Origin: Deltaproteobacteria bacterium
GTDB lineage: Bacteria; Desulfobacterota; DSM-4660; Desulfatiglandales; Desulfatiglandaceae
DNA length: 64,000 nucleotides
Assembly (NCBI GenBank): GCA_021737785.1
Contig: JAIPDI010000030.1
Span: forward strand, 1-64,000
Reading direction: 5' to 3'
In this document: positions 1-64,000 of the stretch, one piece after another
Layout: each line of letters starts with the position of its first letter
Position numbering within the stretch: the first letter of the stretch is position 1
Made by a program: the position numbers and the translations under genes
Notes under the pieces: generated by a model
What the model was told of the DNA's origin: nothing
Database searches by the model: none
The model's input: the letters and a program-made list of their open reading frames with translations, nothing else

Positions 1-56
1 AGCATCTCGTACAACAAAAACCGCTGATCCCGTTCGTCCAGAATGAGATTTGCCAT
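1..56 (-). CDS. Acyl-CoA dehydrogenase, N-terminal fragment cut by window edge
   Basis: Only the first 18 codons are visible (reading MANLILDERDQRFLLYEM), starting at an ATG preceded on the minus strand by AAGGAGACGG, a good ribosome binding site. The N-terminal pattern of a short lead, an Asp-x-Arg-Asp, then an aromatic/Leu-rich Glu-Met stretch resembles the long acyl-CoA dehydrogenases common in Desulfobacterota. The call is from this short N-terminus only; the catalytic domains lie outside the window. Confidence 0.45.
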   Translation of the reverse strand, partial: MANLILDERDQRFLLYEM

Positions 57-166
57 AACCGTCCGTCTCCTTGTGTTGGTTTTTAAATCCCGGCCATCAT
101 AATGGGAGGGAGTCCAGGCTGTCAATGCCGTTCTTCCTGAGGACAACAGGAGGGAGGAGGCCCGGA

Positions 167-424
167 CTAAGCCGGAGGATTTCCTCCATTGCCGCACCCG
201 CGAGCGCCTGCACAGTGCCATCCGGTTCTTTCAAAAGGGCACGCGAAAAATCTGGAAAGCCATCCGGATTTGGCCCTTCTGCGAACCGCCTTGGCCCGAA
301 GTTCGTTTTGATCCGTTTCCATAAACTCAGCCCTCAACCCCCTGTGCTCCAAATAGAGATGCAACCGTCTGGTAGGGTTCGCGTTTCTGTAGTCATTTAA
401 AAGATCATCCCTTGTTCTTTTCAT
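167..424 (-). CDS. Small uncharacterised protein (85 aa)
   Basis: The ATG at 424 follows a purine-rich GAGGCAGACAAG stretch and opens MKRTRDDLLNDYRNANPTRR. The N-terminal half is charged and helical (KRTRDDLL, RRLHLYLEHRGLRAEF); the C-terminal half is Arg/Cys/Gly-rich and of poor quality, so the real protein may be shorter or the 3' part may be frameshifted. I recognise no family with certainty. It shares the minus strand with the acyl-CoA dehydrogenase start at 56 and is divergent from the GlxA-type regulator at 825. Confidence 0.4.
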   Translation of the reverse strand: MKRTRDDLLNDYRNANPTRRLHLYLEHRGLRAEFMETDQNELRAKAVRRRAKSGWLSRFFACPFERTGWHCAGARGCGNGGNPPA

Positions 425-754
425 CTTGTCTGCCTCCTTGCTTGTGAAATCACGCATCCCCGGGTCTTGACCCCGGTCGCTTTCATCACCCGATTCGATT
501 CTGTGAGCCGAACATTTCTCACACATGAACCCTTCAACTCCTCAATTCCTAAGGCGGCCTAACCGCCGCAACCGAAAATTTTCACACAAAGTCACCAAGA
601 CACAGAGACTTTTTTTTGTCTGAAGGCTATTACCGAATAACGGACATCAAAACTTCTTCGCGTCCTTGCCGCCTTGGCGGTTCAACAAAACTTCTCCGCA
701 AATTGCGTAGAAGCTGCAAACAAAGATTTTATAACGTTCGGTTCAAAATAGGGC
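425..754. other. Intergenic region with low-complexity repeat words
   Basis: About 330 bases without a convincing gene. It holds CACAAAGTCACCAAGACACA at 584-603, which belongs to a family of word-like intergenic repeats (compare 11370-11400), and a GGCGGCCTAACCGCC inverted motif near 552-566 that recurs as GGCGGCCTGACGGCCG near 16661-16676, just upstream of the NagB-like gene. Confidence 0.4.
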
Positions 755-808
755 TTGACCGACAGAAACGGAAGTGGCATATATGACATATGAAATGTCG
801 TTCATGCC
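755..808 (+). promoter_or_regulatory. Promoter and inverted-repeat operator of the GlxA-type regulator
   Basis: TTGACC (755-760), a 17-base spacer and CATATA (778-783) form a sigma-70-like promoter. An inverted repeat overlaps the -10: GGCAT at 776-780 and ATGCC at 804-808 enclose GACAT-ATGAA-ATGTC. AraC-type proteins usually bind direct or imperfect repeats, so autoregulation is inferred, not shown. Confidence 0.45.
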
Positions 809-824
809 AAAATGAGGGGATGCC

Positions 825-1799
825 ATGAAAAAGGTTGCGATTCTGGCCTTGTTCAACACCATGGCCTCGACAGTCATCGCTCCAATGGATACCTTTTATC
901 AGGCCGGGGTGATCTGGAATTATTTCCGCGGCCGAAGGCCGAAACCCTTGTTTGAAACAGAGATCGTTACCACGGACGGCAAGCCCTTCAAGTGTCTGAA
1001 CGGGACAATTATCACGCCGGATAATTCCATTCATGACGTGGACACCACCGATCTGATCGTTGTCTCTTCCATCCTCGATATTGAAAAGACCCTGAAATAT
1101 GAGGGCGAGGCCGTTTCCTGGCTGAAGCATCATCATGGGCGGGGGACGCATATCGCATCCATATGCACCGGTGCGTTTGTGCTGGCGGAGACCGGACTGC
1201 TGGACGGGAAAACCGCAACCACCCACTGGGGCGCTGCGGACGAGTTCAGACAACGATATCCCCGGGTCCGGCTCAAACCGGAGAGGCTGATCACGGACGA
1301 GGGGGATCTTTTCTGTTCGGGAGGGATGAACGCGGGTACGGACCTCTGCCTCTACCTGGTGGAAAAGTATTGCGGGCATGAGGTGGCGCTGCAAAGCTCA
1401 AAGGCCATGATCTCAGATATCGGGCGCACCCTTCAAGCCCCTTACGCCATCTTCCAGTTCCAAAAAGACCATAATGATCCTCAGATCCTGTCCGCCCAGA
1501 AGCTCCTGGAGCAGAATTTTCACCAGAGCTATCCCTATGAGGAACTGGCGCGAAAATTCGGGATGAGCCGAAGGACATTCGAGCGCCGGTTCAAGGCCGC
1601 GACCGGAGACACCCCCCTGGTATATCTGCAGAGAATCCGGGTGGAGACGGCGAAACGGATGCTTGAGACAGAAGATGCTTCATTTGATGAAATTGTCTAC
1701 CGTGTCGGATATGAAGATACAAGTGCTTTCAGGAAGATATTCCTGAAGCAGACGGGCCTTCGTCCCACAGAATACAAACAGCGATTCCAGAAAATATAA
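825..1799 (+). CDS. GlxA-family transcriptional regulator (DJ-1/PfpI + AraC HTH)
   Basis: This 324-residue protein has an N-terminal DJ-1/PfpI (class I glutamine amidotransferase-like) domain, residues ~1-190, with the nucleophile-elbow motif SICTGAFVLAETG followed by TTHW. A C-terminal AraC/XylS double helix-turn-helix, residues ~220-320, ends in FGMSRRTFERRFKAATGD and VGYEDTSAFRKIFLKQTG. The length is normal for GlxA-type regulators, in which the amidotransferase-like domain senses a ligand rather than catalysing. The ATG at 825 follows GAGGGGATGCC. It stands alone, so its target is unknown; the promoter-overlapping inverted repeat suggests self-control. Confidence 0.9.
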   Translation: MKKVAILALFNTMASTVIAPMDTFYQAGVIWNYFRGRRPKPLFETEIVTTDGKPFKCLNGTIITPDNSIHDVDTTDLIVVSSILDIEKTLKYEGEAVSWLKHHHGRGTHIASICTGAFVLAETGLLDGKTATTHWGAADEFRQRYPRVRLKPERLITDEGDLFCSGGMNAGTDLCLYLVEKYCGHEVALQSSKAMISDIGRTLQAPYAIFQFQKDHNDPQILSAQKLLEQNFHQSYPYEELARKFGMSRRTFERRFKAATGDTPLVYLQRIRVETAKRMLETEDASFDEIVYRVGYEDTSAFRKIFLKQTGLRPTEYKQRFQKI

Positions 1800-2190
1800 C
1801 CTATCGATACCATGGTACTTGGGACAGGCTCCCTCCTTGCTCTCTTGACGGCTTTTGACATGGGGGGTTGATCGCTCCTCAAAAAAGAGGGGAATGTCCT
1901 AAAATGAAACTCAACACGTTCTGCATCGGTTATGGGGCGGGGGACTCATGGCATGCAATTCTTACATCCTGTTAAATGAGCTGACGCTGCATTCATGCAA
2001 TCTTAACTCCTTCCAGGGCCTAAACAGGTCTGTAAACACGGCAACTTCTAACGAATTATGGCGTATTTTCGTCACAATTCCATAAATAGACCTATCATGA
2101 TTTTCCGTGGCATGTATTTTGTAGCACCTATTGTTGATGAGACAAGCTCCGCGCGATTGTGCAAAATGACCGGATAGAAAGGAGGGCCAT
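1800..2190. other. Intergenic region upstream of the Usp gene
   Basis: About 390 bases with no credible gene. A sigma-54-like TGGCATGTATTTTGTA sits at about 2108-2123, but its -12 element reads GT instead of GC. AAGGAGGGCCAT just before 2191 is the ribosome binding site of the stress protein. No clear terminator follows the GlxA-type gene. Confidence 0.35.
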
Positions 2191-2676
2191 ATGAAAGCCA
2201 TCAAAAAAATTCTGGCAGCCATCGACCTGTCCGAATATTCAAGAGGGATCCTCGAATATGCCGAGACCCTGTCGGAATGCACCGGCAGCGAGCTCATTGT
2301 CGTCAATGTGATCAATAACCGGGATATTGAAGCCCTGCAGAGGGCGGCCTTGAAAACCAGTGACTTCAGGGTTGAGACGTGGGTGGAGAACCAGAAAAAG
2401 GAGCGTCTGGGTGCGATCGAGGAATTGCTCAAAGGCCTCATCTATCCAAAACTCTCCGTCAGGATTATTTTTCGGGAAGGGGTGCCTTTCCGGGAATTGA
2501 TCAAGGCCGTTGAAGAGGAAGGAGTTGACCTGGTGCTCATGGGCGCGAAGGGTCGCAGCAATCTGGAGGGGGTCCTTGCCGGATCAACCGCTGAAAAGCT
2601 GTTCCGGCGATGTCATGTGCCTGTATTGACCCTGCGCACTTCGAGCCATAAGGATATCCTGACAGACAGGCGATGA
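2191..2676 (+). CDS. Universal stress protein, UspA family
   Basis: A 161-residue single-domain Usp. The N-terminal strand IKKILAAIDLSEYS supplies the conserved Asp of the nucleotide pocket. The C-terminal GAKGRSNLEGVLAGSTAEKL matches the G-2x-G-9x-G(S/T) ATP-binding signature of UspA/MJ0577 proteins, so ATP binding is likely. A strong ribosome binding site (AAGGAGGG) precedes the ATG. The long upstream region and solitary position suggest its own promoter. A second Usp is encoded at 28053-28508; both are of the short cytoplasmic type. Client and stimulus cannot be read from sequence. Confidence 0.9.
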   Translation: MKAIKKILAAIDLSEYSRGILEYAETLSECTGSELIVVNVINNRDIEALQRAALKTSDFRVETWVENQKKERLGAIEELLKGLIYPKLSVRIIFREGVPFRELIKAVEEEGVDLVLMGAKGRSNLEGVLAGSTAEKLFRRCHVPVLTLRTSSHKDILTDRR

Positions 2677-2982
2677 TCCCCGGGTTTTGAAGAGACCGGG
2701 GGAGAGGATCTGCTTCGGGGCGCATACCGCGCGCTCCCCATTTCTCTTGACACCCAGGGCCGACTCCGATATCGTCCTTTGCCGAAGAACAAGTGCCTAT
2801 CAACTGCCTTCCTTCTCTTGTCGTGTCCCGGCGCCCTCACCCGGAGCACCGCCCGGGAGCCGACCCAGAGAGAAGGGCCTGAATGCAGGGCGTATTCTTT
2901 CCGTCTTGAATCCCTTGAGACGTCCTCCAAATCGCGGTCAGGCCGCATGACGCCCTGTCGACAATCCTGTCCTGGAGACCAT
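2677..2982. other. Intergenic region between Usp and the PAS kinase
   Basis: About 300 bases. CCCCGG (2678-2683) and CCGGGG (2696-2701) can pair as a hairpin directly after the Usp stop but lack a T-run. An open frame continues upstream of the kinase start chosen here, but its residues have no domain character. Confidence 0.35.
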
Positions 2983-4536
2983 ATGGGGTTCAGTCTTGCC
3001 GAATTTCACCAGCGACATCGTCCGTTCATTCTCCGGCAATGGGCTGACAAGCTCCATCAGGAGGTGGGGGAACAATATGCCTCCAGGCCTCTGGAAGAGC
3101 TGATGGGTACGGTGTCCGAGGCATTTGACGCCAACCACCATGTCCTTGTCTGCGACGAATTCCGATATATCAATGAATTTATCGATAAGATCACAAGGAT
3201 GCGGCTGGGAGCCGGTTTTCTCCTGTCGGACGTGCAGAAGGCATTTGAGCTGTATCGCATTATCGCGATCCCCCTTCTGGCCAAAGAAACCACCATCGAC
3301 GAGTTTCAGGAGCATGTGGAAAGGATCAACCAATGTCTTGCCTACACCATCCACCGTTTCAGCGATCACTTTCAGGACATGCACGAAAAGGGAATTATCG
3401 AGCACAACCAAAGGCTTGAAGAAGAGGTTAAGGCCCGGACAGCCGATCTGAGGGAATCCGAGCTTAAATATAAAACCCTGGTGGAAGAGATCAACGAAGG
3501 CTATTTCGTGATCCAGGACGAGGTCATTGTCTTTGCCAACAAGACCTTTTGTGAGATGCACGGCTATCCCCTGAATGAGGTGATCGGCAGGAAGTTCCAT
3601 GAGTTCGTGGATCCCGAAAGCAGGCAAAAGGTTGCCGATATCTATGCCAGGAGCATCCTGGGGCGCTCGGCCCCGACCTCCTTTGAATATCTCAGGGTAA
3701 GCAAGGAAGGAGAGAGCTATCCCACGGAGATCACCACCAAGGTCGCCCGGTATGAGAGAAGGGTATCGAGCATCGGACTGTGCCGCGATATCAGCGAACG
3801 GATCGAGATGGACCAGCGTATGCGCGAGGCTGAAAAGATGGCCTATATCGGTCAGATTACCACATCCCTTTCCCACGAAATCCGCAATCCTTTGTCCGCG
3901 GTCAAGATGAATCTCCAGATCATCAACCGAAACGCCCAGCTCAGGGGCAATGATCAACGACGTATTGATATTTCCGTCCGGGAAGTCATACGTCTGGAGC
4001 GCATTCTCACGGAACTTCTCGATTTTGCCAAGCCCCTTCAAGTGGAATTCGCCCATTGCCGGATCAACACTATCCTCGATTCCTGTCTGGAACTCCTCGA
4101 GATGAAGTTTATGGAAAAGATGCTTTCGATGGTGACCTCCTACGGATCGGACATCCCCGATATCATGGGGGACAGTGAAAAGCTCGGACAGGCCTTCATC
4201 AATCTGCTGCTCAACGCCATCGAGGCCTCTCCTGAGGAGGGAGGCATCCATGTGACCACGCGCTTTCATCCGGACGGAGAACCGGGGGTGGAGGTCCTCA
4301 TCGAGGACCAGGGCCCCGGGATTTCCCAGGAATGCCTGTCGGAAATATTCAAACCCTTTTTCACCACCAAAAGCAAAGGCACGGGCTTAGGCCTCGGCAA
4401 CGCCCGACGCATCCTGGAAGTTCACGGCGGCCGGGTCGAGGTTGAGAACAGGGCGCGTCAATATCCGTGCGGAGCGTGTTTCCACATCTTTATACCCGCG
4501 AGAGGAATGCATGGGCAAGATTCTCATAGTGGATGA
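2983..4536 (+). CDS. PAS-domain sensor histidine kinase with RsbRD-like N-terminus
   Basis: I chose the ATG at 2983 because CTGGAGACC precedes it; an ATG at 2947 is also possible. In the 517-residue product, residues ~8-140 resemble the RsbR/RsbRD N-terminal all-helical sensor (FILRQWADKL, then RMRLGAGFLLSDVQKAFELY), followed by a coiled coil, a PAS domain (~165-270), HisKA with phospho-acceptor His298 in SLSHEIRNPLSAVK, and HATPase_c with FFTTKSKGTGLGLGNARRI. No membrane segment is apparent, so it probably senses a cytoplasmic signal. The stop overlaps the start of the NtrC-type regulator by 26 bases, so the two are translationally coupled partners. Confidence 0.88.
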   Translation: MGFSLAEFHQRHRPFILRQWADKLHQEVGEQYASRPLEELMGTVSEAFDANHHVLVCDEFRYINEFIDKITRMRLGAGFLLSDVQKAFELYRIIAIPLLAKETTIDEFQEHVERINQCLAYTIHRFSDHFQDMHEKGIIEHNQRLEEEVKARTADLRESELKYKTLVEEINEGYFVIQDEVIVFANKTFCEMHGYPLNEVIGRKFHEFVDPESRQKVADIYARSILGRSAPTSFEYLRVSKEGESYPTEITTKVARYERRVSSIGLCRDISERIEMDQRMREAEKMAYIGQITTSLSHEIRNPLSAVKMNLQIINRNAQLRGNDQRRIDISVREVIRLERILTELLDFAKPLQVEFAHCRINTILDSCLELLEMKFMEKMLSMVTSYGSDIPDIMGDSEKLGQAFINLLLNAIEASPEEGGIHVTTRFHPDGEPGVEVLIEDQGPGISQECLSEIFKPFFTTKSKGTGLGLGNARRILEVHGGRVEVENRARQYPCGACFHIFIPARGMHGQDSHSG

Positions 4537-5872
4537 TGAGCACTCCATTCTTGAATCCCTGGAGATGTTTTTAGTGGAAAAGGGTCATACGGTCTACACA
4601 GCCTCTTCCGGACTTGAGGGTTTTGACAAATTTAACAAAGAAAATCCGGACGTATTGATCCTCGACATCCGTCTCCCCGATCTGAACGGCCTCGAGGTGT
4701 TGGACCGGGTGCAAGGCAATGGGTGCAGTGCAAAGGTCATCATGATGACCGCATTCCATGACATGGAGACCACCATCCAGGCCATGAAGAGAGGGGCCTA
4801 TGACTATATCCATAAGCCCCTGGACGCGGACGAGGTGGAGAGATCCGTGAACCGGGCCCTGCGCATCCTGGAGGCGGATCGAGAGAGCCCTGTCCTAAAA
4901 AAAGAGAAAAGCCCCCGGAACCAGGAGGTCATCATCGGCAAGAGCGAGACCATGCGGGATATCTTCAAGATGATCGGGCTTCTGTGTCAGAACCGCGCCA
5001 CGGTTCTGATTCAGGGAGAAACCGGAACGGGAAAGGAGCTTATCGCGAGGGTCATTCACGCGAACAGCCCCTTTTGCGATGAACCGTTCATCACCCTGGA
5101 TTGTGCGGCCGTGGTCGAGAATCTCCTGGAAAGCGAACTCTTCGGGCACGAAGCCGGGGCCTTCACAGGCGCAACCCACAGGAAAAAGGGGAAAATCGAA
5201 CTGGCCGGATCGGGCACCCTGTTCCTGGACGAGGTCGGCGAACTCCCTCTCGGTCTTCAGGGAAAATTCCTGGGCTTTCTTCAGCGGCGTGAATACACCC
5301 GGGTCGGGGGCCATGAACCTCTCCTCTCCAGGTGCCGGATCGCAGCGGCCACCAACAGGGACCTGTCGGACATGGTCCGCCGGGGCGAATTCAGGGAAGA
5401 CCTTTTTTTCAGATTGCGGGTCGTCACCCTTCAGGTTCCGTCCCTGCGGGAAAGGCTCTCGGACATCCCGGAGCTCGTGAATCATTTCCTCCATAAAATC
5501 AACACGGAACTGGAAACGGACGTCAACAAGCTTCAGACCGGCGTGATCGACCGGCTCATGGCCCATCACTGGAAGGGAAATGTGCGAGACCTGGAAAACG
5601 TCTTGGTCGAGGCCGTTGTGAGGGCTCGCGGACGGGTGCTCCTTTTGGACGAGATCGAAAGAACCTTGAGCATGAACGAGCCCTCTCCATCCTCCGTTCT
5701 CTCGCCCGCTTCCCTTAACGGCATCGAGAAGGAACATATTGAGAAGACCCTCAGCCAACTGGGATGGAATCGGACCCGGACGGCACAGGCCCTCGGCATC
5801 TCCATGCCCACCCTTCGGAGTAAAATCCGTAAATACGGAATTACCCCGCCAACCGACAGCGCATTTACTTAG
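4511..5872 (+). CDS. NtrC-family sigma-54-dependent response regulator
   Basis: The start at 4511 (GAGGAATGC-ATG) opens MGKILIVDDEHS. The 453 residues comprise a receiver (~1-120, phospho-acceptor Asp52 in LILDIRLPD, conserved Lys in YIHKPLD), an AAA+ domain with Walker A GETGTGKE, the sigma-54 contact loop GAFTGA, Walker B TLFLDEVGE, and a Fis-type helix-turn-helix (RTAQALGISMPTLRSKIRKYG). All catalytic motifs are intact, so it should activate sigma-54 promoters when phosphorylated by the kinase overlapping its 5' end. The predicted sigma-54 promoter at 6046-6061, in front of the liv-type operon, is the obvious candidate target. Confidence 0.93.
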   Translation: MGKILIVDDEHSILESLEMFLVEKGHTVYTASSGLEGFDKFNKENPDVLILDIRLPDLNGLEVLDRVQGNGCSAKVIMMTAFHDMETTIQAMKRGAYDYIHKPLDADEVERSVNRALRILEADRESPVLKKEKSPRNQEVIIGKSETMRDIFKMIGLLCQNRATVLIQGETGTGKELIARVIHANSPFCDEPFITLDCAAVVENLLESELFGHEAGAFTGATHRKKGKIELAGSGTLFLDEVGELPLGLQGKFLGFLQRREYTRVGGHEPLLSRCRIAAATNRDLSDMVRRGEFREDLFFRLRVVTLQVPSLRERLSDIPELVNHFLHKINTELETDVNKLQTGVIDRLMAHHWKGNVRDLENVLVEAVVRARGRVLLLDEIERTLSMNEPSPSSVLSPASLNGIEKEHIEKTLSQLGWNRTRTAQALGISMPTLRSKIRKYGITPPTDSAFT

Positions 5873-6008
5873 AATGGGAGGGTCGCCCGCACGCGCCCTG
5901 TGAAAATACCTTTCCCCTCCTGAAAACTTCTTTCATGGTTTTCGTCTTTTCCCCCTTTCCCCCTCAAGGGATGAATAGAAAAATATGGAAACAATTTCGA
6001 TAAGTTGT

Positions 6009-6027
6009 ATCGTTTTTCAAGAACGAT
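6009..6027 (+). promoter_or_regulatory. Candidate upstream activator site (inverted repeat)
   Basis: ATCGTT-TTTCAAG-AACGAT is a perfect 6-base dyad with a 7-base centre. It lies about 20 bases upstream of the predicted sigma-54 promoter and downstream of an NtrC-type regulator gene. It is closer to the promoter than typical enhancers, so the assignment is tentative. Confidence 0.4.
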
Positions 6028-6045
6028 TTGCTCAGGCTGAAACCA

Positions 6046-6061
6046 CGGCATGGTCCTTGCT
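6046..6061 (+). promoter_or_regulatory. Predicted sigma-54 promoter of the liv-type operon
   Basis: CGGCAT-GGTCC-TTGCT matches the -24/-12 consensus TGGCAY-N5-TTGCW with the invariant GG and GC correctly spaced (10 bases between). It lies roughly 195 bases before the substrate-binding protein start and follows the sigma-54 activator gene. Position and spacing are seen in sequence; activity is inferred. Confidence 0.55.
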
Positions 6062-6257
6062 CAATGGATACAAGCCATGGAGGCGACCATCGGCACAGCG
6101 ATCCACAGCCTCAAAGGGAGGGAAAGGGTGCGCTGCCGATCTGTCGCGGCCCAGGCATTGCGGAAGGTCCTTCAATACGGTCAAAAGACGATCCCATGAG
6201 ACGGATCTTCCTTATTACAAACCCCAGGGATGAAGGGCAAACAAAGGAGGAATGGAC

Positions 6258-7529
6258 ATGAAAATGAGAGGTATTGGAATCTTGGCGGCCCTGCTGGCGG
6301 CGGTTTTTCTGGTTCTGCCCGGGACCTATGCCCTGGCTGAAGAACCGATAACCATTGGCTGTCCCCTTTCGACGGCCTATCTTTACGGGTGGGATGCGGA
6401 CCGGGCCATCCGGCTGGCGGTGGATGAGATCAACGCAAACGGGGGCGTCGACGTGGGAGGCGTCAAGCGGCCTTTCAAGGTGGAGGTGATGGACACCCGG
6501 GATCTGGAACCGGGCGTTCCAGTGAGCGAGGCCCTTCTGGCCGTTGAAAAACTGATCCTCGAAAAGAAGGCGGATTTCCTCGTGGGCGGTCCTGTCCGGT
6601 CCGAGGCGGCCCTTGCGGCCATGAGCCTGCTTTCCAAACACAAGAAGGTGTCGATTTTTACGACAGGCTTTTTGACCCCCAAATTTCACGCCATGGTGGC
6701 CAAGGACTATGACAAGTTCAAGTACTGCTTTCGTATCCATGGGGAAGCCGTGCAGCTGGTCAAGGAGATCATGGCCTGCTTCCAGGAAATCAAGGCCAAA
6801 TATGGTCTGGATAAGGTCTTTATCATGGTGCAGGATGTGTCCCATGCCCGGGGCGGAGGGAAAGTCCTCGGCAAGGTGGCGGCCGACAAGGGATGGCAGG
6901 TCCTGGGTACGGAGATCTATCCCACCGGGACCACGGATTTTTCCATGGGCCTCATCAAGGCCAAAAAGGCCGGTGCTCAAATCCTCAACATCTGGATGGA
7001 CATGCCGGAAAGTTCCATTCTCCTGAAACAATGGTATGACATGAAGGTGCCGGCCCTCCCCTTCGGTTCCACCCTGGCCGCTGCGGAACAGCCCGGCTTC
7101 TGGAAGGCCACCGAGGGAAAAGGGGAGTACACCCTTTGCAATGTGGTCAATGCCGGCAATGCCCCGAGCGAGGCCACGCCCTGGACCATGAAGTTTTACG
7201 ATGCCTACACCAAGAAATGGGGCATCGAGCCCGAGGGCCTGGGCGCTTCCAGCAGCTATATGGCCATATATGTGCTCAAGGATGCCATTGAACGTGCGGA
7301 ATCACTGGATCCCGATAAGGTCGTCGCTGCATTGGAGAAGACAGATATGATGGGCGTCTATGGTCGCATTCAATTCAGCCCCAAGGGCCATCAGATCATC
7401 CCGAGCTTTGACCCCAAGGAAGGGGCTGTTGGGAGCATCCTTCAGTGGCAGGATGGAAAAAGGGTCGTTGTCTTTCCCAAGTCGATTGCCAAGGGAGAGA
7501 TCCAGTTGCCGCCATGGATGAAGAAGTAA
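6258..7529 (+). CDS. ABC transporter substrate-binding protein, branched-chain amino acid (LivJ/LivK) type
   Basis: AAAGGAGG lies 7 bases before the ATG at 6258, which is favoured over the ATG at 6252. Of 423 residues, the first ~28 form a classic signal peptide (ILAALLAAVFLVLPGTYALA, cleavage before EEP). The rest is a type I periplasmic binding fold with the typical opening ITIGCPLS and AIRLAVDEINANGG. It is the periplasmic receptor of the importer encoded directly downstream. In anaerobic degraders such receptors often bind aromatic or dicarboxylic acids rather than Leu/Ile/Val; the CoA ligase at the end of this cluster favours an organic acid substrate. Confidence 0.9.
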   Translation: MKMRGIGILAALLAAVFLVLPGTYALAEEPITIGCPLSTAYLYGWDADRAIRLAVDEINANGGVDVGGVKRPFKVEVMDTRDLEPGVPVSEALLAVEKLILEKKADFLVGGPVRSEAALAAMSLLSKHKKVSIFTTGFLTPKFHAMVAKDYDKFKYCFRIHGEAVQLVKEIMACFQEIKAKYGLDKVFIMVQDVSHARGGGKVLGKVAADKGWQVLGTEIYPTGTTDFSMGLIKAKKAGAQILNIWMDMPESSILLKQWYDMKVPALPFGSTLAAAEQPGFWKATEGKGEYTLCNVVNAGNAPSEATPWTMKFYDAYTKKWGIEPEGLGASSSYMAIYVLKDAIERAESLDPDKVVAALEKTDMMGVYGRIQFSPKGHQIIPSFDPKEGAVGSILQWQDGKRVVVFPKSIAKGEIQLPPWMKK

Positions 7530-7573
7530 TTGAGAATTCGGGAATTTAGGGATTGAGGAATTCACGAATTGTT

Positions 7574-7645
7574 ATCTGTGAAATCTGCGGTGCCCCATGA
7601 AATGCCTTTTGTGCGCTATTTCATCGGGGTAATCTGCGGATGGGA
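7574..7645 (+). repeat. Intergenic hairpin repeat, copy 1
   Basis: The unit begins ATCTGTGAAATCTGCGG, has CCCCATGAAA pairing imperfectly with TTTCATCGGGG, and ends GTAATCTGCGGATGGGATT. A second copy with the same ends but a different loop lies at 11284-11357. The two copies sit in front of the LivH-type and CoA ligase genes. Confidence 0.6.
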
Positions 7646-7652
7646 TTGAGGA

Positions 7653-8519
7653 ATGGATATTCTGATTTACGGCACCATCAACAGCATCGCCCTGGCCCTG
7701 ATGGCCCTGGGGTTCGCCTTGGTCTACGGGATCAGCCGGGTCCCCAATTTCGCCCATGGGGCCATTTACGTGCTGAGCGGCTTCATCACGTGGACCTTTC
7801 TAAACAGTCTCGGTCTTCATTACGCGCTCAGCATCGTGATCACCATGGTCCTAATCGGGGCATTGGGGGCACTGCTCTATCAGTTTGTCCTGATCCGGGT
7901 CAGGGGGATGGCCATTTCCGAGATTATCGCATCCTACGCCATCGGTCTGGCCATCCTGGAAGGACTGCGGTGGGGCGGTTTCAAGGGGATGAGCTATACC
8001 CTTCCGCCCTTTATTGAGGGGAGCGTCATGATCGGCGGCATCCCGGTTGATTTTCAGCGGATCTTAGTGGTGGGGCTCGGCGCCCTGATTGTCCTGGGCC
8101 TCTGGGCCTTTACGCATTATACCCGGATCGGCCTGGCCCTGCGCGGCATGGCCCAGGATGAACGGGCCGCCCTCATGCTCGGGATCGACTCGGATCTGAT
8201 GGCCGTGGTGGCCATGGCCATCGGCGCCATGCTGGCCGGCCTCGCAGGCGTCCTCCTCCTCCCCTTAGGCAACATCGTGGTGGAATCCGGGTATAATGTG
8301 CTTATCCTGGCCATTGCCGTGTGCATTGTGGGAGGACTCGGAAGTTGGATGGGTGCGGTCCTGGCCGCCTTTCTGATCGGCTTTGCCCAGATCCTGACAG
8401 TGGTCTATCTAGGAAGCCATTATCAGATGGTGGTCGCCCTGCTGGCCATCATCTTTACCCTCATCCTCAAGCCCTCCGGATTGTTCGGCATGCAAAAGGA
8501 ACTGGAGGAAAGGGTGTGA
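7653..8519 (+). CDS. livH: Branched-chain amino acid-type ABC permease, LivH family
   Basis: This 288-residue inner-membrane permease has about eight hydrophobic segments. It shows LivH hallmarks: NSIALALMALGFALVYGISR near the N-terminus, PNFAHGAIYVLSGF, and the EAA-like cytoplasmic loop TRIGLALRGMAQDERAALMLGI. It should pair with the LivM-type permease to form the channel. The start is the ATG at 7653 after ATTGAGG. The solute-binding protein gene precedes it, separated by a repeat-containing spacer. Confidence 0.92.
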   Translation: MDILIYGTINSIALALMALGFALVYGISRVPNFAHGAIYVLSGFITWTFLNSLGLHYALSIVITMVLIGALGALLYQFVLIRVRGMAISEIIASYAIGLAILEGLRWGGFKGMSYTLPPFIEGSVMIGGIPVDFQRILVVGLGALIVLGLWAFTHYTRIGLALRGMAQDERAALMLGIDSDLMAVVAMAIGAMLAGLAGVLLLPLGNIVVESGYNVLILAIAVCIVGGLGSWMGAVLAAFLIGFAQILTVVYLGSHYQMVVALLAIIFTLILKPSGLFGMQKELEERV

Positions 8520-8525
8520 GCAGCA

Positions 8526-8575
8526 GTGCCTAAAGTGCCTAAAGTGCCTAAAGTGAACTAAAATGTCTAAAGTTG
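8526..8575 (+). repeat. Short tandem repeat of AAGTGCCTA units
   Basis: AGTGCCTAA occurs three times in a row and then decays (GTGAACTAA, ATGTCTAA). The same word appears near 18252-18262 and, reversed, at 35721-35762. It lies in the gap between the livH and livM genes. Confidence 0.65.
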
Positions 8576-8629
8576 CTTTTAATTATTTTGTCCTAAATTA
8601 TTTTGCAATCAGTATGGGTAGGGAGTTAC

Positions 8630-9646
8630 ATGGGAAACAGTAAACAAAGTCGCAGGGAAAGGCTGGATCGGGGCATCAAGGTCCGGTCCGATGGGCTGTA
8701 CGCCCTCATGTCGTGGCGGGAGCTGGCCTATCTCACCATGCCCAGGCTGGTGCTGATTGTGGGAATGCTGATCCTTCCCCTGGCGATGCCCGGGATGTAC
8801 TGGGAACGGGTCATCACCATTGTCTGCATCTACGCCCTACTGGCCCTCAGTTTCGATTTTTTGGCCCACTATCTGGGCCTCGTGTGCCTGGGGGGGGCCT
8901 TCTTTGTGGGGGTCGGCGGGTATATCGCGGCCATCCTCAATACCTCTTTGGGGCTCCCTCCCATCGTGACCGTACCCGCGGCCACCCTGTTGGGCGCCGT
9001 GATCTGCACGGTCCTTCTCCTCCCCTGCCTTCCGTTGCGGGGCGTCTATTTTGCGATTGTGACGCTCATGTACCCGTTGGTCCTGGCCAGAATCATCGAG
9101 GCCCTGGATATCTTTGGGGGGACGGACGGCATCATGGGCGTGGACAGCTTCGCCAACCGGTGGCTGGAACAGTACGCCGTGATCGGCCTGGTCCTTTTGT
9201 TCCTCTTCGGGACCCGACGGCTGGTCAATGTGGACATCGGCCTGGTCTTCCGGGCGGTCAAAGACAATGACCAGGCGGTGCGGGCATCCGGGATGAACGT
9301 TTCCTTTTACAAGGCAATCGCCGTGTTCGTCGCATCGGCCATGGGATGCCTGAGCGGGGCCTGCCTGGTCCATATCTATATGTGGGCCGGCATCTCCCTC
9401 TTTGCCCTCGATTTTTCCATCCTCCCCATAGCGGCCACAGTCATCGGCGGCGCAGGCACCCTGGTGGGACCGGTATTGGGGTGCATCATTCTGGTCCCCA
9501 TATCCGAACTGCTTCGGGAATTCGGGACCCTGCGCATCGTTTTTTATTCCCTGATACTGGTCGGCTTTGTGGTGTTTCGGAGCGAGGGAATCATGGTCTA
9601 CGGTGAACGGAAGTATCATCAGTTCCAGAGGTGGGTCAACGTATGA
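8630..9646 (+). CDS. livM: Branched-chain amino acid-type ABC permease, LivM family
   Basis: The ATG at 8630 follows GGGAG and opens MGNSKQSRRER; 338 residues. A charged ~35-residue N-terminus precedes about eight membrane segments. The loop GLVFRAVKDNDQAVRASGMN is the conserved cytoplasmic coupling region of LivM permeases that docks on the ATPases. The stop overlaps the start of the LivG-type gene in an ATGA. The unusually hydrophilic lead-in could reflect a slightly late true start. Confidence 0.9.
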   Translation: MGNSKQSRRERLDRGIKVRSDGLYALMSWRELAYLTMPRLVLIVGMLILPLAMPGMYWERVITIVCIYALLALSFDFLAHYLGLVCLGGAFFVGVGGYIAAILNTSLGLPPIVTVPAATLLGAVICTVLLLPCLPLRGVYFAIVTLMYPLVLARIIEALDIFGGTDGIMGVDSFANRWLEQYAVIGLVLLFLFGTRRLVNVDIGLVFRAVKDNDQAVRASGMNVSFYKAIAVFVASAMGCLSGACLVHIYMWAGISLFALDFSILPIAATVIGGAGTLVGPVLGCIILVPISELLREFGTLRIVFYSLILVGFVVFRSEGIMVYGERKYHQFQRWVNV

Positions 9647-10431
9647 GCGAAAAACCGATACTCGAAGCCAGGGAGCTCACCAAGGCATTCGGCGGCATCC
9701 TAGCCCTGAACCGCGTCAGCTTTGACGTGTATCCGGGGGAAATCCTGGGCATCATCGGTCCCAACGGTTCCGGGAAGACCACCCTGGTCAACTGTATCAC
9801 CGGTTTCATCAAGATGACCTCCGGAAACGTCCGGTTCAAGGGAAAAGACATTACCCGGAAACCGGCCCACAAGATCGCGGATATGGGGGTCACCCGAACC
9901 TTTCAGGTTATGCGGCCCTATTACTCCCTTCCTGCTTACAAAAACCTGGTGATCCCGCTCTTTTCTCCGCGGGCCAGACGGACCGGCGGATGGAGGGGCG
10001 GGGGCAAGTTGGGAGATCGCAATACCGTCGGCATCGACATCTTGGAAGAGATCGGATTTGAGCGGGACTCCTACGTCCCCTACAAGATGGCCTCTACCCT
10101 TCCCACGGGATACCTGAAACGGCTGGAACTGGCCCGCTGCCTGGCTGTTAAGCCCGAGGTGATCTTGTGCGACGAGGTCTTCTCAGGACTCAGCATGAGC
10201 GAGATCGCCAGCATGGTCCCCCTTATTGAACGACTTCAGATGGACGGGATCACCCTCATTATGATCGAACACAGATTAAGAGAGCTGTTCCGTGTGGCCA
10301 ACCGGGTAATGGTCCTCAACTTCGGCGAGAAACTCGTGGAGGGCACCTCTGACGAAGTAATGGCCGACAAGAGCGTCAAAGAGGCCTATTTCGGATCGGA
10401 AGAGGTGGAGGAGGTCATGACCTATGCTTGA
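9643..10431 (+). CDS. livG: ABC transporter ATPase, LivG family
   Basis: The start ATG at 9643 overlaps the livM stop (ATGA); 262 residues. Walker A is GPNGSGKTT, Walker B VILCDEVFSGLS, and the H-loop MIEHRLREL. The signature helix is degenerate: the position of LSGGQ reads LPTGYLKRLELARCL, a variant form that keeps the final Gly and the RLELAR helix. The C-terminus ends in the LivG-typical KEAYFGSEE region. It forms a heterodimer with the LivF-type ATPase downstream, overlapping it by 8 bases. Confidence 0.92.
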   Translation: MSEKPILEARELTKAFGGILALNRVSFDVYPGEILGIIGPNGSGKTTLVNCITGFIKMTSGNVRFKGKDITRKPAHKIADMGVTRTFQVMRPYYSLPAYKNLVIPLFSPRARRTGGWRGGGKLGDRNTVGIDILEEIGFERDSYVPYKMASTLPTGYLKRLELARCLAVKPEVILCDEVFSGLSMSEIASMVPLIERLQMDGITLIMIEHRLRELFRVANRVMVLNFGEKLVEGTSDEVMADKSVKEAYFGSEEVEEVMTYA

Positions 10432-11170
10432 TGCAGCCGACCTGATGGTCTTCTACGAGAACATGCTGGCCCTCAACAACGTGCATATCAGGTGCAAGGA
10501 TAAGGAGATCGTGGGGGTTTTCGGGGCCAACAGCGCGGGCAAATCCACCCTGATGTATACCATCTCCGGGATCATGGAGGATATCCGGAAAAAGGAGCTG
10601 ATGGCGGGGGGTGAACGGATCACGGTCCTCGGGAATATCACTTACATGGGCGAAAATATCATGGGGCTCAAGCCGAGCCGGCGGGCCAGAAAAGGGATTG
10701 TTTTATGTCCCGAGCGGCGCAGGATATTCAGTGAGAGCAGCGTCCTTGAAAATCTCCGGATCGGCGGCTATTTGGCCACGCCGTCCCAGGCCAAAGCGAC
10801 CCTGGATTATGTGTTTCGGTTGTTCCCGGCCCTGGAGCGGCTCAAGAAACGGATCGGCGGCTTTCTGAGCGGGGGCGAGCAGCAGATGCTGGCCATTGGC
10901 AGGGCGTTAATGGCCCAGCCCAAGCTCCTTCTCTTAGACGAACCGTTGATGGGCCTCAGCCCTTTGATACAGGCCACGCTGGTCCGAGCCACCCGGGTGA
11001 TCCGGGATGAAACGTCCATTTCCATCATGGTGACGGAACAATATGCGAGGCCGGTTTTTCCGATCGTGGACTATGCCTTTATCCTCGAAAACGGGGCCGC
11101 CGTACTGGAAGGGACCCGGGAGGAATTGATGGACAATCCGGATGTCAGATCGGCCTATTTCGGGGTATGA
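10424..11170 (+). CDS. livF: ABC transporter ATPase, LivF family
   Basis: A 248-residue ATPase with Walker A GANSAGKST, canonical signature LSGGEQQMLAIGRAL, Walker B LLLLDEPLMGLSP, and the C-terminal DVRSAYFGV tail typical of LivF. In the conserved family GRN-type text precedes the Walker A less strictly, so Asn-Ser in place of the usual Asn-Gly is a mild change. The start overlaps the LivG-type gene by 8 bases, so the two subunits are translationally coupled. It completes a five-gene importer (receptor, two permeases, two ATPases). Confidence 0.93.
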   Translation: MLDAADLMVFYENMLALNNVHIRCKDKEIVGVFGANSAGKSTLMYTISGIMEDIRKKELMAGGERITVLGNITYMGENIMGLKPSRRARKGIVLCPERRRIFSESSVLENLRIGGYLATPSQAKATLDYVFRLFPALERLKKRIGGFLSGGEQQMLAIGRALMAQPKLLLLDEPLMGLSPLIQATLVRATRVIRDETSISIMVTEQYARPVFPIVDYAFILENGAAVLEGTREELMDNPDVRSAYFGV

Positions 11171-11283
11171 GGGGAATTGAATATTGACGATTGAGGGATT
11201 GAGGAATTGAGGAATCAATAATGGACGCGGAATGCGGAGCTCGGAACGCGGAACAAAGAGAACTGAGAGGGGTGAGCAATGAG

Positions 11284-11357
11284 CATCTGTGAAATCTGCG
11301 CCTGCCCCATGAAACCCTCTTTTTTTGTTTCATCGGGGTAATCTGTGGGTGGGATTA
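11284..11357 (+). repeat. Intergenic hairpin repeat, copy 2
   Basis: Same unit as 7574-7645: ATCTGTGAAATCTGCG, CCCCATGAAA...TTTCATCGGGG, then GTAATCTGTGGGTGGGATT. The loop differs (CCCTCTTTTTTTG). It is preceded by GGGATTGAGGAATTGAGG words at about 11192-11210 and followed by CTCTGTGTCTCCATGTCTCT words at 11373-11392. Confidence 0.6.
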
Positions 11358-11417
11358 TCTGTGCAATAAAATCTCTGTGTCTCCATGTCTCTGTGTGAGG
11401 ATTTTTTTCGAGGGATT

Positions 11418-13082
11418 ATGAGCAGAAGCCAGGATGATTGGGAAAATGAGGTAACCTTTACCCGGTTCGACCGGATGAGCGAAAAATATCCGGACAGGAC
11501 GGCCATTGTGTACCTGGGTGAACGGTTCACCTACGCGCAACTTCGGGACCTGAGCGAGCGCTTCGCCGGGGCACTGGCGGACATGGGGGTCAAGAAGGGC
11601 GATCGGGTCATGATCTATGTCTCCAATTGCGCCCAATGGGTGATCGCCTTTCTGGGCATCCAGAAGGTGGGGGCCGTGCTGGTGCCGGTTTCTCCCATCT
11701 ACACATCGTTTGAAATCGAATATATGATCAAGGATGCGGGCGTGGAGACCGTCATATGCCTGGATACCAATTTCTGTTACATCCAGGAAACCTTCTCCAC
11801 CACCGGGCTGAAACGTGCCATTGTGACCAATCTGGTGGATATCCTCCCTTTTTGGAAACGATATCTAGGCGTCCTCTTCGACAAGATACCCAATGGTAAG
11901 GTAGACAAGGACAAACGGGTCTATTCCTTCTCATCCCTTCTCAAACACGCGCCTCTCAAGGAGAAGGTCGAGCTGGACCCATGGAAAGACCTTGCCTATA
12001 TTCTATTTACGGGGGGGACCACCGGCTTTCCCAAGGGGGTGCCGGGCAACCATATCGGGATGACCTCCTATGTCAACGATGTGACCGAAGACGTGGCCGG
12101 AAAATATCTAAAGGAGGGGGAGGATGTCTATATCGCGGTGAACCCCCTATTCCATATCATGGCACTGGGACTCTTCATGGCCCTCGGTCTGAACAAGGGG
12201 AATAAGACCGTGTTGATGCCCATGCCCCAGGTGGATGCCATTCTAGAATCCGTTCACCGCCATGGGGTCCGCTGGCTGTTAGGCGTGCCGGCCCTCTACC
12301 GGATGATACTGGAAAACGACCGTCTGGATCAATACGATCTGAGTTCGCTGAGATACTGCTATTGCGGGGGCGATATGCTTCCCCTGGAGGTCTTCAAGCG
12401 CTGGAAGGCCTATACCGGTTTTCCCATCTATCAGGTATACGGGTCGACCGAGGCGGGGCATGTGACCTACAGCCGCATCGACAGAGAACTCAAGCCGGGC
12501 GGCATCGGCCTTCCCCTCAAAAGCAGGGAGTGTATCGTGGTCGATCCGGAGACCCTGGAAAATGTGCCCCAGGGAGAAAGCGGCGAGCTTCTGGTGACCT
12601 CACCGTACACGGTGAAGATGTACTGGAACAAGCCGGACGAAACCGAACGGTCTTATGTGGATATCGACGGGAAGACCTATTATCGAATGGGCGATTTTGT
12701 AAAAGAGGACAAAGATGGGGAGCTGATCTATGTGGAGAGATCCGCGGACATCATCAAACATAAGGCCTATCGGGTTTCCGCATCCGAGGTGGAGGCCGTG
12801 CTTCAGAATCATCCCACGGTCATCGGGGCCTGCGTGGTCGGGATCCCTGACCCCAAGGTGGGGGAACGGATCAAGGCCATCGTGGTTCTCAAGGAAGACG
12901 CCCGGGGCGTGGGCGGCGCCGAACTGATCCGATGGTGCCGGGAACACCTGGCCTCTTACAAGGTACCGGGCTATATAGAATTCAGGGATATGCTTCCCAA
13001 GTCCAAGGTCGGCAAGCTGCTCAGGAGGGAAATCAGGGATGAGGAGCGCCGGCGGCTCCAAAAGGAAAAGAAAAAGCTATAA
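11418..13082 (+). CDS. Acyl-CoA synthetase (AMP-forming, class I adenylate-forming)
   Basis: The ATG at 11418 follows CGAGGGATT and opens MSRSQDDWENEV; 554 residues. The P-loop-like motif YILFTGGTTGFPKG (A3), the A5 motif YQVYGSTEAGH, the A8 hinge region YRMGDFVKEDKDGELIYVERS, and the C-terminal catalytic Lys in LPKSKVGKLLRREI are all present. The enzyme activates a carboxylic acid to its CoA thioester with ATP. Its place after the liv-type importer suggests it activates the imported acid. The family assignment is firm; the choice between fatty, aromatic and branched acids cannot be made from motifs. Confidence 0.9.
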   Translation: MSRSQDDWENEVTFTRFDRMSEKYPDRTAIVYLGERFTYAQLRDLSERFAGALADMGVKKGDRVMIYVSNCAQWVIAFLGIQKVGAVLVPVSPIYTSFEIEYMIKDAGVETVICLDTNFCYIQETFSTTGLKRAIVTNLVDILPFWKRYLGVLFDKIPNGKVDKDKRVYSFSSLLKHAPLKEKVELDPWKDLAYILFTGGTTGFPKGVPGNHIGMTSYVNDVTEDVAGKYLKEGEDVYIAVNPLFHIMALGLFMALGLNKGNKTVLMPMPQVDAILESVHRHGVRWLLGVPALYRMILENDRLDQYDLSSLRYCYCGGDMLPLEVFKRWKAYTGFPIYQVYGSTEAGHVTYSRIDRELKPGGIGLPLKSRECIVVDPETLENVPQGESGELLVTSPYTVKMYWNKPDETERSYVDIDGKTYYRMGDFVKEDKDGELIYVERSADIIKHKAYRVSASEVEAVLQNHPTVIGACVVGIPDPKVGERIKAIVVLKEDARGVGGAELIRWCREHLASYKVPGYIEFRDMLPKSKVGKLLRREIRDEERRRLQKEKKKL

Positions 13083-13133
13083 GGCATCGTTGTCTTGAAG
13101 CATTGATGAGATTCAAAAAGGAGCGTTCACATC

Positions 13134-13673
13134 ATGGGGGAAAGCCCGCTGAAGCATACACGCATTCTGGCCGTGGACGACGAACCGGATGTCCTCGAAA
13201 CCCTCAAGGAACAGCTTGAGGGGTATGAGGGCATCCTCATTGATACGGCGACCGATTACAACCATGCCTATCATCTGATCCGGTCCTGGACCTATGACCT
13301 CGTCATCCTCGATATTATGGGCGTTCGCGGATTCGATCTGCTCAACGCCTCGGTATCCCTCGGCTTCCCGACGGTTATGCTGACGGCGCACGCCCTGAGC
13401 CCGGAGGCCCTCAAAAAGTCCATTGAGATGGGGGCAAGGGCCTATATCCCCAAGGAGAAACTGGGTGAGATCGCCCCCTTTCTGGAGGATGTGCTCACTC
13501 TCAGCCACAAGCCCGGATGGCAAAGGCTCTTTAAACGGTTAGGGGGATTTTTCGACAGTGCCTTCGGGTCTGAATGGCAAAAAGATGAAAAATCCTTCTG
13601 GGAGCAGGTTCGATCGGGGCATTACGAACCCAAACCCATCATCTTTAAAAGTGGAACCCGCGCTACCCGCTGA
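13134..13673 (+). CDS. Single-domain response regulator with C-terminal extension
   Basis: AAAAAGGAGCG precedes the ATG at 13134; 179 residues. Residues ~8-125 form a receiver with the acidic pair AVDDEPD, phospho-acceptor Asp in LVILDIMGVRGFDLL, Thr in VMLTAHA, and the conserved Lys in YIPKEKLGEI. After the receiver, about 50 residues (RLFKRLGGFFDSAFGSEWQ, then WEQVRSGHY) form an amphipathic tail with no known output domain. It lies 51 bases after the CoA ligase and probably ends that operon. It could be a phosphate shuttle or act by protein contact. Confidence 0.85.
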   Translation: MGESPLKHTRILAVDDEPDVLETLKEQLEGYEGILIDTATDYNHAYHLIRSWTYDLVILDIMGVRGFDLLNASVSLGFPTVMLTAHALSPEALKKSIEMGARAYIPKEKLGEIAPFLEDVLTLSHKPGWQRLFKRLGGFFDSAFGSEWQKDEKSFWEQVRSGHYEPKPIIFKSGTRATR

Positions 13674-13820
13674 AAGTGCTATACTAAAAACCCTCGCGCT
13701 TTCCTGATGCAACCCCGCCGTGCCCTTAACACCGCTGTCACGTCTTCGTCCTTTTCACTTGCCATGAATACCTGAATTCCTTATAGTCCAAGATTATCCG
13801 GGTACGTTGAACCCTTTTAA

Positions 13821-15254
<1,434 letters not shown>

Positions 15255-15258
15255 AACA

Positions 15259-15415
15259 GGCAAAATAATTTAGGGCAAAATAATTAAAGAACAAACCCAG
15301 CAAACTCAAGCAACCAATTTCACAGAAGGAACACATAAATGGCGTACGATGCAAGCAAAGACCGGGTGTTGGACACCTGGGAGAATGAGGAGACCGGGCT
15401 TCAGATCTCCATCAA
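15259..15415 (+). repeat. 157-base tandem duplication, right copy
   Basis: Right-hand copy of the duplication described at 15098-15254. It supplies the spacer and 5' end of the intact gene at 15339. Confidence 0.95.
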
Positions 15416-15593
15416 CCGTTACGGAGACGGCGAGCCCAAGCTGCAGATCGGGCCCCGGACCTATACCAAAAAGGACGGCTCCAAGTCCGCTACCAAGACG
15501 GGGAGGCTCAGCATGGCCGACGTCCTATGGCTGGAGGAGACCCTGGCAGAGGTCAACGAAAAGATGAAAAGATATTTCCTCGAGGCCAATTAA
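15339..15593 (+). CDS. Small conserved protein of unknown function (84 aa)
   Basis: The ATG at 15339 follows AGAAGGAACACATAA. The protein reads as a compact beta-rich fold: VLDTWENEETGLQIS, RYGDGEPKLQIGPR, TKKDGSKSATKTGRLS, then a C-terminal helix (SMADVLWLEETLAEVNEKM). The length, basic middle and absence of a signal peptide suggest a small cytoplasmic or nucleic-acid-binding protein, but I do not assign a family. It lies just after enolase on the same strand. Confidence 0.7.
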   Translation: MAYDASKDRVLDTWENEETGLQISINRYGDGEPKLQIGPRTYTKKDGSKSATKTGRLSMADVLWLEETLAEVNEKMKRYFLEAN

Positions 15594-15686
15594 GACGCCG
15601 GGGGCCGGACCCAAGGGAAGCGTGGGAGGTACCGTTGGGAAACAAGTACCCAGTCTCAAGCATCCAGAATCCAGTATCAGCGCGGC

Positions 15687-16646
15687 TTATGTGACCTTCT
15701 GGGTATGAATCCCCTTCTGTTCAAGGGTCTCGATGTTGTCAAGAAGCGGCTTTCCGACGATCCTGTCCACCACATACATCAGGTTGCCTTTCCCTTTTCC
15801 ATATATCTGACCATATGAAATCGGAACATCCGGGGTCGGCTCCCCCAGGAGCGATTCGGCCACGGCTGCGACCTTGCGTTCGCCCGCTGCCAGCAGGACC
15901 ACGGTGCGCGCCTGGTACACCAGCTCAGCCCCCATGGTCACCGCATAGCGGGGGGAATCCTTTTTCGAGGCGAAATGCCCGTCTGAAACTGCATTTTCCA
16001 CGGTATTGTCATCCAGCTTCACCAGCATGACCCGGCTCCCCTTGAAGGGGATACCAGCCTCGTGAAAGGCCACATGCCCCCGTCCGCCGACGCCGATAAT
16101 CTGCAAATCAATGCCGCCCGCCTGTTTGATCTTCCGGGCGTATGCATCCAGCACCGTTTTTCGGACCCATGCCAGGTATTCCGATTGGGGCCTCGGTTTA
16201 ATCACCACGGACCTGCCCGCATCGGCCCCTGCCTCCCGCCAGTCACCGGGATGGGCCTTGAGATGGCGCACCAGATCCTTTTGATCGATCAGGGTCCCGA
16301 AAGGAACACCGGTTTCAATAAACTTGTCTTTCAAAAGACCGAAGAATTCCTGGATCATGAAATAGCAGTAGCTCTCCGGGTGCATCATTCGCTGCTGCGC
16401 ATTCTCTCCGGGAAGTCCCACATATTCGTCCAGGTTGAAACTGCGGACCCGGCCGCTGTCAAACTCACCGGCATTGGCCGCCCTGGCCAGGCGCTTATAT
16501 ACGCCGGTGGGTGAACTTCCTGTTGCCAGTCCCAGCACAAACTCCTGTTTTTCTTCCAGCACACGGCCGATCCGCGCCTTGACGATCTCCGTCGCCACCT
16601 CGCTCATATGGTTGAAGTTCTTGGTTATAAATACGTTGATGGGCAC
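15687..16646 (-). CDS. NagB-like glucosamine-6-phosphate deaminase/isomerase with altered active site
   Basis: The start is a GTG at 16646, set by TTAGGAGGAATACC; 319 residues versus about 266 in E. coli NagB. It keeps LGLATGSSPTGVYKRL (phosphate loop) and FNLDEYVGLP with the general-base Asp. The block that in NagB reads GxxDGHIAFNEP is here GVGGRGHVAFHEAG: the His and Glu remain, but the catalytic Asp position is Arg-Gly and the Asn is His. About 30 extra residues occur before it (HPGDWREAGADAG region). NagB interconverts GlcN-6-P and Fru-6-P plus ammonia. The neighbouring glmM suggests GlcN-6-P metabolism, perhaps in the synthetic direction. Confidence 0.75.
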   Translation of the reverse strand: MPINVFITKNFNHMSEVATEIVKARIGRVLEEKQEFVLGLATGSSPTGVYKRLARAANAGEFDSGRVRSFNLDEYVGLPGENAQQRMMHPESYCYFMIQEFFGLLKDKFIETGVPFGTLIDQKDLVRHLKAHPGDWREAGADAGRSVVIKPRPQSEYLAWVRKTVLDAYARKIKQAGGIDLQIIGVGGRGHVAFHEAGIPFKGSRVMLVKLDDNTVENAVSDGHFASKKDSPRYAVTMGAELVYQARTVVLLAAGERKVAAVAESLLGEPTPDVPISYGQIYGKGKGNLMYVVDRIVGKPLLDNIETLEQKGIHTQKVT

Positions 16647-16723
16647 GGTATTCCTCCTAAGGCGGCCTGACGGCCGCAACCAAACAGGTTTCACCCAAGT
16701 CCCGGAAGCGTTTCGCACGCCCG

Positions 16724-18073
16724 TCAATTGAGGGCGGTCTTGACCACCTCGGCAATCTCCGTGCAATAGGATTCGGTCACATCGTCGGCCGGTCCCTCGA
16801 CCATCACCCGGCAGACATTCTGGGTGCCGGAATAGCGGACCAAGACCCTTCCCTCATCCCCAAGCCGTGCCTCCACCTCTTGAATGGACTTCATCACCTC
16901 CGGCACTGTAGTGATATCCGGTTTGTTCGTGACCTCGACATTCATCAGCTTCTGGGGAAAGACATCCATCAACGTCGCCAGTTCGGAAAGGGGTTTGCCT
17001 TCACTGACCATGGCGGCGATCAGTTGCATGGCCGTCAGGATGCCGTCACCGGTGGTGTGGTGATCGAGAAAGATCATGTGGCCCGATTCCTCCCCGCCGA
17101 TCACCGCGCCCAGCCGCTGCATATCCTCCAGCACATATCGGTCTCCCACCTTTGAGGCATGGTGCGAAAATCCATATCTCTTGCAGGCGATGGTCAGGCC
17201 GATGTTGCTCATGATGGTGCTGACGAGCAGATCGTTCGTCAATTGTCCATATTCTTTTAAAACTTTGGCGCAGATGACCAGGATCTGATCGCCGGTAATC
17301 TTGCGTCCCTTTTCATCCACGGCAATCAGACGGTCGCCGTCGCCGTCAAAGGCCAGGCCCACGGCCGCGCCCGTTTCCTTTACGCGTCTCTCGAGATCCT
17401 CCGTATACTGAGAACCGCAATCGTCATTGATATTGATCCCGTCAGGGGTGTTGTGGATGACCTCCACATCCGCCCCCAGTTCGGCGAAGACAGCCGGGGC
17501 CACCTTATATGTGGCGCCGTTGGCCGCGTCAATGACGATCTTCATCCCCTCCATGGAGAGTCTTCGGGGAAAGGTATTCTTGATAAAGACGATGTATCGG
17601 CCAAGGACATCATCAATCCGTTTGGCCCGGCCCATATCTTTGGCAGGCGGGGTCATTTCGGGAAGCCGTCCCTTCAGAATAAGGTCCTCGATGGTCGCCT
17701 CTTTTTCGTCGGAAAGTTTGTACCCGGCTCCGGAGAAGATCTTGATGCCGTTGTCCTGGTAGGGATTGTGCGAGGCCGAGATCACGATCCCCGCATCGGC
17801 CCGCATGCTCTGGGTGATGAAGGCGATTCCCGGCGTGGGGAGCACGCCCACCAGATAGGGATTTCCCCCCATGGAGGTAATCCCCGCCTCCAGGGAGCTT
17901 TCCAGCATGTAGCCGGAGATGCGGGTGTCCTTCCCGATAATGATCCGGGTCCGGTGGTCGCCGTTTCTGAACAGGTGGGTCACGGCCTGGCCCACGGAAA
18001 AGGCCGTCATGGCATCCATCGGGTAACGGTTGGCCTCTCCCCGGATTCCGTCGGTGCCGAATAGTTTTCCCAT
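16724..18073 (-). CDS. glmM: Phosphoglucosamine mutase GlmM
   Basis: 449 residues, the normal length. The N-terminus MGKLFGTDGIRGEANRYPMD is diagnostic for GlmM. The phosphoserine loop is GIVISASHNPYQDNGIKIF, the Mg-binding loop GLAFDGDGDRLIAVDE, the sugar-binding loop GEESGH, and the C-terminal phosphate loop RYSGTQNVCRVMVEG. It isomerises GlcN-6-P to GlcN-1-P in the UDP-GlcNAc pathway for peptidoglycan and LPS. It lies between a NagB-like gene and a hexapeptide-repeat protein on the same strand, which together look like an amino-sugar operon. Confidence 0.96.
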   Translation of the reverse strand: MGKLFGTDGIRGEANRYPMDAMTAFSVGQAVTHLFRNGDHRTRIIIGKDTRISGYMLESSLEAGITSMGGNPYLVGVLPTPGIAFITQSMRADAGIVISASHNPYQDNGIKIFSGAGYKLSDEKEATIEDLILKGRLPEMTPPAKDMGRAKRIDDVLGRYIVFIKNTFPRRLSMEGMKIVIDAANGATYKVAPAVFAELGADVEVIHNTPDGININDDCGSQYTEDLERRVKETGAAVGLAFDGDGDRLIAVDEKGRKITGDQILVICAKVLKEYGQLTNDLLVSTIMSNIGLTIACKRYGFSHHASKVGDRYVLEDMQRLGAVIGGEESGHMIFLDHHTTGDGILTAMQLIAAMVSEGKPLSELATLMDVFPQKLMNVEVTNKPDITTVPEVMKSIQEVEARLGDEGRVLVRYSGTQNVCRVMVEGPADDVTESYCTEIAEVVKTALN

Positions 18074-18084
18074 TGATTTACCTC

Positions 18085-18172
18085 CTCGTTGCTGGATACT
18101 GGATACTGGTTACTGGATCCTTGATGCTGGATACTTGATATTGGTTGTTTGATACTTGATACCGGATGACCC
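18085..18172 (-). repeat. Word-like repeat of GATACTGG units
   Basis: CTGGATACTGGATACTGG is followed by further variants (TTACTGGATCC, GATGCTGGATACTTGATATT) up to about 18172. Related strings lie at 35646-35690, 47098-47135 and 63980-64000. It sits immediately upstream of the glmM ribosome binding site (GAGGAGG on the minus strand). Confidence 0.7.
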
Positions 18173-18310
18173 CGAGGCCTTGCGCCTTCCCTACTCGCTG
18201 CCCGTTGCCGGTCTTCCAAGTCTGGAGTAACGATTTGGAGTTACAAATTTGAAGTGCCTAAAGGTGATCATGAAAAATTCGGATCTTAACTTTCAACGCC
18301 ACACTCTTCT

Positions 18311-19582
18311 TCACCTTGCCTCACGGGTCAGATCTTTGAATAGACCCAGAGACGGCACCAGTGCGGCGGCCCTGCGGGAGATGGCATCCACGGTCTCCTG
18401 GAGCCATGCCGTCCCCTTTTCGGATACACCCCCGGGCAGGCTCTGCACCGTCTCCACATAGGTCCCGCCACACTCTTTCTGATGAACCGTGAATGCCTCC
18501 AAGAAGGCGTCCCTTGCATGCAGGCCGGTCTTCCCTGCGAGTTCCCCTGAAAACAATTCGGCGATCTCTTCAACGGCATCGCAGAGTTCCCGTTTGCCGG
18601 CCCCGGCATCGGCCTGATCCCCATGTCTTTCAAGGGATGCTTCGATCTTGTCCGTCATGACCCGGAGCCGTTTGATCCGCTCCTTTTTGGCCAATGCCAA
18701 CTTGTCCAGCGCTCCCTGGTAGATCAGGTTCCCCAGTTCCTGGGTGTGGAAAAAGGGCTGCCGCACATGGATATACCACTGCTCCAGGGCGGCCAGATTG
18801 GCCAGGTAGCGGATATTGTTTTCCAGGATGCGCGGGAGGCCTGAATAAAGGTCCGGTACAAAGGGAAAGAGGCCGGCGCGGTGGGTCTTGGTAATGATCA
18901 GTTTGCCGCACTCCGGGACATCCTTGCGCAGGATCGCGCCCGCAGCGATGACATTGCCGTAATTCAGGCGCAGCGGGCCCACCATCCCCCCCTGGCCCCC
19001 CAAGAAGATGGGCGGCTGGTTGAGCATGACGCCCCGAGGGACATCGCCGATCAGGGATGCGGTGGTCTTGTCGCCGCTGGGTGTGAAATTGAAATGGATA
19101 TAAGAACTCCCCACCTCGCTGTGGTCTTTCCGGCTCGTGCCCCCGGCCATGAAGCAGTCGCAGAAGTTGATGAGGCTTCCCAGGGTGACAAAAGGGAAGA
19201 GGATGGTCTGTTTCAGACCCACGCAGTGGGCCCCGTTGGCCTCTTCTTCCAGAATGCACCCCTCCCGAACGTGGGCCCCCGATCCCATATTGGCCATTTC
19301 CAGAAAAGCCGCCTGTTTAAAGTACCCGGCCTTCAATTCAACCTTGGGGCCGATCTGGCAGTCCTCGATGGTCACAGGCCCTTCCCGCCCGAGACAGGCC
19401 CCGCCTGCAATAACGGTCTCCCTGCCGTAAATGCGGCATCCCGGATAAATCCGGACCCCGTTTCCGGAGATCCGGTCGATCTCAACGTCCTCCCCGATAT
19501 CAATGGTCAGGGGATTGCGGATCTCCACCCCCTTATTGATCAATCGGACAATCCTCTCCTGGTTTTCAGACGTAGGTTCCAA
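18311..19582 (-). CDS. Left-handed beta-helix (hexapeptide repeat) protein, GlmU C-domain-like
   Basis: A TTG start at 19582 is indicated by GGAGGAAGTA. The 423-residue product has hexapeptide-type repeats from ~30 to ~230 (IGEDVEIDRISGNGVRIYPG, TIEDCQIGPKVELKAG, GAHVREGCILEE, NYGNVIAAGAILRKDVPE), as in the GlmU acetyltransferase domain, then a helical C-terminal half (~250-423; KLALAKKERIKRLRVM). A GlmU uridylyltransferase N-domain is absent. Position upstream of glmM suggests a role in UDP-GlcNAc or surface sugar synthesis. It lies behind a perfect sigma-70 promoter and a leader ORF with an internal hairpin, so expression is probably conditional. Confidence 0.65.
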   Translation of the reverse strand: MEPTSENQERIVRLINKGVEIRNPLTIDIGEDVEIDRISGNGVRIYPGCRIYGRETVIAGGACLGREGPVTIEDCQIGPKVELKAGYFKQAAFLEMANMGSGAHVREGCILEEEANGAHCVGLKQTILFPFVTLGSLINFCDCFMAGGTSRKDHSEVGSSYIHFNFTPSGDKTTASLIGDVPRGVMLNQPPIFLGGQGGMVGPLRLNYGNVIAAGAILRKDVPECGKLIITKTHRAGLFPFVPDLYSGLPRILENNIRYLANLAALEQWYIHVRQPFFHTQELGNLIYQGALDKLALAKKERIKRLRVMTDKIEASLERHGDQADAGAGKRELCDAVEEIAELFSGELAGKTGLHARDAFLEAFTVHQKECGGTYVETVQSLPGGVSEKGTAWLQETVDAISRRAAALVPSLGLFKDLTREAR

Positions 19583-19667
19583 TACTTCCTCCGAACAAGG
19601 TCACCGTTTTCTTGGTACAAACAAAAAATCCACACACTACGACACCCTTGTAGTTTGTGGACTCCAT
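19566..19667 (-). CDS. Leader ORF (33 aa) overlapping the hexapeptide protein start
   Basis: Minus-strand ATG at 19667 has the good ribosome binding site CAAGGAGACG and opens MESTNYKGVVVCGFFVC; it ends at TGA 19566-19568, 17 bases inside the next gene. The message for codons 3-13 forms a hairpin followed by six Ts. Such an arrangement fits a translated leader whose ribosomes prevent termination. Function is inferred from layout; the peptide has no known relatives that I recognise. Confidence 0.5.
   Translation of the reverse strand: MESTNYKGVVVCGFFVCTKKTVTLFGGSIGTYV
19623..19660 (-). terminator. Terminator-like hairpin inside the leader ORF
   Basis: On the minus strand CCACAAACTAC (19660-19650) pairs with GTAGTGTGTGG (19640-19630) with one mismatch, loop AAGGGTGTC, then ATTTTTTG. 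This is an intrinsic-terminator shape placed between the promoter at 19713-19741 and the gene start at 19582, so it would act as an attenuator. Confidence 0.6.
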
Positions 19668-19712
19668 CGTCTCCTTGAGCAACACCCCGTTGTGTTACTG
19701 ACTCGGTCCTGC

Positions 19713-19741
19713 TTTATATAGGGAGTTCAATCTCTTGTCAA
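19713..19741 (-). promoter_or_regulatory. Near-consensus sigma-70 promoter of the amino-sugar operon
   Basis: Minus-strand TTGACA (19741-19736), exactly 17 bases, TATAAA (19718-19713). It drives the leader ORF and the hexapeptide-protein/glmM/nagB-like run, and is divergent from rapZ at 19953. Confidence 0.75.
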
Positions 19742-19952
19742 GGGTTAATTGGCTCGATCAGCAAGTCTCGTTTTGCGATGGAATGCTGGGGGTGTCCCGT
19801 TCGCAGTGTCGCCGTAATGCGATTTCTCGGGGTCTGACAACATCATCGCACACAGGTGCCTTTATCATATCATCACGGAAGGCAAAAAGAGAACTGCCAA
19901 CCCAAACAAATCCTGTTTGACATGAGGAGGCAAAGCTGCGAAACTCCTTCCC

Positions 19953-20822
19953 ATGAAAAATATCAACATCGTCATCATCACGGGCCTGTCCGGTTCCGGA
20001 AAAAGCGTGGCCATTCGCGCGCTCGAGGACGAGGGCTATTTCTGCGTGGACAACATGCCGGTCCTCCTCCTCCCCAAATTCATGGAACTCCGTTCAGTGG
20101 GGGTCTCGGAGATCCAGAAGCTTGCCTTTGGCATGGATCTCAGACAGAAGGAATTTGTCAAAAACTACCAGGAGGTCTTTCATGCCCTGCGAAAAGAGGG
20201 CTATCACTTCATCGTCATCTTCCTGGAGTGTTCGGAAGAGGTCCTGTTGAAGCGATACAGCGAGACCCGCAGGCAGCACCCGGTTGCGGACGGCACCGGA
20301 CTGATCGACAGGATCCGATCTGAAAAGGAACAGTTGAAGGGGCTCAAAGAGATGGCCGACAGGATCATCGATACATCGAGACTGACGGTTCACCAGCTCA
20401 AAGACGCCGTTATTCAACATGCGCTCCAGGGAGTTAAGACGGAACGGATGCGCATCTCCATCCTCTCCTTCGGGTTCAAGTACGGTGTCCCCCTTGAGGC
20501 GGATCTGATGATCGATGTGCGGTTTATTCCCAACCCCTACTTTATCCCCGAGCTGAAGAAACTGGATGGAACCGATGAACGGGTGCAGCAGTTCGTTCTC
20601 AGATGGATGGAGACCCAGGTATTTCTTGAGAAATATCTGAGACTGCTCGATTACCTCCTTCCGATGTATGAGAGGGAGGGCAAATCCTATCTGACCATTG
20701 CAGTGGGCTGCACCGGGGGGCGGCACCGATCCGTGACCATCGCACAGAAATTCTTCGAATCCCTGAAGGAAGAAAGGCGAGAAGTCACGCTCAAGCACCG
20801 CGACATGGATCTGGCTGGCTAA
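19953..20822 (+). CDS. rapZ: RNase adapter protein RapZ (YvcJ family P-loop protein)
   Basis: 289 residues, normal length. Walker A is GLSGSGKSVAIRALED followed by GYFCVDNMPVLLLP, the family signature. Walker-B-like HFIVIFLECSEE is followed by RYSETRRQHP. The C-terminal domain carries SFGFKYGVPLEADLMIDVRF, NPYF and the phosphosugar-binding GCTGGRHRSVTIA. In E. coli, RapZ senses GlcN-6-P and steers RNase E to GlmZ, thereby controlling GlmS. Here it is divergent from the glmM/NagB-like block, consistent with an amino-sugar role. GAGGAGG lies rather far (about 23 bases) upstream of the ATG. Confidence 0.95.
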   Translation: MKNINIVIITGLSGSGKSVAIRALEDEGYFCVDNMPVLLLPKFMELRSVGVSEIQKLAFGMDLRQKEFVKNYQEVFHALRKEGYHFIVIFLECSEEVLLKRYSETRRQHPVADGTGLIDRIRSEKEQLKGLKEMADRIIDTSRLTVHQLKDAVIQHALQGVKTERMRISILSFGFKYGVPLEADLMIDVRFIPNPYFIPELKKLDGTDERVQQFVLRWMETQVFLEKYLRLLDYLLPMYEREGKSYLTIAVGCTGGRHRSVTIAQKFFESLKEERREVTLKHRDMDLAG

Positions 20823-20846
20823 GCTCCCGGCAACAGAAGGGGGCTG

Positions 20847-21758
20847 TCATTCAAACTCCTCCGACTCCTCTGTCGGATAGAAGAGGTCCCGGCAGTCCCG
20901 CCTGATTTCTTCAGAGTCCCTGGAAAGCAGATCTCTTTCAGCCTTATCTCTAAAGTCCCTGGCCTGGTCTTCCAGTGCCATGATCCTGGCCGTCACCCCT
21001 GTCTCCTTCAGCATTCCCTTAATGGTGCAAAATAGGTCCTCACTCCCATAGAGCAAGGTCCCTTCCTGAAGGATCTTGCATGCCACCATATGCCTGAAGG
21101 TGTCAAAGCGCACCTGCTCCCTTACCCGGTCCATATCCTTGACAATATAGTCGATCTCTTCTCTGAGATGGGGCGTCATCAGGATTCGCTGTTTTTCCTC
21201 ATAAACAGCCTCATCCAATCTGGGGATCAGGCGCTTCGGGAATTGGTCATCCACCACGATAACGATATCCATATCCGATCCCTTAACCAGTCTCCCAGTG
21301 CTCCTTTCAGGCCGGGGGACATCATGGGCCATGTTGTAGACGATATCCCCCGCGATCATGACCGCTGCCTGTTTACGCACCAGCCCGATCACCTCAAACC
21401 GCTCCACGGCAGCTGATATGATCTCGTAGGCCAGTTCGGACTTGGACCGGGTTACGGCCTCGATGTGCGACCGGATCTCGTTTATCTTCTGTAAGACCGC
21501 ATCCGGCTCCCCTGCAAGCCCGATCACCGAATAGGTCAGAAATTCCCTGAGAATGGAAGGGGAGAGCCGTGCAAATCCTTCAATCCTCCGGTCCAGACGC
21601 AGGTACCGGGGACCTATGGTCCGGATGAAGAGATCCGGGGAACGCATGCAGTTTTGCCACAAGCGAAACATGTCTTCCGTAAAGATCTCCAGCAGCTCAG
21701 CCCCGGTCAAAGGACCGGCCTCCGCGATCGCCTTGACAATATGTCTTTCCATTCCCAT
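20847..21758 (-). CDS. Nucleotidyltransferase-fold protein, uncharacterised
   Basis: 303 residues from the ATG at 21758 (a TTG at 21761 and an ATG at 21752 are alternatives). The middle carries the polymerase-beta-type metal motif KGSDMDIVIVVDD and, about 40 residues later, EEIDYIVKD, which can supply the third carboxylate. The N-terminal ~150 residues are helical with no clear domain; the C-terminus is charged (RDFRDKAERDLLSRDSEEIR). This fits a stand-alone nucleotidyltransferase such as those modifying proteins, RNA or small molecules. It ends 24 bases from the rapZ stop, convergent. Confidence 0.55.
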   Translation of the reverse strand: MGMERHIVKAIAEAGPLTGAELLEIFTEDMFRLWQNCMRSPDLFIRTIGPRYLRLDRRIEGFARLSPSILREFLTYSVIGLAGEPDAVLQKINEIRSHIEAVTRSKSELAYEIISAAVERFEVIGLVRKQAAVMIAGDIVYNMAHDVPRPERSTGRLVKGSDMDIVIVVDDQFPKRLIPRLDEAVYEEKQRILMTPHLREEIDYIVKDMDRVREQVRFDTFRHMVACKILQEGTLLYGSEDLFCTIKGMLKETGVTARIMALEDQARDFRDKAERDLLSRDSEEIRRDCRDLFYPTEESEEFE

Positions 21759-21875
21759 CAATACAGGCCTTCCAATTTCGGTTTATCCTCCATCTTTGCA
21801 TCCGGTTTTCATAATAGCAGAATCGATCGCTTATCTAAAGCGGATACCCGCAACCAGAACGGCTGTGTGCTGTCC

Positions 21876-21953
21876 CGTCATTCCGGCATGCCCTTAGCCG
21901 GAATCCAGTCCGCCGCATTTCTGGATTCCGGCTGGAATCGTGCCGGAATGACG
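21876..21953. repeat. Nested palindromic intergenic element
   Basis: Outer arms CGTCATTCCGGCA (21876-21888) and TGCCGGAATGACG (21941-21953) are perfect 13-base complements. Inner arms GCCGGAATCCAG (21897-21908) and CTGGATTCCGGC (21921-21932) are perfect 12-base complements. It resembles the CATTCCGG...GGATTCCGG palindromes dispersed in many proteobacterial genomes. It lies in a 319-base gap that holds no gene. Confidence 0.8.
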
Positions 21954-22077
21954 AAAGGCTAAGCGTGCAGTGGAAGGATGGCCAGCTTTTCTTGTTTTTT
22001 GTGTCAGAAGGCATGAAGGAAGCCCCGCATCTTCACCTTGACAATGCACAGCCCCTGACCTAAAATCCCGTACCATT

Positions 22078-22629
22078 ATGAAAATATCGTTGCTCACCGA
22101 AGAAAACACCGGTCTCGTTATCGTCGATGCCCAGGAAAAGCTCATGCAGGTCATGGCCGACCCTGACAGGGTCAGCGACAGGATGGTCAAGCTCCTGCAC
22201 CTGTCCCGGGTATTCCATCTGCCCGTCATCCTGACTGAACAGAATCCCAAATTTTTAGGTCCTACCATCCCTGCAGTCAGGGCAGTCCTCCCTGAATACA
22301 GTCCCATTGAAAAACTCGATTTCGACTGCTGCAACGTGGACCTCTTCAACACCCGCTTGCAGGAAAAGGCCCTCCATAACATCATCCTGACAGGCGTTGA
22401 AACCCACATCTGCGTATTTCAGACCTGCATCTCTCTCCTCGAAAAGGGATACGCGGTCCATGTCCCCCATCTCGCCGTGGATTCCCGAACCGTGGCTAAC
22501 CGGGAGGTCGGCCTCTCCCTCATGCGAGAGGCCGGGGCAGTTATCACCTCTGCCGAGACCATCATCTTCCAGATACTGAAGCGTGCCGGGACAGTTGAAT
22601 TTAAAGAGATGTTGAAGATCGTCAAATAG
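22078..22629 (+). CDS. Isochorismatase-family cysteine hydrolase (YcaC-like)
   Basis: 183 residues. The fold's catalytic triad is visible: Asp in LVIVDAQEKLM, Lys in EKLDFDCC (following the TEQNP strand), and the nucleophile Cys in LTGVETHICVFQTC, preceded by the cis-peptide region VETH. Length and motifs match the YcaC group of isochorismatase-like hydrolases, whose substrates are mostly unknown. It is transcribed alone. There is no obvious ribosome binding site, as CCGTACCATT precedes the ATG, so the start is somewhat uncertain. Confidence 0.85.
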   Translation: MKISLLTEENTGLVIVDAQEKLMQVMADPDRVSDRMVKLLHLSRVFHLPVILTEQNPKFLGPTIPAVRAVLPEYSPIEKLDFDCCNVDLFNTRLQEKALHNIILTGVETHICVFQTCISLLEKGYAVHVPHLAVDSRTVANREVGLSLMREAGAVITSAETIIFQILKRAGTVEFKEMLKIVK

Positions 22630-22805
22630 TAACGCCTCCATCCGCATAGCGGCTGATCTCACAACGCCTCAGCAACGGCGGCAAACAGTACTTAAACAGA
22701 TTCAATTTGGATCGGAATATTGAAACACTCCGGAGCAATAGCACCCTTCCCGGTTCGCTGCTGAACGCGGCGGCGTAATTTCAGAGTCAGGAGCGATCAC
22801 GCATT

Positions 22806-24053
22806 TTGCCGCAACCGAGCAACAAACAAAAGGAACCAGGGTTTTTTTACGGTTACATCATCGTCATGGCCTGCTTCCTCGTGCAAGGCATCGGCATAGG
22901 CAGTTATATTGCCTACGGCGTCTTTTTCAAGCCGCTGCTGAACGAATTCGGCTGGTCCCGGGCCACCTTATCCGGGGCCTCGTCCATGGCCTTTCTTTTG
23001 ATGGGCTTCCTGGGCATCCTGGTGGGGAACCTGAATGACAGGTTCGGGCCCCGGGTGCTCATGACGGTCAGCGCCCTTTTCTTTGGCTGCAGCTATCTCC
23101 TTTTGTCCCGGATAGACGCGGTCTGGCAACTCTATCTCTTCTACGGACTAGTGGGGGGAATCGGCCTGAGCGCAGTGGATGTCATCCCCCTGACCACCAC
23201 GGCAAGGTGGTTTCTCTTGCGCAGGGGGATGATGACCGGGCTCGTCAAGGCGGGCACCGGCGCCGGGCAGATGATGATGCCCTTTCTGGCGGGCCTCCTC
23301 ATCATGGCGTTGGGTTGGCGGACCGCTTCTGTAGTTATCGGCATCATCGCAATCCTTTGTCTCATGGGGGCCGGGCAGTTACTGCGCCGAGACCCCGGCC
23401 AGATGGGACAGGTTCCCGACGGGCGGATGAACGCCGCCGCAGGGGATCGCCCCGGTTCCGACAGCGGCCTCACCCTTCAGCAGGCCCTCCGCAATCCGCA
23501 GTTCTGGATGATCTGCACCATCAATCTGCTGGCCGCGTTCTGCATGCTCACCATCCTGGTGCACATCGTGGCCCATGCCACCGACATCGGGATAGACACA
23601 CTGAAGGCCGCCGGAATCCTATCCACCATCGGCGGCGTCAGCATGGCCGGCCGCCTGTGCGTCGGCATGGCTATCGACAGAATCGGCAACAGGAAATGTC
23701 TGATAGGCTGTCTTATTCTCCTGATCGCCAGTTTGCTGTGGCTGTGTACGGCCCGGCAAATATGGATGCTTTATCTTTTTGCCGCCATCTACGGCATTGC
23801 CCATGGCGGTATTTTTACCCTCATGTCGCCCATTGTGGCCGAGTTCTTCGGTCTTCGTTCCCACGGCGCCTTTTTCGGCATCGTGGCCTTCACCGGAACC
23901 GTGGGCGGGGCCGCCGGACCGGTGCTGGCCGGCCTGATATTCGATGTGACCCGCAGCTACCAGCTCATCTTTCTGATCCTGGTGGGGCTGGCCGTTGCCA
24001 GCCTCCTCCTCACCTTGCTTCTGAAGCCGGCGATCGGGAGGGAAACCGAATGA
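22806..24053 (+). CDS. Major facilitator superfamily transporter, monocarboxylate/OxlT-like
   Basis: 415 residues with 12 predicted membrane helices. The N-terminus GFFYGYIIVMACFLVQGIG and FKPLLNEFGWSRATLSGASS are typical of the OxlT/MCT-type MFS group, and GNLNDRFGPRVLM is the motif-A loop between helices 2 and 3. Motif-A-like GMAIDRIGNRKCLIG recurs in the second half. The start appears to be TTG at 22806, after AGGAGCGATCAC. A small organic acid is the likely substrate class. The stop overlaps the following ORF as ATGA, implying coupled translation. Confidence 0.88.
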   Translation: MPQPSNKQKEPGFFYGYIIVMACFLVQGIGIGSYIAYGVFFKPLLNEFGWSRATLSGASSMAFLLMGFLGILVGNLNDRFGPRVLMTVSALFFGCSYLLLSRIDAVWQLYLFYGLVGGIGLSAVDVIPLTTTARWFLLRRGMMTGLVKAGTGAGQMMMPFLAGLLIMALGWRTASVVIGIIAILCLMGAGQLLRRDPGQMGQVPDGRMNAAAGDRPGSDSGLTLQQALRNPQFWMICTINLLAAFCMLTILVHIVAHATDIGIDTLKAAGILSTIGGVSMAGRLCVGMAIDRIGNRKCLIGCLILLIASLLWLCTARQIWMLYLFAAIYGIAHGGIFTLMSPIVAEFFGLRSHGAFFGIVAFTGTVGGAAGPVLAGLIFDVTRSYQLIFLILVGLAVASLLLTLLLKPAIGRETE

Positions 24054-24397
24054 ATGCTTTGACAAGGAATTGGGAATGGACGGTCGCCCACACCAACCAT
24101 TTCTCCCAGCCTGGCATGGAGAACTTTTCCGTGCAGGACGCCAATTCCCACTCGCGCCTCGAGGTGTTGACCGGTTTGACGGATGGGTATGCAGCCCGGC
24201 TGGGCGATCTCTATGGGGACCTGCTGACGCAATTTCTCTCCAGCCACGATCATTGGCCGGATTCGCCCTGTGTCCATGCTCAAACAGAGGAAGCCGGTCA
24301 AACCCTGGGGAGCACCCTCTTTGACGTCAACAACGGCACCTGGCGAATCGCCTACAACAACCCCTGTAAAAGACAATTTCAGATGATGCGGTTTTGA
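24050..24397 (+). CDS. C-terminal fragment related to C45 acyl-CoA:6-APA acyltransferase-type proteins
   Basis: Its ATG overlaps the MFS stop (ATGA); 115 residues. WTVAHTNHFSQPGM, the DANSHSRLEVLTGL block, a LSSHDHWPDSPCVHAQ segment, TLGSTLFDVNNGTWRIAY and the final NNPCKRQF match, in order, the C-terminal third of C45 Ntn-hydrolases (AAT/IAT and relatives, ~350 residues). The N-terminal catalytic Cys portion is absent, and the sequence upstream is the MFS gene. It is either a decayed remnant or a small protein still co-translated with the transporter. I infer the family from motif order only. Confidence 0.55.
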   Translation: MNALTRNWEWTVAHTNHFSQPGMENFSVQDANSHSRLEVLTGLTDGYAARLGDLYGDLLTQFLSSHDHWPDSPCVHAQTEEAGQTLGSTLFDVNNGTWRIAYNNPCKRQFQMMRF

Positions 24398-24402
24398 TGA
24401 AG

Positions 24403-25704
24403 CTATACATATGCCTTCACACCCTCTGCCAGGGTGTTCACCATGCAAAGGAAAGAGTCTTCATCCGGATCGAGCAGCGTAAACCTGAAGCCCTGCAGAT
24501 TCGTATTAAATGAGGAGAGGGGGACCACGCACACCCCCGTGGCCGCAAGAAGGTAGTACACAAAGCGCTTGTCGAGGGAGATGTTCCCGTTCGACTGAAG
24601 CAACGACTCAATGAGTGCCCGGATCTGATGGTTTTCAATGGGCAAGGTCTGGCTCTGGGTAAGGACGCCTTCCCTGAAAAGCACACTCATATAAAACGCC
24701 CCGTTCGTCCGGTTGATCAGAATGGAAGGGATCTCTTTCAGTATGTTATGGGCGGTCTGCGACATCCGCTTGTAGCGCGCCCTCCGTTTTCCCACATACG
24801 CTTCGAGTTCAGGGTGTTCGAAGATCAGAGGAATGACCTTCTGCGGAAGCGTGGTGGAACAGACTTCCACCATCTTTGAATTGAGAATGCTCTGCGTGTA
24901 GGTATTGAAATCCGGGTCCCTTTCCCGGTTGTATATCTCAATCCAGCCGCACCGGGAACCCGGCCACGGCAATTCCTTTGAAATTCCTTTCATGGCAATC
25001 CCGGGCACCCCTCCGATCACTTCGGAAAGGGTGCGCGTCCGGGTTCCCTCAAACACCAGGTTTTGATAGATCTCATCGGCGATGATAAAGAGATCGTAAT
25101 CCTTCGCGATCTGCACGATCTCCCTGAGGACCTCTTCCGGGTACACCGCCCCTGTGGGATTGTCCGGATTGATCAGCAAAATACCGGCCACGGCCGGGTT
25201 GTATTTCACACGCTTCCGCAGCTCCACTGTATCCGGATACCAGTGATGATGGGGATCCAGGGGATAGGTTACCGGAGAGACACCCGCATGGGCGGCCTCG
25301 GACGATGAATGGGTGGTATAGGTGGGTGACGGCGTAATGATTCGGGCGGTCCGTCTTAGAAACCCGTAGACCTTGGTGATGGCATCCCCGAGCCCGTTAA
25401 AAAAAATGATATCATCCGCGGTTATTGCGGCGCCTCCCAGGCGGTTGTTCCTCTCCGCGAGATATTCCCGCGTTTCCAGGATACCCTGACTGGGACAATA
25501 GCTGTAGGCACAGTCCTCCATACTGATATCGGATACGATTTTTTTGATCCATACCGGGACCTCCTCTCCCTTGGCCACCGGATCACCGATATTTTCCAGG
25601 TTGATTTCCGCGCCCAGGGCCTTCAGCTTATCAACGACCCGGATAATATTTCGGATTTCGTAATTGAGTTCTCCCGCACCGATATGGACGATTTCCGTTC
25701 TCAT
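24403..25704 (-). CDS. PLP-dependent aminotransferase, class I/II; alanine-forming activity predicted from its leader
   Basis: 433 residues, cytoplasmic, fold type I. Visible are NINPDNPTGA-type text (LLINPDNPTGAVYPEEVL), the PLP Asp/Tyr strand FIIADEIYQNL, and the PLP lysine in MKGISKELPWPGSRCGW with a conserved Arg. The C-terminal small domain ends in FRFTLLDPDED. It resembles the AlaA/aspartate-aminotransferase branch. The message has a ~440-base leader with an alanine-rich peptide and a terminator/antiterminator pair (25897-26175), so transcription should rise when charged alanine tRNA is scarce. This makes an alanine-producing transaminase the best guess; branched-chain activity is the main alternative. 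Confidence 0.85.
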   Translation of the reverse strand: MRTEIVHIGAGELNYEIRNIIRVVDKLKALGAEINLENIGDPVAKGEEVPVWIKKIVSDISMEDCAYSYCPSQGILETREYLAERNNRLGGAAITADDIIFFNGLGDAITKVYGFLRRTARIITPSPTYTTHSSSEAAHAGVSPVTYPLDPHHHWYPDTVELRKRVKYNPAVAGILLINPDNPTGAVYPEEVLREIVQIAKDYDLFIIADEIYQNLVFEGTRTRTLSEVIGGVPGIAMKGISKELPWPGSRCGWIEIYNRERDPDFNTYTQSILNSKMVEVCSTTLPQKVIPLIFEHPELEAYVGKRRARYKRMSQTAHNILKEIPSILINRTNGAFYMSVLFREGVLTQSQTLPIENHQIRALIESLLQSNGNISLDKRFVYYLLAATGVCVVPLSSFNTNLQGFRFTLLDPDEDSFLCMVNTLAEGVKAYV

Positions 25705-25896
25705 GATTTACCTGTCCTTTCCATTCCATCTGTCCGTCTATCCTGAAGCGGCATCGCCGCAAACATAAAATTGAAAATGCTTAAGCCTCTGAACCTGTGG
25801 CGCCCGGGAGGGAACTCTTTTAAAAGGCTGCGACCATTAAATTCATACAGCCTTTCAGCCAGATGTGCTCCAGGCATGCCCCCCATGACCCGTCAC

Positions 25897-25923
25897 AAAA
25901 AAAGGCCGCCTCGAAGTGCAGCC
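25897..25923 (-). terminator. Second hairpin plus T-run in the aminotransferase leader
   Basis: Minus-strand GGCTGC (25923-25918) and GCGGCC (25909-25904) pair, with one G-U, around ACTTCGAG, followed by seven Ts. It lies just downstream of the main attenuator terminator, making a tandem pair that would strengthen termination. Confidence 0.5.
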
Positions 25924-25925
25924 TC

Positions 25926-25956
25926 AAAAAAAAGGCCGCAGGCATTGCCCGCGGCC
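25926..25956 (-). terminator. Attenuator terminator of the aminotransferase leader
   Basis: Minus-strand GGCCGCGGGC-AAT-GCCTGCGGCC (25956-25934) forms a 10-pair stem (one G-U) followed by eight Ts (25933-25926). Its 5' arm CCGCGGGC (25954-25947) is the exact complement of GCCCGCGG within leader codons at 26011-26004, giving an alternative antiterminator. Confidence 0.85.
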
Positions 25957-25977
25957 CCTGAATCATCGATGTTTCAT

Positions 25978-26082
25978 TTAAGGAATGAATTCCCCGACCA
26001 GGACCGCGGGCCACCGGGCAGAAGCTGCCGCAGCGGCGGTGATAGCTATTGCAGGGTAAGCGCGCCTCGGTTTCCGGGTCAT
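25978..26082 (-). CDS. Alanine-rich leader peptide (34 aa), attenuator sensor
   Basis: The ATG at 26082 has AGGAG 10 bases upstream (an in-frame ATG at 26091 is too close to it). The peptide opens MTRKPRRAYPAIAITAAAAA and contains ten alanines in 34 residues, including five consecutive Ala codons (GCC GCT GCG GCA GCT at 26037-26023), with Ile, Val and Leu nearby. The TAA at 25980-25978 lies 22 bases before the terminator stem, the usual geometry in trp/his/ilv-type attenuators. Its role is to sense charged tRNA; the peptide itself is likely degraded. Confidence 0.75.
   Translation of the reverse strand: MTRKPRRAYPAIAITAAAAASARWPAVLVGEFIP
26001..26041 (-). promoter_or_regulatory. Pause hairpin and antiterminator arm of the alanine attenuator
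   Basis: Within the leader codons, CACCG (26041-26037) and GGCAG pair with CTGCC and CGGTG (down to 26012), a 1:2-type hairpin. The adjoining GCCCGCGGTCC (26011-26001) can instead pair with GGGGCCGCGGGC of the terminator 5' arm, about 10-12 pairs with one bulge. A ribosome stalled on the Ala codons at 26037-26023 would mask the first arm and release the antiterminator arm. Confidence 0.7.
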
Positions 26083-26146
26083 CGTCCTCATTCTCCTGTC
26101 AGCCCTTTGGCTGTATTTTCAGAAAACCAAAAGATTTTCAAGTGAA

Positions 26147-26175
26147 ATCCTATGCAAAAGGACATTCGATGTCAA
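26147..26175 (-). promoter_or_regulatory. Sigma-70 promoter of the leader-aminotransferase transcript
   Basis: Minus-strand TTGACA (26175-26170), 17 bases, TAGGAT (26152-26147). The predicted start near 26140 gives about 58 bases before the leader peptide ATG and a 5' leader of some 435 bases before the aminotransferase. The remaining gap up to 26435 shows no gene or terminator. Confidence 0.65.
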
Positions 26176-26435
26176 GAGCTAAAAAATACCCATGTCAACA
26201 ATTTTCATTTCGCCGGGGATACAGGCTGCCCAAAAATCCATTGACACACGATTTGGCTTCTTGCCAAAGACTTTTTCAATAAAATTCCGGGTGTTTCATA
26301 TCCCATCCGGCACAAGCAACAAAGAACAGGGGCAGTCCTACACGGACGCAAGTTCCAGACCCGGCTGGATGTTCTGAAATGGTTGACAGGCCTATGCGCA
26401 CCGGCTCGATGAGGTGTACGGCGTTGCGATCACTC

Positions 26436-27077
26436 TTATGATTCTTCCGGGGATGATCTTCTCCTGTCCCCCTTTTCCTCCGCAAACGATCGGATCGTTT
26501 CCGCTTTCTTTCTCAGCTCCAGATAATCCATGCGCAAACGCGAATTGGCTGCCCAGACCGACTCCATATATTCCCGTTCCTCTTCTGAAACCAGCCGAAG
26601 CGACAGCACCTCGGGCCTCTCGCGGATAACGCTACCGGCGGGCACTCTGGTAAAGGAGGGGAGTGTCACCAGTTTGGCAATGGCGCCCATCCCCAGCCAC
26701 ACGTGATCCTCGAGGGTGACCTTGTAGAGACAGGAGCGCAGGGACAGAAAGCACTCTCGTCCAATGATGCACGGCCCATGGATGGTCACGCCGTGGGCTA
26801 CGGAAGTCTTGGGTCCGATGATTACCGAGGCGCCTGCATCGTTGTGGATAATGACGCCATCCTGGATGTTGACCTCCTCATCGACGACAATGGGTGCGAC
26901 TTTCCCGTCCGGTCCGCGTTGATCAGCCCGGATAACGGTCAACGGCCCCACAAACACGTCCCTCTTAATCTCGACATGACCGATGATCTGGGCCGAAGGA
27001 TCAATCAATGAGGTAGAATCAATTTTGGGAAAATCTCCTGCAAGGTTGGGGCGTATATTGTACGGCAACGATGTCAT
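26436..27077 (-). CDS. Gamma-class carbonic anhydrase-like hexapeptide protein
   Basis: The ATG at 27077 is set by TTGGAGGAGAA; 213 residues. A left-handed beta helix covers residues ~20-170. The three zinc His of gamma-CA proteins are present in VIIHNDAG and SVAHGVTIHG, and RADQRG carries the conserved Arg/Asp/Gln network. The C-terminal helix (RRKAETIRSF-type region) caps the trimer. Related CamH/YrdA/PaaY proteins have carbonic anhydrase activity in some cases only, so CO2 hydration is likely but unproven. It follows the SOD/LapA-like genes on the same strand with a 74-base gap. Confidence 0.85.
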   Translation of the reverse strand: MTSLPYNIRPNLAGDFPKIDSTSLIDPSAQIIGHVEIKRDVFVGPLTVIRADQRGPDGKVAPIVVDEEVNIQDGVIIHNDAGASVIIGPKTSVAHGVTIHGPCIIGRECFLSLRSCLYKVTLEDHVWLGMGAIAKLVTLPSFTRVPAGSVIRERPEVLSLRLVSEEEREYMESVWAANSRLRMDYLELRKKAETIRSFAEEKGDRRRSSPEES

Positions 27078-27151
27078 TTCTCTCCTCCAAGCTAGAGTTT
27101 GTGATCCTATTGGGTAACCCTGGGCCTCTCCGCCCAAAGTCCCCCAGTCCT

Positions 27152-27745
27152 CTATGCCAGATTGGACGCGACGAAATCCCAATTGACGAGGCTGTTGATA
27201 AACGCATCGAGATAGTCGCCGCGCCTGTTTTGATAGTCGAGATAGTAGGCATGTTCCCACACATCCGCCGTCAACAGAGGCCTCAGGCCACGGGCAACGG
27301 GGGTATCCGCGTTTGCTGTCTTCATAACCTCCAGCTTACCCTCTTTCAATATAAGCCATGCCCACCCGCTGCCGAACTGAGTCAGCGCGGCATCCTTGAA
27401 CTTCTGAACAAAGGCATGGTAACTTCCGAAATCGGAGGTGATCTTTTCCCCTAAGGGTCCTGCAGGTTCGCCGCCCCCTTCGGGTTTCATGGATTGCCAG
27501 TAAAAGGTGTGGTTCCAGACCTGCGCCGCATTATTGAAAATGCCGGCTTGCTCGGGGCTGCCGGCTGTTTTCCGTATGATGGTTTCGAGAGTCTCGCCCA
27601 TCAAATCGGTTCCTTCAAGGAGTTTATTCAAATTGGTGACATAGGTGTTATGATGCTTTCCATGGTGGAAATCCAAGGTCCTTACGCTGATATGCGGTTC
27701 AAGGGCATCCTTCTTATAAGGAAGATCGGGCAATGCAACCGTCAT
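27152..27745 (-). CDS. sodB: Superoxide dismutase, Fe/Mn family
   Basis: 197 residues, cytoplasmic (no signal peptide). The opening [17 protein letters not shown] and [15 protein letters not shown] provide the first metal His residues; NHTFYWQSM gives the second; [19 protein letters not shown] holds the Asp and His ligands. The [10 protein letters not shown] strand follows. Ala-Gln-x-Trp (NAAQVWNH) places Gln in the N-terminal outer sphere position typical of FeSOD. It detoxifies superoxide in an otherwise anaerobic metabolism. It overlaps the upstream LapA-like gene by 4 bases. Confidence 0.95.
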
Positions 27746-27981
27746 TTCTGTCTCCTTTTTACAAGTCGGCTATTTTTTGAATTAGCGCCGCCCTTTATGA
27801 GCATTGCAACGATGAGTCCCATGACGAATCCTCCCACTGCGGTCATTAACAGGAGCAGGACTATGGGCACCCCCCCGCTCAGCCAAAGAAAACGTATCTG
27901 GACAGGCGACGTGTTCTGAAAAATGACCACCACCAGTGCCATGGCCAGCACCAGAAGCGACACCAGCTTCGCTGTTTTCAC
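27742..27981 (-). CDS. LapA-domain (DUF1049) small membrane protein
   Basis: 79 residues with two membrane helices: an N-terminal one ([20 protein letters not shown]) and a second after the linker ([19 protein letters not shown]), then a basic tail ([11 protein letters not shown]). The [19 protein letters not shown] turn matches the LapA/YciS family, which in E. coli works with LapB in LPS assembly control. A strong AAGGAGGTGG site precedes it. The ATGA overlap couples it to the SOD gene, an unusual pairing. Confidence 0.82.
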
Positions 27982-28052
27982 CGGTTACCACCTCCTTTCC
28001 CTACATGCGGGACGTTTGGCTGCAGAATTCAGGTTTCCCCCGCTTTTCCATG

Positions 28053-28508
28053 TCACGAATGCCGATCCCGAATGGTGAGAACAGGCCGGGTGGCAAGCCG
28101 AACGACCTTTTCCGCGACCGAACCGAAGACAAGGCGTTTTATTCCCGTCTGCCCCCGGGTAGCGATGACGATGAGGTCCACCTCTTCATCCTCGGCCGTA
28201 TGCACAATCTGATTGGCAGGATCGCCTAGAGGCAATATCCTTCGAACCAAAACCCCTTCAGGTATCCGCTTTTCAATTTGCTCCTCCATTGACTTCCTCG
28301 CCGATACCTCCATTGCCTGCTGATACTCCTGGACATTGAAGGCTGCCGGGCTGGTGTACTCCGTTGCAATAATGGGAATCGGTGCAACAACATGGATGAC
28401 GATCAGTTCTGAGGAAAAGTGCACGGCCAGTTCAATGGCCACGTTCAACGCCTCAAAGGATGGATCGCTGAAATCCGTAGGACACAGAATTTTTTTCAAA
28501 GGCAACAT
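28053..28508 (-). CDS. Universal stress protein, UspA family
   Basis: The ATG at 28508 follows AAAGGAGGTCCAC; 151 residues. N-terminal PLKKILCPTDFSDPSFEAL supplies the conserved Asp; C-terminal IATRGQTGIKRLVFGSVAEKVV matches the Usp ATP-binding signature. A middle segment (PIPIIATEYTSPAAFNVQEY) is a typical insertion of this clade. It lies upstream of the LapA-like/SOD genes on the same strand and may belong to a stress group with them. Confidence 0.9.
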   Translation of the reverse strand: MLPLKKILCPTDFSDPSFEALNVAIELAVHFSSELIVIHVVAPIPIIATEYTSPAAFNVQEYQQAMEVSARKSMEEQIEKRIPEGVLVRRILPLGDPANQIVHTAEDEEVDLIVIATRGQTGIKRLVFGSVAEKVVRLATRPVLTIRDRHS

Positions 28509-28855
28509 GTGGACCTCCTTTCTTGGATGACAATGTGGGTAGAGAGGATAACTACAATGGCTCCTTATGAATGGTATCGATATCCGGCAAAGATTGCAAA
28601 AAGAAAAAGCGGATCTTTGCAGATTCAGGATATTCAGAGAAAACATCCGGCCAAGGGGGAATATTCTATTCCACATTCCCCATAGGCACGGCTCCCCTTC
28701 CCAACTCCCATTTTTGAGCTCGGGATTTCTGATTTTTCATCTTCCATGAATTCCGAAAAGAGCTTAAAATTCATCCGCACATTTCCGAGGGCCATCCGGA
28801 AAGCGACCGGCTGGAATGCGATGGTTTTCAACTTTCAATTGAGGCCAATTAGGGG
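28509..28855. other. Intergenic region between Usp and OmpA-like genes
   Basis: About 350 bases without a gene. It contains GGGGAAT (28659-28665) and ATTCCCC (28675-28681 region) as an inverted repeat with a short spacer, possibly the end of the OmpA-like transcript, though no long T-run follows. Confidence 0.35.
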
Positions 28856-29707
28856 TCAGATTTTTACCAGTTCAACCCGGCGGTTCTTGGCCCTTCCCGC
28901 TTCGGTGGCGTTGTCCGCAACAGGACGCGAGGCCCCATGACCGGCGGCCATAAGCCTCTCTTTTGCGATCCCCGCCCCGGTTAATGCACCCACCACCGCC
29001 TCAGCCCTGTCCCGGGAGAGCCTGCGATTGGCCTCGGCATCACCTGTGGAGTCGGTATGACCCTCAACCTTTACTCTGAGATCGGGATTTTCTTTCAACA
29101 TTCCGACAATTTCCCTAATAACGGGGGATGCTGATTCATCCAAGACTGCGCTATTGGAAGCAAAGTTGATGTACACCGCGACGTGTCCATCCTTATCCAG
29201 TGCTTCAAGAAGCTCCCCGGCCTTCACCTCCTGCTTCATGTCGCCGGACTGGACCACGGTCAGCAGATAGGATTCTCCGCCATTATGAACCTGCACGACA
29301 ATCCAGGTTTCCCGTCCATCTTTGATCAGGTGCATGACCGCCTTTTCCCGACCTTTTTCAACAACCTTCGCTCCGATCTGTTGCCCGGCGCTCACATGGT
29401 TCTTCACGATCTGATACGCCGACGGCGGGGACGCATCGTCCTTGATCCAATAGCTGATCCTTGTGGTCTGGCCCTCGACGGCCATTTCTTTTTCGTCATC
29501 ACCCGCCGTAATTGTAAATTCAACCAGGTCGAAGTTGTGCTCGTAATTATCAATGTAAAAGTTCTTCATGCGCGAAAACAAAGGATGATCCTTGCTGTTT
29601 TCCACATCATCATTTGCCAATACAGGCTGCCCAACCGCAAAAACCGCCAGGACAAGACCCATACAGACCTTCAGGCCGAATCGTCTTCCAAAGTCAATGC
29701 ATTTCAC
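28856..29707 (-). CDS. OmpA-family peptidoglycan-associated outer-membrane or periplasmic protein
   Basis: The start appears to be GTG at 29707, after AGGAGGATAGTGAA; 283 residues. A signal peptide (LKVCMGLVLAVFAVGQPVLA, cleaved before NDD) is followed by a ~160-residue N-terminal domain of unknown type rich in beta strands. The C-terminal OmpA domain (~170-283) has YINFASNSAVLDE, VEGHTDSTGDAEANRRLSRD with the Asp/Arg pair that binds diaminopimelate, and AAGHGASRPVADN. It probably anchors the envelope to peptidoglycan. It is divergent from the TetR regulator. Confidence 0.88.
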   Translation of the reverse strand: MKCIDFGRRFGLKVCMGLVLAVFAVGQPVLANDDVENSKDHPLFSRMKNFYIDNYEHNFDLVEFTITAGDDEKEMAVEGQTTRISYWIKDDASPPSAYQIVKNHVSAGQQIGAKVVEKGREKAVMHLIKDGRETWIVVQVHNGGESYLLTVVQSGDMKQEVKAGELLEALDKDGHVAVYINFASNSAVLDESASPVIREIVGMLKENPDLRVKVEGHTDSTGDAEANRRLSRDRAEAVVGALTGAGIAKERLMAAGHGASRPVADNATEAGRAKNRRVELVKI

Positions 29708-29855
29708 TTCACTATCCTCCTGTTTGCGATTTTTTTTGAGAAGGTCGGACTATAGAGAAACCCTGGGTATGCGTCAAGATAATATCTTTCGGCAAGATAT
29801 GGGGGGCATCGCACCAGCTAGGATTTCATCATGGTCAAATTCCAATATTTTTTTC

Positions 29856-29884
29856 TTGACATTTTTCCGATCCTTGCATAGGGT
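29856..29884 (+). promoter_or_regulatory. Promoter of the TetR-type regulator gene
   Basis: TTGACA (29856-29861), 17-base spacer, TAGGGT (29879-29884). The operator-like palindrome at 29884-29901 begins at the last base of the -10. Confidence 0.65.
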
Positions 29885-29901
29885 TCCATCAAATGATGGA
29901 A
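29884..29901 (+). promoter_or_regulatory. Palindromic operator, probable TetR autoregulatory site
   Basis: TTCCATCA-AA-TGATGGAA is a perfect 8-base dyad with a 2-base centre. It sits between the -10 element and the TetR-type ATG at 29904, the standard place for an autorepressor site. No second exact copy was seen before 30640. Confidence 0.7.
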
Positions 29902-29903
29902 AC

Positions 29904-30542
29904 ATGAATTGGAACAAACCGATGGTCACACCCTTAGAGAAGGCCCGCAAAGACCCGGATTCCATGAAGGCCAGGATACTGAAAGTGGCCCGGCGGATGT
30001 TCGGCGAGTACGGATATCACGGGACCACCACCCGGATGATCGCCCAGGAGGTGGGGATCGATATCTCCACGCTGTATTACCACTGGGGCGAAAAAGGCGA
30101 TCTGTACGAGTCGGTGATCCTGGACATCAACACCGACCTCCGGAACCATCTGGCCCAGGTGGAAAAGGTCATTCACGGCCTGCCGCTGGCCAGAAGGATG
30201 GAGATTGCCATCGACAAGGTCACCGATTTTCTCTTTGAATGCCCCGAGATCTCCAATCTGATCCTGTTTCAATATTTCCGAAAAACCCGCAAGGAACCCA
30301 ACCTGGACTTTCATGTCCCGGATGTCATATCGGATGTGGCCAGGTCCATGAACCTCTGCAGAGCGCACGATCCTGTCCCCACCGGGGCCTCCATGAAGGT
30401 TCTGGCCATGATGAATGCGATTTATAATTTCATTTCGGGTGAGGATTTCTTTCGGGAAATGCTCCAACTCAAAAGAGAGGAATATATCGACCGCTCAAAA
30501 GAGACCCTCAAGTTCATGCTCATCCCTGCATTTACAAACTGA
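29904..30542 (+). CDS. TetR/AcrR-family transcriptional regulator
   Basis: The ATG at 29904 lies just after the operator palindrome and opens MNWNKPMVTPLEKARK; 212 residues. The TetR DNA-binding domain (~20-70) reads ARRMFGEYGYHGTTTRMIAQ, then EVGIDISTLYYHWGEKGDLY. The ligand-binding C-terminal half has no specific motif. It precedes, by about 100 bases on the same strand, the operon of acyl-CoA-processing enzymes, so its ligand is plausibly an acyl-CoA of that pathway, as for FadR/PsrA/BrtR-type TetR proteins. Confidence 0.88.
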   Translation: MNWNKPMVTPLEKARKDPDSMKARILKVARRMFGEYGYHGTTTRMIAQEVGIDISTLYYHWGEKGDLYESVILDINTDLRNHLAQVEKVIHGLPLARRMEIAIDKVTDFLFECPEISNLILFQYFRKTRKEPNLDFHVPDVISDVARSMNLCRAHDPVPTGASMKVLAMMNAIYNFISGEDFFREMLQLKREEYIDRSKETLKFMLIPAFTN

Positions 30543-30558
30543 CGGACGGGGGTATACT
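30531..30558 (+). promoter_or_regulatory. Candidate promoter of the multidomain acyl-CoA operon
   Basis: TTTACA (30531-30536), 16-base spacer, TATACT (30553-30558). The -35 overlaps the end of the TetR-type gene. A transcript from here would have an 80-base leader before the ATG at 30640. Confidence 0.5.
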
Positions 30559-30639
30559 GGAGAGATTGGAATGCCGTTTTTTGCGGCGATATGAACTGAT
30601 GCTGGAATCAACCCAACTCAACATCAAGGAGGTGACAGG

Positions 30640-32772
30640 ATGGCCCTCAACTTGGATGCCATCGGCAAGAAGATCGGCCCGGTGAGCAAGGACTATAACT
30701 GGAAAAACGTTGTGCTCTACGCCCTCGGTGTCGGCGCCGGGTTCGATGAATTGGAGTACTGCTACGAACATCAACTGAAGGTGATCCCCAGTTTTTCCAT
30801 TGCCAGCGTGTTTGAGTTTCTGGCCGAGGTGGGGATGAGTTCCAATGCAGATCTTTCAGGGATCCTCCACGGCCAGCAGGATATCATCTTTCACAATCCC
30901 ATCCCCACCGAGGGGACCCTTACCACCGAAGGCGTCATCACGAACATGTACGACAAGGGCCCCGGCAAAGGGGCCCTGGTGGTCGCAGAGGCCGACACCT
31001 ATCATTCCAACGGCAGCAAGCTCTTTACCAATATATTTACCATCTTCTGCAGAAAAGACGGCGGCTTCGGCGGCGAACCGGGCCCCGGCACCGTATTTGA
31101 ACTCCCGGACCGCGACCCTGATTTTGAGGAGCTGGCCCGGCCCACTCCGGATCAGCCGCTCCTCTACCGGCTCTCCGGCGATATCTTCCAGCTCCATGTG
31201 GACCCGGAGTTCGCCAGGGCCAGCGGCTTTGAAAAGCCGATCATGCACGGGCTCTGCACCCACGGATTCGCCTGCCGCGCGGTCATTAAGCACCTCTTTC
31301 CGGGAGAGCCGGAGCGGATGACCCGGTTTCATGTCAGGTTTTCCAAAACCCTTTATCCGGGCGTTCCCATGAAGACCCGGATCTGGAAGATAGACGAGGG
31401 AAAGGCCGTCTTTCAAACCCTCAATGCTGAAACCGGAGAGGTGGTCATCGACCAGGGCATTGTGGAATGGATCAGCCCTGAAGAGATGGCCCTGCGAAAG
31501 ACCCGGGGGGGTATCCGCTTTGACGACCAGGTGGCGGTGGTGACCGGGGCCGGGGCGGGCCTGGGAAGGGTATATGCCCTTGAACTGGCCAAACGGGGGG
31601 CCAAGGTGGTGGTGAACGACCTGGGCGGCGCCCGGGATGGTTCGGGTGAAGGATCTTCATCGGCCGCCGACAGGGTGGTGGAAGAGATTCGAGGGGCCGG
31701 GGGCGAGGCCGTTGCCAACTACGACTCGGTGGCCACTCCCGAAGAGGGCCAGGCCATTGTGGATGCGGCCGTTAACGCCTTCGGCCGGATCGATATCCTG
31801 ATCAACAACGCCGGGATCCTGCGGGACAAGACCCTGGTCAAGATGACGCCGGAGAACTGGCAGGCGGTCATGGACGTCCACCTCAACGGGGCCTACCATG
31901 TGACCCGGCCCGCCTTTATCCGAATGCGGGAAAACCGCTACGGCCGGATCATCCTGACCACATCCGCCGCCGGGCTATACGGAAATTTCGGCCAGACCAA
32001 CTACTCATCGGCCAAGATGGGACTCCTGGGCCTGATGAACACGGCCAAACTGGAGGGGGACAAGCACAATATAAAGATCAACACCATTGCCCCGGTGGCG
32101 GCCACCCGGCTCACCGAGGATATCCTCCCCCCGGATCTCCTGGAGAAACTCAAACCCGAATTCGTCGCCCCCCTGGTCCTCTATCTTTCCTCCGACCGCT
32201 GTCCGGTAAACGGCGCCGTCTACAACGCAGGCATGGGATATTTCAACCGGGTCGCCATCGTCACCGGTCCGGGGACGGTCATCGGCAAGGAAGGAGAAAT
32301 TCCTTCTCCTGAGGCCGTTGCCGCGGATATGGACAAGATCAAATCCCTCACCGGCGCAGAGGAATTTCCCAATGCCACGGCAGCCTTCGGCCCCCTCCTG
32401 GATGCCTTCAGCCCCAAGAAGAAGGAGACGGATGCTTCCCAAGAACCTAAGGGGCTGACCGTTGCAGGCATTTTTGAGGGCCTTCCCAATGCCTTTCAGG
32501 CAGACAAGGCCGCAGGCGTGGATGTGGTGTTCCAGTTTGACATCTCAGGGGGTGGTGGCGGCTCCTGGCATGCGACCATAAAAGACGGGACCTGTGAGGT
32601 GGCCGAAGGGTCCCATGCCAGTCCCACCACCACCATCAAGATGGCGGACGATGATTTCGTGAATCTGATCACCGGAAAGCTGAACGCCATGAGCGCCTTT
32701 ACCGGCGGGAAACTCAAAATCGAAGGCGACCTCATGAAATCGCAGCTCATTGAAAAGCTGTTCAAGTTCTAA
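30640..32772 (+). CDS. Trifunctional enoyl-CoA hydratase 2 / 3-hydroxyacyl-CoA dehydrogenase (SDR) / SCP2 protein
   Basis: AAGGAGGTGACAGG precedes the ATG; 710 residues. Residues ~1-285 are a MaoC/hydratase-2 double hotdog; its motif reads YRLSGDIFQLHVDP, keeping catalytic Asp and His but with Phe-Gln where Asn-Pro is usual. Residues ~290-545 are an MFE-2-type SDR (VVTGAGAGLGRVYA, NNAGILRDKTL, TTSAAGLYGNFGQTNYSSAK). Residues ~610-710 are an SCP2 lipid-binding domain. Human MFE-2 has the order SDR-hydratase-SCP2; here hydratase comes first. It should hydrate a 2-enoyl-CoA to the (R)-3-hydroxyacyl-CoA and oxidise it to the 3-keto form. Confidence 0.88.
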   Translation: MALNLDAIGKKIGPVSKDYNWKNVVLYALGVGAGFDELEYCYEHQLKVIPSFSIASVFEFLAEVGMSSNADLSGILHGQQDIIFHNPIPTEGTLTTEGVITNMYDKGPGKGALVVAEADTYHSNGSKLFTNIFTIFCRKDGGFGGEPGPGTVFELPDRDPDFEELARPTPDQPLLYRLSGDIFQLHVDPEFARASGFEKPIMHGLCTHGFACRAVIKHLFPGEPERMTRFHVRFSKTLYPGVPMKTRIWKIDEGKAVFQTLNAETGEVVIDQGIVEWISPEEMALRKTRGGIRFDDQVAVVTGAGAGLGRVYALELAKRGAKVVVNDLGGARDGSGEGSSSAADRVVEEIRGAGGEAVANYDSVATPEEGQAIVDAAVNAFGRIDILINNAGILRDKTLVKMTPENWQAVMDVHLNGAYHVTRPAFIRMRENRYGRIILTTSAAGLYGNFGQTNYSSAKMGLLGLMNTAKLEGDKHNIKINTIAPVAATRLTEDILPPDLLEKLKPEFVAPLVLYLSSDRCPVNGAVYNAGMGYFNRVAIVTGPGTVIGKEGEIPSPEAVAADMDKIKSLTGAEEFPNATAAFGPLLDAFSPKKKETDASQEPKGLTVAGIFEGLPNAFQADKAAGVDVVFQFDISGGGGGSWHATIKDGTCEVAEGSHASPTTTIKMADDDFVNLITGKLNAMSAFTGGKLKIEGDLMKSQLIEKLFKF
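31513..32184 (+). repeat. SDR-module direct repeat, copy 1
   Basis: From ATCCGCTTTGACGACCAGG to the CTGGTCCTCTATCT region this matches 34384-35055 with only about 20 differences counted by eye over some 670 bases. Downstream sequence (32185-32356) diverges, then the SCP2 part (32357-32772) matches 35226-35641 again. Confidence 0.9.
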
Positions 32773-32901
32773 AGATTGAGGGATTGAGACATTTAGGAAT
32801 TCGAGAATTGCCGGGCAGCAAAGCATAGGTGGTCGCCATGATTTTTTTAATCTTCCGCCTAACGCCTTGTGCCTTGCGCCTATTTTAAAGGAGGACCTTC
32901 C

Positions 32902-35643
32902 ATGATCGGCATCACATCATACGGCGGCTATATCCCCAGGTTCCGGCTCGACCGGATGAGTATCTATCAGACAATGGGTTGGTTTGCGCCGGCCATCGTC
33001 ATGGTGGCTCAGGGGGAGCGATCTTTCTGCAACTGGGACGAGGATGCCCTCACCATGGCCGTGGCAGCATCCAAAGACTGCCTTTCCGGGCAGGATAAAT
33101 CCGGAGTGGATGGTCTGTTTTTATGTTCGACGACCCTCCCCTTTTCCGACAGGCTCAATGCCGGGATTGTCCAGACCGCCCTTAACCTCACCGAAAAGGT
33201 CCATGCAGCCGATGTCACATCCTGTCTGAGGGCCGGGACCACCGGACTGGTGGAGGCCCTCTCAGCGGTCAAGAGCGGCGACAGAAAGGGTGTGCTGGTG
33301 ACGGCGACGGACAAGCGACTCACCAAGGCCGCCTATTTCTATGAGATGTGGTTCGGCGACGGGGCCGCCTCGCTCCTGGTGGGAGACACCGGCGTCATCG
33401 CAGAGCACCTCGGTTCCCATACGGTCACCCACGATTTCGTGGACCATTACCGGGGCACGGACCACCCCTACGACTATATGTGGGAAGAACGGTGGGTCCG
33501 GGACCTGGGATATTCCACCATCATCCCCGAGGCCGTCACCGGGCTGTTCGAGAAGCTTTCCATTACCATGGAAGATGTGGACAAGCTGGTCTTTCCCTGC
33601 TTTTTCAAGGCAGAGCACCGCAATATCGCCAGGAAACTGGGGGCCGCCCCTGAAAAGGTCATGGACAATCTTCACGAGGTGTGCGGCGAAACCGGTGCGG
33701 CCCATCCACTGGTGATGTTTGTGAATGCCCTGGAGGAGGCCCGGCCCGGGGACCGCATTCTGTTGGCCGGCTTCGGCCAGGGGTGCGACGCCCTCTACTT
33801 TCGGGTGACGGACGAGATCCTCAAGCTTCCGGCGCGAAAGGGGATCAAGGGATCCCTTGCCGGCAAAAAGCGGACCGATAATTATGCCAAGTACCTCAAG
33901 TTCAGGGACCTGATTCAGACGGAGATGGGGATCCGGGCGGAAGCCCCCACCCAGACCGCCATGACGGTCCTGTGGCGCAAACGGGACATGGTCACCGGCC
34001 TGGTGGGAGGAAAATGCACCCGATGCGGCACCCCGCAGTTTCCGAGGATGGACATCTGCGTCAATCCAAAATGCCACGCGGTCCATACCCAGGAACCCTA
34101 TGAGTTTTCAAGCGTGCCCGCCCGTATCAAGAGTTTCACCGGCGATCTCCTGGCGGTATCGGTGGACCCCCCGGCCATTTACGGCATGGTCCAGTTCGAG
34201 GGGGGCGGCCGGCTCATGGCGGATTTCAGCGACTGCGAGCTCTCGGATCTCCGTGTCGGGCAACAGGTGGACATGTCCTTCAGGCGGCGCTATACAGACC
34301 GGGGGCGCGGCTTCAGCGGCTATTTCTGGAAGGCGGTGCCCGTCCCGGAAGCCAAAGAAGAAGGAACTAAGACGGTGGAAGCCATCCGTTTTGACGACCA
34401 GGTGGCGGTGGTGACCGGGGCCGGGGCGGGTCTGGGAAGGGTATATGCCCTTGAACTGGCCAAACGGGGGGCCAAGGTGGTGGTGAACGACCTGGGCGGC
34501 GCCCGGGACGGTTCAGGTGAAGGATCTTCATCTGCCGCCGACAGGGTGGTGGAAGAGATTCGAGGGGCCGGGGGCGAGGCCGTTGCCAGCTACGACTCGG
34601 TAGCCACTCCCGAAGGGGGCCAGGCCATTGTGGATGCGGCCGTTAACGCCTTCGGACGGATCGATATCCTGATCAACAACGCCGGGATCCTGCGGGACAA
34701 GACCCTGGTCAAGATGACGCCGGAAAACTGGCGGGCGGTCATGGACGTCCACCTCAACGGGGCCTACCATGTGACCCGGCCCGCCTTTATCCGGATGCGG
34801 GAAAACCGGTACGGCCGGATCATCCTGACCACTTCGGCCGCCGGGCTATACGGCAACTTCGGCCAGACCAACTACTCATCGGCCAAGATGGGACTCCTGG
34901 GCCTGATGAACACGGCCAAACTGGAGGGGGACAAGCACAACATAAAGATCAACACCATTGCCCCGGTGGCGGCCACCCGGCTCACCGAGGATATCCTCCC
35001 CCCGGATTTCCTGGAGAAACTCAAACCCGAATTCGTCGCCCCCCTGGTTCTTTACCTCTGCTCGCACGGGTGTAATGAACAGGGGATGATCTTCAATGCC
35101 GGAATGGGGTACTTCAACCGGGCGGTGATCGTTACGGCCGCAGGCACCCTGGTGGGCGACGGGAAATCCGTTCCCACATTGGAAGACATCCACCGGCACT
35201 GGGATGAGATTAACGATCCTTCAGGGGCAGAAGAATTCCCCAATGCCACGGCCGCATTCGGTCCCATGCTGGATGCCTTCAGCCCCAAGAAGACAGCGGC
35301 GAGTGCTTCCCAAGAGCCCAAAGGTCTGACCGTTGCAGACATTTTTAAGGGACTTCCCGGGGCCTTTCAGGCGGACAAGGCCGCGGGTGTGGATGTGGTG
35401 TTCCAGTTCGACATCTCAGGAAGCGGCGGCGGCTCCTGGTACGTGACCGTAAAAGACGGGACCTGCGAGGTGGCCGAAGGGTCCCACGCCGGCCCCACAA
35501 CCACCATCAAGATGGGGGATGACGATTTCGTAAAGCTGATCACCGGGAAGCTGAACGCCATGAGCGCCTTTACCGGCGGGAAACTCAAAATCGAAGGCGA
35601 CCTCATGAAGTCGCAGCTCATTGAAAAGCTGTTCAAGTTTTGA
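32902..35643 (+). CDS. Four-domain protein: HMG-CoA synthase/KAS III-like + DUF35 (Zn ribbon-OB) + SDR + SCP2
   Basis: AAAGGAGGACCTTCC sets the ATG at 32902; 913 residues. Residues ~1-330 are thiolase-fold HMG-CoA-synthase/KAS III-like (MIGITSYGGYIPRFRLDRM, nucleophile Cys108 in VTSCLRAGTTG, His in CFFKAEHRNIA, FGDGAASLL). Residues ~350-480 are DUF35: zinc Cys in GGKCTRCG and DICVNPKCH, then an OB fold (YGMVQFEGGGRLMADFSD). Residues ~490-745 are an SDR almost identical to that of the previous protein; ~810-913 is SCP2. It probably condenses or cleaves an acyl-CoA in a complex with the following thiolase. No protein of exactly this composition is known to me. Confidence 0.85.
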   Translation: MIGITSYGGYIPRFRLDRMSIYQTMGWFAPAIVMVAQGERSFCNWDEDALTMAVAASKDCLSGQDKSGVDGLFLCSTTLPFSDRLNAGIVQTALNLTEKVHAADVTSCLRAGTTGLVEALSAVKSGDRKGVLVTATDKRLTKAAYFYEMWFGDGAASLLVGDTGVIAEHLGSHTVTHDFVDHYRGTDHPYDYMWEERWVRDLGYSTIIPEAVTGLFEKLSITMEDVDKLVFPCFFKAEHRNIARKLGAAPEKVMDNLHEVCGETGAAHPLVMFVNALEEARPGDRILLAGFGQGCDALYFRVTDEILKLPARKGIKGSLAGKKRTDNYAKYLKFRDLIQTEMGIRAEAPTQTAMTVLWRKRDMVTGLVGGKCTRCGTPQFPRMDICVNPKCHAVHTQEPYEFSSVPARIKSFTGDLLAVSVDPPAIYGMVQFEGGGRLMADFSDCELSDLRVGQQVDMSFRRRYTDRGRGFSGYFWKAVPVPEAKEEGTKTVEAIRFDDQVAVVTGAGAGLGRVYALELAKRGAKVVVNDLGGARDGSGEGSSSAADRVVEEIRGAGGEAVASYDSVATPEGGQAIVDAAVNAFGRIDILINNAGILRDKTLVKMTPENWRAVMDVHLNGAYHVTRPAFIRMRENRYGRIILTTSAAGLYGNFGQTNYSSAKMGLLGLMNTAKLEGDKHNIKINTIAPVAATRLTEDILPPDFLEKLKPEFVAPLVLYLCSHGCNEQGMIFNAGMGYFNRAVIVTAAGTLVGDGKSVPTLEDIHRHWDEINDPSGAEEFPNATAAFGPMLDAFSPKKTAASASQEPKGLTVADIFKGLPGAFQADKAAGVDVVFQFDISGSGGGSWYVTVKDGTCEVAEGSHAGPTTTIKMGDDDFVKLITGKLNAMSAFTGGKLKIEGDLMKSQLIEKLFKF
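34384..35055 (+). repeat. SDR-module direct repeat, copy 2
   Basis: Partner of 31513-32184, offset 2871 bases. The near identity extends to silent positions, which implies recent duplication or gene conversion. Confidence 0.9.
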
Positions 35644-35645
35644 TG

Positions 35646-35845
35646 CCGGAGGCTGGTTACTGGATACTGGATGCTGGATGCCGGTCACTTTCAGGTTTTT
35701 GATCTTTTCTGCTTTTCAACTTTAGGCATTTTAGGCACGTTAGATCACTTTAGGCACTTTACATGATGGAATTGCTGAGAGAGGATAGAGAAGTCACTCC
35801 AATTTCTTACCTTGCGCCTTGCGCCTCGTGCCTTATACCTTTATT
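35646..35845. repeat. Cluster of word-like repeats upstream of the thiolase gene
   Basis: GGTTACTGGATACTGGATGC (35653-35672), TTTAGGCATTTTAGGCACGT (35722-35741) with CACTTTAGGCACTTTAC, and CCTTGCGCCTTGCGCCTCGT (35812-35831) represent three repeat families in one spacer. No gene is visible in the 237 bases. Confidence 0.65.
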
Positions 35846-35880
35846 CACTTATTAGTTACTTACTTTAAGGAGGACTCGCT

Positions 35881-37089
35881 ATGGCCACAGGAATCAGAGA
35901 CAAGGTGGCGATTATCGGCATGGGCTGCACCCGTTTCGGCGAAAGATGGGATATGGGCGCTGAGGAACTGATGGTGGAGGCCTTCACAGAATGCCTGGAA
36001 GATGCCGGAATAGAGACATCGGAGATCGAGGCCGCCTGGCTCGGCACCTGCCTTGAAGAGGTGAACGTGGGCAAGAGCGCCCTCCCCCTCTCCACAACCC
36101 TCAGACTCCCCTTTATACCGGTCACCCGGACCGAAAATTACTGTGCCAGCGGCACCGAGGCCTTTCGGGGGGCGGTGTATGCGGTGGCATCCGGGGCCTA
36201 TGACATCTGTCTGGCACTGGGCGTGGAAAAGCTCAAGGACACGGGCTACGGGGGCCTCCCCAATCCCGGCTCCAATTTCGGATCCCTCAACTGGCTCTGG
36301 TATCCCAACATGACCGCACCGGGGGTCTTTGCCCTGCTGGCCACGGCCTATGCGGCCAAACATCATGTCTCTGATCAGGATCTCAAGCGGGCCATGGCCC
36401 AGATTTCCGTAAAGAGCCACGAAAACGGGGTACTCAACCCCAAGGCCCATTTGCGCAAGGCCGTCACCATCGACCAGGTCATGGCCGCCCCGATCATTGC
36501 CCATCCCCTCGGCCTGTTCGACTGCTGCGGCGTGAGCGACGGGTCGGCCTGCGCCATCGTCACTACGGTGGAAAAGGCCAGGGATATGGGGATCAAGAAC
36601 CCGGTCACGGTCAAGGCCCTGCAGCTGGCCCTCAGCAACGGCGAAGAGATGGGATTTGACGAGTGGGACGGCGATCATTTCATGACCACGGACCAATGCA
36701 GCACCAGGGCCTACAAGGAGGCCGGCATCACCAATCCCCGTGAAGAGATCAGCATGATGGAGCTGCACGACTGCTTCTCCATTACCGAACTGGTCACCTA
36801 TGAGGACCTCCACATCTCTGAGAGGGGCAAGGCATGGGAGGATGTACTGGAGGGTTTTTATAACCGCGACGGCCGGATTCCGGCACAGGTGGACGGGGGG
36901 CTGAAGTGCTTCGGCCATCCGATCGGGGCCTCAGGGCTCAGGATGCTGTATGAGATGTACCTCCAGCTCCTGGGGAGGGCCGGGGATCGACAGATCGCAA
37001 ATCCCCGTTATGGCCTGACCCATAATCTGGGTGGATTTCCACCCCAGAATGTGTGCAGCATCGCCATTATCGGGCTGGGAGAGGGGTAG
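35881..37089 (+). CDS. SCPx-type thiolase / acyl-CoA acyltransferase
   Basis: TTAAGGAGGACTCGCT precedes the ATG; 402 residues. The nucleophile Cys88 lies in TENYCASGTEAFRGA; the SCPx-type second block MMELHDCFSITEL holds His296 and Cys298; the C-terminal block LKCFGHPIGASGLRM carries the catalytic His of the GHP motif. It belongs to the SCPx/BbsB/PhlC thiolase branch, whose members often need a DUF35 partner, here supplied as a domain of the preceding protein. Likely reaction: thiolytic cleavage (or formation) of a branched or substituted 3-ketoacyl-CoA. Confidence 0.9.
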   Translation: MATGIRDKVAIIGMGCTRFGERWDMGAEELMVEAFTECLEDAGIETSEIEAAWLGTCLEEVNVGKSALPLSTTLRLPFIPVTRTENYCASGTEAFRGAVYAVASGAYDICLALGVEKLKDTGYGGLPNPGSNFGSLNWLWYPNMTAPGVFALLATAYAAKHHVSDQDLKRAMAQISVKSHENGVLNPKAHLRKAVTIDQVMAAPIIAHPLGLFDCCGVSDGSACAIVTTVEKARDMGIKNPVTVKALQLALSNGEEMGFDEWDGDHFMTTDQCSTRAYKEAGITNPREEISMMELHDCFSITELVTYEDLHISERGKAWEDVLEGFYNRDGRIPAQVDGGLKCFGHPIGASGLRMLYEMYLQLLGRAGDRQIANPRYGLTHNLGGFPPQNVCSIAIIGLGEG

Positions 37090-37165
37090 TGAAAATTGAA
37101 TATTGAATACTGAATAATTTTTAACAATGTGCTGTGACTATCAACAAGCCTGTTAAGGGGGAGCC

Positions 37166-39172
37166 ATGGAGATCAAAAAACTCTTCGAGCCGATTACCAT
37201 CAACAAACTCACCATAAAGAACCGGATCGTCATGCCTTCCATGGGGCTCGCCTACAGCACCGATTATTCCTTTAATGACCGCTATCGGGCCTTTTATCGG
37301 GAACGGGCCCTGGGGGACGTGGGACTTCTGACCATCGGACCGGTGGCCATCGACCGGGTGGGGAGCGCACCGTTCATGCCCGGGCTCTTTGACGACAGCC
37401 ACATCGCGCCCTTGCGAAAGTTTATCGATCAACTGCACCAGGAAACAGACGTCCGGATCGCGACCCAGCTCATTCACATGGGCCGCTATACCTTCTCCGC
37501 CCTGACAGGAGTGCAGCCCATAGCGCCTTCCCCTATCCCCAGCACGCTGACCCGTGAGACCCCGAGGGAGATGACCCTGGAAGACATCGAAACCGTGCGG
37601 ACGGCCTATGTCCGGGCCGCGGGCCGGGCAGTGGAAGCGGGATTTGACTTCATAGAAATCCTGGCATGCACCGGGTATCTCATCAGTGAATTTCTCTCCC
37701 CCGTTACCAATAAACGCACTGACCAATACGGGGGCGGTATCGAGAACCGGATGCGGTTCGGCCTGGAGATCATTGAGGCGGTGAGGGAGACTGTCGGTCA
37801 GGACCTGGCCATCGGGATCCGGATCGCCGGCAACGACTTTATGAAGGGCGGTCATACCAACCGGGAGTCGGCCCGATTTGCCGCAGAGGCTGAGAAGGCA
37901 GGGGTTGATGCCGTCAACGTGACCGGCGGCTGGCACGAGACCCGGATACCGCAGCTCACCTCCAATGTCCCCCCCGGGGCCTTTATCTATCTCTCCCGCG
38001 GCATCAAAAACAGTGTCTCCGTTCCGGTCTTTGCCTCCAATCGGCTGGGCGATCCCTATGTTGCAGAACGGGCGCTCCGGTCCGGGGCCTGCGACATGAT
38101 CTGCTGGGGAAGGCCCCTGATCGCCGACCCGGAGCTTCCCCGTAAGGTCAGGGAGGGCCGGTTTAATGAGATCATCCCCTGCATTGCCTGCAATCAGGGG
38201 TGTTTTGATTCCATATTCGCCGGCGTGCCCGTGACCTGCATCCTCAACCCGAGGGCCGGAAACGAGACAATATTTGAAATAGAAAAGACGGCTTCGCCCA
38301 AAACCATCATGGTGGCCGGCGGGGGCCCGGCAGGCATGGAGTTCGCACTCACTGCCGCCCAAAGGGGTCACCATGTGATGCTCTATGAAAAGGAGAACCA
38401 ACTGGGCGGACAGGTGAATCTGGCCATGAAACCTCCTGGTAAGCAGGAATTCCATCGGCTCATCGACAGTATGGCCGCAAGGATGGCCCATGCGGGCGTC
38501 ACGGTCCATCTCAATACGCCCCTGACACCGGCAATGGTAAAAGAGAAAAGGCCGGATCTCCTGGTGGTGGCCTCGGGCGCCAGACCCGTTCGCATCCAGG
38601 TGCCGGGCATCGATAACCCCCATGTGGTGGACGCCTGGGATGTCCTGGCTGAAAAGACCTGGAACATCGGACAAGATGTGGTGGTGGTGGGAGGCAATGC
38701 CACCGGCTGCGAAACCGCCCTTTTCGTGGCGGAAATGGGTGTCCCCGACCCCGAGACCTTTACCTTTCTGATGCATCACTCGGCCGAGGATCGGGACACT
38801 GCCGCTGAACTCCTGCACACGCCCGGAAGAAAGGTGACCGTCATCGATATGGTCCCCCGCCTCGCCGACAATGCGGGCCGCACCGCCCGGTGGTCCCTCA
38901 TCAAGAGCCTGAAGCTCATGGGCGTCACCCTCCATCCCAAAACCACCCTTCTCAAAATCAGGGAGGATTCGGTCGTGGTGAAGAGAGAAGACCAAGAGAC
39001 TGTCCTCCCGGCCGACACCGTTATCCTGGCGGTCGGGGCCGGGGCCGTCGACGATCTGGTCCGGGAGGTTGAAGGATCGGGAATCCAGGTGATCGCCATC
39101 GGTGATGCCAAGGCCCCCAGAAAGATCACCGAGGCGGTGAGGGAAGGGTTTGAAGCGGCCTTGACCATCTGA
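37166..39172 (+). CDS. NADH:flavin oxidoreductase, 2,4-dienoyl-CoA reductase/OYE family
   Basis: AAGGGGGAGCC precedes the ATG; 668 residues. An N-terminal FMN TIM barrel (~1-340) has LFEPITINKLTIKNRIVMPS, TQLIHMGRY and the GYLISEFLSPVTNKRTDQYGG block (20-residue core), followed by the 4Fe-4S cysteines in CIACNQGCFD and VTCILNPRAG. A C-terminal NAD/FAD module (~375-660) has VAGGGPAGMEFAL and VVVGGNATGCETAL. This is the FadH/trimethylamine-dehydrogenase architecture. It likely reduces an unsaturated acyl-CoA, closing the operon's set of acyl-CoA enzymes. Confidence 0.9.
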   Translation: MEIKKLFEPITINKLTIKNRIVMPSMGLAYSTDYSFNDRYRAFYRERALGDVGLLTIGPVAIDRVGSAPFMPGLFDDSHIAPLRKFIDQLHQETDVRIATQLIHMGRYTFSALTGVQPIAPSPIPSTLTRETPREMTLEDIETVRTAYVRAAGRAVEAGFDFIEILACTGYLISEFLSPVTNKRTDQYGGGIENRMRFGLEIIEAVRETVGQDLAIGIRIAGNDFMKGGHTNRESARFAAEAEKAGVDAVNVTGGWHETRIPQLTSNVPPGAFIYLSRGIKNSVSVPVFASNRLGDPYVAERALRSGACDMICWGRPLIADPELPRKVREGRFNEIIPCIACNQGCFDSIFAGVPVTCILNPRAGNETIFEIEKTASPKTIMVAGGGPAGMEFALTAAQRGHHVMLYEKENQLGGQVNLAMKPPGKQEFHRLIDSMAARMAHAGVTVHLNTPLTPAMVKEKRPDLLVVASGARPVRIQVPGIDNPHVVDAWDVLAEKTWNIGQDVVVVGGNATGCETALFVAEMGVPDPETFTFLMHHSAEDRDTAAELLHTPGRKVTVIDMVPRLADNAGRTARWSLIKSLKLMGVTLHPKTTLLKIREDSVVVKREDQETVLPADTVILAVGAGAVDDLVREVEGSGIQVIAIGDAKAPRKITEAVREGFEAALTI

Positions 39173-39435
39173 AGCAATTGCAATCCGCTGTTTTGGGGGC
39201 TCGGCCAAAGGCCTCCGGCCTGTGAATATCTGTGTTGAAAAATTGTGGTGACGGGCATAAAAAAAGAATTTATTTTGCTTGATTTTTATCAAACGCCGGA
39301 TGTATCATGTATGCAATTGTAATAAGTCCGTTCTTAGTTTTTTGGCGGGCAGGTTGTGTTCTAAAGGGAAGATCCATTTAACAAAGTGGCAACCCGAGTT
39401 TAGAACCACAAAACTTGTGAAAGGAGGGTGCCACG

Positions 39436-39636
39436 ATGGCTACCGGAACTGTTAAATGGTTCAATAACAAAAAAGGTTTTGGCTTCATCGAACAGGAAGA
39501 TGGTCCGGATGTATTTGTTCACTTCTCAGGGATCAAATCGTCTGGGTTCAAATCGCTTGAAGAGGGCGACCGGGTTAACTTTGACATAGAGCAGGGTCAG
39601 AAAGGACCTGCCGCTGTCAATGTAACCGTGGTCTAA
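39436..39636 (+). CDS. Cold-shock protein, CspA family
   Basis: GAAAGGAGGGTGCCACG precedes the ATG; 66 residues. It has both RNA-binding motifs: KGFGFIE (RNP1) and DVFVHFS (RNP2), preceded by the signature [10 protein letters not shown]. It is an OB-fold nucleic-acid chaperone. The ~135 bases upstream contain TTGATT and TATCAT promoter-like hexamers (39280-39310) and would give a leader longer than 100 bases, as usual for csp genes. A strong terminator follows. Confidence 0.95.
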
Positions 39637-39656
39637 TCCGAGATCTACCGACAGAG

Positions 39657-39698
39657 AAAAGGCATTTCATCCCATCGGGGTGAAATGCCTTTTTTTTT
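39657..39698. terminator. Bidirectional intrinsic terminator after the cold-shock gene
   Basis: AAAAGGCATTTCA (39657-39669) and TGAAATGCC plus nine Ts (39681-39698) form a long stem around TCCCATCGGGG. The A-run on the left lets it also serve the convergent ferredoxin-like gene ending at 39765. Confidence 0.9.
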
Positions 39699-39764
39699 GA
39701 CCGGGGCTCTCCTTCAGCCGTGACTGATTCAACGGCATCGCCTCATGACAGCAGAGGTGGGACC

Positions 39765-40931
39765 TCAGGCAGAAGGGCGGAGCCTGGGCGGAAGCACCAT
39801 CACTTTTCGCAACCCCTCTTGCAGCGATATGGCCTCCTCAGGGCAAAAACGGGCGCAGATACCGCACCCGAAGCATGCCTTTTCATCGCGCTCGGCCGTT
39901 CCCTCGTCATTGATCCGGATCGCGTCGGTGGGGCATCGATCCGCACAGATCCCGCATCCTGAGCAGAGATCCGGATCGATGACCGAAAGGTAATAGGTGG
40001 AATTGATCAATGGAAATGCGCCGTCCCGCCAGAGGTTCAAGGTATCGCAGCAGTCCTTACAGCAGTTACAGATGCTGGTCTCGGGCCGTGAGACATTGGA
40101 ACCGGGATGAAAGGCCTTGTGAACCAGGCCTGCCTCCTCTGCTTCCCTCATGATCCGGCGAGCCTCTTCTTTGGTGACACTGCGGCTGAACCCCTGGGCA
40201 ACTGTATGACGGGCGGACTTCCCGAAGGTAAAACAGTTGAGCGTCGGCGCATCGGTGGCGCAGGGATTGCCGAGTACCTTCTGGCGCTGCCGGCAAAAAC
40301 AATACCCCACTGCAATCTCATCGAATTTGTCGATGATCTCATCCACTGACTGGCTCGGAAGAACAAACTCCTCGGGGACCTCAACCCGTTTATCAAGAGG
40401 AATAATCCGAATCGTTTTTCCATTATCCGACACCCGGGAAGGTACGGTACGGTCCACCGGCGGGGCGGACTGAAGCATCGGCACCACATGATCATAGTTG
40501 GCCTGGACCTGATCTCTGACCTCGTCCAAGAGGGTCTGAAACAGGTGGGCCAGCTCCCCCTCTTTCTCATCGCCCGTCAGTTCGGTCATGAATTTGTATT
40601 CCATCAAACCGACGGTCATGAGCGGAAGCAGCCGATAGACCATCATTCCGGCCGAATTGGGCTGGTTAAAGACAAGCCCCTTTCGCGCAAGGCGTGTGGC
40701 GAGAGAATCGACCTTTTCCCGGGAAAACCCGCTTGACAGGGCTAATTCCTCCAGTGTCTGGGAGGCCTTTTGGCTGAAGGCACAGATCAGATCCAGCTCA
40801 TCTTCCTCGTCTTCAATCACATGTTTCATAATGGACAGGGTGGTATCGTTCACCGGAAACGGGAACATCCCCTGTCTGCACACCACCGCGGCCGCAGCCC
40901 TGTATTTTTCCTCCAACGCGTTTTCAGACAT
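39765..40931 (-). CDS. 4Fe-4S ferredoxin-domain protein with helix-turn-helix-like N-terminus
   Basis: 388 residues; AGGGAGGAAAAAG precedes the ATG. Residues ~40-110 look like a winged helix (ELALSSGFSREKVDSLATRL, ARKGLVFNQP). A middle cysteine-rich part has GYCFCRQRQKVLGNPCA and ICNCCKDCC. The C-terminus is a bacterial 2[4Fe-4S] ferredoxin (CSGCGICADRCPTDAI, CFGCGICARFCPEEAI). Similar proteins are found in anaerobic Desulfobacterota and are annotated only as 4Fe-4S proteins. A redox-responsive adaptor or electron carrier is possible. No partner gene is adjacent. Confidence 0.8.
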   Translation of the reverse strand: MSENALEEKYRAAAAVVCRQGMFPFPVNDTTLSIMKHVIEDEEDELDLICAFSQKASQTLEELALSSGFSREKVDSLATRLARKGLVFNQPNSAGMMVYRLLPLMTVGLMEYKFMTELTGDEKEGELAHLFQTLLDEVRDQVQANYDHVVPMLQSAPPVDRTVPSRVSDNGKTIRIIPLDKRVEVPEEFVLPSQSVDEIIDKFDEIAVGYCFCRQRQKVLGNPCATDAPTLNCFTFGKSARHTVAQGFSRSVTKEEARRIMREAEEAGLVHKAFHPGSNVSRPETSICNCCKDCCDTLNLWRDGAFPLINSTYYLSVIDPDLCSGCGICADRCPTDAIRINDEGTAERDEKACFGCGICARFCPEEAISLQEGLRKVMVLPPRLRPSA

Positions 40932-40989
40932 CTTTTTCCTCCCTCCTTATCAATGTGACAATCCCGACTGTGCTGCCAGTGCGGTCTTT

Positions 40990-41475
40990 TTAAAGGAGTT
41001 CTTTTCGCACTGCATGATAAACAAGCGTACTAATTCTGAAGGCGTGTTCTTCCACAAGCCGTTCAAACAACTCCATGGCCCTTTCCGCCGACAGGATGGA
41101 TCTCCTCTTGGCGTGAATAAGGGTCCCGAGCGTCCCGATCACCCGAAATCCTTCGAGCACCGCCACTCTCCTCAACAGCCGATCATCTGACAGAATCACG
41201 TCGGCATGCTCCTGATAAGCCAGCGTCAGGACGCAGTTGTCCGCCAAACTGAGCCCCGTTGCGTAGATGTGCGGCATGGCCACATCCACAACGTTGCAGA
41301 CGGGAAGAAATGTCCTCAGCAATCGTTCTTCGTCAGGGGGAACAGGAGGACCCAGGATTTCATTTTCAACGACCGAAGGGATCAGAATCCGCGCTTCGAA
41401 CACATCGGTTATCAAACCAAGCTGACGGATCTTGGCAAGAAAAATGATAGGCGCTGCATCCGCAACCAGGTCCAT
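40990..41475 (-). CDS. PIN-like toxin, DUF3368 family
   Basis: 161 residues. A PIN-like fold with acidic residues: Asp in LVADAAPIIFLAKI, Glu in SVVENEIL, Asp in LSLADNCVLTLAYQEHADVILSDD-type strands (read SLADN and ILSDDRLLRR). DUF3368 proteins pair with UPF0175 antitoxins, and the UPF0175 gene lies directly upstream, one base apart. Predicted activity is RNA cleavage. The C-terminus (YHAVRKELL) is intact, so the pair looks functional. Confidence 0.82.
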   Translation of the reverse strand: MDLVADAAPIIFLAKIRQLGLITDVFEARILIPSVVENEILGPPVPPDEERLLRTFLPVCNVVDVAMPHIYATGLSLADNCVLTLAYQEHADVILSDDRLLRRVAVLEGFRVIGTLGTLIHAKRRSILSAERAMELFERLVEEHAFRISTLVYHAVRKELL

Positions 41476-41476
41476 A

Positions 41477-41776
41477 TCACCACGCTTCCACGTCTCTCTC
41501 GAGTTCTCTTGTGTCGTAATTGAGGTCTATGCCTTCCTCTGGCAGCCGTAGCAACATATCCCTCAGGCTCAGACCGGCGGTCTCGGCAGCCCGTGAAAGG
41601 GTAATGGTTCCCTGACGATATGCACGAAGCGCCCTTTCGGTCTGGATATCTGTGTACCCCTTGCGGATAAGCTGTTTGAGAAGCGACCCACGGTCAAGAC
41701 CCAGTTCCCCTGCGAGCGCATCGATTTTCTCAGCTTCGTCTTTTTCCAGCCTTGCAGAAAGCGTTATTGTGCCCAT
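41477..41776 (-). CDS. Antitoxin, UPF0175 family
   Basis: The ATG at 41776 follows GAGGAGGTGTATACAAGC; an upstream in-frame start at 41803 lacks a site. 99 residues. The N-terminal SARLEKDEAEKIDALAGELG segment resembles a ribbon-helix-helix; the C-terminal ALRAYRQGTITLSRAAETAG, then LSLRDMLLRLPEEGIDLNYD, is the UPF0175 signature. It should neutralise the DUF3368 toxin encoded next and repress the operon. Confidence 0.85.
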   Translation of the reverse strand: MGTITLSARLEKDEAEKIDALAGELGLDRGSLLKQLIRKGYTDIQTERALRAYRQGTITLSRAAETAGLSLRDMLLRLPEEGIDLNYDTRELERDVEAW

Positions 41777-41828
41777 GCTTGTATACACCTCCTCATTTTG
41801 CATACAGTAAATCAGGCGACATCATAAG

Positions 41829-41960
41829 TCAATCAGAAGATGCTGTGGTTTTCTGCGAATAATATCCTGCCGTGAGCTTTCGCGGTTCGGCAATATGATG
41901 CGCACGCTCCTCTGTGAGTTCCACATTGTCATCGAGGTAAGGGCAGAAATAACGACTCAT
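41829..41960 (-). pseudogene. N-terminal remnant resembling a PBECR-type nuclease-like protein
   Basis: After GGAGGTCATAG, the ATG at 41960 opens MSRYFCPYLDDNVELTEERA-HHIAE, then loses the pattern and stops at 41829 (43 residues). YFCPYL...VELTEER...HIAE is the opening I associate with small proteins that continue RHPDLLP. The continuation is missing, so a deletion or frameshift has broken the gene. It lies immediately upstream of the toxin-antitoxin pair. From 41961 to 42150 I see only CT-rich spacer. Confidence 0.45.
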
Positions 41961-42150
41961 CTATGACCTCCGTTCTTGATCTTCGCAACCTCTCTCTTCT
42001 CTTCTCTTCTCCCCTCTCACCGCGACCCCTCGCTCTCTGTGTAATGGGGTTCCACACTCGATGTTCGCGGCTTGGAAGCCGCTCTCACAGTCTCCTTTCG
42101 CCCCTCTCCGCGTCTCGTCCCCCCTCGTCGTGTTCCTCTTTGGTGCGTCC

Positions 42151-43047
42151 TCATCTCCTCACATACATTTCCCCTTCCTGGATAACCCTCCCCTCCCTCA
42201 TGAGCTTTTCCAGATGTTTCTTCATGTGCACCCGCTCGCCGAACTCGAAAAAGGCCTTGGGTTCACGGGGCCTGCCGTAGATGATCCATGCCGCCACAAT
42301 GCCTTCCAGAGTCTGAGGGGTTTGCAAATGCCCCACGAGCTCATTTTCCCGCTCGTTAATGACCCCCAGATAATCATCCCATAGGTCTCCCGGTGCTTCT
42401 TCGAAAACCCCTTTCTCATGGGATGCCAGCCATATTTTGGCCGGGACCTGTCGCAGGCGTTCTATTGAGGCTATGGTTTCTTGGATGCTCGAATCGCGGT
42501 CCCCGTACCAGGGTCCGAACCGGGTCAGATCGTAATCCCCCAGGAGCAATACCCCATCGGGTTGAAAAAAGAAGGAGAGATGACCGGGCGTATGACCCGG
42601 CGTGGCCATCACCGCCACGTTCCCGGTTTTCAGAGGAATGATGTCCCCATCGCCCAGAAACCGGGTCGGCTTGCGGGACCGGTAGTGAAACTGGTCCCTC
42701 AGGATAGCACGCCAGTATTCCCGCTCCTCGGTCCCCTCCATCCCGTAGGCGTCCAAAAATGCATCCAGGTCCGCGAGGGGCGGCGCATCCGGTCTCGAGG
42801 TCAGCAGCGGGAGGTCGTCAAAAAGATCCAGATGCATGAAATGATCTTCGTGCCAATGGGTCAGCCAGATCTGGCGGACCCCGGGGCCTTCTCTCAATTG
42901 AATCAACCGGTCCCGGTCCGAGGCCGGATCGATGAGCACCCCGTCTCCCTCGATGTAGATGGAATGGCAGTTGGGGTATCTCCCATGGTTATCGCCCGGA
43001 ATAAACCATACCGGCCCGAAATGCCGTTCCTTAACCGGCGCCTTCAT
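42151..43047 (-). CDS. Metallo-beta-lactamase-fold hydrolase
   Basis: 298 residues, no signal peptide. The metal motif HxHxDH appears as LTHWHEDHFMHLDLF, the next His as MATPGHTPGHLSFF, and the Asp ligand as LLLGDYDLTRFGPWYG. A C-terminal helical part (~210-298; SIERLRQVPAKIWLASHEKG, with another possible His ligand) is typical of glyoxalase-II-like hydrolases. The substrate is unknown. It is followed by a DUF898-TPR gene upstream on the same strand with a 59-base gap. Confidence 0.85.
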   Translation of the reverse strand: MKAPVKERHFGPVWFIPGDNHGRYPNCHSIYIEGDGVLIDPASDRDRLIQLREGPGVRQIWLTHWHEDHFMHLDLFDDLPLLTSRPDAPPLADLDAFLDAYGMEGTEEREYWRAILRDQFHYRSRKPTRFLGDGDIIPLKTGNVAVMATPGHTPGHLSFFFQPDGVLLLGDYDLTRFGPWYGDRDSSIQETIASIERLRQVPAKIWLASHEKGVFEEAPGDLWDDYLGVINERENELVGHLQTPQTLEGIVAAWIIYGRPREPKAFFEFGERVHMKKHLEKLMREGRVIQEGEMYVRR

Positions 43048-43106
43048 CCGTGATATCTCCTATCTCTGAAGCGGATATACCGTCATATCCCCTGTGCTCT
43101 CCCGTA

Positions 43107-44690
43107 TCAATTTGCGGCCGGCGTACCGGGACCCGCCTCTTTTCCCGGCGATTCCGAAGAAGGTCGCTCCCTCAGGGCAGTGGCCTTGCTGAAATCGGCC
43201 CGGGCCTCTGCATCGCGCCCTTCAGAGAGATGGAGGAGCCCCCGGTTATAGTAAAGGTCCGCATCCTCCGGGTTCAGTTCCAGTCCCCTGGTATAATCTT
43301 TCAGGGCCAGGTTCCTCTTTCCCATTTGAAAATAGGCGCTTCCCCGGTTGCAATAGACATCGGCGGCATGCGGATTCAACTCGATGGCCTCGCTGAAATC
43401 TGTGACTGCCAGGTCAAGCTTCCCCATCCTCGCCCGTATCAGGCCCCGGTTGTAGTAGGCATCGCTGTTGCGACGGTTGATTTCAATGGCGCGGGTAAAG
43501 TCCTTTTCAGCCTTTTCCAACTCCCCCATCCGTCCATACAGACCGGCGCGGCTGTAATATGCATCGGCATTCTGCCCATCCTTTTTAATAAACGCATTGA
43601 GATCTTGGATCTCTCTTTCATACTCCCCTGAAGACGGAACCGTTTCCCCGGCAGGGGATGTCCAGGCAGGCGCCAGCAGTCCTTCAGGGACCCCCTTTTC
43701 GGAAGAAGGCGGCCTGACAGGTGCGGCCGAACCAGGGAGTGTTCCCTTCGGAGCAGGGGGAGACGGCTTGTGGGCCGGTTCCGGGGCGGTTTTCAGAGTG
43801 GGTCGTTTCACTGGACCTCTCACAGAACCCTGGGATAGGGGGCCTTCTCCCTTCATCTCAAGAAGCCGGCCCAGGTTGACTGTCTCGGATATCCGGATCC
43901 CCAGACGATCCTTGATAAACAGGGCCGCTGCGGCCATCCCCACCAGGACGATCAGGACAAAAAGAATAACCCAGAGAAAGCGTGTTCTGACAGGCGGAAA
44001 GTGTTCGATCTCTTCTTCGTCGCCCACCACCAGACCCCGGGTCTCCCAGCGAAAGAACATGCAGATCAGCCAGGGGGATATGATGATCCCCAAAAGGGGC
44101 GACAGCCACGCCACGGCAGGCAGGTTCACCAATGGCCCGACCGCGGGGAACAGGACCAGGACCACCACCAGGATGAGATATATCTGCAAGAGCCCCCAGA
44201 AACCGGCCCCAAAAGAGGTTTTGGCGCCCCCGTATCGGAAATGCACTTGTTTCCAGGCATAATAGCGGTACATGGCATAGAAGCTGTAAAGCCCCAAGGT
44301 CAGGATGGGCAGGACAAAAAAATGTATGAGGGAAAAGAGAAGGAGGCTCCCCCCTGTCCCCACGAAAATGCTCGGATGGCCGTCCACCAGCGTGCTTCGG
44401 GCCTTCCATCGGGATATGGCGCACGCGGCCCATGGCCAGTAGATGCCGAGGGTGACAACCGTCAGCAGGCCGTTCACCAGACCCAGGACCAGGAGCTGTC
44501 CGCCGGTCCCGGTGAAGGTCATCGGCCTGCCGTTGATCCGGGTATGGGATGCCCTCAACCGGAAGAGTCTGACCCATGCCCAAGGGGAATAGATGCCCAA
44601 TGTGAGCATGCTCAGCAAAAACATATGGATAATGGAAACCGCCAGGTAATCTCTCCCGCTACCGTTGAACTCACAGTTTCCCTTGGGCAT
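43107..44690 (-). CDS. DUF898 (YjgN-like) membrane protein fused to TPR repeats
   Basis: 527 residues. The first ~270 are membrane-embedded: three repeats of a FTGTGG / LLTVVTLGIYWPWA type (FNGSGRDYL, FTGTGGQLL, FVGTGGSLL), as in DUF898/YjgN proteins, then further helices and one at ~240-262 (FLWVILFVLIVLVGMAAAALF). A Pro-rich linker (~290-350) leads to about four TPRs (~365-510; DAYYSRAGLYGRMGELEKAE and similar 34-residue units with Asn-x-Asp-Ala-Tyr-Tyr-Asn-Arg-Gly). The TPRs probably bind a protein partner. No substrate or process can be assigned. Confidence 0.8.
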   Translation of the reverse strand: MPKGNCEFNGSGRDYLAVSIIHMFLLSMLTLGIYSPWAWVRLFRLRASHTRINGRPMTFTGTGGQLLVLGLVNGLLTVVTLGIYWPWAACAISRWKARSTLVDGHPSIFVGTGGSLLLFSLIHFFVLPILTLGLYSFYAMYRYYAWKQVHFRYGGAKTSFGAGFWGLLQIYLILVVVLVLFPAVGPLVNLPAVAWLSPLLGIIISPWLICMFFRWETRGLVVGDEEEIEHFPPVRTRFLWVILFVLIVLVGMAAAALFIKDRLGIRISETVNLGRLLEMKGEGPLSQGSVRGPVKRPTLKTAPEPAHKPSPPAPKGTLPGSAAPVRPPSSEKGVPEGLLAPAWTSPAGETVPSSGEYEREIQDLNAFIKKDGQNADAYYSRAGLYGRMGELEKAEKDFTRAIEINRRNSDAYYNRGLIRARMGKLDLAVTDFSEAIELNPHAADVYCNRGSAYFQMGKRNLALKDYTRGLELNPEDADLYYNRGLLHLSEGRDAEARADFSKATALRERPSSESPGKEAGPGTPAAN

Positions 44691-45007
44691 CGCCTTCTCC
44701 TTTTTGCAGGTGAATTATCCGTTTCCGGAACTTCGAGGTAATCCTGAAGGGCCACTCAAAGTTTCGGATAGATTATCCTAACCTCTTGGGGCGAGATGAT
44801 CTGGTCCCAAGGCAGTCCAGATAAAATACCCGGATCAAGACCTGATTGCAAGTCAAGATCTTGTTTCAGCGGAAGGATATGGGAGTTTTAGGGGATGAGA
44901 ATCGATATTTTCTTTTGAAGAACTCCACGGCAGAAGCGAGACCATGAAAGAGATATGAATGCTCCCAGCTGTGAAGAATAAAGTGGCGTGGGATAACGCT
45001 CGAGACT
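44691..45007. other. Intergenic region, no feature recognised
   Basis: About 317 bases between the DUF898-TPR start and the IclR-type stop. I see no gene, terminator or repeat family in it; it presumably contains the DUF898-TPR promoter. Confidence 0.4.
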
Positions 45008-45811
45008 TCAAGCGACAGGTCCAGCATGCCCTCGCCCTGAGGCGGATGCGGGATCCTGACAGCAAAGCCGGCTGATCTCTTCTCCCGCCGCCTTTGTGGC
45101 GCTGATCAAGTCCGCCATCTTGTCCCTGTCAAGGCTCCTTTTGAATCCCACCACCCAGATGGCGGATATCAGATGTCGCCATCCTTTGATGGGCGCGGCG
45201 ACCGCCCTCACCCCCGGGATGTATTCTTCATCATCCGTGGCATAACCGTCCTCCCGGGCACGGGCGACCTCCTGCAGAAAACGTTCCGGATCAGTGACCG
45301 TATGCTCTGTAAACCTGGGGAGTCCATCTGTTTTTATGATTCGAAGGGCCTGGTCCGGATCCATGGACGCTAAAATGACCCTCCCCGTGGCCCCTGCAAA
45401 CAAGGGAATGATGGTTCCCTTGGGGGAGGTGATCTTGTGATCCTGACTCGACTCGACAATATCCAGGATGGTGATGTGGTTGGTATTCAAGACCCCCAGA
45501 CAGACTGTTTCCAATGTCCTTCCCATCAATCTCTCCATGGCAGGTCGCGCCAGTTCTTTGAGATCAAACTGGGAATACGCCTGTTTACCCAATTCAAACA
45601 AGGTGACGCCCAGGGTGTACTTCTTTGTCGTGGGCGCCCTCATGATAGCCCCTGAATTCTCCAGGGCGGAGACAATGCCATGGACCGTACCCTTACTCAT
45701 ATGGAGACGATCTGCGATCTCGGTGATGCCCAATCCGAATCGCGCCTTGGAGATGAGCCTCAATATTTGAAACGCCTTTGTTACTGAAGGAGCTTGATAG
45801 GTTGTCGTCAT
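45008..45811 (-). CDS. IclR-family transcriptional regulator
   Basis: 267 residues. The N-terminal winged helix has AFQILRLISKARFGLGITEI and RLHMSKGTVHGIVSALENSG; the C-terminal effector domain has the family pattern GRVILASMDPDQA, GYATDDEEYIPGVRAVAAPI and a final helix KAAGEEISRLC. IclR proteins bind small carboxylates. It is divergent from the metF-like gene across a 279-base AT-rich region that contains TATGACATA and TTGACT/TACTTT hexamers (near 45890 and 45937), so methyl-branch or one-carbon genes are the probable targets. Confidence 0.9.
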   Translation of the reverse strand: MTTTYQAPSVTKAFQILRLISKARFGLGITEIADRLHMSKGTVHGIVSALENSGAIMRAPTTKKYTLGVTLFELGKQAYSQFDLKELARPAMERLMGRTLETVCLGVLNTNHITILDIVESSQDHKITSPKGTIIPLFAGATGRVILASMDPDQALRIIKTDGLPRFTEHTVTDPERFLQEVARAREDGYATDDEEYIPGVRAVAAPIKGWRHLISAIWVVGFKRSLDRDKMADLISATKAAGEEISRLCCQDPASASGRGHAGPVA

Positions 45812-46090
45812 CGTTCACCATAATGAATTTTTTCATAAAGGTTATTCTACTGCGGATTATTTGTCAACCCGAATCTCTATAGTATCAAATATGACATAAC
45901 ATTATATTATTCTGTGTCTTTATTGACATTTTTTCCTTGACTCCTGGCGGGAATGTGGTACTTTTAATGTACGTGGGATTTCTGTTCGGGTTCAGTATCA
46001 TGAACTACCATATAATTTCCGGCCGATCGACGGCTGTATCGGAGACAGAGGCCCGCGGGCGGGATTACATCTTCTAATATCTTTTACGCC

Positions 46091-47023
46091 ATGGAAACAA
46101 AGACACCCGGCAGACTTGAAAAAGTCCTTTCCAGCGGACATTTGGCCGTCACCTCGGAGTGTGGACCTCCCAGGGGAAGCGACGCTGATGTCATCAAAAG
46201 AAAGGCCGCGATCCTCAAGGACCATGTAGATGCCGTAAATGTCACGGACAATCAGACGGCCATGACCCGGCTGTGCAGTCTGGTCTCGGTGATTCATCTG
46301 AAATTGATGGATATGGAGCCGATCCTGCAGATGGTGGTGCGGGACAGAAATCGAATCGCCCTCCAGAGCGACATACTGGGGGCAGCGTCCTTCGATATCC
46401 GGAATGTACTCTGTCTCTCAGGAGATCATCAGAAATTCGGGGACTGTCCCGAGGCCCAGAATGTCTATGACCTTGATTCGATGCAATTGATTCAGATGGT
46501 CAGGCATATGAGCGACCAGGGCAAATTCCTGAGCGGCGACGACATCCAGCGACCCCCCCGCCTTTTCGTGGGTGCGGCGGCCAACCCTTTTGCAGATCCC
46601 TTTGAAATCCGCGTCCCCCGTCTGGCCAAAAAAATCGCCGCAGGCGCCCAGTTCATTCAGACCCAGTGTATCTATAATATTGCCCGGTTCGAATCATGGA
46701 TGGCACAGGCCAGGGACCGGGGACTCCATGAGAAGGTCTTCATACTGGCGGGGGTAACCCCGATGAAGTCGGCAGGCATGGCAAAATATATGAAAGCCCG
46801 AGTCCCGGGGATGGACGTGCCGCAGGAAATCGTCGACCGGATGGGCGGTGTGCCTAAAAAGGATCAGCCTGCAGAGGGGGTCAATATATGTGTGGAAACC
46901 ATTCAACGGCTGAAAGAGGTTGAAGGCGTCAGCGGGTTCCACATCATGGCCATTGAATGGGAAGAAACGGTTCCGGAAATTGTGGAACGAAGCGGGCTCT
47001 TTCCGAGGCCAGGAATCGACTGA
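46091..47023 (+). CDS. metF: Methylenetetrahydrofolate reductase, MetF-type
   Basis: 310 residues. TSECGPPRGSD supplies the catalytic Glu, VNVTDNQTAMTRL the folate loop, LCLSGDHQKFGD the flavin loop with Asp, VGAAANPFADPFE, and AAGAQFIQTQCIYNIARFESW the substrate-binding Gln. The C-terminal GVNICVETIQRLKEV is as in anaerobic MetF. It reduces 5,10-methylene-THF to 5-methyl-THF. The next two genes encode a ferredoxin and MetV, as in the acetogenic MetFV complex. No obvious ribosome binding site precedes the ATG, so the start may differ slightly. Confidence 0.93.
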   Translation: METKTPGRLEKVLSSGHLAVTSECGPPRGSDADVIKRKAAILKDHVDAVNVTDNQTAMTRLCSLVSVIHLKLMDMEPILQMVVRDRNRIALQSDILGAASFDIRNVLCLSGDHQKFGDCPEAQNVYDLDSMQLIQMVRHMSDQGKFLSGDDIQRPPRLFVGAAANPFADPFEIRVPRLAKKIAAGAQFIQTQCIYNIARFESWMAQARDRGLHEKVFILAGVTPMKSAGMAKYMKARVPGMDVPQEIVDRMGGVPKKDQPAEGVNICVETIQRLKEVEGVSGFHIMAIEWEETVPEIVERSGLFPRPGID

Positions 47024-47040
47024 GTTTTGTAGGAGGAGCA

Positions 47041-47180
47041 AGGCGCAAGGCATGAGCCTTGAGGCACGAGCAGCAGGCAGTAAGGAGTAAGCAGCAGGCA
47101 AGCCAGTATCCAATATCCAGGAACCAGCAACGATAACCCCTGAACTTTTGAACCCGAAACCTCTGAACCTCTACTCGAGG
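47041..47180 (+). repeat. Word-like repeats between metF and the ferredoxin gene
   Basis: GGCGCAAGGCATGAGCCTTG, GCAGTAAGGAGTAAGCAGC, CAGTATCCAATATCCAGG and TGAACTTTTGAACCCG/CCTCTGAACCTCTAC follow each other. These match four families seen at 18085, 35646, 51390 and 52889. Confidence 0.65.
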
Positions 47181-47191
47181 AGACAACCCTG

Positions 47192-47605
47192 ATGTCCTAT
47201 TTTGTAGTCAGTGACAATTGCAACGGATGTCTGTCATGTGTGGAGAACTGCCCTGCAAACGCATTGAGCTACGAAGACGCCGATGGAAAGAGGACGATTC
47301 TGCACAACATGGCCAGGTGCGTCAGGTGTGCCAACTGCTGGAGGGTTTGCCCGCAGGAGGCGATCCAGTTCCAGCATTTTTTGGAGAACAGATGGGATGC
47401 GGTCATCCAACTCGGGCTGGTTTACTGTAGCGTATGTGGAGAACCCCTCTACACCGCGGCTCAGGAGAAGACGCTGTCCGGAAACATGGGGAGGCCCCTG
47501 GAGCACCTTTGTCCGAAACATAAGAGCGCTGATTTCGCTGCCAGACAGGCATTATTTCTCAAGAAAAAACAGAGTAACAGAGAGACCCAACATGATCGTC
47601 GCTGA
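47192..47605 (+). CDS. Ferredoxin-like protein with 2[4Fe-4S] and a C-terminal zinc-ribbon-like part
   Basis: 137 residues. The first cluster motif is CNGCLSCVENCP, the second CVRCANCWRVCP. After a linker, YCSVCGEPL and LCPKHK give a CxxC...CxxH pattern that could bind zinc. It lies between metF and metV and overlaps metV by 14 bases, so it probably transfers electrons to the MetF-MetV complex. Start: ATG at 47192 after GAGGAGACAACCCTG. Confidence 0.88.
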   Translation: MSYFVVSDNCNGCLSCVENCPANALSYEDADGKRTILHNMARCVRCANCWRVCPQEAIQFQHFLENRWDAVIQLGLVYCSVCGEPLYTAAQEKTLSGNMGRPLEHLCPKHKSADFAARQALFLKKKQSNRETQHDRR

Positions 47606-48260
47606 GCTGAAGCCTATAGATGAAATTGCCGAATCCATCTCGCATTTCAAGAAAGTCGCTATCGTTGCCTGTGGCGGATGCGTATCGATCTGCCTGACAG
47701 GGGGAGCGAATAACGCCGACGCCCTTGCAAGGGAATTGGCACACCCCAGGCATTATCAATCCCTTCCGCCGGTCTTTGACACCACCACCATTCAGAGACA
47801 GTGTGAGAAGGATTTTGTAAACGCCTTTCTCAATATTCCTCCTGATGCCGACGCGATCCTGTCTCTCGCCTGCGGCGCAGGCGTACAGACCGTGGCAGAG
47901 GCGATGGAAACGCTTCCGGTGATTCCGGCGCTCAATACCAGTTTTTTGGGATCCCTGGACGCACCGGGGATATGGAGGGAGAAATGCCAGGGCTGCGGGA
48001 ATTGCCTGCTAGCCTTTACCGGCGGGATCTGTCCTGTGTCGCGTTGCGCCAAACATCTCCTGAACGGTCCCTGCGGCGGTTCCAAAAACGGCAAGTGCGA
48101 GATCGGTGAGGATACGGATTGTGCCTGGCAGCTGATCATCGACCGCTTGAAGGTCCTCGGCAGGCTCGATGAATACGAAAAGCTGTTCCCTCTCAAGGAC
48201 TGGTCCACCGACAGGGGGAAAGGGCCGCGTGTCCAGGGAGTTGACAGGACAAAAACCTGA
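47592..48260 (+). CDS. metV: MetV-type zinc/Fe-S subunit of methylene-THF reductase
   Basis: 222 residues. It opens MIVAELKPIDEIAESISHFK. Two parts are visible: an N-terminal domain with VACGGCVSICLTGG and LSLACGAGVQTVAE, and a C-terminal cysteine-rich MTHFR-C domain: KCQGCGNCLL, GGICPVSRCAKHLLNGPCGG, GKCEIGEDTDCAW. The GPCGGSKNGKCE text is diagnostic of MetV. In Moorella MetV binds MetF and passes electrons to it. The 5' end overlaps the ferredoxin gene. Confidence 0.92.
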   Translation: MIVAELKPIDEIAESISHFKKVAIVACGGCVSICLTGGANNADALARELAHPRHYQSLPPVFDTTTIQRQCEKDFVNAFLNIPPDADAILSLACGAGVQTVAEAMETLPVIPALNTSFLGSLDAPGIWREKCQGCGNCLLAFTGGICPVSRCAKHLLNGPCGGSKNGKCEIGEDTDCAWQLIIDRLKVLGRLDEYEKLFPLKDWSTDRGKGPRVQGVDRTKT

Positions 48261-48383
48261 AATTCACGGAAATAGGCTGCGTATATATCGCAACTCAAAC
48301 GAAAATCATTAGCTTAGCATTGTTTTGACTGACGAGGAAATAGACCAAGACGCAAGCAAAGCCAAAAAAGGAAAGGAGAAAAT

Positions 48384-48677
48384 ATGGCAATGGAAAAAGG
48401 GACATTGTCAGGAGCTGAGAGTCTGCGCAAGACCAGAACCTTCGGCAAGATCAGGTGTCACAACCCGAGTTGCATGGAAAGGATTCAGCCGGCTCCAGGG
48501 GCCAAGCATGTGAAGTGCCCCACCTGCGGCATGGAGTACCGCCTGTTCTGGGTGAACGAAAACCTTCCCAGAATACGCGGACCGGTCTGGGATGTGAACC
48601 GGAAATTAGCGGAAGAAAAAATGGCCGCGATAGAAGCGGCCGCGCCCGCAAAGGGTGCAAAGAAGGGGGGCAAGTAA
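48384..48677 (+). CDS. Small zinc-ribbon protein preceding AOR
   Basis: 97 residues; AAAGGAGAAAAT precedes the start. Cysteines CHNPSC and CPTCG form a zinc ribbon in the middle. The N-terminus is basic (LRKTRTFGKIR) and the tail is Ala/Lys-rich (EAAAPAKGAKKGGK). It ends one base before the AOR start and so is co-translated with it. It may be an assembly or electron-transfer accessory of AOR; no known family is recognised with confidence. Confidence 0.7.
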   Translation: MAMEKGTLSGAESLRKTRTFGKIRCHNPSCMERIQPAPGAKHVKCPTCGMEYRLFWVNENLPRIRGPVWDVNRKLAEEKMAAIEAAAPAKGAKKGGK

Positions 48678-48678
48678 G

Positions 48679-50619
48679 ATGGCATTGAACAGAAAAATAG
48701 CGTTTATCGATCTCTCTACCGGAGACATCCAGATCAAACCGATCCCGCTGGACGTGCGAAAAAAATTCCTGGGCGGGAGAGGCCTGGACGCCTATTTGCT
48801 ATATAACCATACAAAGAAGGGGTGCGATCCCTTGGGTCCGGACAATACCCTCATGGTCAGCGGCGGCATCCTGACAGCCACCTGCGCATCTGCAACGGCC
48901 AGGACCCACTTCATGGCCAAGTCCCCGCTCACCGGCCTGCTGGGGAGCGCCAACATGGGCGGTTTTTTTGCACCGGAGCTGGCCTGGGCCGGATTCCATC
49001 ATTTGGTGATCAAGGGAAAGGCCGAGAAGCCGGTCTACCTCTGGATTCACAACGGCAAGATTGAGATTCGAGACGCCGCACACCTCTGGGGCAAGACCAC
49101 CACGGATACCCAATGGGCGATTCGGGAAGAACTGGGGGATGACGAGATCAAGAGCGCGGTCATCGGCCCGGCCGGAGAAAACCTGGTGACCTATGCCAAT
49201 GTGATGACAGGCATCAAGAACGCCGCCGGCAGAACCGGCATGGGCTGCGTCATGGGGTCGAAGAATCTCAAGGCCATTGCCGCAAGGGGCACCATGGACA
49301 TCAAGATCGCCCATCCGGTGGACGCCTTGGAGTACAATAAACGATTCATCGATCAGATCACCAGCGCCAAGGTCAATCAGACCCAGGGAAGCCTGGGGAC
49401 CCCTTTTATTTGGGGGGCCACCAACTGCTGGGGCGGCATCCGGACACGCAACTTTCAGTATAACCAGTGCGAGAATGCCGATGATATCGAACCCGAGCGG
49501 ATCGATGAAATCTGTGAAGAGACCATGGGACCCTATCACATGACCGGGTGCTTCGGCTGCCAGATTCATTGCCGGGCCCAGTATAAGATTCCTTCAGGTC
49601 CCTATGCAGGGAAATACGAGGAGGGACCGGAATACACCTCCCTGGGGGCCTTTGGCGGCGAGCCGGACTGCAAGAGCGCCGAGACCGTCCTGACAGGAAA
49701 TCACCTGGTGGATCAGTACGGCATCGACAACCTGGAGATCGGCAGCATCATCTCCTGGGCCATGGAACTCTATGAACTGGGGATCCTCACCAGCAAGGAT
49801 ACGGACGGGCTGGATCTGAGTTTCGGCAATGACGAGGCCCTTCTGGAAATGATCCACCGCATCTGTTACCGGAAAGGGTGGTTGGGCGACACCCTGGCCG
49901 ATGGCGGCATACCGGCGGCTGAGAAGATAGGCAAAAATTCCTTTGATTATCTGATCCAGGTCAAGGGGATGAACAATCTCCACTCAGATGAGCGGGCCAC
50001 GCCCGCCCTGGCCCTGGGCATCGCCACCGGTTCCAGGGGTTCGGATCATCTGAGGAGCCGGCCGGCCATCGACCTGTACCATCTCCCTGAAAAGATTCTG
50101 AGGCAGATATACAGCAATCCAGTTCCTTACGAGGGGCCATTGAGTTCCGAACATACCGCGTATGAGGGAAAGCCGTGGCAGGTCTTCTGGCAGGAAAACT
50201 GCTACATGGGAGTGGATTGTCTCGGCATCTGTAAATACCACACCACCTTTTTAGGTGCGACCCTTCCCAACTTTGAGGATTGGGCCAAGGTTCTCTATTA
50301 CAATACCGGGATAGAGCTGACCCCGAAAGAGATATGGGACGTGGCAGAACGATGTTACAACATTGAGCGGCTGTTCAATTTGAGAGAAGGTCTGACCCGT
50401 GATGACCTCAAAAAAGGCGACACCCTTAATCATCGCTATTTTGATGAACCCTGCAGGCGGGGGGCGCCGGATGTCATCGGCAAGACCATCGACCGAAAGA
50501 AATTCAAGAAGATGATCGATGAATACTACGAGCATCACGGCTGGGATGAAAACGGCGTGCCCACGGCAGAGACCCTGAAGCGCCTGGGCCTGGAGAATGA
50601 GCCGTCCCATCTGGTTTAG
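48679..50619 (+). CDS. aor: Aldehyde ferredoxin oxidoreductase, tungsten/molybdopterin type
   Basis: The start at 48679 opens MALNRKIAFIDLSTG; 646 residues. N-terminal domain (~1-205) has GGRGLDAYLLY and ARTHFMAKSPLTGLLGSAN, binding the bis-pyranopterin. The 4Fe-4S ligands are in GCFGCQIHCR and, late, VDCLGICK. GPAGENLVTYANVMT, GRTGMGCVMGSKNLKAIA and EYTSLGAFG are typical AOR text. It oxidises aldehydes to acids with ferredoxin, or reduces acids; BamB-type benzoyl-CoA reductase subunits are relatives, but their usual Bam context is absent. The adjacent zinc-ribbon and 4Fe-4S genes would be its accessory and electron partner. Confidence 0.92.
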   Translation: MALNRKIAFIDLSTGDIQIKPIPLDVRKKFLGGRGLDAYLLYNHTKKGCDPLGPDNTLMVSGGILTATCASATARTHFMAKSPLTGLLGSANMGGFFAPELAWAGFHHLVIKGKAEKPVYLWIHNGKIEIRDAAHLWGKTTTDTQWAIREELGDDEIKSAVIGPAGENLVTYANVMTGIKNAAGRTGMGCVMGSKNLKAIAARGTMDIKIAHPVDALEYNKRFIDQITSAKVNQTQGSLGTPFIWGATNCWGGIRTRNFQYNQCENADDIEPERIDEICEETMGPYHMTGCFGCQIHCRAQYKIPSGPYAGKYEEGPEYTSLGAFGGEPDCKSAETVLTGNHLVDQYGIDNLEIGSIISWAMELYELGILTSKDTDGLDLSFGNDEALLEMIHRICYRKGWLGDTLADGGIPAAEKIGKNSFDYLIQVKGMNNLHSDERATPALALGIATGSRGSDHLRSRPAIDLYHLPEKILRQIYSNPVPYEGPLSSEHTAYEGKPWQVFWQENCYMGVDCLGICKYHTTFLGATLPNFEDWAKVLYYNTGIELTPKEIWDVAERCYNIERLFNLREGLTRDDLKKGDTLNHRYFDEPCRRGAPDVIGKTIDRKKFKKMIDEYYEHHGWDENGVPTAETLKRLGLENEPSHLV

Positions 50620-50626
50620 CCCGCAT

Positions 50627-50686
50627 ACTGCCCCGAAATGCACCCGGAGCGGCCTTTTTCAAGACCGCTGAACCAAACGGGGCAGT
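50627..50686 (+). other. Nested hairpin between AOR and its Fe-S partner
   Basis: ACTGCCCCG (50627-50635) and CGGGGCAGT (50678-50686) are perfect 9-base arms. Inside, AGCGG (50648-50652) and CCGCT (50664-50668 region) pair as well. No T-run follows, so it is more likely an RNA processing or stability element than a terminator. Confidence 0.6.
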
Positions 50687-50749
50687 CATCTGAAAAAATC
50701 CCTCCGGCCCCGGCAGGAGGGAAGAGCTTATTTTGAGAGGAGAAGATCA

Positions 50750-51244
50750 ATGGAGAAAGTCCTGATGATAAATTACCAGAAATGCACCGGATGCCGGTTG
50801 TGTGAGCTGGTATGTTCGGTCATGCACGACGGGATTTCCAATCCTGCACGGAGCAGAATCAAGGTCATGAAATGGGAATCCGAGGGTCTGTATATCCCCA
50901 TGTCATGCCAGCAATGTGAAGATGCCCCATGCATGGATGTATGTCCTGTCAAGGCGATTTACCGCGACATGGACCTCGGATACGTGACCGTCGATTATGA
51001 CCTGTGCATCGGCTGCCGCTCATGTGTTGCGGTCTGTCCCTTCGGGGCAATGAACTACAACATTATCGATAAAAAGGTTTTCAAGTGTGACTTGTGCGGG
51101 GGCGACCCCCAGTGCGCAAGGTTCTGCGAGGTAAAGGCCATCGAATACGTGGACGCGGACCGGATCAGCACAGGCAAGAAGAAGGTCGCTGCCGAGAGGC
51201 TTTCCGCAGCACAGAGAGAGGCTTCGGCCCTCCAGGCCGCGTAG
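50750..51244 (+). CDS. Four-cluster 4Fe-4S electron transfer protein (HycB/AOR partner type)
   Basis: 164 residues; GAGAGGAGAAGATCA precedes the ATG. Cysteine motifs are CTGCRLCELVCSVMHDG, CQQCEDAPCMDVCP, CIGCRSCVAVCPFGAM and CDLCGGDPQCARFCE, the HycB/DmsB-type arrangement. It should carry electrons from AOR (130 bases upstream) to ferredoxin or a membrane complex. A strong intrinsic terminator follows at 51298-51351. Confidence 0.92.
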   Translation: MEKVLMINYQKCTGCRLCELVCSVMHDGISNPARSRIKVMKWESEGLYIPMSCQQCEDAPCMDVCPVKAIYRDMDLGYVTVDYDLCIGCRSCVAVCPFGAMNYNIIDKKVFKCDLCGGDPQCARFCEVKAIEYVDADRISTGKKKVAAERLSAAQREASALQAA

Positions 51245-51297
51245 TCATCAAGATACGGACTGCGGTGTTCCGGATCTCAGGATCCAGGATTTCCAAC

Positions 51298-51351
51298 AGG
51301 AGACGGATGTTGCCGGCGGATTGCTGAGGCATCCGTCTCCTCCTTTTTTTT
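51298..51351 (+). terminator. Intrinsic terminator after the AOR operon
   Basis: AGGAGACGGATG (51298-51309) pairs perfectly with CATCCGTCTCCT (51330-51341), then eight Ts at 51344-51351. It ends the AOR/4Fe-4S transcript and separates it from the EutA-like gene. Confidence 0.9.
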
Positions 51352-51451
51352 GGTCCTTTGGCTTACGCGAGAATTGCCGGAGGGAACCCCGAACCTTAGA
51401 GTTTCAAACATCTGAACCTTAGAACCTCTGGACTTTACAAGAGAGATATGA

Positions 51452-52882
51452 ATGGAAATTAACACCATAGAACTGCTTTCGGTGGGGGTGGACGTCGGGA
51501 GTTCAACCAGTCATCTGGCCTTTTCCAAACTCCTGCTGGAAAGGGACCACCAGTCCCCTACCCGGCGGTTTGAAATTCGGAACAGAGATATCATCTATGA
51601 AGGGACGATTATCGATACGCCGCTGTTGGACAGGGATACCATCGACATTGAAAAGCTATCCCTATTTTTTATCCAGGAGTATGAGCGGGCAGGGATCGAT
51701 CCCGCGGATATTCAGAGCGGGGCGGTGATCGTAACAGGAGAATCCGCCCGAAAAGAGAACGCCAGACAGATCGTGGAGGCCCTGTCCAGAGGCGCCGGGG
51801 ATTTTGTGGCCGCCACCGCCGGGGCCAACTTCGAGAGCCTCATCACTGCCCTCGGATCCGGGGCAGCCGCCCGGTCAAGGGATACCGGAAAGACCATCCT
51901 TTCCTGCGATATCGGCGGCGGCACATCCAATATGGCCATATCCAAGAATGGGGAGGTCCTGTCTACGAGCTGCATCGCCGTAGGAGGAAGGCTCCTGGCC
52001 GCACATGCCGATGGCACCATCTGGCGGGTCGACGAACCGGCGCGACAGGTGATGACGCATCTGGGCGTCCAATACCGGGTAGGGGATCAAATCGCTGCAG
52101 AGGATATGGAAAGGATCGCCGCCGCCTTTGCCGAAGCCCTGATCGAGGTCCTGAGCGGCCCGGCGACCTCTGACCTGGCCAGACGGCTCATGATGACGGA
52201 GAACCTCAATTTTACACACAAGATCGATGAATATTCGTTCTCAGGCGGGGTTGCAGAGTTGATCTACGGCGGCAACGGCTACTACAATGATATGGGAAAG
52301 CCGTTGGCCGACAAGATACGGTCCCTGGCGCCCAGGCTGGCAGCCCCGATCATTGAACCCAAAAACAAGATCCGGGCAACGGTCATCGGTGCCGGCGCGT
52401 ACTCCCTGTCCATCTCCGGTTCTTCGGGATTTATGGATGACGCAATATCCTTTCCCATCAAGAACGTCCCTGTACTCAGGGTGGATGCGGAGGCGGAGCG
52501 ACTGAGCCGGGATCATGTGATCTCCGCTATACAGACCTCCTTTCGGAGATTTGATCTTACCGAAGGGGAAGAGGTCGTGGCCTTATACTTCAAGGACCCT
52601 GTGAGGGCCTATTACCCTGAACTGGAGCTGTTTGCAAAATCCATCGAGGCCGCCCTTCCCCGTTCAATCATCAACCGTCTCCCGATCATCCTGATCTTTG
52701 AAAAGGATATCGCCTGCAGCGTGGGGAACGTGATCCGCCGGGAGACCGGTCTTAAAACGAATCTCCTGTCCCTGGATGAACTCATCCTGACAGAAGGAGA
52801 CTGGATCGACATCGGGGAACCCCTGGTGGCGGGCCAGGTCTTCCCCGTGACGGTAAAGTCGCTGGTGTTTAACAGGAATTAG
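51452..52882 (+). CDS. EutA-like ASKHA ATPase, cobalamin enzyme reactivase
   Basis: 476 residues. VGVDVGSSTSHLAFSKL is the phosphate-1 loop of ASKHA ATPases, ILSCDIGGGTSNMAI the phosphate-2 loop, GAVIVTGESARKENARQI and FSGGVAEL adenosine-site text. These match EutA, which exchanges damaged adenosylcobalamin in ethanolamine ammonia-lyase. No EutB/EutC gene is in the window, so either the lyase is elsewhere or the protein serves another corrinoid enzyme. AAGAGAGATATGA precedes the ATG. The upstream 51390-51440 stretch carries the GAACCT-word repeat family. Confidence 0.85.
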   Translation: MEINTIELLSVGVDVGSSTSHLAFSKLLLERDHQSPTRRFEIRNRDIIYEGTIIDTPLLDRDTIDIEKLSLFFIQEYERAGIDPADIQSGAVIVTGESARKENARQIVEALSRGAGDFVAATAGANFESLITALGSGAAARSRDTGKTILSCDIGGGTSNMAISKNGEVLSTSCIAVGGRLLAAHADGTIWRVDEPARQVMTHLGVQYRVGDQIAAEDMERIAAAFAEALIEVLSGPATSDLARRLMMTENLNFTHKIDEYSFSGGVAELIYGGNGYYNDMGKPLADKIRSLAPRLAAPIIEPKNKIRATVIGAGAYSLSISGSSGFMDDAISFPIKNVPVLRVDAEAERLSRDHVISAIQTSFRRFDLTEGEEVVALYFKDPVRAYYPELELFAKSIEAALPRSIINRLPIILIFEKDIACSVGNVIRRETGLKTNLLSLDELILTEGDWIDIGEPLVAGQVFPVTVKSLVFNRN

Positions 52883-52888
52883 GCGTGA

Positions 52889-52975
52889 GGCGCGGCAGTA
52901 AGCAGTGAGAAGTAAGCAGTAGGAGTAGGAAGTAGGCAGTGGGCAGTAAGGAGTAGGCAGGACGCAGGAGCAGCA
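52889..52975 (+). repeat. Word-like repeat of GCAGTAAGGAGTAG units
   Basis: GCAGTAAGCAGTGAGAAGTA is followed by AGCAGTAGGAGTAGG and GTGGGCAGTAAGGAGTAGGC. It is the best example of this family; another lies at about 47070-47098. Confidence 0.75.
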
Positions 52976-53062
52976 AGACGCATGAGCACCGGATAGCACA
53001 TTTTCCAAATATCCAGCACCCCATCCCCGGTCCAGACTTTTTCAGTTGTCAATTATCAATAG

Positions 53063-54460
53063 TCAGTTCCCGACCGGCATCCGGATCGTAAATCTGGATC
53101 CCTTGTTCAATTCGCTCTCCACACCGACCGTGCCGCCGTGGGCGTGTACGATCGCCCTTACAAAACTGAGGCCCAGGCCGAGCCCCCGCTGGGACCGGCT
53201 GTGATCCCCCCGGTAGAGGCGGTCCCAGATCTTACTGATGTCGGCGGGAGGGATCCCTACCCCCTGATCTGAGATGGAGATGACAGCACAGGCATCTTCT
53301 GGTCGGGCGGATATTTCTATCTCCCTGCCGTTTCCGCTGTACTTGATGGCATTATCCAGGAGATTGGCCATGACCTGCTGGAAGCGGATTCGATCGGCAC
53401 GGATAACCAGCTCTTGGGGGAGATTTCCGGTGATGGCGATCCCCTTCTCCTCTGCCACCACCTCATAGAGATCCATTATGGACTCAATAACTTCGGGGAC
53501 AGATACCTCGCCGATCTCCAGCCGCATCGCCCCGGTCTCCGCCTCGGCAATATCCATCAGGGCATTCAGCATGGTCAACATCCGTTCGGATTCTTCCATG
53601 CAATCGGCCAACGCCTCCCTGCACGCATTCTGTTCCCTGGCATCCTGGAGCGCCAGTTCGGCCACGCCGCGCAGGCGGGTCATGGGGGTCCGCAGATCAT
53701 GGGCCACATTGTCCAGGGAGTCATGCATGGCCTGTATCAGGGAATCATTCCTGTCCAGCATCTGGTTGAAAAGAGAGACCAGCTCATACATCTCCCCCCG
53801 TTCTCCCCGTACAGGAACGCGCAGACTCATCTTCCCTGTCTTCAGAATATCTCTCACGGTCTGGATGAGATGACGGATCGGCCGGATGGCGCGGAAGGTC
53901 AGGAGTCCGCCGCCGACAATGCCCAAGAGGAGGATCGGGACGCTGAACATCAAAAACACGGTCCTGAAAAACGACAGGAGTTCCTGGGCCTGGGTGGAAC
54001 TCTTTCCCACCTGGAGCTTGAGGCCGCCCGGCAACCCCGTTATACCGATGGTCCAGGCCTCTTTTTCCGCCTGGTCTTTGATGGTGAGCCACAACTCCTC
54101 TTCCGTGCGCGGCACCGACCTGAGCCGGCCGTCGTCAACGCCCTTAAACCCTTTTGGAAAGCTGACAAAGAGGACCTGGTTGAGGGGACCCACGATACGC
54201 ACAAAGAAGATGTCCCTGGCCGTACCGCTCTGTTGATCGAACCGGGCCTTGAGCGCGCGGAGCCCGCCCTCCCCATACCAGGCGCGGTACTCCTGGATCC
54301 GGTCCCGGACGGTCTCACGCTCCCGCTGCTCGATGAGGTTATCCATAAGATAATAGGCGACGACAAACAGGCCGCCGGAACTGACCACAAAAAAGAGCGC
54401 ATAAAGGGCGCTCAATTTCAGGCTGAAGGTCAGTCCGATCTTACTGTTCCTTGAGAACAT
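53063..54460 (-). CDS. Sensor histidine kinase with HAMP domain
   Basis: 465 residues. A membrane helix at ~10-35 (KLSALYALFFVVSSGGLFVV), a ~130-residue periplasmic domain, a second helix at ~168-190 (FLMFSVPILLLGIVGGGLL), HAMP (RPIRHLIQTVRDI), HisKA with the phospho-acceptor His in NVAHDLRTPMTRLRG, and HATPase_c with NLLDNAIKYS, DQGVGIP and GLGLGLSFVRAIVHAHGG. It is of the OmpR-partner type. Its start overlaps the upstream response regulator gene by about 20 bases. The signal is unknown; the layout resembles heavy-metal or envelope-stress kinases. Confidence 0.9.
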   Translation of the reverse strand: MFSRNSKIGLTFSLKLSALYALFFVVSSGGLFVVAYYLMDNLIEQRERETVRDRIQEYRAWYGEGGLRALKARFDQQSGTARDIFFVRIVGPLNQVLFVSFPKGFKGVDDGRLRSVPRTEEELWLTIKDQAEKEAWTIGITGLPGGLKLQVGKSSTQAQELLSFFRTVFLMFSVPILLLGIVGGGLLTFRAIRPIRHLIQTVRDILKTGKMSLRVPVRGERGEMYELVSLFNQMLDRNDSLIQAMHDSLDNVAHDLRTPMTRLRGVAELALQDAREQNACREALADCMEESERMLTMLNALMDIAEAETGAMRLEIGEVSVPEVIESIMDLYEVVAEEKGIAITGNLPQELVIRADRIRFQQVMANLLDNAIKYSGNGREIEISARPEDACAVISISDQGVGIPPADISKIWDRLYRGDHSRSQRGLGLGLSFVRAIVHAHGGTVGVESELNKGSRFTIRMPVGN

Positions 54461-55115
54461 AGCCCATTCCGCGAACCGTCTGAATCATCTTATGGTCAAA
54501 GTCCCTGTCGATTTTGTTGCGAAGCCGGCACACCAGGACATCCACCACATTGGTCTGGGGATCAAAGCTGTAATCGTACACATGCTCCAGTATGGAGGTC
54601 TTGGACACAATCCGATTCTTGTTTCGCACCAGATATTCCAACAGGGCGAATTCACGGGCCGGAAGGCTGATATCCGCATTATTCCGTCGGGCCTGGCGGG
54701 ACAGAAGATCCAGGGTCAGTTCTCCTGCGGTAAGGGTGGAGGGCTCTGATATCCGGGTGGATCGCCGGATCAGGGCATGAATCCTGGCCAGGAGTTCTGA
54801 AAATGAAAAGGGTTTGGTCAGGTAGTCATCGCCTCCGGCCTGGAGGCCCTTGACCCGGTCGTCCACCGAGCGTTTTGCGCTTAAAATGATCACCGGGGTT
54901 GCAATCTTCTTTGCGCGCAGCCGCTCGATCAGGGAGAGACCGTCAAGACCGGGGAGCATGATATCCACCACGGCCGCATCATAGGGCTCGGTGAGCCCCA
55001 GATGAAGACCGTCCACCCCGTCATGGGCCACATCCACGGCAAATCCAGCCTCCTTCAGGCCCTTTGATATAAAGGAGGCGATTTTTGAGTCGTCTTCTAC
55101 AACCAGTATTCTCAT
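54441..55115 (-). CDS. OmpR/PhoB-family response regulator
   Basis: I take the ATG at 55115 (opening MRILVVEDDSKIASFISKG), since residues further upstream lack domain character; 224 residues. The receiver has phospho-acceptor Asp in AAVVDIMLPGLDGL, Ser in VIILSAK and Lys in DYLTKPFSFSEL. The winged helix (~125-224) has LTLDLLSRQARRNN, AREFALLEYLVRN and VVDVLVCRLRNKID ending in VRGMGYVLKEQ. It should be phosphorylated by the overlapping kinase. Confidence 0.92.
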   Translation of the reverse strand: MRILVVEDDSKIASFISKGLKEAGFAVDVAHDGVDGLHLGLTEPYDAAVVDIMLPGLDGLSLIERLRAKKIATPVIILSAKRSVDDRVKGLQAGGDDYLTKPFSFSELLARIHALIRRSTRISEPSTLTAGELTLDLLSRQARRNNADISLPAREFALLEYLVRNKNRIVSKTSILEHVYDYSFDPQTNVVDVLVCRLRNKIDRDFDHKMIQTVRGMGYVLKEQ

Positions 55116-55347
55116 GTAAGCCCCATCCGTGCACATGCCCCTCTTTTTTAAATTGCCGGTGCTCCCGTTCACAGCCGAGGGAAATCATAAGAATGACCCC
55201 TTTTTGTTGTTTTGGGCTGCAACAATTTGTGTATGGAGCATGGGCACCCTCAAATCATAACCCTTCCGGCATGCGAACCGTCGGCCATGTTCCGATACCT
55301 GTAAGAAAATGGTAAATAATCCCGGAAAGTCAAGGGCCTTATCCGCC

Positions 55348-56490
55348 TTATTCAACGATCTGGTTCTGGAAAAATTTTTGGACGTCTTCTTCCAAATACC
55401 CAAGATCGCCCAACATCTCTTTTGTGTTGGCGCCCCGGCGGCCCCTTGCGGGGGTAGCTTGTCCCGGGGTCCGGGAGAGTCTGGGGGCCGGGGCCGGCTG
55501 CGGCACATCATCAATGGTCAGGATGATCTCTCTTTCCCTGTTGTGGGGGTGGTGTTCCACCTCGTTCAATTCGAGGACCGGGGCCACACAGGCATCTTTT
55601 CCCTCAAAGATCCGGGTCCACTCATCACGGGATTTTGTCTTGAATACAGCGGTGAATCGCTCGGTCATCTCCGGCCATTTTCCCATATCCATCTGGTGAG
55701 GAAGGGATGATGGATCGATCTCGAGACCTTTCAGAAGCTCGGCATAGAATCTCCCCTCAATGGCCCCCACCGCCATAAACTTATTGTCAGCGGTCTCATA
55801 GGTCTGATAGAACGGGGCGCCGCTGTCCAGAACGTTGGTCCCGATATCGAGGGTCATCAGGTGGTGGGCCAGCATACCGTAAAAGAGGGTTGACAGGTTG
55901 GCCGCGCCGTCCACCATGGCCGCATCCACCACCTGTCCCTTCCCGGAACGGGTTCTTTCAACAATGGCCAGGAGAATGCCGAGGGCGCACAGCATCCCGC
56001 CCCCGGCAAAATCCCCCAGAAGGTTGCAGGGAGGGAGCGGCCGTTCCCCCTTTCTGCGGAAGAGCGACAGGGCCCCGGACAAGGCGATGTAGTCGATATC
56101 ATGCCCGGCCATACCGGCATAAGCGCCGTTCTGTCCCCAGCCCGTCAGCCGGGCGTAAATCAACCCGGGATTCGTTCCCATCACCTCATCCGGACCCAAT
56201 CCCAGGGCCTCCATCACGCCGGGCCGGTAAGGCTCTACCAGGACATCGGCATTACGGATCATTCTTCTGACAATCTCGACCCCTTCACCTGTTTTGAGGT
56301 TGACCCGAACAGACCGTTTGCCCCGGTCAAACGGGTTCTTCTCCATGATATTGGGGATCTCAGGGGCTCCTTTGGCTAATCGATCCACAACAGTCACGTC
56401 CGCCCCGAAATCGGCCAACAGCATGCCGCAATAAGGGGACGGGGCCAGACCGGCCATCTCGGTAACCTTGATTCCGTCTAATGGGCGCAT
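55348..56490 (-). CDS. Alpha-methylacyl-CoA racemase-like, CaiB/BaiF CoA-transferase superfamily
   Basis: 380 residues. The N-terminal MRPLDGIKVTEMAGLAPSPY, LADFGADVTVVD, and NPFDRGKRSVRVNLK are superfamily features. The racemase pair appears as GHDIDYIALSGAL (His and Asp-Tyr) and CNLLGDFAGGGMLCAL (Asp), as in AMACR/MCR proteins rather than formyl-CoA transferases. It would interconvert (R)- and (S)-2-methylacyl-CoA. This suits branched-chain beta-oxidation with the MFE-2-like and SCPx-like enzymes at 30640-37089, although it lies 18 kb away. The C-terminus is Arg/Pro-rich and ends FQNQIVE. Confidence 0.85.
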   Translation of the reverse strand: MRPLDGIKVTEMAGLAPSPYCGMLLADFGADVTVVDRLAKGAPEIPNIMEKNPFDRGKRSVRVNLKTGEGVEIVRRMIRNADVLVEPYRPGVMEALGLGPDEVMGTNPGLIYARLTGWGQNGAYAGMAGHDIDYIALSGALSLFRRKGERPLPPCNLLGDFAGGGMLCALGILLAIVERTRSGKGQVVDAAMVDGAANLSTLFYGMLAHHLMTLDIGTNVLDSGAPFYQTYETADNKFMAVGAIEGRFYAELLKGLEIDPSSLPHQMDMGKWPEMTERFTAVFKTKSRDEWTRIFEGKDACVAPVLELNEVEHHPHNREREIILTIDDVPQPAPAPRLSRTPGQATPARGRRGANTKEMLGDLGYLEEDVQKFFQNQIVE

Positions 56491-56567
56491 ATGCCTTTCC
56501 TCGGTAATTGAAGGTTTACGGTTGGTTCAGAATCCCTCATGATCGGTTGTCAATTCTCACTCGTCCC

Positions 56568-57623
56568 TTATGCGCCGTACGCCAGGACCTTCATCCAATC
56601 ATCAATTTCGATGCCCGGCGTTTCCGCACCCGTCTCTTTGTAAAAGGCGGCCAGCAGGTCGCGGGCCGATTCAATCCTTCTGCTGTCAAGGGACCCTTCC
56701 AGGAGGTGAACCGCCCCTTCGGGAAAGCAGAAGAAGTCTCCGGACAGGCGGACTCGCCTGAATCGTCCCTCCTCCACTTCAAAGTCCGACCGTATCAGCC
56801 CGCCTGCCGCCTTGTGCACCCTCTGTACAACATCTATTCCTGCCCGGATCTTCACGCTCCGGCCTTCCCGCGGCCGCCCCTTTTGATGGAGCCATTCCTC
56901 TGACAGCATCCGTTCTCTCAGATCATCCATCTTTTTCATCAGGGCCCGGTCCCTGACACCGGGGGTCATCGGTCCCAGCAACGCCTGAAAGGCCTCACCC
57001 ATGAGGCGGTTCAATCGCGCTTCGGTCCACTCTCTTGCCGCATCCGTGCCCAGCTCGCGCCGTATGGTGGAGAGATTATCGTAGAGGGTCTTGTGGACCT
57101 TGTCACGAAATTTCTCATCCGGGACCCTCAGGACCTTCGCCATCATCTCATAATCGAAATCCACGATCAAATTCCCCACAAAGACGACCGCATCTCCGAT
57201 CTCGCCGGCGCCGGTACCGGATATTTTACGTGTTCCTGCGACCACATCATTGACCGGCTTGAATCTCACAGGGATGCCGACCCTTTGATAGACGTCAAGG
57301 ATGGGCTGAAGAAATTTCCTATAAAACGCCTCTTTGTTCCTGGGGACCTGGGGGTTGTTTTTGTGAAGAACCAGTTGAAAAAAGAGCTGGTGCCCGTCAA
57401 GATAGACCGCCCCTCCGCCCACTTCGCGCCTGAAGACGGGGATATGGTTGGCCCTGCAGAAACCCAGATCGACCTCCTGTTCCACATCCTGATGAAATCC
57501 GATGCAGACATAGGGGGTGGCCGGAGAAACCAGAGAGAGTGCCTCCCGCCCCAATCTGGCCAGGGCATGGTATATCAGCTGCGACTCGTCCCAGGGGACC
57601 TTTCCCAGGTTGTAAAGCTCCAC
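56568..57623 (-). CDS. lplA: Lipoate-protein ligase A family protein
   Basis: The start is GTG at 57623; 351 residues. ATPYVCIGFHQDVEQEVDL, FRREVGGGAVYLDG (the RRxxGGGAVxHD loop, with Leu for the usual His), KPVNDVVAGTRKISGTG with the catalytic Lys, and HKTLYDNLSTIRREL match LplA/LipM-type ligases; a C-terminal accessory domain (~255-351) is present. It attaches lipoate or octanoate to acyl carrier Lys residues such as GcvH or E2. It lies 16 bases from the MFS stop, in one operon with the MFS and hybrid kinase. Confidence 0.85.
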   Translation of the reverse strand: MELYNLGKVPWDESQLIYHALARLGREALSLVSPATPYVCIGFHQDVEQEVDLGFCRANHIPVFRREVGGGAVYLDGHQLFFQLVLHKNNPQVPRNKEAFYRKFLQPILDVYQRVGIPVRFKPVNDVVAGTRKISGTGAGEIGDAVVFVGNLIVDFDYEMMAKVLRVPDEKFRDKVHKTLYDNLSTIRRELGTDAAREWTEARLNRLMGEAFQALLGPMTPGVRDRALMKKMDDLRERMLSEEWLHQKGRPREGRSVKIRAGIDVVQRVHKAAGGLIRSDFEVEEGRFRRVRLSGDFFCFPEGAVHLLEGSLDSRRIESARDLLAAFYKETGAETPGIEIDDWMKVLAYGA

Positions 57624-57639
57624 GTGAAAATTACCTTTC

Positions 57640-58932
57640 TCAATCCACCAACTGCCGGCAGTGGGTCTCCGTGGTGAAACAGATGAGGACGGCCGAGAGA
57701 ATCGACCCCATTATCATCAGGCTGAACGCGGACTGGTACGCATTCAGCTGATAGATTTTTACCCCGTTTTCCAGACCTCCGCTCCAATTCCTGTCCAGGA
57801 CCCACCCCATGACCGGCTGCAGCACCATGGCCCCCGTCATAACCCCCATGTTGCAGACGCCGGATACGGTCCCTGTCAGCGAAGGGGGCACCGATTCCTT
57901 GACAAAAGCAAAACCGATGATCATGGCACCCGACGCAAACCCCACGATGGAAATCAGTACGGTCAACAGCCATACCGGCCACTGCGGCATAAACAGAATC
58001 AGACCCCAGCCGGCACAGGCCACAAAACAGCCCGCCGCATACAGCGGCTTTCTCCGGCCGATCCTGTCTGACATCGCCCCCAGCACAGGCCCTCCGAAGG
58101 CCCAGGCGATCAACAGAACCGAGGTCAGGGCAGCGCTCTCGGCAGGAGAGAGGCCGTAATGGGTCGACAGGAACGGTACCCCCCACAGGCCTGAAAAGGC
58201 CAGGACCGGGCCGGCCATGCCGGCCGGCGCAATGGACAGAAGCCAGGTGTTCTTGTAATGAAATACCTTCAATAAACCGGCAAATACCGATGCGGCGGCA
58301 TCCGGCCGGATATTGGCAGAGGGGATGAAACTGGCATACCCCCGTTCGGACGGATCATCCCGTACCACGATCCAGATCGCCACGGCGATGGCAAGAGACA
58401 CGCCCGCCGAGGCCAGCATCACCGGCCGCCACCCGAAGTGCTCCACCAGTATCCGCAACGGCACACCCGCGGACACGGCCCCGACCACGCCGCAAAAAAG
58501 GCCCAGGCCGCTGGTCAGGGCAAACCGCCGCGGCGGAAACCAGTGCATGGAGAGCTTGAGCATGGCAACCCAGGCCACGCCCACCGCCCCCCCAATCAGT
58601 AGACGTCCAATATTGGCGAGGATGAGGACGGGGGCCATGGCAAAGAGAAAAGCCCCTAAACACGCAATAAATGCCCCGGTAGTGAGGAGTTTTTTGGGTC
58701 CCCAAGAGTCGGCCAGAATCCCTGTCGGGATCTGCATGGCGACATAGCTGTAGAAATAGAACGCAGAGAGGTTCCCCAAGGCGGCGGCACCGATACTGAA
58801 ATCGGCCATCAGGTGATCTGTCATCACGGCCGGCGCCACCCGCTGGTAAAAACCGCTCAGGTAAAAGGCAGCCCCCAGCCCCCAGATGGCCCAGGAGAGA
58901 CCTGCGGGTGGATGCTTCTTAGGATCGGTCAT
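57640..58932 (-). CDS. Major facilitator superfamily transporter
   Basis: 430 residues, 12 predicted helices. The opening GLSWAIWGLGAAFYLSGFYQR and APAVMTDHLMADFSIG, then MQIPTGILADSWGPKKLLT (motif A), fit the phthalate/glucarate-type (ACS) MFS clade; GAMSDRIGRRKPLYA is the second motif A. The start overlaps the hybrid kinase stop as ATGA, implying coupled translation. An organic-acid anion is the likely substrate class. The order kinase-MFS-lipoate ligase is unusual. Confidence 0.88.
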   Translation of the reverse strand: MTDPKKHPPAGLSWAIWGLGAAFYLSGFYQRVAPAVMTDHLMADFSIGAAALGNLSAFYFYSYVAMQIPTGILADSWGPKKLLTTGAFIACLGAFLFAMAPVLILANIGRLLIGGAVGVAWVAMLKLSMHWFPPRRFALTSGLGLFCGVVGAVSAGVPLRILVEHFGWRPVMLASAGVSLAIAVAIWIVVRDDPSERGYASFIPSANIRPDAAASVFAGLLKVFHYKNTWLLSIAPAGMAGPVLAFSGLWGVPFLSTHYGLSPAESAALTSVLLIAWAFGGPVLGAMSDRIGRRKPLYAAGCFVACAGWGLILFMPQWPVWLLTVLISIVGFASGAMIIGFAFVKESVPPSLTGTVSGVCNMGVMTGAMVLQPVMGWVLDRNWSGGLENGVKIYQLNAYQSAFSLMIMGSILSAVLICFTTETHCRQLVD

Positions 58933-60866
58933 AACAACAGGCCCTGATCACGATCCCCACCCTCTTTTCCCGGGCTCTCTTGCTTCGATGCCGGCAGGTA
59001 TATGTTGAAGGTGCTTCCTTTGGTTTTCTCACTGCTCGCGTCCATGATCCCGCCATGATTCCGGATGATTCCATAGGCGGCGGCCAACCCCAGGCCCATC
59101 CCCTGTCCCACGGTTTTGGTGGTGAAAAAGGGCTCGAATATTTTTTCCAGGGTCCAGGCGTCCATGCCCATACCCGTGTCCCTGACAGATATTCTCACAT
59201 ACCTGCCGGGGTCTACTCCGTAGGTATGCACGAATTCCCTGCCAAGCCGTATGTTTTTCGTCTCCAAAAACAACACCCCGCCGTCCGGCATGGCCTGCCA
59301 TGCGTTGATACAGAGGCTCATCAGGACCTGCTCGATCTGCACCGGATCCACTTCCACCATCAGGATCCCCTTCTGATATGTGGGATGAACGCTGATTTCC
59401 TTTTTGGTGCGGACAAACAACTCTTCGGTCCGCTTCAGCAGTTGATTGAGATCGGTCAGCTCAGGCCGATATCTCCTTTCCCTGGCAAAGGCCAGGAGAT
59501 GCCGGGTCATCTCCGCCCCTTTCTGGACATACCCCTCGATGTTCCTCAACCTTTCGCATTCAGGGCTGCTTGGATCTTTTCCGTACAGTGCCAGAGAGGC
59601 ATTCGCCTGGATGACCATCAGGAGGTTGTTGAACTCATGGGCAATGCCCCCGGCCAGGGTGCCGATGGAGGCCATCCGCTGAGACCGGTGGAAATGGGTT
59701 TCCAGCCGCCTCTTATCGGTGATATCCCTCAGAAAACTGAGAATGGCCGGCTTCTCCTCCCATCGGATGGGGACTGAATTCAATTCCACCCATAACTCCT
59801 CATACGCCCGGTGCAGGATTCTGAAGGCATAAGTGCCGGAAAATTCCTCCCCGGCCAATCCCCGTCGATACCTTTCGGCCACAGCATCCCTCTCCTCAGG
59901 ATGGACGCAATCGAGAAAACGGATCTCAGCCGGGTCTGCCCGATCCATGCCGAATATCTCAACGGCCCGTTTGTTGGGAAATTTTATCCTCCCTTCCTGC
60001 AAGACAAATATGGCGTCACTGGCATTTTCAAACAGGAGCCGATACCGTTCCTCGCTCTTCTTCAGGGCCTTTTCAGCCTCCTTCTGATGGGTGACATCTT
60101 TCAGGATGACGATGACCTTCCCATCATCCCCGGGGATGGGTTGCACATCTATGGTCACCTGTTTCCCGTTCAACGACAGTGGGCATTCCTCAGATATCCG
60201 TTTGGCATGGTCACTTTCATCCTCAAGAAATTTGGCGATCCGGACACGATCATCTTTTGCGAAAAGGTCCGGAAAATAGTGCCCCAGCACATCCTCTTCG
60301 GGCAAACCCGTTACCTCGGACGCGCCTCGATTGGCATAGACGATCCTTCCGTCCGAAGCAATATCGAAAATCCCCTCGTCCATCTGCTCCAATATGACTT
60401 CAAGATGCCTCATGCCCAAAAGGAGTTCCCTGGTGATGCGCCGCTGTCTGATCGCTTCCGACTGAGGCGTCTTCCCCCCCAGCAGTTGGGAGGAGGTATC
60501 CCACGATTGTCCCAGCACCCCAAGGATCTCCTTGGCCATCTGATCAAGAGGCCCTTTGGCAATGCTTGCATTGACACCCAACGCCTCGATCTCGCCCAAG
60601 TCTTCTATGGCTGTTGCAGAGAGGCTGACAATATATGCATTCTTCAAGACCTCCATCTTGCGCAGTATCCTGCATAGCCGCTTTCCGTCGATATTGGGCA
60701 TAACCATATCTACGAATATGATATCGGGGGTAAAGACCTCCAGGACGTCCAGCGCCGAAAGCCCGTCTTCGGCTGTGGAGACCTCATGCCCTTCCTTTGT
60801 CAGGAGATCACTGATCACTTCCAGGATAAATCGATCATTATCGACCAGCAGTATTTTTTTCGTCAT
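58929..60866 (-). CDS. Receiver-PAS-PAS histidine kinase
   Basis: 645 residues. An N-terminal receiver (~1-120) has [16 protein letters not shown], phospho-acceptor Asp in [13 protein letters not shown] and a Lys-Gly at the usual Lys site (SIAKGPLDQ). PAS1 (~150-265) has [21 protein letters not shown]2 (~270-395) has [16 protein letters not shown]. HisKA (~400-470) has the phospho-acceptor in [15 protein letters not shown]; HATPase_c has [20 protein letters not shown] and [16 protein letters not shown]. It has no membrane segment. No response regulator is adjacent; its stop overlaps the MFS start. Confidence 0.9.
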
Positions 60867-61042
60867 ACATACCTCTCAAGCAAGCCTCTGAACCCGCCGA
60901 ATCAGGGGCCCTACAGTTTGAGGAGTGCTGCCTAAGGCTTTAAGCCTGTAATCCCGCCTTGCCGGACAACCTGCGAAAAAGTTGATGCCTTATGGGGTAG
61001 ATCGTCGTCAGCGTCATCCCATTTTTTTTCGGGCGATGACCT

Positions 61043-62440
61043 TCATACTCCCAGTCCCATCTTGCCCGGGTTAAGGATATTGTTGGGATCAAAAAGCCGC
61101 TTGATCCGCGCCATGACGTCCATTTCCACGGAATCGTGTTCGAGGGTCATGAAGGGAGCTTTGGAGAGCCCGACGCCGTGTTCTCCCGTAAGGGTGCCCC
61201 CCAGCCCGCACGTGAGTCTGAATATCTCCTCCACTGCCGCCCCTGCCCGCCGGACCTGGTCCGGATCAGCGGCGTCGTACATGATCTTGGGATGGAGATT
61301 ACCGTCCCCTGCATGCCCGAATATGACAAAGGGAAGACCATACTTCAGCATAATAGCGGAGATACCGGTGAGAAGGTCGGGGACCTTGGAGATGGGGACC
61401 GCCACGTCTTCAGAGACGTTGTTGGTCCGAAGCTGGGCAGCGACGCTGCTCACAGACCTCCGGGTGGACCAGAGGGCCTCCGCCCCCTCTTTGGTATCGA
61501 CGGTTTGTATATGGGTGGCATGGTTTTTCTCGAAAACCGAGACCACTTTTTCCATCTGGTAAGCGGTCTCGGCCCCGGTATATCCATCGGTCTCCACCAG
61601 GATAATCGCCATGGCATCGGGAATGTCCATGCCGCCGTGTTCCCTGAGCACCTTGATGGTGTTTTCATCAAGGATCTCGAGCACGCTCGGAATAATGCCG
61701 GAATGCATGATGTCCGTAACCGCCTGTCCTGCATCCTCCAGACGGGCAAAGCGGGCCAGCCCTGTGCTGGATGCCGTCGGCTTCGGATTGATCTTCAGAA
61801 TAATCTCTGTGACAACGCCGATCGTCCCTTCCGAGCCTACGAAGAGACGGGTCAGGTCATACCCGGAAACGGATTTCATGCAGGATGACCCGGTCCGCAG
61901 GATGCGTCCGTCCGGCAGGACCACCTCCAGCCCCAGGACATAATCCCGCGTCACCCCGTATTTGGCGCCCCGGATCCCTCCGGCATTGGTAGCCACGTTT
62001 CCCCCGATGGTGCAGGCCTTGCCGCTGGCGGGATCCGGCGGGAAGAAAAATCCATGGGAGGAGAGGGCCTTCTGCAAGTCGGCATATACCACGCCCGGCT
62101 GGACAACCGCGAGACGGTCGGGAATCCGGATATCAACGATTCGGTTCATCCTGCACAGATCCATGACCAGACCCCCGCATGCCGGAACCGCCGAACCTGC
62201 CAGACCGGTCCCCGCTCCGCGGGGAATCACCGCAAGCCCGGCCCCATTGGCCAGGATCAGGATCCGGGAGATCTGCTCAGTGTTGGCGGGCCACACAGCC
62301 GCTTCGGGCCGGTGATCGTTGTCGGAGGCATCATAGGAATATGCGACCAGATCGATGAGATCATTGGTGAAATTTTCCGGACCGACAATCTCAATCAGGT
62401 CAGTTTTGATTCGGGCTTCCATCTTCTGCATATGATTCAA
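61043..62440 (-). CDS. FAD-linked oxidase, GlcD/D-lactate dehydrogenase type
   Basis: The TTG at 62440 has AGGAGG five bases upstream; ATGs at 62431 and 62422 are alternatives. 465 residues. The FAD-binding PCMH domain (~40-220) has AVIPRGAGTGLAGSAVP, PGVVYADLQKAL, GGNVATNAGGIRGAKYG and GSEGTIGVVTEI; the C-terminal FAD-oxidase C domain has FGHAGDGNLHPKI and GEHGVGLSK with catalytic His residues. It oxidises a 2-hydroxy acid such as glycolate or D-lactate. The Fe-S partner gene is upstream; together they form a GlcDF-like dehydrogenase. Confidence 0.92.
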   Translation of the reverse strand: MNHMQKMEARIKTDLIEIVGPENFTNDLIDLVAYSYDASDNDHRPEAAVWPANTEQISRILILANGAGLAVIPRGAGTGLAGSAVPACGGLVMDLCRMNRIVDIRIPDRLAVVQPGVVYADLQKALSSHGFFFPPDPASGKACTIGGNVATNAGGIRGAKYGVTRDYVLGLEVVLPDGRILRTGSSCMKSVSGYDLTRLFVGSEGTIGVVTEIILKINPKPTASSTGLARFARLEDAGQAVTDIMHSGIIPSVLEILDENTIKVLREHGGMDIPDAMAIILVETDGYTGAETAYQMEKVVSVFEKNHATHIQTVDTKEGAEALWSTRRSVSSVAAQLRTNNVSEDVAVPISKVPDLLTGISAIMLKYGLPFVIFGHAGDGNLHPKIMYDAADPDQVRRAGAAVEEIFRLTCGLGGTLTGEHGVGLSKAPFMTLEHDSVEMDVMARIKRLFDPNNILNPGKMGLGV

Positions 62441-62703
62441 TCAATCCTCCTGAATATCCATGGCCTGCGGGGTTGGCGCATGGGGTCTTTCTCTCCCGTC
62501 ATCCGCGGGCCAAAAACCCGGCACACTTCATGGGAGCGGCAGTATAACTTTAAAATCCGGTCGTTACAACCCCAAAGGGGCGCCTTCATACCAGGTGCGT
62601 TCCCGCTGCATTCCTGACAGGATTCAAAGTACGGGGGCCGGCCTTCAAACAATACACACCCATTTTGTTTTCCGGCGGCGGGAGAACAGACCCCCACGGG
62701 CAC
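62437..62703 (-). CDS. Possible small Cys-rich protein between GlcF- and GlcD-type genes
   Basis: 88 residues from a GTG (62703), stop overlapping the GlcD-type start region. Seven Cys occur, among them ESCQECSG, WGCND and LYCRSHEVC. No ribosome binding site is clear and the N-terminus is of low complexity, so it may be spurious. It fills the otherwise unexplained 344-base gap (62441-62784) inside a probable operon. Confidence 0.3.
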   Translation of the reverse strand: MPVGVCSPAAGKQNGCVLFEGRPPYFESCQECSGNAPGMKAPLWGCNDRILKLYCRSHEVCRVFGPRMTGEKDPMRQPRRPWIFRRID

Positions 62704-62784
62704 CGGATGGAAAACGACCGATGGGAACTGGGAAACCTGATCGCACAGGTAAAAATTGTTCGGATTTTGTGCGGACTGAATCGC

Positions 62785-63972
62785 TTATTCCGCAAGGGCA
62801 CGGTGAATGAGCTGGGTAATGTCGAGGACATCGAGGGGGAGCTTGTTCCGGCGGACATAGGTCATCATGGTCCGGACACACTGCTGGCACGAAGTCACCA
62901 CCGCATCCGCACCCGTGCTCAGGACCTCCTTTATCTTCTGTTCTGCAATCCGCGCAGACAGTTTGGCATCCACCATCTCCAGGTTTCCACCGCCCCCGCA
63001 GCAGACGCAGCTCTCACGGTTATGAGGGAGTTCTACGAAGCGGACCCCCGGGATCGCACGAATCACCTCTCTCGGTTCTTCAAACACCCGGGTCCCCCGG
63101 CCCAGATCACATGGATCGTGGTAAGTGACGGTCAAGTCCAGTTCTTTAAGGGGAACGCGATTGTTTTTGATCAACTCGATTAAAAATTGACTGGCATGGG
63201 TCGTCTTGAATTCATCCGGATAATGCTCACGCCAGGTGGCATAACAGGAGGGGCATGCGAAGAGGATCTCCGTGGCGCCCTTCTCCCTAATGACAGAGAG
63301 GTTGTGCGCCATGAACTCCTGGAACATATCCTTCAACCCGGCCCCCAGCATGGGAAACCCGCAACACCACTCCGCCTCCCCCAGGAGCGTGAAATCCACG
63401 CCACTTCTGTCCAGGATCTCCGCAAGGGCCATGGGAATCTTCTGGGCCAGGGGAAAATAGGCGGCCGTACATCCCGTGAAATAGACGATATCGGCCTTTT
63501 CCCTGATATATCCGTCGTCCGGGGGCGCGTCCATATCCTCGACCCAATCGGCCCGTTCCTCATTGTCCTCTCCGAAGACATTGTGCTCTTGGCCCAGGTT
63601 TTCCCGGATCATATCTATTTTTTTGGGATAGTGGTCCGAGTTGACCATATCCTGGCGGAGCGACAGCCACAGATCCTTGAGATGGATGCCGACCGGACAG
63701 ACCTCCTGGCAATTGCCGCAGAGAGTGCACCGAAAGACCGTGTCGCTGAAATGATGTAATGCCTCTTCTGAAAGGCGTTTTCGGCTGAACAGCCTGCGAA
63801 ATACTCCCCCCCGGTCTTTCAATACCTCCCTGAGCCCCTTCATGCGGGAAATGGCGGAGAGCTTCCCATCATTGGATGCCGACACCGCAGGGCACACATC
63901 GGCACAGGCCTGGCAGTTGGTGCAGGCCCCTGTTTCCAGAAGCTGTTTGACACTGTAATCCTGATTGGACAT
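62785..63972 (-). CDS. (Fe-S)-binding CCG-domain protein, GlcF/HdrD type
   Basis: 395 residues. An N-terminal ferredoxin domain has CTNCQACADVCP and CTLCGNCQEVCP (8Fe ferredoxin). Two CCG (DUF224) domains follow: ECCGFP-like EWCCGFPMLGAGL with CPSCYATWREH, and SCVCCGGGGNLEM with SCQQCVRTMM. This is the GlcF/LldE/HdrD plan; it takes electrons from the FAD subunit to the quinone or another carrier. The C-terminus (DITQLIHRALAE) is intact and upstream 63980-64000 shows the TTACTGGTTGCTGG repeat. Confidence 0.9.
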   Translation of the reverse strand: MSNQDYSVKQLLETGACTNCQACADVCPAVSASNDGKLSAISRMKGLREVLKDRGGVFRRLFSRKRLSEEALHHFSDTVFRCTLCGNCQEVCPVGIHLKDLWLSLRQDMVNSDHYPKKIDMIRENLGQEHNVFGEDNEERADWVEDMDAPPDDGYIREKADIVYFTGCTAAYFPLAQKIPMALAEILDRSGVDFTLLGEAEWCCGFPMLGAGLKDMFQEFMAHNLSVIREKGATEILFACPSCYATWREHYPDEFKTTHASQFLIELIKNNRVPLKELDLTVTYHDPCDLGRGTRVFEEPREVIRAIPGVRFVELPHNRESCVCCGGGGNLEMVDAKLSARIAEQKIKEVLSTGADAVVTSCQQCVRTMMTYVRRNKLPLDVLDITQLIHRALAE

Positions 63973-64000
63973 GGAATTGCTCGTTACTGGTTGCTGGTTG

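Follow-up and report, generated by a model that had tools for sequence, protein, structure and literature searches.

A ribosome-mediated transcription attenuator with charged tRNA-Ala as its signal very probably controls a predicted alanine aminotransferase gene in a 64,000-nucleotide stretch of DNA from a Deltaproteobacteria bacterium (Desulfobacterota; contig JAIPDI010000030.1, positions 1 to 64,000), referred to here as the window. The parts of the attenuator, their conservation, the compensatory changes in both of its alternative stems, and its association with alanine-transaminase-type genes were computed. Translation of the leader, stalling at the Ala codons, sensing of tRNA-Ala charging, and the direction of the response are inferred without any experiment. 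The mechanism is of a known kind, and the alanine specificity appears to be new.

The leader lies on the minus strand, upstream of the aminotransferase gene (Table 1). Translation, folding, and scanning recovered nearly all of what a preliminary description had read from this DNA: a sigma-70 promoter, a 34-codon open reading frame (ORF) with ten Ala codons of which five are consecutive, a 1:2-type hairpin over these codons, a segment complementary to the 5′ arm of the terminator (25960-25947), a second hairpin followed by seven T, and an aminotransferase gene downstream with its ATG at 25704. The terminator of that description stands with its stem and eight T, but the stem has 13 pairs by the scan and not 10. 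An in-frame ATG at 26091, three codons upstream of the listed start, is an equally possible start of the leader. The leader RNA of the window is more stable than 200 of 200 dinucleotide shuffles (z = −3.25), and other members of the window's clade also have tandem hairpins.

Table 1. Features of the leader and of the gene downstream, in window coordinates.
Feature	Position	Strand	Basis
Sigma-70-type promoter, TTGACA-17-TAGGAT (predicted)	26175-26147	minus	Consensus scan, 10/12 matches
AGGAG, probable ribosome-binding site of the leader ORF	26097-26093	minus	Sequence reading
Leader peptide ORF MTRKPRRAYPAIAITAAAAASARWPAVLVGEFIP, 34 codons, ten Ala	26082-25978	minus	Translation; Ala run recurs in orthologous leaders
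Regulatory codons GCC GCT GCG GCA GCT, five consecutive Ala	26037-26023	minus	Sequence
Region 1, 5′ arm of the protector hairpin, on Ala codons	26037-26025	minus	Minimum free energy fold; 1:2, −19.4 kcal/mol
Region 2 GGCCCGCGGTCCTG, 3′ part of 1:2 and 5′ strand of antiterminator 2:3	26012-25999	minus	Fold; 7/13 pairs compensated with region 3
Region 3 CAGGGGCCGCGGGC, antiterminator 3′ strand and terminator 5′ arm	25960-25947	minus	Fold and covariation of 2:3 and 3:4
Region 4 GCCTGCGGCCTTT, terminator 3′ arm	25943-25931	minus	Scan, fold, 3:4 covariation
Intrinsic terminator, 13-pair stem, then eight T	25959-25931	minus	Terminator scan
Terminator T run, eight T	25933-25926	minus	Sequence and scan
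Second terminator-like hairpin, then seven T	25925-25902	minus	Scan
PRK06855-type aminotransferase, predicted glutamate-pyruvate (alanine) aminotransferase	25704-24403	minus	Homology and AlaA plug residues

In the proposed mechanism, the leader RNA would be transcribed and its 34-codon ORF translated. With plentiful Ala-tRNA, the ribosome would pass the Ala codons and reach the stop codon, regions 1 and 2 could pair, the 3:4 terminator would form, and the gene would be off. With scarce Ala-tRNA, the ribosome would stall on the Ala run and cover region 1; region 2 would then pair with region 3, the terminator would be blocked, and the gene would be transcribed. From region 1 to region 4, the window RNA folds into 1:2 plus 3:4 (−54.6 kcal/mol), and without region 1, a mimic of a ribosome sitting on the Ala codons, it folds into 2:3 with no terminator (−36.1 kcal/mol). 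The computed probability of 3:4 is 0.92 in the free leader, 0.05 to 0.08 when the Ala codons are masked, and 0.94 when the stop codon is masked. Under the strictest mask, equilibrium folding placed the terminator probability below 0.5 in 12 of the 37 Ala leaders detected in orthologous regions (see below). Many other leaders keep their terminator under the mask, and these would depend on the kinetic order of co-transcriptional folding. For testing the switch in general, equilibrium folding has only partial value.

The criteria for an amino acid attenuator are satisfied in several respects. First, a run of codons for the amino acid product is found in the leader ORF of the window and of 36 other regions, translation being inferred. 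Second, an intrinsic terminator is located between the leader ORF and the structural gene. Third, there is an antiterminator exclusive of the terminator, with seven compensated pairs. A protector hairpin (1:2) lying over the regulatory codons was seen in the fold of the window alone.

Upstream regions of orthologous genes were gathered by one named-genome scan, two profile searches, and region fetches, and were screened with a strict detector that required an ORF with at least six Ala codons in ten and a terminator of at least eight pairs, no more than 110 nt past the stop codon of the ORF. Ala leaders followed by a terminator were detected in 37 of 153 non-identical orthologous upstream regions (for example, L007 MITKHSRVKGELQMMFSLKGYTMAAAAAAAAKAAAAGCRTHARILAR and L142 MMTASTFKTTDAPRATGAAAAGAAAAAAAGQPAVPGGST), in none of 449 upstream regions of other genes taken from the same contigs and from the window, and in none of the reverse complements of the 153 orthologous regions. 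Reading by eye adds Ala leaders that fall below the thresholds, such as L085, L099, L113, L118, and L137. The densest ten-codon stretch holds six to nine Ala codons in the 37 positives, and all four synonymous codons are in use (GCG 80, GCA 72, GCC 57, GCT 48), a mix that suggests selection acts on the amino acid. In the Desulfobacterota set, the gap between the leader stop and the terminator is 14 to 37 nt. Most carriers of the gene, including all Desulfobulbaceae examined, have no detected Ala leader.

These counts bear on the objection that a chance Ala run in GC-rich DNA happens to precede the ordinary terminator of an upstream transcript, with no regulation at all. GCN codons and GC-rich hairpins are indeed common in such DNA. 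However, this account is scarcely credible, as neither the background regions nor the reverse complements pass the detector, Ala runs also occur in AT-rich Spirochaetota relatives, the stop-to-terminator gap keeps to 14 to 37 nt in the Desulfobacterota set, and compensatory changes are found in two mutually exclusive stems. The presence of an Ala leader and terminator at this gene is more than chance.

For the covariation analysis, regions 2, 3, and 4 of 28 distinct sequences were aligned without gaps, region 4 of L084 and L087 being placed by hand from the alignment. The antiterminator and the terminator have region 3 in common and are mutually exclusive. In the antiterminator (2:3), 81.3% of the cells are standard pairs, compared to 36–50% in slid registers, and changes on both sides are found in 7 of 13 pairs (38 cells). 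The pairing percentage, the number of double-change cells, and the covariation score were each reached by 0 of 500 shuffles, whereas the counts of double-change pairs and of pair types, taken alone, were not above the shuffles (119/500 and 100/500, respectively). The shuffle results are inflated by kinship among the sequences, but the slid registers retain this kinship and yet score low. In the terminator (3:4), 89.0% of the cells are standard pairs and 8 of 13 pairs are compensated (52 cells), likewise well beyond what slid registers give. Regions 2 and 3 pair better with their own partners than with permuted ones (352 versus 329 ± 4.7), a value reached in 0 of 5000 permutations.

When the duplexes of own and swapped partners were compared in all 37 leaders, the separation was only moderate (median z −1.8), because the region lengths differ and close relatives share sequence. 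Pairing of 2:3 is weak in L109, L111, L114, L116, and L120. The Spirochaetota leaders do not follow the 2:3 arrangement of the Desulfobacterota (z −1.2 to +0.7) and were therefore excluded from the covariation set. The preliminary description had named two checks on its proposal, conservation of the Ala codons in orthologous leaders and compensatory changes in the 2:3 and 3:4 stems. Both came out in its favor: the codons recur in widely varied Desulfobacterota and in a single order of Spirochaetota, and the changes are found in both stems.

The preliminary description also allowed that the Ile, Val, and Leu codons may be the sensors, as in ilv leaders. Some of these codons are present in the window leader, and related genomes have Leu attenuators of similar RNA layout in front of leuA. 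Such a branched-chain attenuator is nevertheless highly improbable here, and the suggestion was not borne out. No amino acid other than Ala is enriched at the detector threshold in the 153 regions, apart from three Arg-rich ORFs, and Leu, Ile, and Val never reach six in ten codons before a terminator. Moreover, the Val and Leu codons of the window fall in region 2, where the nucleotides are constrained by pairing, and the PRK06855-type gene is not a branched-chain gene.

The ribosome might instead be stalled by the Ala-rich nascent peptide itself, or by a general slowing of translation, and the leader would then be a stress sensor or an arrest peptide that does not respond to tRNA-Ala charging. 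It is conceivable that long Ala runs slow elongation, and some bacterial leader ORFs are known to sense antibiotics (PMC12121999). Only a slight chance is left to this explanation, since the leaders have no conserved arrest motif and vary freely in sequence outside the Ala run, a role in alanine supply suits the target gene, and a second alanine-transaminase-type gene has an unrelated Ala leader of its own (see below).

A conserved element, (CG)AGCTA, is found directly 5′ of the Ala run and inside the ORF in most Desulfobacterota Ala leaders (26050-26040 in the window); whether it is a pause site or a trace of shared ancestry has been raised as a question. It contains GCU-A, which the specifier of an Ala T-box would contain as well. 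T-boxes are known from Geobacter (PMC3766115). However, a T-box, riboswitch, or protein-binding leader is hardly tenable as an explanation. No Rfam family, the amino acid leader models included, reached the gathering score in the window or in 20 related loci, no T-box match was obtained from Rfam even at E values up to 5, and AGCTA is absent from many leaders and lies within an ORF that is inferred to be translated. The attenuator sensing charged tRNA-Ala remains the preferred reading.

The product of the regulated gene is predicted, from homology and active-site residues only, to make the amino acid that is sensed; its activity is inferred. The window protein matches NF005334 (PRK06855) with 700.6 bits against a curated cut-off of 443 and is a member of this family. 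Its closest solved relatives are a Pyrococcus furiosus transaminase (1xi9) and E. coli AlaA (4cvq). The AlaA crystal study described a substrate plug of Tyr15, Ile17, and Arg18, together with Ile40, Gly41, Tyr129, Asn179, Tyr210, and the pyridoxal phosphate (PLP) lysine Lys240 (PMC4094517). Aligned to AlaA, the window protein has Tyr15-Glu-Ile17-Arg18, Ile-Gly at 40/41, and Tyr129, and it places the Asn of NPxNPTG, Tyr213, and Lys243 opposite the other residues; all AlaA active-site residues within the aligned stretch are present. Of 80 family loci, 74 have the YxIR plug. The plug and the other aligned residues are as expected for the alanine-forming transaminase that had been proposed at the outset, although the support comes from homology alone.

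Compared to AlaA and 1xi9 (about 124 bits), the window enzyme has the same Tyr15-x-Ile17-Arg18 plug, Tyr129, and catalytic Lys but belongs to a separate subfamily, PRK06855. E. coli is not known to have a comparable attenuator. The host genome also has an alanine dehydrogenase, so alanine may have a source besides the PRK06855-type enzyme. Two other aminotransferase-like matches in the host (G000:C11:30893-32032 and G000:C10:95803-96855) carry one in-frame TGA each, for which a pseudogene, a sequence error, and recoding are the options.

A covariance model of the leader was searched over 395 Desulfobacterota genomes; eight candidates were scored per genome, and weaker cases may be missed. All 23 matches of at least 55 bits are located, by coordinates, just upstream of a PRK06855-type gene. 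On the enzyme tree, the Ala-leader label needs 5 changes compared to 15.7 in shuffles. The label occurs in the window's clade, in a Desulfuromonadales clade, in one Geobacteraceae member, and in a separate and fully supported Spirochaetota clade, and it is absent from Desulfobulbaceae. L015 and L021 were scored negative on the tree only because their contigs end.

In one Spirochaetota order, Ala leaders are present in all five genomes with a PRK06855-type gene. When 30 further Spirochaetota with the gene were surveyed, the only genome that came up was that of L077, which was already in the set. A chain of five segments was read by eye, without statistics, in four of the five genomes: ACUGCGG (before the stop codon), CCGCAGU, a GACUCGCGG-like segment, and GGCGGGUCU could pair in succession, and GGCGGGUCU is the 5′ arm of the terminator. 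Ribosome stalling at the Ala codons would leave the first segment free, and readthrough under alanine shortage is again predicted. The different segment plan of most Spirochaetota leaders suggests a second origin. In L071, L077, L078, L234, and L235, all from Spirochaetota, the leader ATG lies about 8 to 12 nt past a GATAAT −10 element; given this short distance, translation of the leader ORF may begin on a leaderless transcript.

A second target was found in one genus (L277, L278, and L279; L255:60-420), in which an Ala leader (e.g., MSRTSTLSAAAAATGSALAAAR) and tandem terminators precede the gene for an AlaC-like aminotransferase. The best family for this protein is the PRK08175 alanine transaminase, with 515, 502, and 502 bits, under the cut-off of 647. 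None of the paralogues detected in genomes of the AlaC-like family has an Ala leader.

The model built from Ala leaders also retrieved leaders for other amino acids. Leu leaders before leuA in Desulfobacterota (L222, L223, L239, L245, L250, L253, and L260) are similar to the Ala leaders in the core of regions 2, 3, and 4 and in the stop-to-terminator spacing but differ in having Leu codons and a gene for 2-isopropylmalate synthase. Phe, Tyr, and Trp leaders before aromatic genes are matched as well, with a similar core and spacing. Because the model selects for similarity, it is undecided whether this likeness reflects ancestry or merely a shared design. It is about an even question whether alanine attenuation arose more than once, on a Desulfobacterota chassis with exchanged sensor codons (Ala, Leu, Tyr, Phe, and Trp) and independently, with a longer stem cascade, in one order of Spirochaetota.

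Several individual leaders were noted in the same search. The leuA leader L222 also carries the AGCTATCAGC motif. L221 has a leader, MTANQSRAYLYYYYYYTKRRGLLMD, with six consecutive Tyr and a terminator before a 330-residue protein without an NCBIfam match, and it is a possible tyrosine attenuator. In L237, a Tyr-rich leader and terminator precede the gene for indolepyruvate ferredoxin oxidoreductase alpha (IorA), and in L227, a Leu-rich leader and terminator precede a gene resembling that for a 2-oxoacid:ferredoxin oxidoreductase gamma subunit. The Phe/Tyr-rich leaders of L247, L248, L254, L265, L272, L274, and L275 are probable aromatic attenuators; the genes behind them encode DAHP synthases, ADTH synthase, shikimate kinase, and a PRK06836 aminotransferase.

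Known attenuator specificities include His, Leu, Thr, Trp, Ile/Val, and Phe (PMC3766115), and leader peptides have been reported in several bacterial groups with no mention of alanine (PMC2965389). No alanine attenuator was found in the literature searched, and an earlier description in the older literature is not excluded. Alanine is abundant and is served by two groups of tRNA isoacceptors and four codons, and the sensitivity of such an attenuator is a question for models of codon choice (PMC1183508). With the present case, alanine would join the short list of amino acids that control their own synthesis through leader-peptide attenuation, and a function is offered for an unassayed aminotransferase family, PRK06855, whose activity is inferred from homology. 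The leaders also form a natural collection for comparing one type of RNA switch fitted with different sensor codons.

The trp, his, leu, ilv, thr, and phe leaders are ribosome-mediated transcription attenuators. The window leader resembles these classic systems in having a small ORF in which the codons of one amino acid are repeated; antiterminator and terminator stems that share strands with each other and, in the window fold, with a protector stem; an intrinsic terminator; and a downstream gene that is predicted to make the cognate amino acid. It differs from them in that the amino acid sensed would be alanine and in that the target is a single aminotransferase gene instead of a long biosynthetic operon.
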